A stretch of 64,000 bases of DNA from Paraphaeosphaeria minitans (lineage: Eukaryota > Ascomycota > Dothideomycetes > Pleosporales > Didymosphaeriaceae): assembly GCA_015832175.1 (NCBI GenBank), contig WJXW01000003.1, positions 1,364,001 to 1,428,000 on the forward strand. Direction: 5' to 3'. Within the stretch, counting starts at the first letter, position 1; every line of letters begins with the position of its first letter. The notes beneath the pieces are model-generated. The model did not search any database. It was not told the DNA's origin and saw nothing but the letters and a program-made list of their open reading frames with translations. The position numbers and the translations under genes are program-made. Positions 1-64,000 of the stretch are shown one piece after another.

Positions 1-1225
1 CTATGTATAGACACCTAGCTATTACAAAAACAATATAACTTATCTAAAGCAATTACACCTTTAAAGGAATTAAAAAAGCTGTAATAACTTATATCTATAA
101 ATATATAGAATACTAGAGAAATAAATATAGTATATATCTTAAATACAGAGAGATGTAAGTAATTAGAATACTAATAGTACTATAGGAAGATATTGCTATA
201 GATTTTGTTATAGGAATTCTAAACTCTAAGGATTTAATAACTGGAATTAAACATAATAGTATACTAGTAATAGTCTACTAACTAACTAAGTATATCGAGC
301 TCATTCTATACCTTAAAAGAATAATAGTAAAGGAACTTACCTTTCTTATTCTAGACTAACTAATTAGATATTACGGAATCCTAAAATTAATTATTAGCGA
401 CAAAGATAAGCTCTTTATGTTAAATCACTAGGCAACGCTTATAGCCCTACTTAGAATAAAACAAAAGCTATTAATAGCTTACTATCTATAAATAGATAGA
501 TAGATAGAACGTATAAACTAAACTATAGAAACGTACCTACGCATTTACTATAATAGTTAGAAGAATAACTAGATCTTATTATTACCTATAGCACAGTTAG
601 CCTATAATAACAAAGTATTAGTAGTATTAGGACATACACTATTCTACATAAACTATAAAAGACACCTATATCTCTTTAATTAATAATTTCCTACAACAAT
701 TAAAGTAAAAGAAGCCATAGATATAGTAGAAAATACAAAGAAAATACGCTAATAACTCTAAGAGAACCTTAAAAAAGCTTAGCAGTAATTAATTTTATAC
801 TAAAACTAAAAACAAAAAATAGCACCTTAGCTAAAAAAGGGGGATAAAGCATATCTGCTTACAAAGAACCTTTAAACTTAGAAGAAAAAACATAAGAAAC
901 TAGATTATATTAAGGTTAGACTATTTTATATTTCTAAGTAAATATTACTAGTAAACTATAAGTTAGAACTACTGCTAGATGCAAAGATACACCTAGTATT
1001 CTATATATTACTACTAGAACTAGTAGACCCTAATATATTAGTTAGAACTACCTTCTACTATAGAACTAAAGAAGAAAATAAATTAAAAGTTAAAAGAATT
1101 CTGGAATATAATTAGCATAATAACACATAGCTTGTTAAATAGAAAGGTTACCTATACAGCGAAAACACCTAGAAACTAAAAAGTAATCTAGAAAACTGTT
1201 AGCAAAAGATTTAGGGATTCTAGTA
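1..1225 (+). pseudogene. Gypsy integrase, 3' part of pol, RIP-degraded
   Basis: This is the C-terminal half of a Gypsy pol gene; its 5' part lies outside the window. It aligns almost continuously with 7639-8850 of the complete Gypsy element downstream, from the integrase zinc-binding region through the catalytic core to the C-terminal tail. The second catalytic aspartate context is visible at about 391-422 as I-S-D-K-D-K-L-F. Many in-frame TAG/TAA codons lie where CAG, CAA or TGG are expected, so no protein can be made. The copy differs from the 7.6-kb copy mainly by C/T and G/A changes, as RIP produces. Confidence 0.85.
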
Positions 1226-1269
1226 GAAATATAAACATACCTAGGAGGATTATAGTACTAACGCTATAG

Positions 1270-1690
1270 TGTCCACTATGTTAAGAGTTAACCATATTAC
1301 TATAGAGTAACTCACAGTCGCTACTATAGTAGGATAATTAATAGTATCTGCACTTTTATCCTTACTACCTATAGCTATTTCTGTAGCTAGATATAACGTT
1401 TTCTTATAAGTACACTCTTTAGCCTAAGCTAGTATCTTTTTATTTTGTAATAACTACACTATTAAGAGAGTTAACGCCTTTTTATCCTTTTTAGCTTTCT
1501 TCTTATACTCTTCGCGAGTCTTATCTAGCGACAACTAGCTTATATTTACACACAGATAACCTAAGTAAATATATTTAGAACACTTTAAACCTAAATCTAG
1601 TATAACGTAGTAAATAGAACCTTTAAAACTACAGTTAATATAAGGGTTCTTTGCAATAATATTAGCTTTTTAGATCTTATAATATAATTA
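1270..1690 (-). pseudogene. Antisense cysteine/coiled-coil frame of Gypsy element (copy 1)
   Basis: Between the end of pol and the 3' LTR, the minus strand keeps a readable frame with few stops. It contains a short cluster with Cys-Ser-Lys and a following Cys-Val, then a Lys/Glu-rich heptad-like stretch (R-E-E-Y-K-K-K-A-K-K-D-K-K-A-L). The same architecture occurs in the two other related Gypsy copies at about 8990-9500 and 44920-45430, always antisense to pol. I do not recognise the family. A small DNA- or RNA-binding coiled-coil protein is only a guess. RIP has put stops into the frame. Confidence 0.45.
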
Positions 1691-1815
1691 ATATTTTTAA
1701 ATAGTAGAGTTGCTAGGTATAATACTAATAGACGTACTTATAGTAAGTAGGGTTAGTAGAATCGCTTATATAATAAGAGCTAAGATCTAAGCATATAATT
1801 TAGAATAAATCTATA

Positions 1816-1830
1816 AAAGAAAGGGGATAA
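1816..1830 (+). other. Polypurine tract before 3' LTR
   Basis: A purine run containing AAAGAAAGGGGATAA lies immediately 5' of the TG that opens the LTR. This is where plus-strand priming of an LTR retrotransposon is expected. Related tracts precede the 3' LTRs at 9553 and, on the minus strand, at 44882. Confidence 0.6.
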
Positions 1831-2261
1831 TGTTAGGATCTAAAATCTATATAATGGCGAGAAGCTAGTTTTGTATCTAGTAGGCGCGTAGTAGGGATTA
1901 AGTAGGGATTTAATACCAGCTACGCCTTAAATAAAGGAGTTACGTAACTACTCTCTATAGAGCGCTTAATTGCTCTGTATAGAGTATAATATATATAACT
2001 ACTCTTTATAGAGTGCTCTCTATAGAGCGCTCCCTATAGAGTGGCCTTTACTTAGTATATAGGAACGCAAGGATAGGCTTTCTATACTTATCTTTAATCT
2101 ATTTATTAATTTATTATTTAGATTCTAGCAGACTAAATTGTTAACTTGTTACACTTTATTAAAATACTAATATATTAATAAGACTTTCTACCTTCTATAA
2201 GTACTCCTGCCTAAGAACTAACCTTAACCCTTTAGGACTAGCTACCCTCTTAGATTTAACA
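1831..2261 (+). repeat. Gypsy 3' LTR, U3 type 1 (431 bp)
   Basis: The LTR runs from TGTTAGGATC to GATTTAACA. Its second half, from the TATATAGGAACGCAAGG segment onward, matches the LTRs at 3289-3667, 9553-9964, 44472-44882 and 50644-51054. Its first half (U3) does not match them. The U3 carries about five copies of the palindrome CTCTATAGAG between about 1950 and 2042. The 5' partner LTR is outside the window, so the target duplication cannot be tested. Confidence 0.85.
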
Positions 2262-3288
2262 CATCTATAATTATAATTTAAAGTTCTAAAGGAATTACCT
2301 ATAACTATTGCTGAATTAAAGGTGGAAGTAATCCTATATACTCTAGTTTCTATTATTTTAGGTTTATCATCCCTAGTTCTTCCTAATAACGCTTTAGATA
2401 ATCTCATAGCTCTAGGGGGCTTTATTCTAGTCTCTATTAGCATTTCTTAAGCTATTTATACGCTAATTAGTGTCTTTTTTAGAAAGTTCTAGGGTTTTAA
2501 GTATTTTATCTCTTAGATTAGCTTAAGTAATTGTTTAGCTTAGATTCCTTAATAACTAGACTTAGACCTTAGCGTTTTATATAGTATAGTAGATATCTAA
2601 CACATACTAAAGGGTATAGCTAACTTTAAGGTCTTTATCTATAAAGTAGTCCTTTAAGGACTAGAAATAGAGCTTATAGTTATTTCTATAATAATTAAAC
2701 TCCTATTAGTGCCTTTACGTATATTTATAGAGCTACTTTTAAGAAGGCTGCAATAATAACACACTAGAGGGGTCCTATAGTCTCGTAAGGTCTTTAGTAG
2801 GCCTATATAAAGTCTAGTGTTCTCTACTTTCTATCTTTCCTTTATTTTATTAATTTAGTTTAGTTTAGCTACGTTCCTTTTCTCTCTAAGCTATTATTTA
2901 GCTACCTTAAACTATTTTAAGATAGTTCTAGCTGGGTTATCCTTAATATCTAAAAGTGTTCTAACTTAGCTTCTTCTAGCGCGCCTAGGGGCTAGCTAAC
3001 CTAAATAGGTAAAAAATAAAGCATACTACTTATCTAGTGTACTTGGTATAGGTAATAGACTTAAGCGTAGAAGTTTTCCTTCTAATAGTTTCTTACTATT
3101 TTAGTTTTCTGTATAGGACTGCGTAGATTAAAAAGTGTCCACTATTATATATTAATAGTAATAGGTAGAAGCCTTTTAAAACTAGATTACTATATATGTA
3201 AAGAGTAATTTAAATATTAGCAGTTAGGTATAAGTAATATAGCTTTAATTTTAACTATAGAAGAAGGATTATATTAGTAGTAGAATAG
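2262..3288 (-). other. Unclassified transposon relic between two Gypsy elements
   Basis: AT-rich sequence between a 3' LTR and the next 5' LTR. The minus strand gives a frame of about 60 codons at 2262-2443 (it runs on into antisense LTR), and pieces of readable frame continue upstream to about 2950, broken by TAG stops. I do not recognise a domain. The Gypsy element at 3289-9964 inserted into this sequence: AATAG at 3284-3288 is repeated at 9965-9969. The relic therefore continues after 9965. Confidence 0.4.
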
Positions 3289-3667
3289 TGTTAAGATCTG
3301 AAGGCTAGGCCTCCTAGGATCTTAATATGTATCTATATTCGTTGTTTAAGTGGCATAGCACAAGAGGTTACATGACCTAATTAGTGTGATTAGAGCGCCA
3401 AGGTAACTAATTAGTACTTAATTAGTTTAATTAGAGCGATTAGTCCACTAATTACTTAAAGTATATAGAGACGCGAGGATAGGCTCTCTATACTTATGTT
3501 TAATCTGTTTATTAATCTATTGTTTAGATTCTAGTAGACTAAATTGTTAAGTTATTACACTTTGTTAAGATACTAACGTATTAATAAGACCTTCTATCTT
3601 TTGTAAGTACTCCTGCCTAAGAACTAACCTTAACCCTTTAGGACTAGCTACCTTTTTAGATTTAATA
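3289..3667 (+). repeat. Gypsy 5' LTR, U3 type 2 (379 bp)
   Basis: Begins TGTTAAGATC and ends GATTTAATA, where the last TA reflects an original CA. It matches 9553-9964 but lacks about 33 bp that the 3' copy has inside the U3. That missing piece is bounded by near-identical AACTAATTAG/AACTAATTTG repeats, which suggests a slippage deletion. The shared R-U5 part starts at the TATATAGAGACG segment near 3464. Confidence 0.9.
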
Positions 3668-3689
3668 TCTTAAACACCCTTAATATAAG

Positions 3690-4625
3690 TACTTTACAAA
3701 CTCCTACCTTTTCTATAGCTTTAGGTGCCGCTAAGATTACTCCTATAAAGGATAGTAGTAAGGTGCATAAACCTAATCTCTACTTTAGTAAATAATCTTA
3801 AACTAACGTCTAGCTTCTCTAGTTAGACCTCTACTTTTTTAACTTAGACAAATCCTTTAAAGATAAGAAAAAAGTTATCTTTATAGTAATATACATGCGA
3901 GGAGATGTAGGATTATAGATTTATCTTTACCTTAAAAAGTACCTAGGAATAGACTACAATAATAATAACAATAATTACGTAAATAAACACGCTAATGCAG
4001 TTAATATTATTAAAGATTATAATACCTTTAAGAAATGCCTTAAATAACTCTTTAGTATTACTAACAAGGACTATATTACAAAAGCAAAGATTTAGACTAT
4101 AACTTAGAAATAATTAGTAGCTAAGTATATAGCTAAGTTTTGTAAATACGCTGTGTAGCTTAACTAGGACAATAAATCTCTTTAGAACATGTACAAATAA
4201 GGACTTAAATAGAAACTATGTAAAGAACTCTTACGTAGTAGTGCGCGAATTACTAATCTTAAAAAACTATATAAAGAAACTATTAGGATTAATAGAGAAT
4301 AGTTTTTATTACAATAGGAGCTCTACTAAAACCCTAGGGTAATAGGCTTTAGACAACTAGTAAAAGTGGTTTATAAGATCCCTATTAGAATTGTCTAAAA
4401 GTAACAGCTAAGGAACTACTAGAGATATAAACTAATAGAAGATATCTAGTTTAACTACATAGGTAAAGAAAAAGGAGGAAGAATAGGCCCTAAGTAGCCT
4501 AATAAACGCGTCTTAAATAGAAGTTAATAACTAATAACTAAGACCTGTAAATACTTTATATATAGCAAACTGGGCTACATAACTAGGAATTGTAGATTAA
4601 AGAATAAAGTCTATTAAACTAAGTT
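3690..4625 (+). pseudogene. Gypsy gag with zinc knuckle, RIP-degraded
   Basis: The capsid/nucleocapsid gene of the element. The best landmark is a CCHC zinc knuckle at 4552-4593 reading Y-F-I-Y-S-K-L-G-Y-I-T-R-N-C. The first two cysteines and the histidine are now tyrosine (TGC/TGT to TAC/TAT, CAC to TAC), while the last cysteine survives. The inverted copy at 49718-49759 keeps the first two cysteines at the same place, which confirms the reading. The frame has many stops. Confidence 0.8.
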
Positions 4626-4899
4626 AAATGTACTAACTATTAAGGACTAAGAACCTAATAAGGAATAGGAAGTTATTATAACGCTATTTAGTTATTAACG
4701 CGTTACACTAGAGTAAAGTAAGTAATTAGATTTACCTAACTTACAACTATACAAAGATCTAGAAGATAACTTTAATATATACTATAATGTAGAAGACATA
4801 GAAGAGATACTAAGATCTCCTACTCCTTACCTATAAAGTAGGTGGGAAGAAGACAACCCTATGTTACCTAAGTATAAACTAAATGTTTAGGACTACATA

Positions 4900-7800
4900 A
4901 AACCCTACTAGGCACTAAAAGGGATACGACCCTATAAAAATAAAAAATTAGACTACGTACTAAAGTACTACTTAAACTACTAAAATCCTACACACTAATT
5001 CTATATATAGACATATTACGAAGAACTAACATGCGTATAACATAAAGTAGAAAAAGAGAAGAATAAGAAATAACTTAGAAAGAAACTGCGCTATAGATAG
5101 ATATAGATAGACTGACCTATTACAGCTTATAGTAAACACCTCTAGGATAAATAATAAGTAGAATACTTCCTTTACCTTACGCTAAAGGGTAATAAATGCT
5201 GTATTATACTTATTAATAGAGACTATATATAACTATACTAGTACACATGTCTAAACTAAGACTGCGAATACTACTATATAGCTAAATATTTAGATAGCTT
5301 TGTAAACTACCCTACGTAAGAAGTAATAATAGAACTACTAATTTAACTAGTATACAGGAATAGTAAAGACTGCAGAAGGGAAAATAGAAGAATATCCTTA
5401 TAGAAAGAAGAAGAAGACGATCTATATAAACTACGTACTTAAGAATAATAATAGAAGTAGATACTTAGAAACGCATACTACGCACCTAAACTTAATTATA
5501 ACCTATATAAATAGATGTCTTTTTTAGGCCTAAACTTAGACGAGAAAACAGCTTTATTAAATTAAATACTATAGTAAGTATAGTATTAGTTAAGCTACTA
5601 GTATAGCTTAAAAGAATATAGGCTTAAGCTCTTATAGACTTAGAAGTAGGAAGAAACTTTATATCTTACTAAATAGTAAAATAAGTAGAACTTGTAATGT
5701 TAGAGAAAGAAGTACCCTATATTATCTATATTACGAATAGATCCCTAATGCCTAAGACACCTTAGATATACTAGGAGGTTACTACTACAATAATAGTCTA
5801 AAGATATAGAGAGGAATTTACCTTAGATGTCTTACTAGGATCTAAGCATAAGTTAGTCTTAGGATTACTTTAGTTAATAATACACAACCTATAGATTAAC
5901 TAGAGTACAAAGAAAATATTAATTAAACACTATAATTATATATTATAAGTAAAGCCTATGTATTAACTAAAAATAATAGTAGATAAGGGAGTTATTAATA
6001 ACATAATACCGCGATAGAAAGTTAAAAAACAGAAACACACCTTAGTAGACGCTGGCAGGAACTACTAGGTTAAAAAGCGTAAGAAGGAGGATAATAGTAC
6101 ACCTTTTACCTTACTAAGAGAGTACAGGAAATAGACATATATATTTATAGAAAAGGAAAGAAAAGTAAACCTACTAGAACATTAACCCTAGAATCTTACA
6201 ATAGACCTAGAAGAAGGGAAGACGCTACCCTTTAGACTACTATATAGTAAGACAGGAGAAGAACTCCTTAAAGAACGTGATTTTATTAAAATAAACTTTA
6301 AGAAAGGATATATATAACTATTAAAGTTACTAGTAGTAAGCCCTTTTATATTTGTTAAGAAAAAGGATAGATTAGATAGACTATACGTTAACTACTAATA
6401 ATTTAACAATATAATAATAAAGAACTAATATCTGCTACTAAATATTGCAGAGTTACGAGATTAACTATCCTAAGCTAAGATATTTATAATAATAGATCTA
6501 AGAGACGGTTACCACCTTATATAAATTAAGAAAGGTAAAGAATAGAAAATAGTGTTTTAATTACGCTATAGACTATTTAAATATAAGGTTATGCCTTTAA
6601 AACTTATAAACGCACTAGCAGCTTTTATAGCACTTATTAATAACATACTCTGTAAACATCTAGACATATTTGTTATTGTGTATATAGATAATATTCTCGT
6701 CTTTTCTAAAAATGAATTAAACCACACTAAGTATGTATAAACAGTACTAGAAGCACTAGATAAAGTATACCTTTATATTAAACTTAAGAAATATAAGTTT
6801 AACGTTAAATAACTTAAATTCCTAGGACATATTATTACTATGGAAGGAACTAAGATAGCACTAAGTAAAGTTAAATATATTAGGAATTGGCTAATACTAA
6901 AGATAGCTAAGAACATCTAAGAATTCTTAGAATTTTGTGAATTTAACTAATAATTCATCTAAAATTATGTAAAGGTTATAATACCTTTAACAAATTTTAT
7001 AGAGAAGGACGTACCCTTAAAATAGATAAATAAGTATAGAATGTTATTCTAACTCCTTAAGACAGTATATATTATAGAACCTATCCTTATTTATTTTAGG
7101 AGTAATAAACCACTGCGCTTTAAAATAGACGCTAGCGATCTTACGCTAGGCGCCTACGCTAAAAAAAAATGTAATAATAAATAGCACCTAATTGCCTATT
7201 ACTTATGCAAATTCAATAACGCTAAAACACAATACAACGTATATAATAAAGAACTCTACGCTATTCTTAAAGCCTTAAAGCACTAGAGGATTTACGCACT
7301 TAGTTACTTAACGCTAGAAATCTATATAGATTATAAGAACCTTCTAAGGTGCACAACAATAAAAGAACTTACGCTATAACAATAAAGATAGTTATAGACT
7401 ACTAGGTAGTATAAGTTTAAAATTATCTATATAGCTAGAAAAGAAAATGGCAGAGCAGACGCTTTTAGCTAATAAAGTAATATAGTAGGAGAAAAGGTAA
7501 GAACCTTCTCTATAATCCTTTACAAAGCTAAAGATAGATCTCTAGAACTAATAGCAGAACTAAATTAACTTTTAGTAATTAACTAAGAAGTTCTAGAACA
7601 TTTACAGACTAAGATTATCTAATAATACTATAATAACCCTATGTACAGACACCTAGGTATCACAAAAATAATAAAACTTATCTAAAGGAATTACACCTTT
7701 AAAGGAATTAAGGGAGCTGTAATAACTTATATCTATAAATATATAGAATACTAGAGAAATAAACACAGCATATATCTTAAATATAGAGAAATATAAGTAA

Positions 7801-8850
7801 TTAGAATACTAACAGCACTATAGGAAGATGTTACTATAAATTTTATTATAGGAATTCTAAACTCTAAGGATCTAATAATAGGAATTAAATACAATAGTAT
7901 ACTAGTAATAGTCTGCTAACTAACTAAGTATGTTAAGCTTATTTTATGCCTTAAAAGAATAATAGTAAAGGAACTCGCCTTTCTTATCCTAGACTAACTA
8001 ATTAGACACTACAGAATCCCAAAAATAATTATTAGCGATAGAGATAAGCTTTTTACGTTAAATTATTAGATAACACTTATAGCCCTACTTAGAATACAAT
8101 AAAAGCTATTAACAGCTTACTATCTATAAACAGACAGATAGATAGAACGTATAAACTAAACTGTAGAAACGTACCTATGTATCTACTGTAACAGTTAGAA
8201 GAATAACTAGGTTTTATTACTACCTATGGCACAGTTGGCCTATAATAACAAAGTATTAGTAGTATTAGGACATACACTGTTCTATATAAACTATAGAAGA
8301 CACCTATATCTTTTTAATTAATAATTCCCTACCATAATTAAAGCAAAAGAAGCTATAGATATAGTAGAAAATATAAAGAAAATACACTCACAACTCTAAG
8401 AGAACTTTAAAAAAGCTCAACAGTAATTAATTTCTTACTAAAATTAAAAACGTAAAACAGCATCTTAGCTAAAAAAGGGGAGTAAAATATATCTGCTTAT
8501 AAAGAACCTTTAAACTTAGAAGAAAAAACACAAGAAACTGGATTATATTAAGGTTAGACTATTTTACATTTCTAAGTAAATATTACTAGTAAACTATAAA
8601 TTAGAACTACTACTAGATGTAAAGATACACTTATTATTCCACGTATTACTACTAGAACTAGCAGACTCTAATACACTAGTTAGAACCGCCTTCTACTATA
8701 GAACTAAGGAAGAAAATAAATTTAAAGTTAAAAAAATTGTAGAATATAATTAGTATAGCAACGCGTACCTTATTAAGTGGAAAAGGTTACCCACACAGTA
8801 AAAACACTTAGAAACTAGAAAACTACCTAAAAAACTGTTAATAAAAGATT
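4900..8850 (+). pseudogene. Gypsy pol (protease-RT-RNase H-integrase), RIP-degraded
   Basis: Replication genes of the retrotransposon. RT: V-Y-I-D-N-I-L-V-F-S at about 6678-6707, the YIDD box with the second Asp changed to Asn. RNase H: F-K-I-D-A-S-D at about 7120-7145. Integrase: zinc-binding region near 7590-7800, catalytic core with I-S-D-R-D-K-L-F at about 8033-8056, and C-terminal tail near 8450-8850. The order RT, RNase H, integrase marks it as Gypsy, not Copia. I see no chromodomain. The protease was not located with certainty, and the pol start is approximate. Confidence 0.85.
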
Positions 8851-8989
8851 AGAGAATTCTACTAATAACCTATATAGTATAATAATATTTGTACCTAAGA
8901 TAGTAAAGGCACTAGATTATTCTAGAATTCTAATAGGAAATCCTTAAAAGCGCTCTATATTATAGGGGATAAGAAGAGACCTAAAGGAG

Positions 8990-9500
8990 TCTTATTAACT
9001 ACTAGATTAACAGCCTTATAAGATTTGGCCTCTTTAATATTCTTCTCTTTAACCGCTATTATATCCTTAGCACGCTTATCTAGTAAGTCTCTTTACTAAT
9101 ATAACTAATCTTCGCGTATACGTGTAACCTATAATTTCTCTAACGCCTCTTTATAAGCTTTAAACGCAGTCTTCTGCGTTTCTCTTAATTTTTTTATTTA
9201 TATACGTAATTTCTTTTTCTCTGCTAATAAACGCTTAAATTTAGACTCTAAAATGCGCATATTATAATGTTAACCTTAATAAACACATTCCCTTTATTTT
9301 CTAGACTAAACGTGAATCTTATAAATATAGTTATATTTTGTATACGTTAAGCATTTCTTAACTATAACTTTGCTAAAAGAGTTAATAAAATTAGTTAGGT
9401 AATAGTAATAGGTAGTGCTAGACTTAGAAGGTTATTTAGGTATAATATAGGTAAGCTAATGCTACTTATAACGTAGGGTAAGCTCTAGTTATAACTAGGC
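8990..9500 (-). pseudogene. Antisense cysteine/coiled-coil frame of Gypsy element (copy 2)
   Basis: On the minus strand between pol and the 3' LTR. After a Cys-containing segment (R-E-C-V) the frame from 9260 downward reads M-R-I-L-E-S-K-F-K-R-L-L-A-E-K-K-K-L-R, a clear coiled coil. It is followed by a second Lys/Glu/Ala-rich helix (K-L-R-E-T-Q-K-T-A-F-K-A-Y-K-E-A-L-E-K-L). Position, orientation and layout match the frames at 1270-1690 and 44920-45430, although sequence identity looks low. Only a few stops interrupt it, at positions where Gln would fit. Function unknown. Confidence 0.5.
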
Positions 9501-9552
9501 ACAAGACATAGTTACATAATTTAAGAATAAATTCTAGTAAGGACAGAGATAA

Positions 9553-9964
9553 TATTAAGATCTAAAGGCTAGGCCTCTTAGGATCTTTATATGTATCTAT
9601 ATTTGTTATTTAAGTAGCACAGCATAAGAGGTTATATAACCTAATTAGTGTAATTAGAGTGCTAAGATAACTAATTAGACTAAGCACTTAATATACTAAG
9701 TAACTAATTTGTACTTAATTAGTTTAATTAGAGGGATTAGTCTACTAATTACTTAAAGTATATAAGAGCGCAAGGATAGGCTCTCTATACTTATATTTAA
9801 TCTGTTTATTAATCTATTGTTTAGATTCCAGCAGACTAAATTATTAACTTGTTATACTTTGTTAAGATACTAACATATTAACAAGACCTTCTACCTTCCG
9901 TAAGTACTCCTGCCTAAGAACCAACCTTAACCCTTTAGGACTAGCTACCCTCTTGGATTTAACA
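9553..9964 (+). repeat. Gypsy 3' LTR, U3 type 2 (412 bp)
   Basis: The partner of the LTR at 3289-3667. It starts TATTAAGATC (RIP form of TGTTAAGATC), ends GATTTAACA and is followed directly by the target duplicate AATAG. A purine-rich stretch (AAGGACAGAGATAA) precedes it. Confidence 0.9.
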
Positions 9965-11932
9965 AATAGATAATTTACTGCCAGATTACTTTACTAGCAA
10001 TAGGATTATATATCTATAGGTTAGGTAATTTCTACCTGTATTAGGCCAGTTCTTCCCATACTAGGTCCTAACCAGGTATCTAGGGTTCTAATATAAAAAA
10101 CTGCCTAGTCTAAATTACCTTCTTATTTAGGTTTAACCGAACTTGGTTTTTTTATCTATAGTAGTCCTAGGATACTATTATAGGCGCTGTTGTCTAGCGT
10201 AATATATAACTACATTATTTCTTTATATCTACTTATATTTATAGACACTTAAACTACGTTTTCTTTTCTAGTTAACGCTACTAATACTAATTATTTAATA
10301 TTAATGCTTTAGGTAGGTGCGCTATAGGCGTGCTTTCTATACTAGTTTTCTAATATAAAACTAAAGGTTAGGCACCCTAAACTAATTATTATAGAAATAA
10401 ATATAATGTTATTAATAAGAGAGTATACTATAACTTAAGTTAAATCTAGTTATAACTTTCTAAAGTTCTTAAAGTTGTACTAATCTCTTCCTATATACTC
10501 CTCCTAGGGGCGACTATTACTAAGGGGGCCTAGGTTTCTAAATTAATAGAGTTATTATAGTTAGCTTTTAATATATTACTCCTTTAGCGCGTCTTTACTA
10601 AGTAGGCTAAAGTAGGTTTATTATCTAGGAGAAGGCTACACTACCCTATATAGTATCTATTCTTTTTATAATAGAAGTAGGTATTATCCTTCTAACGCTT
10701 CTCTAACTTAGCCTTAAATACCTAGTACGCGTATTATCGCGTCTAGTGTATCTTACTCCTTTTTCCTTAGTAAGGCTTTGTTAATTTTAATTTAGCTAGT
10801 AGTTAGGCCTTCTAGTGCTAGCTTTTATAGGCTTTTAGTCTATTTTGTCTAACTCTACTTCTTTTACTATCTAGGCTAGTTAGTAAGCTTTATGCTAATA
10901 TAGGTTTCTTTTGTTTTCTACTTTCTGCTAGAGCTCTAAGAGGCTCTAGGTAAAATTAATATTAACTATTAATAGTCTATTCTAGAGTTCTATTATAATG
11001 GCAAATAGGTAGAAACTCTTTACCTTATAATTATTATCCTCCTCTACCTCTATCGCGTAGTTGTTAAAATCTAGATTAAAGTCCTAGAGTCTCTATATAC
11101 CTTATTTTATTACAACGAGGTAATTACGTGCTAGTTGTTTAGTAAAGTAATCTAGAAAGTTCTACTTTAGGATATCCTAGAATTATTCTTTAGAGTAGTT
11201 AGGGTGTTTCTCTAAATAGGTAAGGCCTATTATAGAGGCTCTTCTAGATAATTAACTTATAATATATCTAGATATAGTCCTAAGGAGGTGTCTATCGTCT
11301 AAAAACTTATATTATATAACTATTCTAAACTAGTTATACTTTTTTTAATTACGATTAAAGTAGACTAGGTTTATAATCTTTAAATAGTAACTGAACTCGC
11401 CCTTGATTACTATCTCTATAAGTAATTTCTCTAGTATAGCTAACTACTACCTAATTATGGAATTTGTGGTAGTACTTCTAGTTTCAATATAGGGGTTTTA
11501 TAATATTCTAGGTGCTATCGCTACGCCCCTTTAAAGGTTGTGTCCCTACGTCTAAAAGCCATTTTTGTAATAGGTTAGGGCCTATACTTCTATAAAACAC
11601 TATTACGTATCTATTTTCTCTCCTCCAGGGCTTTAAGCTCTAAGTTAAAGAGGTAAATAATCTTTTTATTGTTTTATTTTATGTTTTACTATAAGTAATA
11701 CGCTTATTATGCGTACTTATTTATACTTAAATAAGTTTATTTATACTTAAATAAAAAATCTTAGTAAAGACTTTAAGTTCTAAATTAATAGTTTGCAGGT
11801 GTTGCTTTGTAATATTAGTAGGTAATAAAGACGTCCTACCCTATAGTAGAAAGAAGTAACAGATTTAATATAAGTAGCTTAATACTTAATAAGCCAAATT
11901 ACTAAAGATAATACTTTCATAAATTTATAAAG
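9965..11932 (-). pseudogene. Retrotransposon gag relic with zinc knuckle
   Basis: AT-rich relic read on the minus strand. At 10638-10679 a CCHC pattern reads Y-F-Y-Y-K-K-N-R-Y-Y-I-G-stop-C, with two cysteines and the histidine replaced by tyrosine and a probable Gln or Trp turned into TAG. Upstream on the same strand (to about 11640) lie basic and acidic gag-like stretches with frequent stops. The part at 11865-11932 belongs to a dispersed repeat that reappears at 26991. I cannot say whether this relic is Copia or Gypsy. The Copia element at 11933-19002 inserted at its right end. Confidence 0.5.
11865..11932. repeat. Dispersed repeat R, copy 1 left part
   Basis: This piece plus 19003-19130 forms one repeat unit split by the Copia element. 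Across the break, the sequence around the TAAAG target reads continuously like 26991-27190, with differences that are mainly transitions. The 26991 copy therefore preserves the uninterrupted site. Confidence 0.8.
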
Positions 11933-12170
11933 TGTTGGTTTAGCTTAATCTATAATTAAGTATTTAAGGGTTAATAGTATACTATTATGCAAAGGGTAAG
12001 AAGTAGGTTTAATTAATTACGTCTAGTCTATTATATAAAGGGGCACTAAGGACCTTATAAAGTCTCTGCCTCTTAGCGCTGCCCTAAGCAGTGGGCTATT
12101 ATACGGGCCCGTATAGGTAGGTAAGACCCTACTTTACTTAGTGCTACTTATATGATCTACTATATAGACA
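11933..12170 (-). repeat. Copia 3' LTR (238 bp)
   Basis: In plus-strand reading it opens TGTTGGTTTAGC and closes TATAGACA. It aligns over its whole length, without a length change, to 18765-19002. It contains a GC-richer core (TTAGCGCTGCCCTAAGCAGT) that has resisted mutation. Confidence 0.9.
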
Positions 12171-13699
12171 CTAGTAACTTTTTCTTTATATAATAGCCTA
12201 TATCTATTATACGCTTTCTTTTCCTATCCTTCTCTATTTATATAGTTGGCCTTCCCTTATTAGAATAGGTTGTAAGGTAGGTGCAGTGTTACTATGTAGT
12301 AGAGGTTCTATTTATACCTGCTCTTATGTAAATAGGTAGTAATAGCTAATCTGCTTAGTTCTTACCCTACTCTCTTATATAGTAGCAGAGCCACATTATA
12401 TAATAAAGCTCTTTTTAGGCATGTGCCTTATGCGCAAATAAAAGGTAGGGTATTAAGTAATATAATACTTAGCGCTAGGTTTTAGTAAGTAGGTATAAAA
12501 AGATATCTCTTAGCTTTTCTAAACTCTCTCTCTTTTATTCTACTTTAATATATATATACCTTCCTCCCTTCTTAACTTATTCTTTTTAGTATCCTAGTGT
12601 CTAGTAGCTAGTACTCTGTTACTAGTAAATATATATAGCTTTTTAATACGATGCTAATTTTTAACAAGATATATATATATACATACATACACACTCTTAC
12701 TATTATATAATAGCTAATAACGCTGTTAGTCTATTAGGCGCTAGTGCCCTTACTACTAGTGTCTTTATACTAGTTATTATAGGCTAGACTAGATTACGCA
12801 TTTAGGTTAACCTCCCTACTAGTTTATCTAGTATAAGGGCCTTTATATAGAGCCTAGTAGTAAATATATAACAAATTCTCTAAAGCATCTTTATTTTATT
12901 ATATAATGCTAATAGGTGTAGGACAAAGAGCCTAGGGTAGCCGAAATACCCTCTTAGGATATTATTATACAAATCCTAGTTAGCATAAACCTCTAGTGGT
13001 AGGCTATTTATATTATATAATATAAGGGATATTAGTAAGTAGTGCTTATCTAGTCGCGTGGCTAAGTTTAAAATAAGCCTTATACTTACTTATGCGGCAC
13101 TACTAATACTAGTAATTAGGTATTCCTAGATTATTATGTAATCCTAGGCTATAAGTCTAGATTGTGCAGCGCCTACGTGTAGAAGTTATATAGTACTTAT
13201 TATAAGCGTTGTGTATAAGGGGGGAGTAAATGTCTTTATTACATAAAGGGGTAGGTGGGCTTAGTCTTTAGATATCTAAATTATTAATATAGAAAATATA
13301 TTCTTTAATATCTTTATATAATCTCCTGCGATATATTTTTTCTCTTATAATAAAACTATAATATTAAATTAGTATTAGGGCTATATAGCCTAAAAATAAA
13401 TATGTCTGTGCGAAGTTGTAGTAAGTTAGATAAAAAAAAGAATTTTTTTTTTAAATAGTAAGTAAAATAATAAAAGAAATATTGTATAGTAGAGTAGTTA
13501 CTCTATTATATAGTTCTTGTTAATTCTGTCTACTAAAGCCTTAACAGCAATGTGTAGTTTATTTATTAAGATTAGTGTTTAGAGTGCCTAGTTAGGTGCT
13601 TTCTTTATATAAATATTAGTAGGATTATCTTTGCTATTAATCTACCTAATCTCTATAATTTCTTATTTTTTGTACGACTCCCTAATTAACATAGTATTA

Positions 13700-16600
13700 A
13701 TTATAAGGCGTTTTTTGTTTATAGTGTCTAGTTGTATAAGGTATTCGTATAGGGATTTTAAGTTAGTACAGACTATAATAGGAATTAGGGGGATCTAAAG
13801 TGTTTATATAATCTATTAGAGTGTTGTGCTTAATATAATCCTATTATTAAAACTGCCTACTAGACTGTATAATTTGCTTACTAGAATACTTCTAGTTACT
13901 CTTTTACACTTTACTAAGTTCTAGTAGATAATATTACTATAGATCTTAAAGTCCTAAGTTATTATGCGATATTCTGCTACTAGTATACTAATAAAACTAA
14001 GCTGTGACCTTAGGTCTCTATTATTAGTAAAAGAGCTATTTGTAAAGATAAATAGCTTTATACTACCTAGGTTAAGTGGATTAAATTTTAGTCCTCTTTG
14101 TGTATTCTACATTTACTAGTTTAAATACATGTTTAGTGCCTTAATATCTTCTTCTGTTAGTACTATTATTTACGCGGTAATAGATAGGTTAAATATTACT
14201 TCTAGTCAGTAAACTAAAGAGATATATACACCACTTACTTATTGTGCGATATATTAGTATATAGTGTTCTTTTCCTAGGGATTAATTATACGAAGGCCTT
14301 TAGCCTGTCCCTTTTATTCTAGGGTAACAATACCCTAGATAACTTAGATTTTACCTCTATTAAACTTAATTGCCCTATCTTGTATTAAGACGCTTTTATT
14401 CTTTACATAAAACTTTATAGTATAGAGCTGCTCCTCTTCTTATTATATAAAGCTTTCTATAACTACACTAAGGGTGTTATTAGTGTAGAGTCTAGTAATA
14501 CTAAATATCTTAGGTCCCTTATCTATAATAAGTAGGTATAGGTCGTACGTTAATATATACATCCTTAGTTTCTTCTTATAGTAGTTGTAGTATATCTTAA
14601 ACTAGTAGAGACCTAATTCTACTACGCTATACAGAGGTCGTATAACTTATAGAATTATATTTAGTAGGAAGAAATTGCGCATTTCTACTAGTAGTTAGGC
14701 ATATAATATACAAAGTAGTTTGTTAGTAGACTATATATAGGCCTAAGTAATATCCTTAAGCTTAATATGCATATTATATAACTAAATTAGTGTTACTAAA
14801 AGAGCTAATATTAACCTCTAGCTTATATACTAGATAGTAGGGGATTATATAAGAATCTCCTCTTTTTCTTTATTTAAATAGCTAGCAAAGATAAGTCTTA
14901 ATTTCTTATATAGTTAAGTTATCTTGCCTTTAATCTCTCGTACAAGACGTAGGTTAAAGATATAGCTAGGTTATTTATTAGGGTTGTATAATAAGATTTT
15001 AAAAGTGCTATTAGTAATAAGGGTATTTATTTCTGCTATATCTAATTCTTTAAAGGGCTAGCTAGGTATAGTAATAATACTGTCTACATAAAGCTTTAGT
15101 GTAAGCTTAAAGTTATTCTTTTCTTTTTAGGTAATAAACTAGGTGTTTAGTCTTCCTAATCTTTATTAAGCTTTACCTAATTATATAACTATAGTAGTTT
15201 AGTTCTTCCTAGGTCTTCCCTTCAGCCTTAGCTTTAGAGCTTTAATTTGTGTAGCTATAAAAGTATCTATATTCTATAGTTCCTATATACTGTCTTTAGT
15301 TGCGCGATAGTATAGTTTAACCTATATATAGCGTAGTTCTAGAGGTCTATTTTTAAGCTCTAGAATAATATCTCTTCCTTTAATACTCTTAATCTTATAT
15401 AGTTCTTACTATCCCTTCTTTTCTCTCTAAGCTATAACTTTAGAGCTAAGTAGGAGTGTAAGGATTTTATATAATAATAGGCTATTCCTAGTATTAATTA
15501 TATAAGTAACTTTAACTTTAACTCTATTCTTCTTAAGTATTTTTATTATTTTCTAAATTATATTAGCTTAGACGATTAGTTCTAGTAAAAGTAGGGAGTC
15601 CTTATTAATCCTTAGGTAGGCACTAAAGACTAGGAGGGTAAGTACTATACTATTAGGCCTAGCTGTGTTATTTAGTGCCTTTACTACTATCTATAGCACT
15701 ATCTTATTATTTATATAACTATTAATCTTAGCTCTTAGAATATTATATACTTAGCGTAGTAGTGTATGTGCTCTTTTAATCTTGCCTATAGCCTAGTATA
15801 CCTCTACTAGCATTTGCCTATATTCTACTCTAACTATCTTTGCACAATTCTAAAACTTATTAAAAGTAAAGTTAGTTTCTAGATTATAGATAATATAATC
15901 TAGTAGTCCTTAGTATATATTAATCTAACATCTTATTAAGGCATCCCTTATATAGTTATTAATCTTAGGAATTAGGCTACCTAAAAAAATGTCTCTATAT
16001 TAATAATATATAAGATATCCCTTTTACTAATTTGTACAACATTAATAATAATCTTATAGTTAAAGTATAAGTTATTTGAGATAGAGAACTTAAAGCGTCT
16101 TAGCGCTTAGTTATATAACTAGTAGTAGTAATAGAACTTTCTCACTTCTTCTAGTATAGAGCTCTCTACTTTATGCCCTACTTAAGTAAGAAGCTTATAT
16201 AGTCTTTCTATCTAGGGGTGTCTAAAATAGTAGTGTAGGCGTTAGAGTTCTATTTCTATAAAAAAGAGAGCTAATTTCTTATTACTAAGGTTAAAAAAGG
16301 AGTAACCTTACTTTTATATAACTAGAACTATTATACTGTTCCTTTGTATAATAATATGTAGGTTGTTATTAAAGTATACTATAAGTCTATTAGTATCTAC
16401 TAGCGATAGCAGGAATAGTGTTAGGGAGTCTAGAATATAGTAGGTTACTATTCCTATAGGGTTAGTAATTTGTATAGTGCCTAGAGATGTCTAGGAACCC
16501 TGCCCTTAAAAGCTAATATTAGTAGATCCTAGTAACTAGTCTACTTTAGTAGTTAGGTTTTTATGTAAGTAGGCAGTAAGCTAGTCCTTTTCTACTATAA

Positions 16601-17000
16601 ATATTTATATAGTGCCTATGTCCTAGAGTTCTCCTTAGTACTTTGTATAATACTAACTAGCTAGAGTAAATAGTTATATAGGTTTCTTTGTATTCTTATT
16701 ATTCTTTCTATGTTAGATGTCTTTGCTAGTTATATAATAAAGGTAGGTAGTAAAAGTAAGGTATAAAGTAGCCTTTTATACTTCTTTTTTATTACTCTAT
16801 TAGTCTTATTTATCTTCCTCCTTTTTTGTGCAATAGTTTTCTTCCTCTAGCTCTCTTTTAAAGTTAAGGATATATACTTATATATTTATAGTAGAGGGCT
16901 TATATTTATAGAACTTAGCGTATAATAATATATATTACCTTCTAGCTTACTAGGTATCCCTTAGTAGATAGTTAGTAGACTAGCATCTTTCTTTATAGTA
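13700..17000 (-). pseudogene. Copia pol (protease-integrase-RT-RNase H), RIP-degraded
   Basis: Read on the minus strand from high to low coordinates. A GAG-pre-integrase block lies at about 16150-16480 with L-x-R-L-H-Y-Y-F-R-H-P, the place of the usual L-H-R-R-F-G-H-P signature, followed by integrase (about 15200-16060). RT lies near 14100-14700, where R-P-L-Y-S-V-V-E and W/Y-F-K-x-Y-Y-N-Y-Y match the fungal Copia pattern. RNase H follows at about 13800-14060, with N-N-R-D-L-R-S-Q-L and K-C-K-R-V-T-R-S. The RNase H box is the best preserved part. Domain edges are approximate. Confidence 0.8.
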
Positions 17001-18764
17001 TATAAAGCATTTCTACTTTATGTAAGAGCTTAAACTTCTAAAGTTACCCTTTCTTTTAAGTCTAAAGGTTAATCTACCTTTAGAGGGGCTAGATCTTTTT
17101 ATATAATTAGAATTATTATATTATTAATTAGTGTAGTACACCTCTTTACTATTTTAGAGGAACTATAACTTTTTCCTGTCTTTAATAACTTAAAGTAACG
17201 TATAAAGGTTACTAAGTAAGCCTTCTACTATATTTTTAGAGTTAAATATAGCTTATTTAAGGTTAAGATAGCTGTGGTATACTTATATAATAGTAGTGTG
17301 TAGTTATAGTTTACTACTAAAGCCTTATCTAAGAGCCCTTTAGGCTAAGGTAAGCTTATTAATTATTACTTCTAGGGCCTTATATGATATAGTAGCTAGA
17401 TTATCCCTTTTATAGTGTGCGAAGGTAAGAGTAGTCTAGTCTATCTAGTACTAACTATAATTAACACTAGTGTTAAAGTGCCTATTTAGTTTATTATATA
17501 ATTTATCTTATAAAAGTCCTAGTCTAATATTATATAGGTAGTAGGTGCTCGCACAATTAGAAAGATTCTTAAGAAGATATTTATATACTAGTCCTATAGT
17601 ATACCTAGCCTATAGTATAGTTCTCTAAAGATTCTTACCTTATCTGCTAGGATATTATACAGCCTATTAGTGTAGTTATTCTCTTTACTCTAAGCCTTCT
17701 AAAAGAGAATAATTTTATCTAGCTAGATATAAGCATAATCTCCTAGTTATTAAGGAGACTAGGAGTGTCTAGCCTTTTCGTACGATGTAGTCTATTAGGT
17801 AAAAGTAGTTTAGGTTTTAGGCTACTACTACTAGTGTGGCTCTATATATAGTGTTTCTATCCTCGTATGTATAGGGATAGGCCCCAGCTGTGGTCTATAT
17901 ATATATACATTACCTATAGATAGTATAGGTTATATTATTAGGATTATGCAAAGCGGTTTAGGTTATAGTTACAGCGTTATTATACAAAGGGTTTATAGCT
18001 TATAGTTAAGCTGTAATAGTCTAAAAAGTTTCTTTATATAAGTATTCTTTATTATAATATTAGTAGCAATAAAGCCTTTCTTTATAAGAAAAGCGATAAG
18101 CTCTCTTCTTACTATATAACTAATTTTATTAAAGGTTTTCTCCTTCTAGTTATTAAAATCTTTAGTAAAAGAAGAAATTACCTCTTTACTTTTAAGGCTG
18201 CTTGTATAATATTGCGCAATTATATCCACTATATAAGTGTTTAGCTATTTTAGAGAAGAGGGTAAGTAGCTATGTAAATCTACTCTATCTATCTAGTACT
18301 TTTGTGCGATCTCTCCTCTTAAAGTAATAGCCTTAATATTTATTACTTTCTCTACTTATTAAAGCTATATTGCTTTATCTTCTTACTAAGGAGGTAGTAT
18401 TAATTATTACATAATGTCTTTAGGTTATAGTTCCTCTAGGAAGTCTCCTAGTCTTAAGGCTATATTATTATTATTATCTTTTTTAGTTGTGCAACGTGTC
18501 TACGTTTAGTTATTACTAGTTTAATTATATAACGTGTTTTTTCGGATTATAAGGGGGTTCACTATCTCCTTTCTTTCTATAGAATAGCTTAGACTAGATT
18601 ATACAACTCTTTATAGATGTGTGCGCTTTATTTCTACTTATTATATAATCTAAAATTCAATCTCTAGTAAAAGTAACAATATAGAGCCTACGTATTTAGC
18701 TTATAGGGCGCTCTGTTTTTAGACCTTGCTAGTTTGCAGTTAATTAGAATTAAATACTAATTAG
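17000..18764 (-). pseudogene. Presumed Copia gag region
   Basis: The minus-strand stretch between the 5' LTR (18765-19002) and the protease/integrase part of the same element, where gag is expected. It is stop-rich and I could not place a zinc knuckle with confidence, so the call rests on position only. Confidence 0.4.
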
Positions 18765-19002
18765 TGTTAGTTTGGCTTAATCTGTAATTAAGTATTTAAG
18801 GGTTAATAGTATACTATTGTATAAAGGGTAAGAAGTAGGTTTAATTAATTACGTCTAGTCTATTATACAAAGCGGCACTAAGGACCTTATAAACTCTCTG
18901 CCTCTTAGCGCTGCCCTAAGCAGTGGGCCATTGTGCGGGCCCCTATAGGTAGGTAGGGTCCCACTTTACTTAGTGCTACTTATATAATCTACTGTATGAA
19001 TA
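18765..19002 (-). repeat. Copia 5' LTR (238 bp)
   Basis: The partner of 11933-12170. It opens TGTTAGTTTGGC and closes with GAATA (original CA now TA), and is followed at once by TAAAG, the target duplicate. No tRNA-like primer site was recognised at its inner edge. Confidence 0.9.
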
Positions 19003-19130
19003 TAAAGAGTAAAAGTTAAACTTCTCCTACTAAACTTACATATCTAGGGTTAGAAGATTAGATCTAAAGAACCTAATAGGCCTAAGGTTAAAGTATATAA
19101 AACGAGGATATCTACTAGTGCGTAGCCTAT
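19003..19130. repeat. Dispersed repeat R, copy 1 right part
   Basis: Continues the unit begun at 11865-11932. It matches 27048-27190 closely, for example the shared CCTAATAGGCCTAAGGTTAA and GCGTAGCCTATAAT blocks. Both copies have the same orientation and lie on opposite sides of the gene island. Confidence 0.8.
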
Positions 19131-19201
19131 AATAATTATAGATAAAGTTCTATTATATAAAATCTAGTTATTAGGTAATACTATTTACTTTATACTAAAA
19201 A

Positions 19202-20165
19202 AAATAGTAAAAGAATAACTTAATAGTACTAAGTAGAATAATATTTAACTTCTATAAAGTTAGAGTATAGTATAGATTTTATATATCTAGTTTCCTTAGC
19301 GCATAGGCCCCTTATAGGGCCTTAGTAGTAGATGCCACAACACTATAATAATATTATAATCTACCTATTATATATACACTTAGTGTACTTCCTAGATTAT
19401 AAAGATACTACCTAGTACAGGTTAAGTCTTTTAAGATATTTAGGTACTAGGTAGTAAACTATAATAAAAAAGGGTAGAGCGCTTTATATATACTTACTAT
19501 AAGTGTAAGTATTAGTATATAGGGATAGACAGAGCGATAAGGAATGTAAAATTATAATATAAAGGGCTTTTAAGAATAAGAAAAAGTAAAAAATTTATAA
19601 TTAATAATATACATAGGGCGTTTATAGCGTACACTATTTACTTATAATGTAGTATTAATTTCTATATAATATAAACACTATAGACACTCCTTTTCTATTC
19701 TATAAAATAAAGTTTTTATTAACGCTATAGTGTACTATAAAGGATTATAGCCAGAGAATAAGATACTGTAATAAGTAGATAGTAATATTATAGAGTTAAA
19801 CTAAGGATACTACTTAGGGTAATTAAGTTTATTATTACTAAATAGGAGAAGCCTACTTAGTAGTGTGTCTTATATAGACCTAGTTTCTATAATAAAGTAG
19901 TAAGCTAAATAAGAAGCTTATAGTAGTTAGGTAATTACCTCTTAGGTAATTGCCCTATTCGTGTTATAGGGCCCATGGCCCTACCTGTATTCCATACGCG
20001 CCATAAATATTATTATAGTACTGTGGCATCTAGCACTAAGGCCCTATAAGGGACCTACGCGCTAAGCGAGCTAGCCACGTAAAATCTATAGTACGCCCTA
20101 ACTTTAAAAAAGTTAAGTATTATTCTACTTAATACTATTAAATAGCATAATATTTTAGTAATATA
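19202..20165. mobile_element. Non-autonomous element with long terminal inverted repeats
   Basis: The arms 19202-19357 and 20004-20165 are imperfect inverted copies of each other. Shared blocks include the CTTATAGGGCCTTAGT core (left about 19311, right about 20032), GATGCCACA and the TACTAAGTAGAATAAT outer part. Arm differences are mainly transitions. The 646-bp interior has no protein similarity I can see. Size and layout suggest a foldback or MITE-like DNA transposon derivative. Outer ends are uncertain by about 20 bp, and I found no clear target duplication. Confidence 0.65.
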
Positions 20166-20400
20166 ATTTAATTACTAAGTATATTACTTTATTCTTTAAG
20201 CTTCTTATTTAAGTAAGTTATTTCTAAAAAGCTAGCTAATAAACTTTACGTGGATTAGTAATATAGTTTAGAGAGTATCTTGTGCCAGTTACTCTATTTA
20301 ATTTACTACGCACCACTGGCCCGCTCTAGGTACGCTTAAACCTTAGTGCTTTATTATGCCTACGCTAATATAGCACGGGCCTCCGTAATCGGGCATATCG
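20166..20400. other. Transition from RIP-mutated DNA to the gene island
   Basis: Composition shifts over about 200 bp from AT-rich with abundant TpA to balanced. Intact CpA-containing words (for example CGCACCACTGGCCCGCTC near 20310) reappear. No gene or known repeat recognised. Confidence 0.5.
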
Positions 20401-20520
20401 ATCGTTATCCCGCCGAAAAGCGTTTGTCTAGTGTCCACATCCGCCTCGCGAATATCTATCGTCGTCGCAAGTACCAGATCAAAGTCTCATGCTAAAAGCT
20501 ATTGCAAGAATTCAGATACA

Positions 20521-21377
20521 ATGAACGGCCACTCACACGACCCTATCGCGTCGGCAAAAGCGCAAGAAGCTGCACACAAGTTTCAGTTCCGAGAGGCCAC
20601 GCCTGCGGATATCACCGCGTTACAAAAGATGATTGGGGAGTCGCTAAGGGCGCTCGGGAAAGGATACTATACCCAGGCGGAGCTGGACGGGTCTATCGGA
20701 TATCTATTTGGCCCTGACACGTTGTTGTTGCATGTGAGTGCCTCTCATGTGGCCCGGATCAACGTCCTTTGAACTGGCGCGTGTGGGTCTGAGCTGCAAT
20801 TGAGCGCGAGAAGAAAAGTAAATGGAAGGATCTCGATGAAGGTGCTGATGCTTCTCGCAATAGGATCGTACATACTTTGTTCTTCACCCTTTAGGCTCTC
20901 CCAATGTTGTCAGTGCATGCGGAGGGTGGTCTTTTCGCCGCACATTGTACGGCGCCGACACTGCGCCTGGTCGGCTTCCTGAAGCACGCGACCCTAAGGT
21001 TGAGCGCGCGAGCATCAGGGCCATTTTCACGCACCCTGAGTGGGCAAGGCGAGGCCTGGGTACTATGATGATGCGGTACTGTGAGGAGAAGGCGAAAGAG
21101 GGCGGTTTCACGGGGCTGGAGATGGGCGCGACGCTTAGCGGGGTCGCGCTGTATGAGCGTTGTGGGTATACGAGGAGTGGGAAGATCGACGTTGTCAGGT
21201 GTGTCTCTGATAAAACCGAAAAAAGATGGTCATATGCTAACGGTAGCAAGGTGTCCGAATGGGGAGGGGATTCAGATAGTTCATATGCTTAAAGATCTGC
21301 CTGAATTTGGCATCGAAGCCAAAGATCTTGACGATGACAAGCCGAGGACGAGCGAGATCGCGAGGGGCGAAGTATAG
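20521..21377 (+). CDS. GNAT-family N-acetyltransferase, three exons, local frame disruption
   Basis: A predicted acetyl-CoA-dependent N-acetyltransferase; the substrate cannot be told. Start ATG 20521 gives M-N-G-H-S, then F-R-E-A-T-P-A-D-I-T-A-L (beta1-alpha1 of the fold). Exon 1 ends at 20733 before GTGAGT. Exon 2 ends at 21198. A 52-bp intron (21199-21250, GTGTGT, branch CTAAC at 21237-21241) leads to exon 3, which has C-P-N-G-E-G-I-Q-I-V-H-M-L and a TAG stop at 21377. Motif A is A-R-R-G-L-G-T, followed by L-Y-E-R-C-G-Y near the C-end. With intron 1 taken as 20734-20911 the frame is open for 208 residues. However, the family's conserved strand beta4, A-C-G-G-W-S-F-R-R-T, is encoded at 20913-20942 in a different frame from the L-Y-G-A-D that should follow. 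The gene is either frame-shifted (a young pseudogene) or spliced in a way I cannot see. Confidence 0.7.
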
Positions 21378-22361
21378 CACGAAGTGACTAGGCATTGTGG
21401 GTCGCGGGAGGGAATCATAGAGCTCCTCTTGCCAAGGTGGCCAGTGGGTGACGCGGAGGCTGTGTGGCATCATCATGCGATGGGCCTTGCAAATCGCATT
21501 GGCGATGAGAGCCGGTCTTATTAAGACTATTGCACTGTGACGTCATTCATTCGATAGGTTGAACTATCTAAAAAGGTTGACATCCTCAGCTCCCACCCAG
21601 ACATTCGTGTACCTACCATACGTGCGGGTGTATCTCTCAGGCGGAGATCATCGGCGATTTGGAGATCAAAACGAACAAAGCCACACCTGGATCGATGTTC
21701 CTGCGCCTCGATGCTTTGTGTCTTTTTTTTCACACAATTACATAAAACATTGATACGTCACTACTCAGCTGCTTGGGGCCTCTATGCTACACAGAAAAAA
21801 AGCGCCTCGCGCAACAATATGCAGCACAAGTAGGGCTCTAAGACGAATTATATCTGCTTCGCATCTCTATCGTCAGATTCCAGACGCAGTCAATCCCTGC
21901 AAGGAGCTCGTGGACGAAGATGTTCCTAGAATATTTAATTGTATCAAAACATCACAAATGCCTTTTGCGAATTAATGCGATACAACAAAAAGACTTGCTC
22001 GCTTACCGTCCATGTCCACAGCACCGCGTTCCGACGTTCCCCGTAAACGTGAGCACCATTCAACAATAAGGCCACAACGTGTTTAATTATTCTTGTTGTA
22101 TACTGTTCCCAGTTACTCTAAGCCCATCTACTCTAGACCCGTCTATAACAGTGTCACGGTACTGTATGCGTCCATGCTGGGATGGAAGGAAGCAAAAATA
22201 GGCGCAGCATCTATTTAAATAGAACTCTGCGAGGATTGCCGGTTTACAACGTGTAAGTGTGACGGTTCTACCCAGAAGCGACACGCTCATGCTCCTTGGA
22301 GCCGTACGTGCACCCGCTCTTGCTTTGGCTTACCATCAGACGAAAACATGACGCCAAATGC
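21378..22361. other. Intergenic region, no gene supported
   Basis: About 1 kb of balanced-composition DNA between the acetyltransferase and the tRNA. Short frames (up to about 65 codons) on both strands lack any family resemblance or codon signal. The palindrome TGACGTCA at 21538-21545 fits an ATF/CREB-type bZIP site. A T-rich run at 21721-21730 follows. Confidence 0.5.
21538..21545. promoter_or_regulatory. CRE-like palindrome TGACGTCA
   Basis: A perfect 8-bp match to the ATF/CREB bZIP consensus in non-coding DNA. A single site could occur by chance, and no target gene starts nearby. Confidence 0.25.
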
Positions 22362-22370
22362 AAAAAGAAA
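22362..22370 (-). terminator. RNA polymerase III terminator of tRNA-Asp
   Basis: On the minus strand TTTCTTTTT directly follows the tRNA discriminator base. A run of five T is a standard polymerase III stop and supports this locus having been built as a transcribed tRNA gene. Confidence 0.7.
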
Positions 22371-22508
22371 CTCTCCCTCGGGGAATCGAACCTAGCCAAT
22401 GTTAGAGTAGGATCCTTCGTGATAATATCGTTACAAACATACCCCGGTCTCCCGCGCTCGAAATCTTGCGTTGACAAGCGGAAATCATGACCACTAGACC
22501 AAGGAAGA
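22371..22508 (-). tRNA. tRNA-Asp(GTC) with two intervening segments
   Basis: Read on the minus strand from 22508. Acceptor stem TCTTCCT (22508-22502) pairs fully with AGGGAGA (22378-22372, one G-T pair), with discriminator G at 22371. The A box is TGGTCTAGTGG. The anticodon stem TCCGC/GCGGG encloses the loop T-T-G-T-C-A-C with anticodon GTC at 22475-22473. A 15-nt intron (22471-22457) follows A37, the canonical place removed by tRNA endonuclease. The T-stem CGGGG/CCCCG and T-loop TTCGATT are interrupted by 51 nt (22442-22392). Without both insertions the molecule is 72 nt with all four arms, as expected for tRNA-Asp. The B box GGTTCGATTCC is intact because the G that ends the insertion replaces the displaced one. 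A T-run terminator follows. Confidence 0.88.
22392..22442 (-). other. Spliceosomal-type intron inside the tRNA T-arm (51 nt)
   Basis: On the minus strand the insertion starts GTATGT (22442-22437), contains CTCTAAC (22407-22401) and ends GGCTAG (22392), 9 nt after the CTAAC branch motif. These are the 5' splice site, branch site and 3' splice site of a normal short fungal mRNA intron, and 51 nt is a typical length. Excision joins CCGGG to GTTCGATT and restores the T-arm exactly. I have no evidence that it is spliced. It may be a recently inserted introner-like element. Confidence 0.75.
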
Positions 22509-23110
22509 CTTGTTTAGTAATTGAAGTTGTTTTTCTTTAATATTCTCATATACACAGATTTTGAACTTAGAAACTAAAACGGCATAGGTTTGTTGAAATC
22601 ACAAGACGCATATTGCCAGTTTGTGGAACCGAGATACAAGCCCCGCGGCTAACAGAGCTTACATTTACGTGCGTGTGGTGTTAGGACAAGGTATTGAGGC
22701 CCAGAACGCGCGCAAGTACAAATCAATAGCAGGTCGTCACGCGCGAAACGCCTTCAGCTGCATGGCACTTGTACAGTATCACTCCAGGTAACAAGAGCCA
22801 CAGATCATCGAAGCCATAATGTATCGCCACATTCGAGCCGCTAATTCAGGTAAAATCCATAGCGGTAGATACCGGACGAAAGGTTTTCTCTACACGCATA
22901 TCCAGAAGGCAATGAAGCCTCGGTGCCTTGCGCACAGTTCCACAGGTCAAGAACTGTCCTCAGCGAGCGCGTTGTTGAAGAGAGCACGGTTCACGCGCAG
23001 GATCTTTTCAAGTACCGCACGCTGAGTCATGCGCTAATGAGCGCTTGGCGGCCACCCGACCTCAAAACTTCTCCTGCGCGCGCTCCCTGCCTTCTCTCCT
23101 CCATGACATT
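22509..23110. other. Intergenic region upstream of MRS6
   Basis: Balanced-composition non-coding DNA. The last 50 bp before the MRS6 ATG are rich in CT, as is common in fungal 5' leaders. Short frames here (for example near 22819-23147) have no family resemblance. An out-of-frame ATG at 23103 precedes the chosen start. Confidence 0.4.
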
Positions 23111-24996
23111 ATGGACACACTCGATGGCACCTACTGGGACGTGGTGATCGCAGGCACCGGCCTGCAGCAGTGTTTACTTGCCCTGTAAGTGTGATGCACT
23201 AAAAACAGGTCGTTTCGCAATCTGACTGACGCAGCACGTGAAGAGCATTGTCGCGCTCGGGCAAGAAGATCCTCCATGTCGACGAGAACCCCTATTATAG
23301 CGGCTCTGCTGCGGCTTTCAGTATTTCAGAGGCCGAAGCATGGGCAGCCAAAGTCAACGCGGGCGTGTTCCACGCGGCCTTCACCAAGGCATCCATACAC
23401 GTGCCAGAGCCTTCAGAGTCAGACACACCTATGCTCTCGCGGAGACCGGGGAGACAATACAACCTGGCGCTTGCTCCCGAGATCATCTACTACAGCTCGG
23501 CATTTAGGCGTCACTTGGTGACCTCTCAGGTCCACCACCAGGTCGAGTTTCTTCCCGTTGGTAGTTGGTGGGTGTACTCTTCGCCTGGTACGAGTGGATC
23601 GGCCACTGGCAGCCTGGAGAAGGTGCCCAACACACGTGAGGACCTGTTCGGAAACAGTACCCTCGACTTTCCGGCTAAGCGCAAGCTCCTCAAGATTCTT
23701 CGCTTCATCGTGTACCACGAAAACGAAGACGAAAAGGTCAAGTGGGAACAGCATCGGGCGTTGCCTTTCTCTGACTTCTTGTCAACTGTTTTTAATGCCC
23801 CAAGCATCCTGTCGGCGCCGCTGCTTGCTCTCACCATGTCAACACTGAGCCCTGATTGTGTTACTACAGAGCATGCGTTGCCTAGGATAGCACGCCACTT
23901 GCGATCTTTTGGCACACTGGGCCAATTCAGCGCGCTTGTTCCCAAGTACGGTGGACTGGACGAATTTTGTCAGGTCGCCTGCCGTGCCTGCGCTGTTGGA
24001 GGCGGAGTGTATGTCCTTGGGAAGGGCCTTTCTACTTCCCACGACTCCATTTCGACGGTGCAGATTCCCGTCGAGAACCTGTCCGAATCGGGAATAGATG
24101 CCACAAACGATGCGAAATCTGACATCGATACTGCTGTCGCGAGCCAACCTCCGACTGCAGTGGCAGAGCATGTCCCCGGCGTGAGGCTTCACTTGAAAGA
24201 TGGGGAAGCTGTTACTGCGCGTTGGATAGTGGGCGAAAGCCCACCAGTCAACAGTGAAAGTCCGCTTTGCAAGTCCGTCACTATCGTATCTTCATCGCTA
24301 TCCACACTGTTCCTCCCTGTCATAGTAGAGGACAGATCTTTCCAGCCAGGCTCTGCCATTCTGGTCTTCCCATCAGGCTCGCTGTTCTTGCCAGAGGAGC
24401 TAGATGGCCACGGAAGTCTCCCCCCAGTGCATATCCATGCTCACTCCAGCGAATCAGGGGAATGCCCTGCTGGTCAAAGTAAGTCGTCACCCGTTCATCC
24501 CCCGTATGCCTTCATGATGATCGATTTTTTGAATACTTATCTACATTGTCCGAATTACATTGACGATATATATCCTCTGACAAACTGATATTGGCAATAC
24601 TTTCTGTTCCGATGAAACGTCGCGAGATCATGCAACAAAAGCTGACATTTCACAGGCGTACTGTATGCTTCCACGAGCCTGAGTGGCAAGCGCGGCTTCG
24701 AGCTTCTCAGACAAGCAACGGATCGTCTGCTGGCAAGCTTGGACGCTTCGCCGTCGCCGAATACTCTCTGGTCCATGCAGTACGAACAACGTGCGATGCC
24801 TTCTATAATACCATTGCCCATTCCGGATGGTGCGAGCGCTCACTTCCTCGGCGTGCCTCCTGTACCGCTGGATCTGGTTGTTGACGACGTTGTGTTGGAC
24901 CGCGTGCGAACTCTTTGGCAAACGATCACGAATCAAGATCCCGAGCAATTCTTACAGTTCAAGAACCGAGAAGCTGAAGATGCTAATGACTTGTAA
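23111..24996 (+). CDS. MRS6: Rab escort protein (Rab geranylgeranyltransferase component A), Mrs6-like
   Basis: Presents newly made Rab GTPases to geranylgeranyltransferase II so that their C-terminal cysteines are prenylated; acts in the cytosol and on membranes in vesicle traffic. Three exons (23111-23184, 23244-24478, 24656-24996) give 549 residues. Exon 1 has W-D-V-V-I-A-G-T-G-L-Q-Q, the FAD-like GDI/REP nucleotide fold start. Exon 2 opens A-L-S-R-S-G-K-K-I-L-H-V-D and N-P-Y-Y-S-G. Further conserved boxes are E-F-L-P-V-G-S-W-W-V-Y and L-V-P-K-Y-G-G-L-D-E-F-C-Q. Exon 3 has V-L-Y-A-S-T-S. Intron 1 (59 bp) starts GTAAGT, has CTGAC and ends AAG, which keeps the L-A-L-A-L-S frame. Intron 2 (177 bp) starts GTAAGT, has CTGAC at 24642-24646 and ends CACAG. 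REP rather than GDI is inferred from the long mid-region insertion and length. The gene appears intact and is expected to be essential, as in yeast. Confidence 0.93.
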
Positions 24997-25236
24997 GAGA
25001 GCAGCTACGGCTGCACAATTCGAAGACGTGATGAAATGATGAAAGGCTTTTGCGAATGATACCCAGGATAGTTATAATCCACTATGCACGCTCGATATAT
25101 GTACAGTGGATTGACATGTTTGGCCAAATTTTTTTAATGTCGGATCATCACTGTGAGAAAATGCGATACTGGCTATGGCTTGACATGAAGCAACGCTCTT
25201 ACTGCCGGACCCTCGCCGACCTTTCACTTTGACCAA
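24997..25236. other. MRS6 3' flank
   Basis: Non-coding DNA between the MRS6 stop and the phosphatase remnant. Local AT richness around 25040-25140 could serve as a 3' end region; no clear polyadenylation signal was recognised. Confidence 0.3.
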
Positions 25237-25910
25237 ATGGAACCAGTCACCGTGTCAGCACCTAACTCGCGCACTTTTGACAACATGTTCTCTCATTTGA
25301 CTATATCTGCGATCGCTGTGCTGCTTGCTGTCGCTTTGACGGTCGAAGTGTCGCAATTACCTGTCAGCATGCCCCTTGGGACCTTGTTACGCTTAGCAAG
25401 GATACATGTTGACTGTTCTGGAAACCGGATTACGGAAGCCGGCAGAGCTGGTACTATCAACAACAACCCCGGCTTGGCGAGCAACATCGCCAACATGAGG
25501 GTTCTAAAAAGTGGGCTGGCGCCGCGACTCAAGACTGGAGTATTCTCGATCACTTAGCGGCCATGGCCCTTCGGTCGAGAAGCTTGTGAACACGGTAGAA
25601 GGAGGTATAGCTCTGCCCGAAGGAAGTGAGATCGAGCAGGTGCATATGATGGCCCATCATGGCGAGCGATATCCTAGGTACTCGAAAGGTTTCGATTAGT
25701 AGGTTGAGTTTACAAAACATTTCTTGGCCTAGCTAAGCAACCTAAGAATTGTAAATCTATGCATTACAGTGGAGTCACTTTCAACGGCGACTTCTCCTTC
25801 AATGACGTGGATTTATTTTCCTCAGATGACGACATGATAAAACAGCTCACATCAACAGGATCATTTTCGGGGCTCGGATCTTTGGTTGCCGGCGTCCACC
25901 AAAATACAAT
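25237..25910 (+). pseudogene. Histidine acid phosphatase (phytase-like), broken and truncated
   Basis: N-terminal part of a secreted or membrane-anchored histidine acid phosphatase. A hydrophobic segment I-S-A-I-A-V-L-L-A-V-A-L-T-V lies near 25306-25347. A later frame has D-W-S-I-L-D-H (25533-25553), then the frame changes by a missing base at about 25553 to give G-H-G-P-S-V-E-K and E-I-E-Q-V-H-M-M. The catalytic motif R-H-G-x-R-x-P reads H-H-G-E-R-Y-P at 25655-25675, so the phosphate-binding first Arg is lost. After a short intron or degraded stretch (about 25690-25763), F-N-G-D-F-S-F-N-D and Q-L-T-S-T-G continue the family. It stops near G-V-H-Q-N-T (about 25908), where AT-rich DNA starts. 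The larger C-terminal part, with the His-Asp proton donor, is absent. Confidence 0.75.
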
Positions 25911-26663
25911 GCTAATCCACGTAAACTTAATTACTTGGCTCGTGATAAGTTGCTTATTTTGATATATACTAATAGTCGTTATGAATTAGTGTAGTCCTTT
26001 ATAAGTATAGTAGCTATAGACATAATAGTGTACTAGTTTTAATATAGAATTAGTTTACTAGTTATTTATTAGAAGTAGGACTAGAAAGGCAATTTAAACA
26101 ATATAGTATTAGAGAATATAGAATCCAGGTAATATAGATTTAAACTACAGACCTGTAGGATATTAATATAATATAATTACTATAGATAGACTTTATTATA
26201 CTTAATAAGCTAGAAAGTAAATAATTATATAAAGTTCTATTATAAATACTTAAATATATATATATTAAAAAAATATATAGAATATAACTTTATCCTTCTA
26301 AGGGCTATAAACCTTTATAGAAGAATTACTATATACTTATTAAAATATTTAGTTTAGTTCTACCTAACTAGAACTATTTCTTTTAATATACTAATCTTAA
26401 TTTCTACTAGGTGTTACCTTTCTTAGATAGTATTCACGTCTACTAGAATTACATAGTGTCTATATTTACTATAGTTATTATATATTAATCGCGTTTACTA
26501 AGGTTCTATCTATAGATTTTATATATTATTTAGATTTACCATAGGTATTACAGGTTATTCTTATTTACCTAGCACTAGTAGACTAGTTTAGTTAGTTTAT
26601 CTTATTTCTAGACAGTTACTTAGGAGAAAATATATTATTATAATTAGTTAAATATAAGATACA
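25911..26663. other. AT-rich relic DNA after the gene island
   Basis: Composition drops to RIP-like within about 50 bp of the phosphatase remnant. No frame, LTR or known domain recognised. Confidence 0.4.
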
Positions 26664-26725
26664 GCCTATTATAGCTAGTAGAGTGTTATAACTAGCCTAT
26701 TCTGGCTAGTATAGTGCTGTAATAA
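26664..26725. repeat. Tandem duplication, 31 bp x 2
   Basis: Two adjacent 31-bp units (26664-26694, 26695-26725) both start GCCTATT and share CTAGTA-AGTG blocks. The differences are largely transitions. Confidence 0.7.
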
Positions 26726-26888
26726 GTATAGTATTAGGCTATTAGAATCTAGCTATACGAGGTAGCCGGACTAGCACTTATTATACTCCTAGACCACTAA
26801 TGCACCGCGACTAGATAACTAAGTAGACTCGTAACCTAGCTAACGTATCCTATAGATCCTAGGAGCGCACAGACCCTAAGCCCGTATA

Positions 26889-26967
26889 GGACTCTAGGAC
26901 ATATGGGACTCTAGGATATATAAAACTCTAGAACATCTAGGGCTCTAGGACGCATAGAACTAGGAAA
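26889..26967. repeat. Short tandem repeat, about 17 bp x 4-5
   Basis: Degenerate units of the type GGACTCTAGGACATAT repeat head to tail four to five times. Variation is mostly G/A and C/T. Confidence 0.65.
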
Positions 26968-26990
26968 TATATAAGAATATTAGAATTAAC

Positions 26991-27190
26991 TCTATAATAG
27001 GCTAAATACGTAATAACCTAAATTGCTGAAGATAATATTTCTATAAATTTGTAAAGAGTAGAAGTTAAGCTTCTACTACTAAATTTATATATCTAGGGCT
27101 AGAAAATTAGACCTAAAGGACCTAATAGGCCTAAGGTTAAAGTATATAGAATAAGAATATCGCTTAGGGCGTAGCCTATAATATAGCTCT
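26991..27190. repeat. Dispersed repeat R, copy 2 (uninterrupted)
   Basis: Homologous to 11865-11932 joined to 19003-19130, in the same orientation. It shows the insertion site of the 11.9-19.0 kb Copia without the element. The family itself is unidentified; a solo LTR or an untranslated part of a retrotransposon is possible. Confidence 0.75.
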
Positions 27191-28469
27191 CTAGCCCTAG
27201 TTAGATATTACCTAACTTAGTAAAGGTAAACTAACTAGATTACCTATTATTACTAGTTTTTTATTACTATTATATAGGAGGAGGGCTATTAGGCGCTTAA
27301 ACAGTAGTTTCTAGTTAGGATGTTTTATAATTGCGATTAGGGGGAGTTACATAGAATATTATTTTACTTTATTATAAGTAAGCGTATTATTTACAGCCTT
27401 AACTTACTACTCTATAATAGCTCTATTATTATTTATAGTAGGTAGAGGGAGGCGTAGTTCCCCTTTTTAGAGTGAAGTATCACGCTAGCGCTATTTACTA
27501 GCTTATTAATAAAATCCTTATTATTACTAGTATAGCCTCTCCTCTACTAATCTACATTTTTCTTACTTAGATTTCTCTAAAAAGCACTTTACCCTACTAG
27601 CTATTTTTACTTTTTTAATATCTTTCTACTACTTTCTATTCTACTTAGCTCTCTTTGTACCTCTATTACTTTTACTCTAGTAGTTCTATCTAACTACCAT
27701 AGTATACTACGTAAATTAAAGCGCGCTTATACTAATAATAGTAAAGAGGAAGCTTCTTACGCTTTAACGTCTAGTACGTTTAGTTGCGATAGGAAAGGAA
27801 AAAATTAGAAACTAATTAATAAGGCCTATACTATTACTAATAATCTTATAGTAATGGCTAAAGAAGAGCCTATTTATAAAGGAAGTTCCTATATCTTTAA
27901 AAGGTATTCCTTTTTTTCTCTTTTTATTATTTCTTTTTAGTAGTTTTTTTTTTACTATTTCTTAATTCTTTTAAGCCCTAGGGGTTAAGAGATAATATCT
28001 TTAGGCCCTAAAAAACAGCGCTATTATATACCTATAAGTTATTATTTAGTGCCAGTATATTAACTACGCTTAGTGTAGTTACGTTTACCTCTTAAAGCTA
28101 ACTAGTAAAGCCTTTACTTATAAAAAGTGCTATATCTATAAACTTACCAGTGTAGTGTAAAGGTTAGCCTATAATAGAAAGTTAGAGAAACATAGGGCCT
28201 ATTAGCTATTATTTAGATAGCTCATTAGGGGAGAGACCTAAAACAAAGAAGACACGACTAGACAAGAAACGAAAAAGGAACCTAATAGATAATTAGAGTA
28301 TTTAGATTTATATAATAGATTTTAGATAAGATAAGTTAACTAATTCTTTTACACTTCTTACTTAAGGTATACTGTAAACATAATAATGTTTATTAAGGAA
28401 CATAGGGCTGCTTTTAAAAGGATATAGAGAAGTATAGTAAATAGTATTTAGAGAACTAATAGAACCTAT
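27191..28469. other. AT-rich relic DNA, unassigned
   Basis: Stop-rich in all frames. A T-rich tract lies near 27905-27965. No domain, inverted repeat or LTR recognised. Confidence 0.35.
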
Positions 28470-28830
28470 TTAGTAAACTTTTAAGTAGCTACTAAATACC
28501 TAGTTATAAAGTAATAAGACTAATAGACGATTAAGTCACTATTAAATATATAAATAGACAGACTATATAGACTTTTAAGTAGTTCTTAGTTATATAGATA
28601 GGTAGATTAATAGACTTTTAAGTAGTTTCTATGTGCTAAGAAATAAAATAATAATATATTAATAGACTTTTAAGTAGCTATCTAGTACTAGTATAGATTA
28701 TATAGACTTTAAGGTAGTTATTAGTTACCTAGAAATAAAATAATAATAGGCTAATAGACTTTTTAGTAGCTATTAGGTAGAAGGAGTAGTAGACTAGAGG
28801 ACGTTTAAGTGGCTACTAGACCCCTAGAAA
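28470..28830. repeat. Degenerate minisatellite around AGACTTTTAAGTAGCTA
   Basis: About eight copies of a core like AGACTTTTAAGTAGCTATTA occur at intervals of roughly 45-50 bp (near 28480, 28532, 28570, 28613, 28663, 28706, 28757, 28801), with variable linkers. Some linkers share AGAAATAAAATAATAATA. Confidence 0.7.
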
Positions 28831-29049
28831 GACCGCATATAATAAACCCTAAGTAATTATAGTCTAAATAATAATTAAGTTAGAGATAAAAAGAGAAGTA
28901 TAATATTAGTAGTAAAATTCTATTAAGTAAGATTATTAGCTATATACCTAAAGCTAAATTGCTAACAGAAAACTAGAATAAGAGAAAGTAGATAAGAGCG
29001 AACTAAAAAAAAAAGAAATAAAAAAAATAGATAAAATAGATTTATATAG

Positions 29050-29243
29050 TGTAATGGGCTGGGGCTATGCCCTAGCCTTTAGAAGGATCTTAAGGAAAGG
29101 AACTGCCCTAAAGAAGTAAACCTACTAAAGAAAACTCTTTTTATAAGTAGCACACCCCCCTATAGAGACTTAATACCTAGAATTTATCCTTTATATTTAG
29201 TACTTATAGTTCTGTTTACTCTCTAAGGCTAGCCTATAATATA
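29050..29243 (+). repeat. Possible 5' LTR of the chromodomain Gypsy
   Basis: Starts TGTAATGGGCTGGGG just upstream of gag and could end near 29243, but no second copy was found downstream. The right limit is a guess. Confidence 0.35.
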
Positions 29244-29249
29244 AAATTC

Positions 29250-30470
29250 TAGGTCTTCTAAAAAAGAGTTGTCTAATAGAATAGAAAAACGTAATAGAGT
29301 TTAGAATAACCTACTAATAGATGCCTCTAATATTACTAAGTTAGTGGAAGAACTATAGAACCTAATTACTGCTAGAGACAAAGACCACTCTACTATATAA
29401 ATACTATAACTCTAGAATAAAAAGCTGCGCGAGCTCTTTATACACTAATAGGCCTATGCTAGCACTGCCCTAGGCCCGTCTACCTCTACTATAGGGGGCA
29501 GATCCTTATTTACTAGTATAGACTAGCTAATTCTACACTATAAACTGCTTCTAAGCCTAACTAAGTTTAGAGGCTTAAAGGCCTAGTTTAGGGCCTAGAA
29601 GGTTATAATAAATTATAAGCCCTAGGCTAATAAGCAGTTTATTAGCTCCCCCTAGAAGGAATATTTACTAATATAGAACTACCTAGATAATAGTCTTTAG
29701 GACATAGTAGTGGACTTCTACTAAGCTAGGGGGGCAGACAGCTAATTTAACCTATAGACATTTATATAGTACCTTACCTTTATGTACACTAATAAACACG
29801 CCTAGCAAAAAGCTAAAATACGCCTTAATATAATTAGATAGAACTTTAGGGAGAGTTTCTTAGACTTTTATATCTGCTTTAAACAAACCTTAGTAGAGGT
29901 AGGCAGCAGCTAGTAGGGTAACACTAAGAAACTGCGTAAGTTATACTGCGTAATCTAGCGCGATATCTATATAGTTACCCTTAACTACAATGTTCCTAAA
30001 GGGGACTACAACGCAGCTATTACTAGGTTTTTATAAATTATAGTAGACCTTAAAATAGAGGCCCTAAAAGATAAGCTTACTATTTAAGCTACCTTTTATA
30101 AAAGTAGCTAGCCTCCTTCTAAAGATAGCAATAGCAACGTTTATATAACTCCTATAGTAGTGTTAACCTTAATCTAGCCCTAAGCTAGTAGGGAGGTAGG
30201 TAAGTAGCGTCTAAACTAGATACCTAAATATATTTTTTAGTAACACTAGGACGTAGGCGTATACACTTACTATAGTAAGCCTAATTATATAGCTAGAGCC
30301 TACTCTAATATAGTTTTACTCTAGGTAATTGTAACCTAACTTTAGTATTGTAAAATAAGCACCTAGTTAGGAAAAAAATAGCCCCTAGTCTAGTGCTAAC
30401 GTAGGGGCTAAGCGCAATAGCATTAATAAAGGTATAATTAGGGTAAGCTATAATAGTTAGAGTGGCTAGG
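29250..30470 (+). pseudogene. Chromovirus gag, zinc ligands all mutated
   Basis: Gag of the element above. The CCHC knuckle at 30262-30303 reads Y-T-Y-Y-S-K-P-N-Y-I-A-R-A-Y: three cysteines (TGY to TAY) and the histidine (CAY to TAY) have all become tyrosine, so mutation hit both strands. The flanking S-K-P-x-x-I-A-R pattern is typical of fungal Gypsy nucleocapsids. Confidence 0.8.
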
Positions 30471-31199
30471 GCTAGAGTAGGTATAAATAGGCTTACTTCT
30501 ACTCTCTATATATTCTTTAATAGTATATAGTATATAAAGGCCCTAATTAATATAGGGTGTAAATGCTTTATAGTAATTAGCCCTAGACTAGCGAATTTAC
30601 TCTTACTATAGCGTATTACGATTCTAGCCTAAGAGCTAGAATAGACTACTAGGTTATTACTATAGACTCTTATTATAGAGATAGTAGTAGTGCCTTATAA
30701 TATATTTAAATAGTAATAGACCTTTTACGCTTATATAATCCCTAACCTCTATTAGAATATAATCCTAGGGGCCCCCTAGCTAGCTAAGTCTAGGGTAGTA
30801 GTAGATGTCTATAGTAGTAAAATTATAATTAGGGCAGCTAGGAGTCTTATCGCCCTTAATATCTAGATAGTAGAAAGGCAGGGCCTCCTTACTACGCTTA
30901 TAGATAAGGAGAATAACGCGATACCATTTAATACTTTAAATAAAGACTAAAAAGGGGTATTTCTAACTTCGCTCTAGAATATTACTTAAATACTTATAAT
31001 AACGCTTCTTTGTATAGTAGGATTTCTACTCTTTTATAATATAGTAAGGCTAGGCCTTACTAAAGATAGTAGGACTTTCCCTCTAGAACTAGTAAAGTAC
31101 GCTGCTATCTTTAATAAGACTAAAGTATCTAGCCTTTTACTACACTAAGGCACGTTAGACTACTATATTTACTTAAAGTAGACCCTAAGCGGCTCCCTT

Positions 31200-34090
31200 C
31201 TAAAACTACCCTAGGGCCTACTATACAGCATATTTAGAGATTAGCTAGTAGAACTCTAGCGCTAACTTATAAAACTTATAGATAAAGGCTAAATATAAGC
31301 TAGCTCCTTTTTAGTAAGTGCTCTAGTCCTTCTAGCCTTAAAGTCTAGGGGGAAATAGCGCCTTTATATTAACTATTAGGAGATTAATATAATCTCTAAG
31401 CTAGATTAGTACTTCTTTCTACTTATTAAAAAGACACTATGTACTCTCTTCTAGGCTACTTAGTTTATAAAGGTAGATATCTATACTACCTTCTATAAGC
31501 TATAAGTTATAGAGGGGGAAGAACACTATACTATATTCTATACCTAGTTTAGTTTTTTTAAGTAGTTAGTAGTCCTATTTAGACTAACTAGGGCACCTAC
31601 TATATTTTAGCGCTATATTAATAGCGCTCTAAAAGATACCCTAGACAATGTATATATAGCTTATCTAGATAATGTCCTTATCTATATAATAGGGCCTCTA
31701 CGCTAACACTAGAATTATATGTAATAAGTGCTAGGACTCTTATAAAAAGCTAAACTATATATAGACTTAGGGAAATGCAAATTTGCAATAATAGAGGTTA
31801 GGTATCTAGGGTATTTTATTATAGTAGGTAAGGCTATTTGCCCTAATCTAGTAAAGATATAAGTAATTAATTAATAGGATACCCCCTCTATAGTGTGTAT
31901 AGTCTACTACTTTATTAGCTTTACTAACTTCTATTACAACTTTCTTTTCTAATTCTTTAAGTAGGCCGTACCTCTATATACCCTTACTAAGAAAGGGGTC
32001 CTATTTTAATAGAGCTTTAGGGAATAAGAGGCCTTCTAGGCCCTAAAGGATATATTTATATAGGGCTCTATTTTAGCGCTCTAGGACCTAGAGCGTAATA
32101 CACTAGTAAAGGTAGACTGCTTAGGCAGCGCTACTAGGGCCTACCTCTTCTAACGTATTAAGAGGATCTAGTACCCTATAGCCTACTATTCTATAGCCCT
32201 AACACTAGTCTAGCAGAACTACACTATTTATAATAAAGAGCTACTTATAATTATATAGGCCCTATAGATATAGAAACTAGAACTAATAGGAGTAGTATGC
32301 CCTTTTAGAATTTTAATAGACTATAAGAACCTTAAATACTTTATAAAGATCTAAAAATTAAATAAGCGCTAGCACTAGTAGTTAGAGTTACTCTTTACCT
32401 TTTACTTTCACTTCTACTACTAGCCTAGATTCTAAGTAGCTAGACTAGACGCACTAAGCTAGCGTAAGTAAAATATAGCCTAGTAGATAAGGATAAACGT
32501 TCTACTAATAGTGCCTAGAACTGTCTAGGCTACCCTAGTGTAGACGCGATCCTTAACAGCGCTAGTAGGGGCCTAGATTTTTACTAACACATATCTATAG
32601 GTACTTCAGGACGTAGTTATAGCAGAGTTCCCCCCTACTATATTAGGCTTAAGGCAGTGTGCTATAGTAACTATATATTTCCTATAGTAGTGGCTACCTC
32701 TTAATAAATTAGGGACTATATAATTAGTGCGTATAAGTCCTTCCTATAGTAAGGAGTTCTTTAGGTTCTAGCTTAAGAACCTCTTACTACTACTATTATA
32801 CAGCGCGCACATAAGTCTCTAGTTATAGGCTATTTTAGAAAGAACTCTATGTTTAAGATTATCTACTAGGACTACTACTAGAATAATATATCTAAAGACG
32901 TTACCTAATTTATACGTAATTGCTACTACGTAGAAGCATATATAGACTAGTAGAAGTGGTAAGGTCTCCTATAGCTACTTTTAATTATAGACTAGTACTA
33001 GGCGCAACTCTTAATAAATTTTATAGTAGACCTCCCCTAGGCCTCTATAGCAGCACTGCGATACCTACTTATAATTACTAATAGGCTGTTAAAGTATATA
33101 TAACTAGAAGCTATAACTTCTATAATAGTAGAGCACTATATAGCCTACTTTTATAATATATAGTAGTAGTTCTATAGCTTCTCTACCTTACTAATTATAG
33201 ATAGAGGCTTAGACTAGCTAGAGAGGTTCTAGACTACGCTATATAAATTAAGTAGAATAAAGTAACTCCTCTCTATAGTATACTACCTCTAAACTAATAG
33301 TAGTATAAAAAGGGTAAACTAGGAGGTACTCTTAGTTCTCTATAATATAGTTAACTTTAAATAAATAGACTAGCTAGACTGCCTCCTAGTCTACTAACTT
33401 ACGTTAAATAATAAAGTATCTACTACTATAGGCCTAAGCCTAAACTTTCTACTAAATAGATATTATATTAATCTCCTTAAGAGAATCCCCTTACTAGTAA
33501 AGTCTAGCTACACCCCTACTAAAAGAGTAAAGTACTTCTTAGACTACCTTAAAAGAGGGATAGCTTTAGCCTAAGCTACTATTACCTATAGATAGTAGTG
33601 TACTATAGAGACTATAAACTATACCTACTACTTTATAGAGTAATTCTAAGTTAGAGATAAGATATAGTTCTTACTACGTAATATAAAAACTAACTAGCTA
33701 AAGAAGAAACTTAACTAGCTTAGGGTTAAGTACACTATAATAGCTATACTATCCCTATTTATAGTAATACTAGACCTATCTAGTAATTTCTATAAGACTG
33801 TTTATATTAACCTCGTTAAGTAAGTAGTAGACAATCCCCTACCTAGTTAGATCTAGACTAACAACTAGCTAGGCCTAGCCCTAGAGCTAGAAGAAGCGGA
33901 TCTAGACCTATATAAATAGAAAGTAGAGGAGGTTCTACGTATTAAAAACGCCTAGGGTAAACAATAATAGGCGCTAGTAAAGTAGACTAGGTAGGTATTA
34001 CTAACTTAAGTGCTAGTTAAAAATATTATAGACACTATAGCTCTAGACTGCTTTAAGGCCGCCTAGGGGGACTATAGGTATAATAATAGT
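31200..34090 (+). pseudogene. Chromovirus pol with C-terminal chromodomain
   Basis: RT box A-Y-L-D-N-V-L-I-Y around 31658-31684, the YLDD motif with the second Asp changed to Asn. RNase H is near 32110-32480, and the integrase zinc region and core lie at about 32790-33350. A chromodomain at about 33925-34075 shows E-V-L-R-I-K-N-A, then A-L-V-K-stop-T-R (place of the V-K-W-x-G-Y box) and V-L-V-K-N-I. In related elements this domain guides integration to histone-marked chromatin. Stops are frequent. Confidence 0.75.
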
Positions 34091-34400
34091 CCTATCTAGC
34101 CTATAAGGAAGAACACATAAACATTATAAAAGAAGCTATAATAAGTATTTAAGAATTTATTCCCTCCTACTAACCTAGTAGAGGCGCTACCTATCTAAAA
34201 ACTACTAAAGGCTATTAGCCCTAGGGTTATAATAACTAAAGCGGCACTAAAGTAACACTAGGTAAGAATAAAAAAGGGCTATAATAACTATATTACTCTT
34301 TACACTAGTAGTAGTAGTAGCTAAAAGAGTGTACTAAGCTAGCCCTAGATAAAGGCTTAGGCAGAGTTACTCTATAAGGCTCTTAATATAGGTTAAAAGG

Positions 34401-34529
34401 TATACGCTATTAGGCTAGGGCTACTAAGAGGGTAGAGTAGTATTAGCTAGGAGCTGTCCTAAGTTACTTTATAATAGTGGTAAGTAGGTTAGTAGTCTAC
34501 GCTTAGGTCTAGATTATTTTATCTAGGCG
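34401..34529. other. Junction between chromovirus and Copia relic
   Basis: Short AT-rich stretch where the plus-strand Gypsy ends and minus-strand Copia sequence begins. No direct repeat or LTR end was recognised. Confidence 0.3.
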
Positions 34530-35074
34530 CTAGCCTATACTCTCCTTAGATTACTAGAGGTTTTAAAGTCTATTTTAGAACTTATAGCCTTAAAAACTGT
34601 AACACCTTCTTTATATTCTCCTTTTATAAGGATATTTCTACTAGGGGATATAACCTTACAGCCTAATTTAGTAAAATTTAGATTAAGACCTCTTTCTATA
34701 AGTCTATTTAGGCTTATAAGGTTAACACCTAGTTCTAGCACAAATAAAACCTTACTTAAGGTTACTTTCTTACTTATTTTAGTAAATAGGAGTTCTATAT
34801 TTCTAACTCCTTTTACTACTATAGAGGTATTTATTGGTTCTAAAGTAGTAAATAACTCTTTTATATAATAAGTGTGGATAGTGGCGCTAGAATCTAGTAT
34901 AAAGTCTATTTCTTTAGACTTATTTTTAGGTTTTTTAGTAGTAAGAATAGTCTTTCTATCTTTTTCTTTTAGAAGAGTATTATTACTACTTTCTTTATTA
35001 AACTTTTCCTTTCTAGCCTTATAGTTTATAGGCTTTTTATTAGGGAATTTAACCTAGTAATTAGACTCTATATG
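34530..35074 (-). pseudogene. Copia protease/pre-integrase fragment, lightly mutated (distal part)
   Basis: The minus strand is open from the edge of the inserted element down to 34535, unusual in this block. The only exception is a TAG in the place of the Trp after the zinc knuckle. It carries the retropepsin motif F-I-L-D-S-S-A-T-I-H near 34900 (D-S-G-A with Gly changed to Ser) and, further on, L-G-V-N-L-I-S-L-N-R-L near 34690-34735, the entry to the Copia GAG-pre-integrase region. Reading stops near 34530, where the Copia fragment is truncated. Its proximal part is at 42355-43150. The scarcity of stops suggests weaker RIP than in neighbours. Confidence 0.8.
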
Positions 35075-35268
35075 TGTTAAAGTAAAACACTTACTTCTGT
35101 GATTCTTTCTGGATCCACTAATTTAGATCACGGGATTCTTACTAAGAGACTCGTTTCTTTTATATATAGTCTGCCCTTTTAGCATTCTTTCCTATAATTA
35201 GCTCTTTGTATTCTTTACAACTCTACTCCTAAATATTTTATAATAGTTTAAGCCCTTTTTACTCAATA
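35075..35268 (+). repeat. Copia 5' LTR (194 bp)
   Basis: Opens TGTTAAAGTAAAACAC and closes CTCAATA (original AACA). It matches 42160-42354 and 58848-59041. The internal stretch TTCTTTCTGGATCCACTAAT is well preserved. Confidence 0.9.
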
Positions 35269-35284
35269 GTTATAAGCCTAGCGC
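35269..35284 (+). other. Primer binding site for half initiator tRNA-Met
   Basis: GTTATAAGCCTAGCGC directly follows the LTR; the second copy of the element reads GTTATGAGCCTAGCGC at 59042-59057. The reverse complement, GCGCTAGGCTCATAAC, matches the anticodon stem-loop of initiator tRNA-Met (CAU anticodon inside GGCTCATAAC). Priming by an internal half of this tRNA is known from Drosophila copia. The A in copy 1 is a RIP change. Confidence 0.7.
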
Positions 35285-35439
35285 TTAGAACGTAGGATAA
35301 TTCTCCCTACCTACTTAGCAACGCTTAAATTATTATATAACACTCTATTTAGAACCTCTCTACGATATAACCCCTCCATTTCTAATTACAAAAATTATTA
35401 AAATAGCAGAAGTATAGCTTAGTAATCGCGCTAGCTAGC

Positions 35440-38400
35440 CCTACTAGTTTATCCAGCTTTAATTCTAAGTAAACTTAAAAGGAATCTAGAACTAAATTAA
35501 CCTAGAGGCGATTAACGCTCTAGCAATTAATTACGTAAAGCTAGAATAACCTTCGCTCCTACAAAAACTATTACTAATTGCGGATACAGCCTCTATAGCA
35601 AGTATTTAATTATACAAAGCAGAGCTTACTAAGTATAAAATAGATAAGAAGAGCTTTCCTTTACAAATAGCGAAATATAGAGTAGCAGTTTCAGACTAGC
35701 AAGTAGACTATACTAAGATACAGAATCTCTAAACTTAGGTAAACGCTATAGTATCGCCTAATCTGCTTACTTCTACCATAATTACTCTAGTTAATACACG
35801 CTAAACTACGCTTTAGTTTCTAATTTAACTCTTAAAGGAAGATCTCGCACTAAATAAAAGAGCTATATAAAATAATGTTTAAGCTTTATACTGCGCTTAT
35901 CTTAAGAAGGCTAAGTAGGTAAGACAAAGTCCTAAGATCTGGTTTAAAGAGTAGTAGCTCCTCTATTAAAAAGCGAAGACCTACTTAATTAGCGAAATTA
36001 GTAGACCACTTACTACCTAAGATTTCCTAGATGTAATCACTGCGCGTATAGCACTAGATTAGGCCTGATTAATAAACTAATAGCTAATCTAGGATAAGAC
36101 GCTAGGAAAGAATTAGATTACGCTAGACAATCTAGGGAAGGTATTTTTAGCGCTTGTCTAGGAGCATTTAATCTAATCTAGTTCTAATAAAATAAGTAGG
36201 GTATTCGCCACTTTTAATGGATTATTAAGACAATCTACTAACTCTAATAGTTTTAGTTTGTCTAATTAGACAAAGAAACAACCAAACTATCCCTATAAGC
36301 CCTATACTTATAGGTAGAAACTAATAGAGTGCTAAATAAAGACTTTAAACCGCAATAGCTAGATTACCCTAGGATAGAATATTATTATTTAATCTCACTA
36401 ATAAAGAAAAATTAGAGATTTTTAATTAACTTAAGCAGCCTAAGTGGTTAAACCTTTGTAATAAGATCACGAAGGTAGAATAGAATAAGAAATAATCCTC
36501 TACTAAAACTATTAAGTATCCTAGTAGTATTACTGCTACTCTACTAAACCTATTTAATCTGCCTATAGATAATAGAGTATTAGGTGTCTACTTTACTCTA
36601 TATTCTAACGCTTATCCTCTATTAGAATGTATAATACTAGATAGTGCTATAGCAGTTTACCTAGTTAATAATTGCAAAAGACTTATTCCTAAGACGTTTT
36701 AATTATTAAATAAGAGTGTGGATGCAGGTACATAAAGCCTCCTAATTTTAGGAATTAGTAATAGACTAATTAAGAATGCTTTGCATAGGAAAAATAGGAG
36801 ATTTATAGAAGATCTACTACTCTAAGGAGTAAGAGTAGTAGAAGGCTTTTATATAAATATTATATTAGAAGCTCTTTTAAAGAAAGCAAAGATTTAGTAC
36901 TTTAGTTTAGATTACACTTTTAGGATTAGAAGCCTAGAATAAAGCGTTGTCTTAGTAGACCTAAGATGCGAGTATAACTTTACTTTCTTATAATATAAGC
37001 TAATCCACTCTTATCTAACTGTTATAAGTATAACCACTAAAGGATTATTCTAGGTTAAAATTAAGAGATTAGATTCTAAGGACCTCTAGCACCTTTAAGT
37101 AGGGTATGTAGAAAGTAGAGCCCTATAAGCTCTAGTAACTGCAGCCTAAGGTGTAAAGATTACTAGAATATTAAGAAAGAATTACAAGCACTATACTACT
37201 ACACATATAACCTAGGTAATTTCTAAAAGACCTAGAGAATAATTACCTAGGCTATTTTACTTATTATTCTAGGATCTATTTAATATGCCCACTGCTTAAA
37301 ATAGAGAAAACTAGGTTTTACTAATTAAAGAAAATTTTAGTAAGAAACTTTACATTTTTAATCTTAGAACAAAGACGCTTTCTAAGATAATAAAAATGTG
37401 GCAGAATTTCTTAGCTCTTGTTAATACAAAATACGAGCTTTAAATTATAAAAATCTACTAGGATAATAATATAGTAACACTTCTATAGAGAGGGAAATCT
37501 TAGTACGAATTTTAGGCTAATTAGGAAGGGACAACAATTAGTAGACTACCGCCCTATACATATAAGCCTAATGGCGCTGTAGAAAAAGTAGGCTAAGAGC
37601 TTATAATAAAAGTAATTAAAATATAAATAAGCGTAAATCTGCTATTAAATCTCTAGCCTAAGATTATATAAGCGGTATACTAGCTCTAAGGAATAATTCC
37701 TAGCCTAGTATTAGGCTATTAATCACTTAATAAAACGTTAGATGCTTAGTTTAGACAATATTTTTATTATTTCAAACTAGTAAAAATATAATATAGGACA
37801 GCTAATCTTTGTCTAAACTAGAGTGCTGTCTACGCCTATAGCTGCTAAGCTTACCCTTTAGATTAGGAGCGTACAGCTAGGTAAGATAGAAGAGAATTTA
37901 ACGTAAATCCTAGGGGCTATATTAGATACTTAGTAGGCTATAAAGCTTCTAATATCTACTAAATATAGATTTCTTAGCTTAATTAGGTAATTACTACACG
38001 AAACATAAGGTTTAATAAGTTTTTATTCTATAAAAAATTAGAAGAATAATCTATTCTAAAGATAGAAGTGTTAAAAATAGTAGAAAGCCTCTAAGAAGGA
38101 GAGCTAAATAATCTAGGAGAAGTGTATAAAGACGCGCTTAATATTCTTCCTAAAATAAACAAGTATATAAGAACTGCTACTAGACCTATAGGTAACGCTT
38201 AGGTAATTAAAAGCAAAGTAGGCTAGCTAAGTAATTAGGAACCTAAGGTACTTACTACTAAGCAAGCTGTAGGCTTAGCTAGCTAGCAGCTAAGAATTTG
38301 CTTAAGTAGGAAAGGAAGTATAGGACTTATAACCCCTAATTAGACACTAGAGCTAGGTAATCTTAGGGGTAATCTGTTAAGCAATTAAGAGATATCTAGT

Positions 38401-40460
38401 AGCTACTAGAACACTATTAGGAGAGCTAGCCTGCCAGAATCTAGGGATTTAATACCCTATTTATTAGTAGAAACTAATTAGGTTACTAATTAACCTAGCG
38501 TAGATAACTTAATCACGCTAGATAAAGTAGATAACCCACTACTATACTAAAGGCGAAGGCAGATCTATTTAGAGGTAAGTAGAATAAGTAGGCGAAATTA
38601 TAGTAAAGCACTAGAAATTAACTAACTAATAAATTGCTATCTACTATTGCAAAGATTAAGAAAGTAAAATAATTAGAATAATTAGTTAGAGGGTAGGTAG
38701 AAGCTAGGTGCTTATACACTAATTGCTAATTATTTTTAAAATAATTTTAATGTAATATTAGAGCACACGTTTATACTAGGAGTAGTAGAGGCCTAGTCTA
38801 AGTAAGAAGAATATATTACACTAAATATAATAGTATTTGCTTCTATGCTTAGAAAGGCGCCTAGAGCGTTTTATGTAGCTTAGACTTATAGAGACGAGCT
38901 TATACTAAAGCCAACCTTATAAAAACACCTTTATAATTATCTATATAGGAAGCTATTCCTCCTTACTGCTTACAAAGAAATCTTAACTTTATAAGATAAA
39001 GGTACCTAGATAGAGATTAAATAATTAGAGGTGTTAGAGCGACTGCTCCTTTTAAAGTAGGTCTTTACCTATAAGTTTAATTAAAATAGATACTTTAAAA
39101 AGTGTAAAGCTCGAATTGTTGTAAGAGGAAATCTTTAGAAAAAGAATACTCTCTACTCTACCTATACTACTACTCTAGTAGTAAGATCTTTTTAATTAGC
39201 TGTAGCTCTGGCAGCAGAATTTAATCTAGAAATTTTATAATTTAATATAGTAGGAGCATTTCTAAATACTCTTATTATAGTTGCTAATCTAGTAACTTGT
39301 AAATTACCTAATAGTTTTAAAAAGCTAAGAAAGTGTATAAGATTAAATTAAGCTTTGTATAGCTTAAGAGATTTACTACTTCTTTAGTATAAAGAATTTA
39401 CAGGATTACTTTAATCTTATAGACTCTTAGCTTCGCTAGAAGAGCTATGCCTTTTCTTTAATAGTAATTAAAGTATTATTGTTTTATTTTATATTAATAA
39501 CATTCTTCTTCTCTATTACAAGAGTAAAGAGAAAGAAGCCCTAGATTTTTAAAAGAAGATCACAAATAAATATAAGATTAAATTAAAAGGACTAGTAGAG
39601 TAGTTCCTAGGTGTTTGAGTGATTAGGGACAGAGAAGCAAGATTAATTTCTCTAGTCTATAATACCTACATTAATAAGATTATAAAAAAGTTTAACCTTT
39701 TAAACTCTAGGAGCTTCCCTACTACACCTCTATTAGCAGAAAATCTTATTCTAAGTATAGGAGAAGCTACTCCTTAAGAAATAAAGCTTTTTTAAAAAGA
39801 GGTAGGATTAGCTCTCTACATAGCAATTATGCTATGCCTAGATATAGCCTTTACAGTGTTAAAGCTATTACACTTTCTAATAAATCTAAGTAAAGAACAC
39901 TTTGCTGCTATTAATCGTGTGATCCTTTACCTCTATTAAACTAAATAGTAGGCTATAGTCTTTAGAGGCTATAATAGACCTAATCTGCTAATAAGTAGAG
40001 ATGCCTTATTTACTAATAATCTAATATCACGGTGATCTTCCTATAGATATATTATCCTATTATTTAGAGGAGCTATCCTATAGAAAGCAGCTTAACAGAA
40101 CACAATTACTACTTTAATAATAGAAGCAGAACTTCTAGCGTTTAAACATATAAGTAAAGAAGCTATAGCGATTAAGAGATTCTTTACTAAGCTTACTCTA
40201 GATCTAGGACCTTTATAGAAGGTCTATTATAATAATCTTTAAACTATTTGTTTAGTAATTAGAAAGAACAAAAGAATTACTACTTAACTACGCTATATAG
40301 ATATTTAGAATATATAGTTGCGGTAAGAGTATATAAAAAGATTGTTTTAAGTAAAATATCTTCTAACTAGCGAAATGCTAGTAAATGGCCTTATAAAGGC
40401 TCTTACTTATTAGTAGTTTAATAAATTCAAAAGGCTACTAAATCTGTAAGATATAAGTAT
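35440..40460 (+). pseudogene. Copia gag-pol (copy 1), RIP-degraded
   Basis: Gag-like sequence runs to about 36430, integrase lies near 37360-37900, and the RT catalytic box F-Y-I-N-N-I-L is at 39487-39504, with both Asp codons of the usual Y-V-D-D changed to Asn. RNase H at about 39990-40140 has G-A-I-L, K-A-A and E-A-E-L-L-A, the standard fungal Copia pattern. Integrase before RT marks the Copia order. Stops at CAA/CAG/TGG positions occur throughout. Confidence 0.85.
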
Positions 40461-42159
40461 AATAATTATAGAATAAGAGTAGGTAAGTAGAGAATTAATC
40501 TATTAACTACCTAGAATTATTAATTTAGAGCTAGGAAATAAGAAAAGAAAAAGAAAAAAAAGAAAAAATTAGAGGGAGAATAAGAATTAAAGAAAGAGGA
40601 GATTAAAGAGCTTATCTATAAGTATATAGACCTTCTTTCTCCTCTGCTTAATCGCAGGGGTGCGAGAATCTCCCTTATAATTAGTAGTAGGAGATTTTTT
40701 CTATCCTCCTCCTCTCCTCCTCTCTATAGTAGGTAATTTCTTACCCTATCTACCTCCTCCTCCCCTCTTTTAATTAGTAGGAGGAGAAGCACTTGTCTAG
40801 CCTCTACCCTACTTTAGAGCTAATAGGCCGCTTATCTAGCTATTTTAATTAGAGTATTAGCTGTGACCGCGCTGCTCCTTAATAGGTAGGGTAGGAGGGT
40901 AATTACCCTATCCTCTACTAAGGATTAGCTAGGAGGGAGGGAGTAGGACAGTAGCTATATACTAAGCTTACTCCTCTTAACTACTAGTAGAAAGAGGACC
41001 TTATAAGGCTACTTTAACCTTTTTACGTAGCTTAGTAATTAGCCTTTTCTACAAAAAGTATTAGCTAAACCTAGAAAGAATCTTAGAATAAAAGCTTATA
41101 TTAGCACCCTCTAATAGTTAATAGCGGATAAAATCTATAGCTAGAGTCTAAATATGCGGCTAGCTATAGAAACAATTAGCAAAATTAGCTAAAGTAATAG
41201 AATAACCCTATATATAGTAGTATAAGAGTAGGTAAAGTAGGTATAGCAGCGCCTGCCTAAGCTTAAAGTGTTATTATAGTAGCGTCTATTACTCTTTCCT
41301 ACTAGAGCTCCCTTTAAGTAGCCTAAGCAGCTTACTTATTTAAGAGCACTAAGCGATTACTAAGGGCCTAGAGCTAGGGTAGGAGGAGCTAGTAAAGTAA
41401 AAGAATTTTAGTAGGAGAATTAGGAGCTTTATTTAGTAGCTTTTACAGCCTTTACTACGCGTGCTTTAGCTAAGTTATTAGATATCTAAAAGAGTTAGTA
41501 AAGCTCTAAATAATAGAAAGAGCGTAAGGTAATAATTAGAAGAAAATAACTTACTATAAAGTAGTAGAATTTAAAAGCTTAAACTAGTAGGCTTAAATTA
41601 GATAGAAGGTTAAAGCGTTAAAAGTAAAAGATTAAAGAGAGAAGATTAAGCGCTAGTAAAGGGCTTATATACTCTACTGCCTATCTAATTATTAAGCGCT
41701 AAATGCGCTTTTTCCTTACTACTTATTTCTTTTACTACTACTCCTTTTTAATTAAAACGCGCCTACCTATTGTACTTACTAGCTAGTAAGAGCGGGGAAA
41801 TTACCTTATAGTTAATAGGAAGTGAGTAAAAAAAGCAGTAGAATAAAAGCGTTTACGCTCTAGACCTTTGTGCCACGCTTATAAGCTCCTAACCTACCAG
41901 AAGAAGAGATTCTGGACACGATTCACGATAGGATTCGTGATTTAAAAGATAAATAGTAATTGTTTTGCTATTATAATAAGTAGGGGGTGATAGAATTACT
42001 GTTCTTAAGATAAGGAGATTTAGAAGAATAATTCTTAATAGTTTTTTAATCTTTAAACAGCCTTTAAACGGTTTTTTAAAGATCTTTAGAAAGGATTTAA
42101 ATAATTATAGATTACTTCTTAGAATAGGTGATTCGCTTTAAGCAATTACCTAGGGGGTG
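40461..42159 (+). other. 3' extension of the Copia element, origin unclear
   Basis: About 1.7 kb lie between RNase H and the 3' LTR, far more than most Copia elements have. The first part (about 40560-40760) is strongly purine- then pyrimidine-rich. Near 41430-41690 a plus-strand frame has helix-like runs (L-L-Q-P-L-L-R-V-L and L-E-E-N-N-L-L), reminiscent of the C-terminal helices of fungal pogo/Fot1-type transposases or of a coiled coil. A captured gene or a small nested element are both possible. The purine tract TAGGGGGTG ends it. Confidence 0.4.
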
Positions 42160-42354
42160 TGTTAAAGTAAAACACTTACTTCTATAATTCTTTCTAGATC
42201 TACTAATTTAGATTATAGGATTCTTGCCAAGAGGCTCGTTTCTTTTATATATAGTCTGCCCTTTTTGCATCCTTTCCTACAATTAGCTCTTTGTATTCTT
42301 TACAACTCTGCTCCTAAATATCCTGTGATAGTTCGAGCCCTTTTTACCACAATA
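42160..42354 (+). repeat. Copia 3' LTR (195 bp)
   Basis: The partner of 35075-35268. It ends CCACAATA and is followed by the target duplicate ATATG. The polypurine tract TAGGGGGTG lies just upstream. Confidence 0.9.
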
Positions 42355-43150
42355 ATATGTCTCTCTTTACTACAGTAGGAATAAAGGTCTTTTTTACTAT
42401 TTCCTCTAGTAGGTATAGACATTTCTATGTCTTTATCTTCTCTAGAGTTATTATTATTTACTCTAGGAAGTAGATTACTATTAGTAGGGCCTTTTTTATA
42501 TAACTTAGTCTCCTAGATTTGTCTAGGAGCTAGCCTACTATAGAATCTAAATTTAGGTCTTCTTCCTCTTTATTATTTATTCTAATAGATTAAATAATAA
42601 CTGCAATAATTTACTTATAATCCCTACTATTTAGATTGTTTAGAAGTAGGGCTACTAGGAATCTTTTAGGAAAATTAATAGACTTAGCCTCTAGGTTATT
42701 TACTAGCCTCTTAAAGCTATTAACATAGCTTTCTAGATTATTTTTATAGCTAGTAAAAGTAGTGTTAATAAGGTTTTTACTTAGTATAAATTTACTATTA
42801 AATCCCTTTAGCTTATAAAGTTCTTTTAACTTATTCTAAAGTATATAGGGATTTGTTATAAATCTAGTTTATACTAGAGGGCGATCTTCTAAAGAAAGTT
42901 TTAAAACACTAGTAGCTTTAGAAGCTTTTTCCTATAAAATAGCTTATTATTCTAGAGTTAGGTCTTAAATATTACTAGACATAACCTCTAGACAACCCTT
43001 ATTAATAAGGTAGGCCTCTATTCTAATAGACTAAATTTCGTAGTTCTTAGAACTACTTAACTTAGGAATTTTAAATAGAGAGTCTCCTATTCTATCTAGT
43101 TTTAATATATATAGACTAGTAGGGTAAGTACTTCTCTAAATTCTAGATCT
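42355..43150 (-). pseudogene. Copia gag fragment, lightly mutated (proximal part)
   Basis: The upstream half of the minus-strand Copia whose distal half is at 34530-35074. With the intervening element removed, the two parts meet in a CCHC knuckle reading Y-S-Y-C-S-K-E-R-H-I-E-S-N-Y. Two cysteines are tyrosine, and the usual Trp after it is TAG. The sequence just before the knuckle (42361-42480) has no stops. The left part is gag. The LTR of this element was not identified. Confidence 0.7.
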
Positions 43151-43173
43151 TAATAAGATTCTAGGTTAAAATA

Positions 43174-43332
43174 GGGTTTAATTGCCTTATACTTCTTAAT
43201 TTAGAAGTTATAGGTCTTATAGGGGTTTAATTACCTTATACTTCTAGTTTACCTTTTAGAAGTTATAGGTCTTATAGGGGTCTAATTGCCTTATACTTCT
43301 AGTTTACCTTTTAGAAGTTATAGGTCTTATAG
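43174..43332. repeat. Tandem repeat, 55 bp x 3 (first unit 49 bp)
   Basis: Units at 43174-43222, 43223-43277 and 43278-43332 each start GGGTTTAATT/GGGTCTAATT and end GGTCTTATAG. The last two are nearly identical and differ only by transitions. A unit length that is not a multiple of three argues for a non-coding leader. Confidence 0.8.
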
Positions 43333-44298
43333 GTTTCTAGATTAAACCTTTTTTAGGTATCTAGAATTAAACCTAAAATCCCTTCTTCTCCTTAATTCCT
43401 AGGAGATCTAGGTCTTCTATCTAGAGATATATAACTTTTCTCTAAATAACCCCTAAATAATCTTCTACTGGACAGAAAGCCTATAATAATAGGTCTTATA
43501 ACTTCTAGAGAATAATCCCTAAGTTCCCTTTTTACCTTTCATAAAGATAACCTTTTCTATCTCTTAATAATAAAGAATAGCCCTAGGTTTTTTTTTAAGG
43601 AAAAAATGCCTTCCTAGGCGTAAATAGGTTCTATTTTTTAGTAGTAAAACTAGCTTAGGCTAGGCTCTACTAGATTTTCCTTATCTAGAAGAGGCTATAT
43701 AGTAGGGACTCTTCTAGGTAACTATTTTCTACGCAGTTTCTAGAATAGTTTAATTCTACTACTACCTTCTTAACACTAGTTAAATGGCCTAGTTTTATAT
43801 ACCTTTAGTTCTAGGAGAAATTACTCTTATATAGACTTTACTTCTAGTTTACCTTATTACTCCTTTATTACTAGAGGTAAGGCAGGCATGGACGGCTAGG
43901 ATAGAACTTTAGAGAATACTAGCCTAACTTATAAAGTAATAGGCCTATTCTCTTTACCCTTTACTAGATAGATAACTATAACTAGGTAAACTAGGCTAGG
44001 GTAGAACGCTTATATAAGCCTCTTAACTCTATATCTCCTAGAGAGGTAGGAAATAGATCTTTCTAATGAAGTATATCTTTCTAGAGAGATATAGTCTCTA
44101 GAATTTTATTCTAGTAAGGAATTAAACTAAAGGTTATATAACCTAAATAGTTTCCTTCTAGAAATACCCTCTTTCTTTATAGGGTTAAAAGTTACCCTTT
44201 ATAGGAAACTCTATAGTAGTTTAAACTAATAGGTAAATACCTAAATAGTACTCCTAATAGACTAATACGTAGTAGAAGGCTAGGCCGGGCTTATAACC
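43333..44298. other. AT-rich relic DNA, probably part of older Gypsy and Copia remnants
   Basis: No domain recognised with confidence. Its right end adjoins a solo LTR that interrupts a Gypsy integrase resuming at 51301, so upstream pol sequence of that relic may lie here. Confidence 0.3.
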
Positions 44299-44471
44299 TA
44301 TAAAGACGAGGTAGAGACTAGAGAATAAAGGGTAACTTTCTAAACCTAGTACCTTCTCTTCCCTAGTACTAGTTACCTAGAATAGTAGAGACTAGGGTAA
44401 TAGAGGGTAGATTAAACGTAGGTAAATAGAGTAATAAAACCTTAGGTATAGGCTTAGAATTGCTATCTAGA
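44299..44471 (-). repeat. Solo LTR C, copy 1, first part
   Basis: With 51055-51300 this makes one LTR-like repeat of about 415 bp, matching 52099-52498 from end to end. In minus-strand reading, copy 2 of the family opens TGTAAGGTATAGG. TAACC at 44294-44298 and 51301-51305 may be its target duplication. The Gypsy at 44472-51054 splits it. Confidence 0.75.
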
Positions 44472-44882
44472 TGTTAAATCCAATAGGGTAGCTAGTCCTA
44501 GAGGGTTAAGGTTGGTTCTTAGGCAGAAGTACTTACAAAAGGTAGAAGGTGTTATTAATATAATAGTATCTTATAAAGTATAATAAGTTAATAATATAGT
44601 CTACTAGAATCTAAACAATAAATTAATAAACAGATTAAACACAAGTATAGAGAGCCTACTCTTACGTTCCTATATACTAAGGCTGCTCTGCTGCTTAGTG
44701 CCACTAAGTAACTAAGCACCTTACGTAACCTACTCTACTACTTAGTACTGCTAAGTAACTAAGTATATTACGTAACCTAATCTAAGTTGCTTAGCGTCTC
44801 TTTATTATATTTATAACCCTATTGTCACTTTATCACACCTTTATAAGCGCCTAAGTCCTACGTTGTTATCTAGTACGTAATA
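44472..44882 (-). repeat. Gypsy 3' LTR, U3 type 3 (411 bp)
   Basis: In plus-strand reading TGTTAAATCC to CGTAATA. Its U3 contains a roughly 50-bp tandem duplication built on CACTAAGTAACTAAGCACC. The purine tract AGAAAGGGAGGGGATAA precedes it on the minus strand. Confidence 0.9.
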
Positions 44883-44919
44883 TTATCCCCTCCCTTTCTA
44901 TTCTTCGTTCTAAAGAATT

Positions 44920-45430
44920 ATGCCTACTAACTATAATTCTATAAAGTGTTATTATAGCCTTATCTCTACTATTAAAAACTATAGAGTAGTTATAGTGTTA
45001 AAGTGCTCCTTCTATAAGTTATATTTCTATATTTATAAAGTCTACGTTAGCTTAGGGAAGTGTAGTAAGTATTAAAAATAAGGCTTAAAGTATAATATAG
45101 CTGTTACTAGGAACAAGTTCTTATAGTTAATTACTAAGAAGAAGAAATTAGAGGCGCAAATATTAGAGGCGTAAAAAGAATAAAATATAGTATTTAAAGC
45201 CTTACGCGTAGCGTGCATAAAAGAGGATTAGTTATTAAAATAGTTAGCGTAGAATAAAAAGCGTACTAGTAAAATTATTATAGTAGAGAGTGCTGCTCTA
45301 GTAGAGCTAGAGTTAGAGGAGGACCTAGCCTATCCTACTTAGCCTACTAGTCTAGCTAAATTAGCACATCTATATAGTCTATAATAGATAACCTGCCTCT
45401 AGAGTTCTAGGACAATTCCTTAGCGTTATT
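44920..45430 (+). pseudogene. Antisense cysteine/coiled-coil frame of Gypsy element (copy 3)
   Basis: Plus-strand frame, antisense to the element's pol, from ATG 44920 (M-P-T-N-Y-N-S). An N-terminal part has K-C-S-F-Y-K-L and G-K-C-S-K-Y, in which several tyrosines fit mutated cysteines, so a zinc-binding cluster is likely. A coiled coil follows (K-K-K-K-L-E-A-Q-I-L-E-A), then an acidic L-V-E-L-E-L-E-E-D. It is the best preserved of the three copies. A transcription-factor-like or nucleic-acid-binding role is only inference. Confidence 0.55.
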
Positions 45431-45499
45431 GTCTGAGGTAAGTCTATTAATAAAATTCTTTAATCTTTTATTAACAGTTTCCTAGGTAGTTCTTTAGTT

Positions 45500-48400
45500 C
45501 CTAAGTGTTTTTACTGTGTGAGTAACCTTTCTACTTAATAAGGTACACGCTATTATACTAATTATATTCTAGAATTCTTTTAACCTTAAATTTGTTTTCT
45601 TTCTTAGTCTAGTAGTAGAAGGTGGTTTTAACTAGTGTATTAGGGTCTGCTAGTTCTAGCAGTAATACGTAGAATACTAGGTGTATCTTTGCATCTGGCG
45701 GTAGTTCTAACTTATAGTTTACTAGTGATATTTGCTTAGAAATGTAAAATAGTCTAACCTTAATATAATCTAGTTTTTTATGTTTTTTCTTTTAAGTTCA
45801 AAGGTTCTTTGTAAGTAGATATGCTTTATCCCCCTTTTTTAGCTAAGGTGCTATTTTTTATTTTTAGTTTTAGTATAAAATTAATTACTACTAAGCTTTC
45901 TTAAGATTCTTTTAGAGTTGTTAGTGTATTTTCTTTATATTTTCTACTATATCTATAGCTTCTTTTGCTTTAATTGTCGTAGGAAATTATTAATTAAAGA
46001 GATATAGGTGTCTTCTATAGTTTACATGAAATAGTGTATATCCTAATACTGCTAATACTTTGTTATTATAGGCCAACTATGCTATAGGTAGTAATAAAAC
46101 CTAGTTATTCTTCTAACTATTACAGTAGATACGTAGGTATATTTCTATAGTTTAGTTCGTACGTTCTGTTTATCCGTCTATTTATAGATAGTAAGCTGTT
46201 AATAGCTTTTATTTTGTTCTAAGTAGGGCTATAAGCGTTATTTAATAATTTAACATAAAGAGCTTATCTCTATTGCTAATAATTATTTTTAGGATTCTGT
46301 AGTGTCTAATTAGTTAGTCTAGGATAAAAAAAGCGAGTTCCTTTGCTGTTATTCTTTTAAGGCATGGAATAAGCTCAACATACTTAGTTAGTTAGCAGAC
46401 TACTACTAGTATGCTATTATATTAAATTCCTGTTATTAGATCCTTAGAGTTTAGAATTCCTATAATAAAATCTATAGTAATATCTTCCTATAGTGCTGTT
46501 AGTATTCTAATTGCTTATATCTCTCTATATTTAAGATATATGCCGTGTTTATTTCTCTAGCATTCTACACATTTATAGATATAAGTTATTATAGCTTCCT
46601 TAATTCCTTTAAAGGTGTAATTTCTTTAAATAAGTTTTATTGTCTTTGTGATGCCTAGGTGTCTGTATATAGGCTTATTATGGTATTGTTAGATAATCTT
46701 AGTCTATAAATGTTCTAGAACTTCTTAGTTAATTACTAAAAGTTAATTTAGTTCTACTATTAGTTTTAGAGATCTATCTTTGGCTTTACAAAGAATTGCG
46801 GAGAAGGTTTTTACCTTTTCTTCTACTAGATTACTTTGTTAGCTAAGAGCGTCTACTCTGCCATTTTCTTTTCTAGCTATATAGATAATTTTAAACTTAT
46901 ACTGCCTAGTGGTCTATAACTATCTTTGTTATTATAGCGTAAGTTCTTTTGTTGTCGTGAACCTTAGAAGGTTCTTATAATCTATATAGATTTCTAGCGT
47001 TAAGTAACTAAGCGCGTAAATCCTCTAGTGCTTTAAGACTTTAATAATAGCGTAGAGTTCTTTATTATATACATTGTATTATGTTTTGGCGTTATTAAAT
47101 TTGCATAAGTAATAGGCAATTAGGTACTATTTACTATTACGTTCTTATTTAGCGCAGGCGCCTAGCGTAAAATCGCTAGCGTCTGTTTTAAAGCGCAGTA
47201 GTTTATCGCTTCTAAAAGAAATAAGAATAAGTTCTATAATATATACTGTCTTAAGGAGTTAGAATAACATTCCGCACTTATCTATTTATTTAAAGGGTAC
47301 GTCCTTCTTTGTAAGATTTATTAAAGGTATTATAACTTTTATATAATCTTAAATAAATTGTTAGTTAAATCTACAGAATCCTAAAAATTCTTAGATGTTC
47401 TTGGCTGTCTTCAGTATTAGCCAGTTCTTAATATATTTAATTTTACTTAGTGCCATCTTAATTCCTTCTGTAGTAATAATGTGTCCTAGGAATTCGAGTT
47501 ATTTAATATTAAACTTATATTTCTTAAGTTTAATATAAAGGCATGCTTTGTCTAGTGCTTCTAGTACTATCTATACATGCTTAGTGTGGTCTAATTTGTT
47601 TTTAGAAAAGATAAAGATATTATCTATATACGCGATAACAAATATGTCTAGATGTTTATAGAGTAAATTATTAATAAGTGCTATAAAAGCTGCTGGTGCG
47701 TTTGTAAGTCTAAAAGGTATAACCTTATATTTAAATAGTCTATAGCTTAATTAAAACGCTGTTTTCTATTCTTCACCTTTCTTAATTTATAAAAGGTGGT
47801 AACTGTCTCTTAAATCTATTATTGTGAATATCTTGGCTTAAGATAGTTAATCTTGTATCTCTATAATATTTAGTAGTAGATATTAGTTCTTTATTATTAT
47901 ATTATTAAGTTATTAGTAGTTAACGCATAGTCTGTCTAATCCATCCTTTTTCTTAATAAACATAAAAGGGCTTACTGCTAGTAACTTTAATAGTTATATA
48001 TATTCTTTCTTAAAGTTTATCTTATTAAAATTATATTCTTTAAGGAGTTCTTCTCCTATCTTACTATAAAGTAATCTAAAGGGTGGCGTCTTCCCTTCTT
48101 TTAGGTCTATTATAAGATCCTAGGGTTAATATTCTAGTAGGTTTGCTTTTCCTTTCTTTTCTATAAACATGTATATCTATTTCCTATACTCTCTTAGTAA
48201 GGTAAGGGGTGTGCTGTTATCCTCCTTCTTACGCTTTTTAACCTAGTAGTTCCTACTAGCGTCTACTAAGGTGTGCTTCTATTTTTTAACTATCTATTAT
48301 AGTATTATGTTATTAATAACTCCCTTATCTACTATTATTTTTAGTTAATGCGTAGGCTTTACTTATAATGTATAATTATAGCGTTTAAATAATATTTTCT

Positions 48401-49500
48401 TTATACCCTAGTTAATCTATAGGTTGTGTATTGTTAACTAATGTAATCCTAAGACTAACTTATACTTAGATCCTAGTAAGATATCTAACGTAAGTTCCTC
48501 TCTATGTCCTTAGACTATTATTATAGTAGTGACCTCCTAGTATATCTAAGGTGTCTTAGGCATTAGGGATCTATTCGCGATATAGATAGTATAGGGTACT
48601 TTTTTCTCTAATATTATAAGTCCTGCTTATCTTACTATTTAATAAGATATAAAGTTCTTTCCTACTCCTAAGTTTATAAAAGCTTAAGCCTATATTCTTT
48701 TAAGCTATACTAGTAGCTTAACTAATACTATGCTTACTATAGTATTTAATTTAATAAAGGTGTTTTCTTGTCTAAGTTTAGGCCTAAAAAAGACATCTAT
48801 TTGTATAGGTTATAGTTAAGTTCTAGTGCCTAGTATGCGTTTCTAAGTATCCGCTTCTATTATTGTTCTTAAGTATGTGGCTTATATAGATTATCTTTTT
48901 CTTCTTCCTATAAGGATGTTCTTCTATTTTTCCTCCTATAGTCTTTACTATTCCTATATATTAATTAAATTAATAGTTCTATTATTACTTCTTACGTAGG
49001 GCAGTTTACAAAGCTATCTAAATGTTTAGCTATATAGTAGTATTTATAGTCTTAGTTTAGATATGTGTACTAGTATAGTTGCATGTAGTCTCTATTAATA
49101 AGTATATTATAGTATTTATTACCCTTTAGCGTAAGGTAAGGAAAGTATTTTACTTATTATTTATCCTAGAGGTGTTTATCGTAAGCTGCGATAGGGCAGT
49201 TTATCTATATCTATTTACAGTATAGTTTTCTTCTAGGTTATTTCTTATTCTCTTCTTTCTCTCTCTTATGTTGTGCGTATATTGGTTCTTCGCAATATAT
49301 CTATATATAGAATTAGTGTGTAGGATTTTAGTAGTCTAGGTAGTACTTTAGTACGTAGTCTAATTCCTTATTTTTGTAGGGTCGTATTCCTTTTAGTGCC
49401 TAGTAGGGTTCTATGTAGTCCTAAATATTTAGTTTATACTTAGGTGACATAGGGTTATCTTCTTCCTGCCTATTTTATAGGTAAGGAATAGGAGATTTTA
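45500..49500 (-). pseudogene. Gypsy pol of the minus-strand element, RIP-degraded
   Basis: Integrase lies at low coordinates: the minus-strand match to 820-970 is at about 45690-45860, and the core region near 46200-46300. RNase H lies near 47100-47200, and the RT box V-I-A-Y-I-D-N-I-F at 47613-47639 has the second Asp changed to Asn. The upstream protease and linker run to about 49500. Layout and sequence parallel 4900-8850 in inverse orientation. Confidence 0.85.
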
Positions 49501-49599
49501 GTATCTCTTCTACGTCTTCTATATTATAGTATACGTTAGAGTTGTCTTCTAGATCTTTATATAATTGTAAGTTAGGTAAATTTAATTACTTACTTTATT

Positions 49600-50640
49600 C
49601 TAGTGTAACCTGTTAGTAACTAAATAGCGTTGTAATAACTTCTTATTCCTTATTAGGTTCTTAGTCCTTAATAGTTAGTATATTTAACTTAGTTTAATAG
49701 ACTTTATTCTTTAATCTATAGTTCCTAGCTATATAGCCTAGTTTACTACATGTAAAGCATTTATAGGTCTTAGTTATTAGTTATTAACTTCTATTAGAGA
49801 CGCGTTTATTAGGCTGCTTAGGGCCTATTTTTCCTCCTTTTTCTTTACTTATATAGTTAAACTAGACATCTTTTATTAGTTCGTATCTCTAGTAGTTCCT
49901 TAGCTGTTGTTTTTAAACAATTCTAATAGGGTTTTTATAAACTACTTTTACTAGTTATCTAAAGCTTATTGCTCTAGGGTTTTAGTAGAGCTCTTGTTAT
50001 AATAAAAACTATTCTCTGTTAATCCTAATAGTTTCTTTGTATAGTTTTTTAAGGTTAGTAATTTATACACTACTACGTAGGAGTTCCTTACGTAGTTTCT
50101 ATTTAAGTCCTTATTTATATATATCCTAAAGAGATTTATTATTCTAGTTAAGTTATACATTGTATCTACAAAATTTAGCTATATACTTAGCTACTAATTA
50201 TTTCTAAGTTATAGTCTAAATCTTTGCTTTTGTAATAGAGTCCTTATTAGTAATTCTAAAGAGTTGTTTAAGGCATTTCTTAAAGTTATTATAATTCTTA
50301 ATAATATTAACTACATTAGCATGCTTATTTACGTAATCGTTATTATTGTTGTTGTAGTCTATTCCTAGGTACTTTTTAAAGTAAGAATAGATCTATAATC
50401 CTACATCTCCTTATATATATATTGCTGCAAAGATAACCTTTTTCTTATCTTTAAGGGATTTATCTAAGTTAAAGAAGTAGAGGTCTAACTAGAGAATCTA
50501 GACGTTAGTTTAAGATTGTTCGCTAAAGTAGAGATTAGGTTTATGCGCCTTACTACTATCTTTTATAGGAGTAATTTTAGCGGCACCTAAAGCTGTAGAA
50601 GAGGTAGGAGTTTGTAAAGTACTTATGTTAAGGGTGTTTA
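49600..50640 (-). pseudogene. Gypsy gag of the minus-strand element, zinc knuckle partly kept
   Basis: The CCHC knuckle at 49718-49759 reads C-F-T-C-S-K-L-G-Y-I-A-R-N-Y: two cysteines survive, while the histidine and last cysteine are tyrosine. A 64-codon open stretch at 49966-50160 belongs to the same gag. This copy is less mutated here than the one at 4552-4593. Confidence 0.8.
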
Positions 50641-50643
50641 AGA

Positions 50644-51054
50644 TGTTAAATCTAATAGGGTAGCTAGTCCTAGAGGGTTAAGGTTAGTTCTTAGGCAGGA
50701 GTACTTATAGAAGGTAGAAGGTCTTGTTAATATAATAGTATTTTATAAAGTGTAATAAGTTAATAATATAGTCTACTAGAATCCAAACAATAGATTAATA
50801 AATAGATTAAATATAAGTATAGAGAGCCTACCCTTACGTTCCTATATACTAAGGCTACTCTACTACTTAGTGCCACTAAGTAACTAAGCACCTTACGTGA
50901 CCTACTCTACTACTTAGTGCCACTAAGTAACTAAGCACATTATGTAACCTAATCTAAGTTACTTAGCGTCTCTTTATTACGTTCGTAACCCTGTTGTCGC
51001 TTCATCACACCTTTATAAGTGCCCGAGTCCCACGTTATTATCTGGTACGTAACA
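50644..51054 (-). repeat. Gypsy 5' LTR, U3 type 3 (411 bp)
   Basis: The partner of 44472-44882 and better preserved; the plus-strand end reads CTGGTACGTAACA. The inner edge is followed on the minus strand by TCTTAAACACCCTTAACA, the presumed primer site, which lacks the usual TGG start. Confidence 0.9.
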
Positions 51055-51300
51055 CTAGAATAGAGAGTATATATAGAAGGAAACTTTCCTTTTATATACA
51101 AAGTAGAGATTCTAGAGTATTCTACTTAGTAATTCTCTACTATTTATAACGTTACCTATAATGTTACCTTATAACGTTACCTACGACGTTACCTAGTATC
51201 TATATAGTTATAACGTTATTATAACGTTATTATAGAAACTTCTAGAATATAGAAAGTTAACTCTAGTAACCTTTAAAGGTTGCCTATTCCTTATAATTAA
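51055..51300 (-). repeat. Solo LTR C, copy 1, second part
   Basis: Continues the repeat broken at 44471. Contains several AACGTTACCTA-type words, also present at 52361-52395 in copy 2. The end is uncertain by about 5 bp. Confidence 0.75.
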
Positions 51301-52098
51301 TAACCTAGATATTTAAAAGTTACTTATCTGGAAGGTCCACTGGCACTTCTACTATAAAGGGATTTAGGCTATAAATACTATAATTTAGTTTTAGTTCTAG
51401 TAGATGATATTAGTTTAAGATAATTTTAACTAAGCTAAAGAGCTATACTATCTATGCTACTAAATACGGTAATTAGATAGAGATAAGCCTAAAGATTAGT
51501 AACCCTAGAACCCTATTTAAATAATAGACTATTAATATTAGCTCCATAACTATAAATAAGTATTAGAAATCGTTTCTTTTTATTGCTAGGGAATACCTTC
51601 TAGGATAACCTAAAGCTAGAGCGCTTATTAGAGTAGATTTAGAAAGTGTTACGAAGTTCCTTTATAAGGATATTATCTATAGGTAGAAAGTGTTTCTTTA
51701 AATAAGTGTAGATAGAGGGCCTGAAAACAAATTAGTAGTTAAAGCACTAGCTAAAAACTATAGAATATATTATATCTAAGCTTTATCCTATAACTCTAAG
51801 ACTTAAGAACAAGTTAAATAAGGTTATTAATTACTTATTACAGTGCTTATAAAGCTAGGGAATAATTAGAAGCGTAATCTATCTATAGTAGTATACGCTA
51901 AAAGGGTTTTAATTTACTAAAGCATAGGGCTAGCTCCTATAGAGATAATAATAGGTTTTTAACCTATATTACCTATTTAGCTAGCGATTAAAAGCTGGTA
52001 GACCCTGCTGTAGATAGAGGTGAAAAACTAATTATATCTACTTATTTTAAGGGCTAATTAGTTAGAATAGTAAGGGATAAGCTTTTAGAGGTTCTATC
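51301..52098 (+). pseudogene. Gypsy integrase core relic
   Basis: A plus-strand frame shows the integrase core: P-K-A-R-A-L-I-R-V-D near 51610-51640, V-D-R-G-P-E-N near 51707-51727 (the second catalytic Asp region, usually D-G-G-P-E), and later Y-N-S-K-T-stop-E-Q-V and L-A-P-I-E-I-I-I-G-F. It belongs to a different Gypsy family from the complete elements. Two solo LTRs of family C lie at its two ends, and the gene resumes at about 52504. Confidence 0.8.
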
Positions 52099-52498
52099 TA
52101 TAAAGAGGAGGTAGAGGCTAGAGAATAAAGGGTAACCTTCTAGATCTTCTAGTACCTTCTCTCCCCTAGTACTAGTTACCTAGAATAGTAGAGACTAGGG
52201 TAATAGAGGGCAGATCAAACGTAGTTAAATAGAGCAATAAAACCTTAGGTATAGGCTTAGAATTACTATTTAGGATAGAGAGTACACGTAGAAGGTAACT
52301 CTCCTTATATATATATAGTAGAGATTCTAGAGTATTCTACTTAGTAATTCTCTACTATCTATAACGTCACCTATAACGTCACCTATAACGTTACCTAGTA
52401 TTCATAGGGCTATAACGTCATTATGACGTTATTATAGAAAATCCTAGAATATAGAAAAGGTAACTCTAGGAACCTTTAAAGGTTACCTATACCTTACA
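52099..52498 (-). repeat. Solo LTR C, copy 2 (400 bp)
   Basis: Full-length match to the split copy at 44299/51300. Flanked by CTATC (52094-52098) and CTATT (52499-52503), a 5-bp duplication with one C-to-T change. It sits inside the Gypsy integrase gene and preserves the pre-insertion sequence of the CTAGA site used by the Gypsy at 44472-51054. Confidence 0.85.
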
Positions 52499-53290
52499 CT
52501 ATTTAGGTTAAGGAAATTACGCTTAAAGAGAGTAGAGCGATAGGATTTTAGTAAAGCCTATTAATAAGACTTTTGTAAAGGAGACCTAGTGCTAGTTTAG
52601 GACTTAATTGGGGCTATAGATAAGTTAATAGAAGTAAAGATAAAGAATTACTACCTAGGCCCTTACTAAATCACTATTAATTACCCTAGCTAGTTATATT
52701 ACTAACTAGAAGAGCTTAATAGAGCTACCTTCTAGTATACTATATATAGTAACTACCTTAAGCGCTTTTACTAGCACACTCTAGATAATAAGGCCTAGAT
52801 AGTAAAAGAAAAGATAAGAATAATGCCTAAAAACCTTCTAATTAACTCTTAGACCTTACTACTAAAGCTACTAAAACTGCTAGGGCATTAAGAGGTTAAA
52901 GAGAGAAAGGAGTACAGTAATACTAGCTTAGAAGTTAAAGATAACCTTATAAGGACTGGAAAGGTAAAGTAGAGGAAATTAAACTCTAATAGGCTATTAT
53001 ACCACCTATAAAGATTCGAGGCAATTTACTATAAGTAGTTATTTTAAAAAGAGTAGAAGTATTAGATTTTAATATAAACCAGAATATATTTACCTTAGAG
53101 TCTAATATTAGATTAAACTAACCCAATCCTGTCCTAAAATAGAATTAGGAAAGCTAACTATAGGCAGTTTATAAAAGAGAGGAAGGAAGCCTAAGAAAAG
53201 TAAAGTACTTAATAGAGTTTTAGAGAAATTAATATAGAAAAATAAAGAAAATAGAGAGAAGGGATAAAAAAATAGAGAGCACCTAGTCAC
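52499..53290 (+). pseudogene. Gypsy integrase C-terminal tail
   Basis: Reads K-G-D-L-V-L-V and later Y-L-G-P-Y-stop-I-T-I-N, E-E-L-N-R-A-T-F and Y-L-K-R-F, the usual end of Gypsy integrases (G-P-Y-R-I ... L-K-R-F). It continues the frame broken at 52098. A Lys-rich stretch follows to about 53290; its antisense reading gives a 60-codon hydrophobic frame that I consider an artefact. Confidence 0.7.
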
Positions 53291-55250
53291 TAGGTGAAGA
53301 TATATTAGGGTACTAATTGTTATCCTCTTTATTATTAACAGCTATATTATCTTTATAGCGACAACTAGACTAATAAGTATTTAGGGGTTAGGACTCTATA
53401 AAGCTAGAGGCCCTACTTACCTTAGATTAAAGAAGAGATCTAGCATAATTTTAGGTAGCCTAATTAATAGATTGCTAATAAGGTAAAAAAGAACTAGAAT
53501 AAAAGTTCTAGGAGTAAGTAAACAAAAAGAATAGCTATAGCGAAAAAGGAGTATTCTTCCTAATAGGAGAATATAGCCGCATAGGTAATCTAGGACTAGG
53601 TAATTTACAATTAGAGTTTAAACGCGAATACCTTATACTAAAGGACTAGAACCCTAAAATAATAAAGCACTACTAGGAGTAGACTAAAGAAAACCTCTAA
53701 AAGAATTTTAGAAATAATTATAAAGGATTACGAAAAGAAGAGGACTACAGTTTATAGTAATTATATATTAGGAATCTATAGGCTCCCTAGGAATAAGACT
53801 GTTTAGGGCAGAAATAGGCTTAGAAGTGCGACTACAAGAAGTCTAAGAGTAGGTTATACTAATAGGAAGGATATTAGTAGGTAGAATAATATTATCTATA
53901 AAAGAACTAGTGCTAGGCTTAGCTAGTTTATTTAAAAGAAAGAAATATTAGCTTAGCTAATAAGGAATTAGAACTAGAACTTATAATAAAAGAAGTAAAG
54001 AGTAAAATTACTATTTATCTAGCACTTATTATACCTTCCCTAGTTTAGTAGCTTACCCCTAAGATAAGAAACACTATATTTACTACTAAAATATAGCTTA
54101 CTCTTTCTACTCTTATTCTAGTAGTAGATATAGTAATAGTTAATTAGAGAAGAAGAAGGAAAGTAAAAAGAGGTACTAGTATACTAGATATCTATATTAA
54201 TGCTAGTATTATAGTATCTACGCTTTAATAGAGACTCCCTAGGGCCTAAGTTAAATAACTTAGTAATAGTCTCTACTTTATTATTACTAATATTAAAGTG
54301 CTAAATAGTAACGTTTAAATAGGGATTATTCTTATAGACGCTAATAGTGTAAAGAATAGAACCTAGGGTAACACTCTATATATCTGGGCTATAGATGAAG
54401 TAAGCTAGTTTACGTAAAAGATTATAGTTTATAAGCTAATTAGCTCTTATGTTTACTAGGAAAGTTAGTAATAAGAAGTAAAAGGTTTATAGAATATTAT
54501 ATACTATTAAATAATATATTCCTTAGTAGACTTAAAACGATAGATAAAGAGGTCTACCTTTATATTAGTAGTGGGGCTGCGCTTATTTAGGTTATTACTA
54601 CCCTTCTTACTACTAGTACTAAAAGCAGCTATTCTATCTAGGGTATAGTTAACTAGAGCTATACCTATAGTAGAGTTATTAAATAAATATTAGAAGGACT
54701 AAAAGAGAGGGTAGAGAGTATAAAAAAGTAGTAAAGGAGTATTAAAGCAAGGATTAGAAGAAGGATAGAGTAGAAGAAATCCTAGGGTTTTATACCCTAA
54801 GGTTAAGCGTAGGCCACCTAAGCAGCTTAGTAAAAAACGTTTATAAAAAAAGATTACTAAAATATTCCTGCCTAATATACTAAGAGGCCTATAAATAATT
54901 TTTATTATAGGGATATAAGTATTAAGGGAGTAATAGGCTAGTAGCTAAGATAATTAGGCATAGTTAGTTAGCTAGAGGCTAAGGTATAATTATAGGCCTA
55001 GAAGTAAACTAACGCTTCGTTACTGCCTTATATATAAAGAAGTTAATAAATAACTTTAATTATAGGGATATAAGTAGTAGATAGGCGATAGGTTAGTAGG
55101 TAGAATAATAGTAGTGCTATAAATTTAGAAGATAAAGATAGTAATAGTACTAGTAGTTAGTGTAATATATACAGTAAGTAGGTAAGGCCTAGGTAGAGTG
55201 TAGATAAAGAGAAGTATTCTTTAGAGGTTAGCCTAAAGGCCTTAGGTAAA
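53291..55250. other. AT-rich relic DNA, unassigned
   Basis: Plus-strand pieces of readable frame occur (for example near 53740-54000 and 54000-54300), but no domain was recognised. Probably the remainder of older retroelements. Confidence 0.3.
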
Positions 55251-55599
55251 CACTTTTACTAACCTTTAGTGCTTTATAATAGTATATATTATAATTACGT
55301 TTTATATACTTCCTCTATACTCTACGCCTCTTTTATATAGGTAGAGCTCTTCTCTTCTTTAAGGTTTAGGCTAGCCTATTTATATTTTTAGTCTATCTCT
55401 AGAGCCTAAGTATTCTAGATCATATTATAGCCGTTTTAGGAGAGTAAGTATTATTTCTATTCGTTTCTTATTTATTTGGCTAGGATTCTCTCTACTATCT
55501 AGACTTCTCCTCCTTTAGGTATAACATTTAGTAGTTAGGTATTACTATGCTTTACTCCTAGTCTTAGTTTCTATTACTCTAGAAGGGAGATATAAATTA

Positions 55600-57900
55600 T
55601 ATCGTAAATATAATAACTAACGAGAAGGAGTAGGTAGTATACCTACGTTCTAACTGCATTTTATATTTAAAAGTATTTAATAAATTTCTTTTAGGGTTTG
55701 TTACTAGATTACTAAGGTATCTATATATTATTTATACTAAGGAGAGTAAGATTATCTTTTTATAATTACTTCTACTTATACTTCTTATTATAGTATTAGC
55801 TCTAATACACTTATGCTAACTTTAGGTACTCTATAAGTAATATTATTTCGCTATATATACACTATACGTTTTTAATAATATCTAGTACTTCTATCTCTTG
55901 CCTACTATCTATAGGAGGCGTAGGAAGAATAGGGTGTCTATTATATAAAGCGTAGAAAAGAGTAGTTTTTAATAAATTATAGATTAAGTTATTATATAAA
56001 AATTAAGCTATTAGGAGTAGCTTACCCTAGTTGTTTTATAAGGAAGTAATAAATATACGTAGATACTACTTAAGGGTTTAACTGCAGTGTTCTATTTACT
56101 TATTTATCTCGGGATAGAAAGTAGTACTAAGCCTATGCTTTCCCTATAATTAGTAGTATACTTTTGCCTAAAATGTGGAGGTAAATATAGAGCCTTTATT
56201 AGATAAAATATCTTTCTAGATACTAAGCTTTAAAATAACCTTTTAAAAGTAGGCCTTATTAAGTTAATTTATATCCTATAACATCTCTAAAGGAGTATAG
56301 ATTACTATTTTAGAAAAGTAGTATATTATTTCTAAGATTATATTAAGCAGGATTAAAGTAGCGTAAGATAGGTATAGTTTAAAAGCACACTTTAAGCATT
56401 TAAAAAGTATTACTAGCCTCTATTCACTATTAGAATGCTTAGTTCTTATTAAATAGGTCTTAGAGAGGAGTGCTTTCTTATATATATAACTTAATAAATT
56501 GTTTGTAGAAGTTTATTAAGGCTGGAAATAATTAGAGTTCGTAATATTAGTTAGCTATAGATATTTTATAATAGTTACTATACGCGTAAGATTAGCCTAG
56601 GTTACTTACGTGCCAATAATAAAATCTAGAAAGCATGCTTAACTAAGACGAATATACACTTTAATAAATTAATTAGAAGTTTAGCCTTATATATTAAGTT
56701 AAGTACAGCGTAGATAGCGCGCTAGTAAAGCGTAAAATCCTTATTATAGGTGTAAACACATATACTATCTAGATATATAATGTATATAAAATCTAGGTGT
56801 TACACTACCGCTTTGATAATATATACTTAGAAACTTATAGGGGCTTTAGTTAAGCTAAGTAGTATAACTAGATATTTAAAGTAGCTATAGTACGTTGAAA
56901 ATACTATTTTCTACTTATCTCCTACCTAGATCTAAATTCTATAGTAGGCATTATAAAGATTCAGGGTTATATAGTAGTATATACCTAATGGACAGTTAAA
57001 CGTCGCTCCAACTAGGGGAAGTAAGTAATAATCTTTAATTAGAAAAGATTAAAGAAAATCTATTCTAGAATAACTGCGTTAAGGTTGCAAAAATCTATAT
57101 AGAGTTATAGTATTCTATTCTCCGTAGGGAAAAATAAGATTAGCGCTCTAGCTAGGCTAGTAGTATGCCTAATCTATTTCTTTTAAAGCGTACTCTCTAG
57201 ATACTCCTGAAATATTTTAAGTTTCTACTTCGAGAGATTATAGAGTAGTCTATAAAGGGGTTTTTCCCCTCTATATTTTGGATAGCATAATTAGACTCTT
57301 TAAAGTTTAGTAGAGTGGATACTAGCTATTTATTAAATATATTAGTATAGTGGCCTATTATATTAGGGATAATTAGTACCTTTACTATACATACTTTATT
57401 AATATAAGTTAGGTACTCTAAGCTTATATTAGTTATTTATTAAACCCCTAGAAGAAATAGTTCTAAGCTAGTCTAGTCTATTGAGTTTTAAAGTCTCTTA
57501 TGGAAATAAGCTATTTAAAAGCCTTAGTACAGCTTTAGCGTTATATATAAAAGTTGTAATTAAAAATTTTTTTTTTTAAGAAATTATTACTAAGTAGAAA
57601 GAGGATTCCTTTTTTATTAACGTTATAAATAGTATTTTTAACCTAGCACTCTATGTCTATACTATCTATAAGGCGCATTTAAAGTATATAGGCGGCGTAG
57701 GTGCTTTATTTCTAGGCCCTAATCTATACTAGTTTCGGGAGCTTAGCCTCTTTAACAGGCTTTAAGTCTAGTCCCATAGTAACTATCTACCTAATTAGTC
57801 TAATATTAGCCTATAGGTTAAGAATTATTTAGAGTTCTCTTTTTACGTAAGTGTTTCTAGCTGCGCTATATATATACTTTATATTTGGTAGGATATAATT
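55600..57900 (-). pseudogene. Gypsy pol relic (RT to integrase), minus strand
   Basis: RT on the minus strand at about 56700-57260, with I-D-F-C-N-L-N-A-V and the catalytic box Y-L-D-S-I at 56761-56775 (Y-L-D-D with Asp changed). Integrase core at about 56030-56290, with N-K-G-S-I-F-T-S-T-F and L-S-T-T-F-Y-P-E-I-N, matching the D-K-G-S-x-F-T-S and L-S-T-A-F-H-P-Q-T-D pattern. RNase H lies between them. It is a third Gypsy lineage in the window. No LTRs were found for it. Confidence 0.75.
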
Positions 57901-58847
57901 TTGTAGGCGCTTTACTATATCTAGATTATATATAAGACTTAGCCTTTTCCTACATAATTTACTTATATAGGAATCTAATTAGAATTACTATTCCTTTATT
58001 TATTAGTATAGTAACTACTCCTATTACACTTATAGTAGGTAACACTTTTTTTATTATAGGCCTTATTACTATCTTTACGTGTTTTTAGTTTAGTATAGTA
58101 TTCCTAGACTTCTTTGACCTATAACATAGGTTTAACTCCTATACTATAGGTGTATAGCATAGGGTTCACTTAAACATAGAGCCTAGAGTTATAAAATCTT
58201 CCCTAGTTATAGGTACCTAGTGATAGTTAGTCATTACCTTTTATAGCTTAGGGTTAAGCTTAGGAAAAAAGTATTATACTCTTTACGTTTTAGTATAAGG
58301 TCTAAGCCAATCCTTAAGGACATTAACTCGTTTCTAAAGAAGTAAATAATTTAGTTCTTTTACTATATTACCTAAGCATACGCTATAGGTACTTATAAGC
58401 TATAGTTTTCTAAATTTAATAGTAAGTTAAGTATATACTATTAAACTACATTTAGGTAGGTACTTTTCCTTTAGCTTTAAAGGCACGCTTATAGTATATA
58501 TACTATAGTTCTCTTAGGTTACCCCTAAGGTATTATATTACCTAAATAACTTTATTTGTATCTAGCGTAAATTCTTATAGTATAAGGTAAAAGCCTACCT
58601 TATAGAAGTAGAGGAATTTATAATATTCTTTAACGTTTTAACCTTAATGTTTTCTATAGTTCTTAGGTTAGAGCGCACGCTTATTATATATTTTAGTATA
58701 TATTATAGATATGTCCGACTTCTACGTGTAAGTAAATAGGATTTTAATATTCTTAGTAGCAACTACTATATTAGGGGTTTAACTAACACTTTTATATTAG
58801 GAGATTTTATTTTCTAAGATATAAAACTAATATATAGTATAAAGTTT
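57901..58847. other. AT-rich relic DNA, possibly gag side of the Gypsy relic
   Basis: No recognisable motif. It adjoins the second Copia copy; AGTTT (58843-58847) would be its left target sequence. Confidence 0.3.
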
Positions 58848-59041
58848 TGTTAAAGTAAACACTCACTTCCGTAATTCTTTCTGGATCCACTAATTTATAT
58901 CACAGGATTCTTGCCAAGAGGCTCGTTTCTTTTGTATATAGTCTGCCCTTTTAGCATCCTTTCCTATAATTAGCAATTTGTATTCTTTACAACTCTGCTC
59001 CTAAATATCCTAGAATAGTTCAAGCCCTTTTTACTATAATA
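58848..59041 (+). repeat. Copia 5' LTR (194 bp), copy 2
   Basis: TGTTAAAGTAAACAC to CTATAATA, matching 35075-35268 and 42160-42354. GTTATGAGCCTAGCGC at 59042-59057 is the unmutated primer site for half initiator tRNA-Met. Confidence 0.9.
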
Positions 59042-59199
59042 GTTATGAGCCTAGCGCTTAGAATGTAGGACGATTCTCCCTACCTACTTAGTAATACTTA
59101 AATTATTATACAACACTCTATTTAGAACCTCTCTACGATACAACCCCCCTATTTCTAATTATAAAAATTATTAAAATAGTAGAAGTACAGCTTATTAAT

Positions 59200-62100
59200 C
59201 ACGCTAGCTAGTCCTACTAGTTTATCTAGCTTTAATTCTAAGTAAACTTAAAAGGAATCTAGAACTAAATTAACCTAGAGGTAATTAACGCTCTAGCAAT
59301 TAATTACGTAAAGCCAAAATAACCTCTACTCCTATAGAAACTATTACTAATTATAGATATAGCCTCTATAGCGAGTATTTAATTATACAAAGCAGAGCTT
59401 ACTAAGTATAAAATAGATAAAAAGAGCTTTCCTTTATAAATAGTAGAATATAGAGTAGCAGTTTTAGACTAGTAAGCAGACTATACCAAAATACAGAATC
59501 TCTAGACTTAGGTAAACGCTATAGTATTGCCTAATCTGCATACTCCTACTATAATTACTCTAGTTAATACACGCTATACTACGCTTTAGTCCCTAATTTA
59601 ACTCTTAAAGGAAGATCTCGCACTAAATAAAGAAGCTATATAAAATAATATTTAAGCTTTATACCGCGCTTATCTTAAGAAGGCTAAGTAAGTAAAACAA
59701 AGTCCTAAGACCTAGTTTAAAGAGTGGCAGCTCCTCTATTAAAAAGCAAAGACCTACTTAATTAGCGAAATTAGCAGACCGCTTACTACCTAAGATTTCC
59801 TAGATGTAATTACCGCACGTATAGCACTAGATTAGGCCTAATTAATAAACTAACAGCTAATCTAGAATAAGACACTAGAATAGAATTAGATCACGCTAGA
59901 CAATCTAGTGAAGGTATTTTTAGCGCTTATCTAGGAGTATTTAATTAAATCTAGTTCTAATAAAACAAGTAGGGTATTCGCCACTTTTAATAGATTATTA
60001 AGATAATCTACTAACTCTAATAGTTCTAGTTTATCTAATTAGACAAAGAAATAACCAAACTGTCCCTATAAGCCCTATACTTATAGGTGGAAACTAATAG
60101 AGTGCTAAAGACTTTAAACTGCGATAGCTAGATCACTCTAAGATAGAACATTATTATTTAACCTTACTAATAAAGAAAAATTAGAGATTCTTAATTAACT
60201 TAAGCAGCCTAAGTAGTTAAACCTTTATAATGCGATTACAAAGATAGGATAGAATAAGAAACAATCCTCTACTAGAACTATTAAGTATCCTAGTAGTATT
60301 GCTGCTACTCTACTAAACCTATTCAATCTGCCTACAGACAATAGAGCATTAGGTGTCTACTCTACTCTATATTCTAACGCTTATCCTCTATTAGAATATA
60401 GAATACTAGACAGTGCTGCAGTAGTTTACCTAGTTAATAATTACAAAACACTTATTCCTAGGACGTTTTAATTATTAAATAAGAGTATAGAGGCAAGTAC
60501 ACAAAGCCTCCTAATCTTAGGAATTAGTAATAGACTAATTAAGAACGCTTTATATAAGAAAAATAAGAGATTTACAGAAGATCTACTACTCTAAAGAGTA
60601 AGAGTAGTAGAAGGCTTTTATATAAATATTATATTAGAAGCTCTTTTAAAGAAAGCAAAGATTTAGTACCTTAGTTTAGATTACACTCTTAGAATTAGAA
60701 GCCTAGAATAAAGTATTATCTTAGTAGACCTAAGATGCGAGTATAACCTTACTTTCCTATAATATAAGCTAATCCACTCTTATCTAATTATTATAAGTGT
60801 AACTACTAAAGGATTATCCTAGGTTAATATTAAGAGATTAGATTCTAAGGACCTCTAGCACCTTTAAGTAGGGTATATAGGAAGTAGAGCCCTATAAGCT
60901 CTAGTAACTACAGCCTAAGGTGTAAAGATTACTAGAATATTAAGAAAGAATTGCGAGCACTATACTACTACACACACAACCTAGGTAATCTCTAGGAAAC
61001 CTAGAAAACAATTACCTAGGCCATTTTACTTATTATCCTAGGATCTATTTCATATGCCTACTGCTTAAAATAGAAAAAACTAGGTTTTACTAGTTAAAGA
61101 AGATTTTAGTAAGAAACCTTATATTTTTAATTTTAGAACAAAGACGCTTTCTAAAATAATAAGAGTGTAGTAGGATTTCTTAGCTCTTATTAATACAAAA
61201 TATAAGCTTTAAATTACAAAAATCCACTAAAACAATAATACAGCAACACTTCTATAGAGAGAGAAATCCTAGTACGAATTTTAGGCTAATTAGAAAGGGA
61301 TAACAATTAGTAGACTACTACCCTATACGCATAAGCCTAATAGCGCTGTAGAAAGAGTAGGCTAAGAGCTTATAACAAAAGTAATTAAAATATAAATAAG
61401 CATAAATCTGCTATTAAATCTCTAGCCTAAGATTATATAAGCGGTATGCTAGCTCTAAAAAATAATTCCTAGCCTAGTATTAGGCTATTAATTACCTAAT
61501 AAAACATTAGATGCTTAGTTTAGACAATATTTTTATTATTTTAAACTAGTAAAAACACAATATAGGATAGCTAATCTTTGTCTAAACTAGAGTGCTATCT
61601 ACGCTTATAGCTGCTAAGCTTACCCTTTAGATTAGGAGTGTATAGCTAGGCAAGATAGAAAAGGATTTAAAGTGAATCCTAGAAGCTATATTAGATACCT
61701 AGTAGGCTACAAAGCTTCTAATATCTACTAAATATAGATTCCCTAGCTTAATTAGGTAATCACTACACAAAACGTAAAGTTTAATAAGTCCTTATTCTAT
61801 AAAGGATTAGAGGAATAATCTATTCTAAAGATAGAAGCGTTAAAAATAGTAAAAAGCCTCTAAGAAGGAGAACTAAATAATCTAAAAGAAGCGTATAAAA
61901 ACGCGCTTAATATTCTTCCTAAAACAAATAAGTATATAAGAACTACTACTAGACCTATAGGTAACCCTTAAGTGATTAAAAGTAAAGTAGGCTAGCTAAG
62001 TAATTAGGAACCTAAGGTACCTACTACTAAGCAAGCTGTAGGCTTAGCTAGCTAGTAGCTAAAAATTTGCTTAAGTAAGAAAGAAAGCACAGGACTTATA

Positions 62101-64000
62101 ACCCCTAATTAGACACTAGAGCTAGGTAATTTTAGGGGTAATCTGTTAAGTAATTAAGAGATATCTAGCAGCTACCAGAATACTACTAGGAGAGCTGGCC
62201 CGCTAGAATCTAAAGACTTAACACCCTATTTATTAGTAGAAACTAATTAGGTTGCTAATCGACCTAGTGTAGATAACTTAATTATGCTAGACAAAGCAGA
62301 TAACCCACTAGTGCGCTAAAGGCGAAGGCAGATCTATCTAGAGGTAAGTAGAATAAGTAGGCAAAATTATAGTAAAGCACTAGAAATTAACTAACTAATA
62401 AATTACTATCTGCTATTACGAAGATTAAGGAAGCAAAATAATTAAGATAATTAGCTAGGGGGTAGGTAGAAGCTAAGTGCTTATACACTAATTGCTAATT
62501 ATTTTTAAAGTAATCTTAATACAATATTAAAGCATATATTTATACTAGGAGTAGTAAAGGCCTAGTCTAAGCAAAAAGAATATATTACACTAAATATAAT
62601 AGTATTTGCTTTTATACTTAGAAAGGCGCCTAGAGCGTCTTATACAGCTTAGACTTATTAAGACAAGCTTACACTAGAGCTAACCCTATAGAAACACTTT
62701 TATAATTATCTATATAGGAAGCTATTCCTCCTTACCGCTTATAAGGAGATTTTAACTTTGCAAGATAAAGGTACCTAGACAGAGATTGAATAATTAAAGG
62801 TGTTAGAGCGACTACTCCCTTTAAAGTAGGTCTTTACCTATAAGTTTAATTAAAATAGATACTTTAAAAAGTGTAAAGCTTAAATTGTTATAAAAGGAGA
62901 TCTTTAGAAAAAGAATACTCTCTACTCTACCTATACTACTACCCTAGTAGTAAGATCTTTCTAATTAGCTGTAGCTTTAGCAGTAGAATTTAATCTAGAA
63001 ATTTTATAATTTAATATAGTAGAAGCGTTTCTAAATACTCTTATTACAGCCGCTAATCTAGTAACTTATAAATTACCTAATAGTTTTAAAAAGCTAGGAA
63101 AGTGTGTAAGATTAAATTAAGCTTTGTATAGCTTAAGAAATTTACTACTTCTTTAGTATAAGAAATTTACAGAATTACTTTAATCTTATAGACTCTTAGC
63201 TTTGCTAGAAGAACTATGCCTTTTCTTTAACAGTAATTAAAGTATTATTATTCTATTTTATGTTAACAACATTCTTCTTCTCTATCACAAGAGTAAAGAG
63301 AAAGAAGCCCTAGATTTTTAAAAGAAGATTGTAAATAAATATAAAATTAAATTAAAAGGACTAGTAGAGTGGTTCCTAGGTGTTTAAGTAATTAGGGACA
63401 GAGAAGTAAGATTAATCTCTCTAGTCTATAATACCTATATTAATAAGATTATAAAAAGGTTTAACCTTTTAAACTCTAAGAGCTTCCCTCCTACACCTCT
63501 ATTAGTAGAAGATCTCGTTCTAAGCACAGGAGAAGCCACTCCTCAATAAATAAAGCTTTTTTAAGAAGAGGTAGGATTAGCTCTCTACACAGTAACTATG
63601 CTACGCCTAGATATAGCCTTTATAGTGTTAAAGCTATTACACTTTCTAATAAATCTAAGTAAAGAACACTTTGCTACTATTAACTATGTAATCCTTTACC
63701 TCTATTAAACTAGATAGTAGGCTATAGTTTTTAGTGGCTATAATAGACCTAATCTACTAATATATAGAGATGCCTCTTTCGCTAATAATCCAATATTATA
63801 GTAATCTTCCTATAGATATATTATCCTATTATTTAGAGAAGCTATCCTATAGAAAGCAGCTTAACAGAACACAATTACTACTTTAATAATAGAAGTAGAG
63901 CTTCTAGCGCTTAAATATATAAGTAAAGAAGCTATAGTAATTAAGAGATTCTTTACTAAGCTTACTCTAGATCTAAGACTTTTATAGAAGGTCTATTATA
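59200..64000 (+). pseudogene. Copia gag-pol (copy 2), RIP-degraded, partial
   Basis: Matches 35440-40230 throughout. The RT box lies near 63249-63275 with Asn in place of both Asp. RNase H begins near 63760, with E-V-E-L-L-A near 63893-63910. In-frame stops are many. Confidence 0.85.

Follow-up and report, generated by a model that had tools for sequence, protein, structure and literature searches.

The textbook division of labor assigns mRNA introns to the spliceosome and tRNA introns to the tRNA endonuclease, and the splicing of mRNA normally goes hand in hand with transcription by polymerase II. A tRNA-Asp gene of the fungus Paraphaeosphaeria minitans, in which one pre-tRNA seems to hold one intron for each splicing system, raises the question of how such a transcript would be processed. 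The gene lies in a stretch of 64,000 nucleotides of contig WJXW01000003.1, which we refer to as the window. An earlier note on this DNA had described a 51-nt insert with GT-AG ends in the T-arm of the gene and a separate 15-nt intron at the canonical site, and we found that the sequence and ARAGORN agree on both (Table 1).

A split tRNA-Asp gene in the window

Removal of the 51 nt restores the T-stem CGGGG/CCCCG, as had been claimed, and leaves a mature tRNA of 72 nt (37 + 14 + 21). The splice signals reported for the insert are all present, with the branch A placed 10 nt upstream of the 3' splice site, and the A box, the B box and a downstream T-run, also described as intact, can be read. By sequence alone the insert junction has four possible registers (3 nt of microhomology), one of which gives GT-AG ends. 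The spliced form had been expected to score as a tRNA, and ARAGORN called it tRNA-Asp(gtc) with a 15-nt intron; the unspliced gene received no call. The Rfam tRNA score of the insert-bearing gene was 24.6 bits, against a gathering score of 29. Within the window, segments combining GTRNGT, CTRAY and YAG at lengths of 51, 52, 53, 57, 62 and 66 occur by chance at a rate of 0 to 3.1e-5 per start position.

A genome search for other tRNA-Asp genes, which the earlier note had proposed, found four more, all uninterrupted and each with an Rfam tRNA score of 45.8 bits, so that one of five Asp genes is split. All five have a 15-nt intron. The note had named a silent pseudogene with normal copies elsewhere as one outcome that would overturn its reading. 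This is borne out in part, since the normal copies exist, but the split gene agrees with all four of them at each of its 72 mature bases.

Table 1. Features of the split tRNA-Asp gene and its neighbor in the window, and inserts of the other split tRNA genes
Feature	Position	Strand	Length	Signals and basis
tRNA-Asp(GTC) gene, two introns	22371..22508	-	138 nt	sequence, Rfam, ARAGORN
Asp exon 1, positions 1-37	22472..22508	-	37 nt	same as in four other Asp genes
Asp canonical intron at 37/38	22457..22471	-	15 nt	ARAGORN on spliced form
Asp exon 2, positions 38-52	22443..22456	-	14 nt	sequence, ARAGORN
Asp spliceosomal-type intron at 52/53 (T-stem)	22392..22442	-	51 nt	missing from four other Asp genes; single-copy
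Asp insert 5' splice site	22437..22442	-		GTATGT; sequence
Asp insert branch-point motif	22401..22407	-		CTCTAAC; branch A 10 nt upstream of 3' splice site
Asp insert 3' splice site	22392..22394	-		TAG; sequence; intron end reads CTAG
Asp exon 3, positions 53-73	22371..22391	-	21 nt	sequence, ARAGORN
Asp A box (internal promoter), uninterrupted	22491..22501	-		by presumed motif
Asp B box	22382..22392	-		GGTTCGATTCC; first G is the final base of the intron; by presumed motif
Asp upstream TATA	22549..22552	-		at -44
Asp terminator run	22362..22366	-		T5
Rab escort protein gene, two introns	23111..24993	+
Rab escort protein, second intron	24479..24655			end CTGACATTTCACAG; placed by homology
tRNA-His, three genes	insert at 53/54			GTAGGT...TACTGAC...ACAG
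Initiator-Met (iMet C1)	insert at 38/39			GTAAGT...TACTAAC...TTAG
Initiator-Met	insert at 46/47			GTACGT...CACTAAC...CACAG
Leu-AAG	insert at 23/24			from B-box survey
Leu-CAG	insert at 24/25			from B-box survey
Ala-CGC	insert at 25/26			from B-box survey
Arg-TCT	insert at 19/20			from B-box survey; unreported by Rfam at E 0.1
Arg-TCG	insert at 18/19			from B-box survey; unreported by Rfam at E 0.1

Introns of the host's mRNA genes

The tRNA-Asp gene adjoins a gene for Rab escort protein (Rab geranylgeranyltransferase component A). The translation of 23248-24588 (+) matched a P. minitans protein with 100% identity across 78% of the query and that of P. sporulosa with 89% identity across 92%, and the last exon was one residue off the P. 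minitans record. Both introns of this gene, placed by homology, start with GTAAGT and contain CTGAC, the 3' end of the first being uncertain.

The window as a whole (1-64000) is AT-rich (A 0.344, T 0.341) with a single ORF of at least 250 aa, and may consist of repeat-rich or RIP-affected DNA. Intron-like stretches are not enriched in it, with 22 found and 18.9 expected from a Markov control. Across 41 loci we counted 27 such stretches against 17.7 expected, 10 of the 27 being the tRNA introns themselves. Without those rows the count was 17 against 17.7, and in nine of the 17 the A lies 10-12 nt from the end. These bulk counts lend no support to a sharing of signals between the tRNA inserts and the host's mRNA introns.

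Split tRNA genes recur across the genome

We searched the genome (47.45 Mb in 30 contigs) and found a GT-AG insert in 12 of 82 nuclear-type tRNA genes or tRNA-like matches, a lower bound from an incomplete survey in which the 82 include a few likely pseudogenes or fragments (e.g. L067). Four mitochondrial-type tRNAs, the uncertain candidate L111 and the 3' fragment L127 were excluded before this count. The inserts occupy nine positions (18/19, 19/20, 23/24, 24/25, 25/26, 38/39, 46/47, 52/53 and 53/54), none of them 37/38, in eight anticodon families. What had been presented as one odd gene is therefore a design that recurs genome-wide in 12 tRNA genes. An assembly slip at one place is probably not the cause, since the same design occurs at twelve loci on seven contigs.

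The survey combined several searches. With the Rfam tRNA family, 62 of 1307 candidates were scored and 58 matches were read; none of the five Asp genes was among its results. Querying the genome with DNA sequences of yeast or generic tRNAs gave no matches. A B-box survey, which is independent of the cloverleaf, used three patterns, each with a control. The pattern GGTTCGANTCCC occurred at 42 places (control, 27), and the 26 new ones that were read gave three new split genes (Leu-AAG, Leu-CAG and Ala-CGC). Two more (Arg-TCT and Arg-TCG) came from GGTTCGANCCCC, which occurred at 27 places (control, 10), 15 of them new and lying in 14 stretches. GGTTCGAAYCC, at 44 places (control, 33), led to 24 new stretches, four of them (L148-L151) judged by eye only, with one new tRNA and zero split genes. 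Genes for Phe, Trp, Tyr and elongator Met tRNAs were not recognized among the tRNA genes read in this incomplete census.

We then consider the families in which every copy found is split. Whole-genome searches with the mature sequence as query, at E values up to 10, found three initiator-Met genes and three His genes, and all six carry inserts; no uninterrupted gene of either family appeared. An unsplit copy should have ranked first. Since the searches give lower bounds, "all" initiator-Met or His genes here means all that were found. Uninterrupted genes for Leu-AAG, Ala-CGC and Arg-TCG are also present in the genome.

The survey also yielded observations on the arrangement of tRNA genes. Some insert sites of different tRNA families form pairs that are offset by a single base, in L119 and L120 (18/19 and 19/20), in L090 and L094 (23/24 and 24/25), and in the window gene and L070 (52/53 and 53/54). 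The split Ala-CGC gene L105 (C7:96142) lies about 2 kb from the unsplit Asp gene L011 (C7:94072), and the Asp gene L010 (C2:417934) lies about 0.6 kb from the Lys gene L033 (C2:418603). In three Val-type loci, L101 (C5:1251 kb), L131 (C2:3545 kb) and L111 (C14:416 kb), the insert at the canonical site or close to it is unusually long; the long-insert Val-type matches are 167 and 146 nt, the insert of L131 is a GC-rich hairpin, and L111 is uncertain and judged by eye only. The tRNA match L038 (C10:840122-840236; 53.4 bits) has an anticodon loop apparently without T33 and an insert with a repeated GTACGAAG element. Four tRNA genes that we read as mitochondrial-type (L022, L025, L026 and L064; G000:C3:2840-2853 kb) are clustered in about 13 kb of a large nuclear contig, which would point either to inserted mitochondrial DNA or to a contig that is chimeric.

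The inserts carry splice signals and their removal restores tRNA sequences

All 12 inserts have GT(A/G)...AG ends and are 49-66 nt long. Each also contains a CTNAY motif, with its A at a distance of 9-12 nt from the 3' end. The weakest branch motif is that of Leu-AAG (CTCAC), and the Leu-CAG insert ends in AAG. A strict splice-motif scan of the 82 genes gave seven hits on the forward strand and none on the reverse, and a medium scan gave 13 forward hits (the 12 inserts and a chance hit, L046) and two reverse hits.

With the inserts removed, ARAGORN called a tRNA in all 12 cases and the expected isotype in 11; the spliced form of the His gene C6 was called Asp, with the canonical intron put elsewhere. 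Left unspliced, five of the 12 genes were called, two of them correctly (iMet C1, and iMet C17 as an intronless 69-nt stretch). In nine of the 12 there is, in addition, an ordinary intron located at 37/38 or adjacent to it; the three initiator genes have none. The GT-AG inserts differ from these canonical eukaryotic introns in position, length and signals. This holds for the intron of iMet C1 as well, which lies one base off the canonical site and has the signals GTAAGT, TACTAAC and TTAG.

We searched seven of the 12 split genes for a strict bulge-helix-bulge motif in all junction registers and found none. In these seven genes the central helix of the motif (4 bp) reached at most three of four pairs, and never together with three outer and three inner pairs. 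Near the 5' splice site of the His genes there is a candidate hairpin.

The inserts lie between the polymerase III promoter boxes

The A and B boxes were assigned by motifs that we take to be those of polymerase III promoters. With the box boundaries read in this way, all 12 inserts lie downstream of the A box and upstream of the B box, and the two boxes of the split genes are 85-114 nt apart. Intron bases can form part of a box or its edge: the first G of the Arg-TCG intron serves as G19, and in Asp and His the last G of the intron precedes the exonic part of the B box. A TATA within 80 nt upstream was present in all 12 split genes and in six of the seven unsplit genes looked at, at -36 to -68 and -34 to -59, respectively. 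A run of at least four T within 40 nt downstream was present in 11 of 12 split and six of seven unsplit genes; the split Leu-AAG gene has none, and neither does its unsplit sister L056. Confinement of the inserts between the boxes, and retention of TATA and T-runs, would follow from selection on the polymerase III promoter.

Splice signals are conserved between two initiator genes

The genes iMet C9 and iMet C17 have identical exons and a 52-nt intron at the same site, and their flanks (about 1.5 kb per side) are unalignable apart from two short chance matches. In this one comparison of two genes, the 5' site, the branch motif and the 3' site together agree at 18 of 19 bases, as compared with 14 of 33 bases of the intron body (Fisher P 1.3e-4). 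Agreement of the signals with divergence of the body indicates that the intron is old and that selection has kept its splice signals. The His introns retain the 5' site, TACTGACTGTA and ACAG, and much of the body too, with 53/66, 46/66 and 47/62 identical columns.

Comparison with known systems

Introns of the mRNA type are known from other non-coding RNA genes. According to PMC8917221, the U6 snRNA of Schizosaccharomyces pombe has an mRNA-type spliceosomal intron in a polymerase III transcript, as we propose here, although it is one snRNA gene, whereas the P. minitans inserts are in tRNAs with internal promoters, in many genes and at many positions. The single U6 match in the P. minitans genome is unsplit. 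PMC11889510 describes GT-AG spliceosomal introns in nuclear 18S rDNA of Ascomycota, including Pleosporales, and reports one case in which removal of a 355-bp intron was seen by RT-PCR; those introns are long and lie in an rRNA gene, whereas the introns of P. minitans are short and lie in tRNA genes. Among tRNA genes, the noncanonical introns of archaea and a red alga resemble the inserts in lying off 37/38 and in that a gene can hold more than one intron (PMC4033280 and PMC8450103).

The literature searched, which left out most subscription papers and all preprints, contained no account of spliceosomal introns in tRNA genes as far as titles, abstracts and passages show, and an earlier report is possible. 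The same is true, on the same basis, of PMC5709842, PMC11782384, PMC6053246, PMC6543705, PMC12621601 and PMC8393795. In tRNAscan-SE 2.0 the search for noncanonical introns is aimed at archaeal candidates, and the main text does not use the word spliceosome (PMC8450103). Searches of viral and prokaryote collections returned nothing, or bacterial and phage tRNAs only.

How the inserts could be removed

Taken together, we conclude from the sequence that the inserts are very probably U2-type introns in nuclear tRNA genes, and that polymerase III pre-tRNAs would be spliced by the spliceosome and then, where needed, by the tRNA endonuclease. The earlier note had offered spliceosomal processing of a polymerase III transcript as one of two readings, and this one has gained strong sequence support from 12 genes of the same design and two families with no unsplit gene found. 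In such a pathway, polymerase III would transcribe the whole split gene, intron included, and the GT-AG intron would be excised in the nucleus by the spliceosome via the 5' splice site, the CTNAY branch site and the AG. Only then would the T-arm or D-arm fold, the cloverleaf form and the ends be trimmed. In the presumed last step, the tRNA endonuclease would cut the 37/38 intron in nine of the 12 genes, a step that the initiator genes would skip.

We considered whether the tRNA splicing endonuclease could instead remove the inserts through a bulge-helix-bulge or a relaxed structure. Archaea and the red alga Cyanidioschyzon have tRNA introns outside the anticodon region, and those of archaea are cut by the splicing endonuclease at bulge-helix-bulge-type motifs (PMC4033280); moreover, an ordinary intron is present in nine of the split genes. 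The strict motif nevertheless failed in seven genes in every register tested, one would not expect such introns to have GT-AG ends and a branch motif at constant spacing, and the bases conserved between iMet C9 and iMet C17 are mostly splice signals, which together make this explanation very unlikely. A further possibility, that the split genes have decayed or fallen silent as pseudogenes beside functional intact copies, is likewise very unlikely. Uninterrupted genes do exist for Asp (four), Leu-AAG, Ala-CGC and Arg-TCG, yet simple decay is unlikely because two tRNA families lack any unsplit copy among those found. Moreover, the split Asp gene matches its unsplit copies exactly in the exons despite 2 to 4 differences in the 15-nt intron, and the boxes, TATA and T-runs have been retained.

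The other reading of the earlier note, an introner-like element in a tRNA gene, would make the inserts a mobile family of spliceosomal introns spreading into tRNA genes. Such elements are reported from Dothideomycetes (PMC4457414), but a genome search that allowed up to 3 mismatches found no further copy of the Asp insert. In a search with four of the 12 introns (Asp, iMet C1, iMet C9 and His C2), the only matches were the introns themselves and His C1. This search missed the diverged introns of His C6 and iMet C17 and speaks to close copies only; within that range, a recent introner family is probably not the source, and we give the introner explanation little chance of being correct. One could also suppose that the inserts are spliceosomal and the split genes are transcribed by polymerase II, the usual partner of mRNA splicing. 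The readable A and B boxes, TATA positions in a range like that of the unsplit genes and downstream T-runs argue against this, and we regard it as improbable. We therefore retain the reading of spliceosomal introns in polymerase III transcripts.

Probable dependence of two tRNAs on the spliceosome

Because every initiator-Met and His copy found is split, the mRNA-splicing machinery is probably required for both tRNAs, which seem to be wholly spliceosome-dependent. We consider it likely, judging from the gene sequences, that initiator and His tRNAs have no source other than polymerase III precursors that need the spliceosome, His needing the tRNA endonuclease as well, and that inserts entered tRNA genes repeatedly and were kept only where both boxes remained readable, with an intron G completing a box at its edge.

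These genes matter for annotation, as 10 of the 12 unspliced forms were either overlooked by ARAGORN or given the wrong name, and Rfam was silent on Arg-TCT and Arg-TCG at E 0.1. Missing or odd tRNAs of other fungal genomes can now be re-examined. If our reading is correct, short polymerase III transcripts would be routine substrates of the spliceosome, and the inserts would document, in nature, how introns are gained by a gene of 72 nt with well-understood positions. Translation in P. minitans would then be tied to the spliceosome from its first step.
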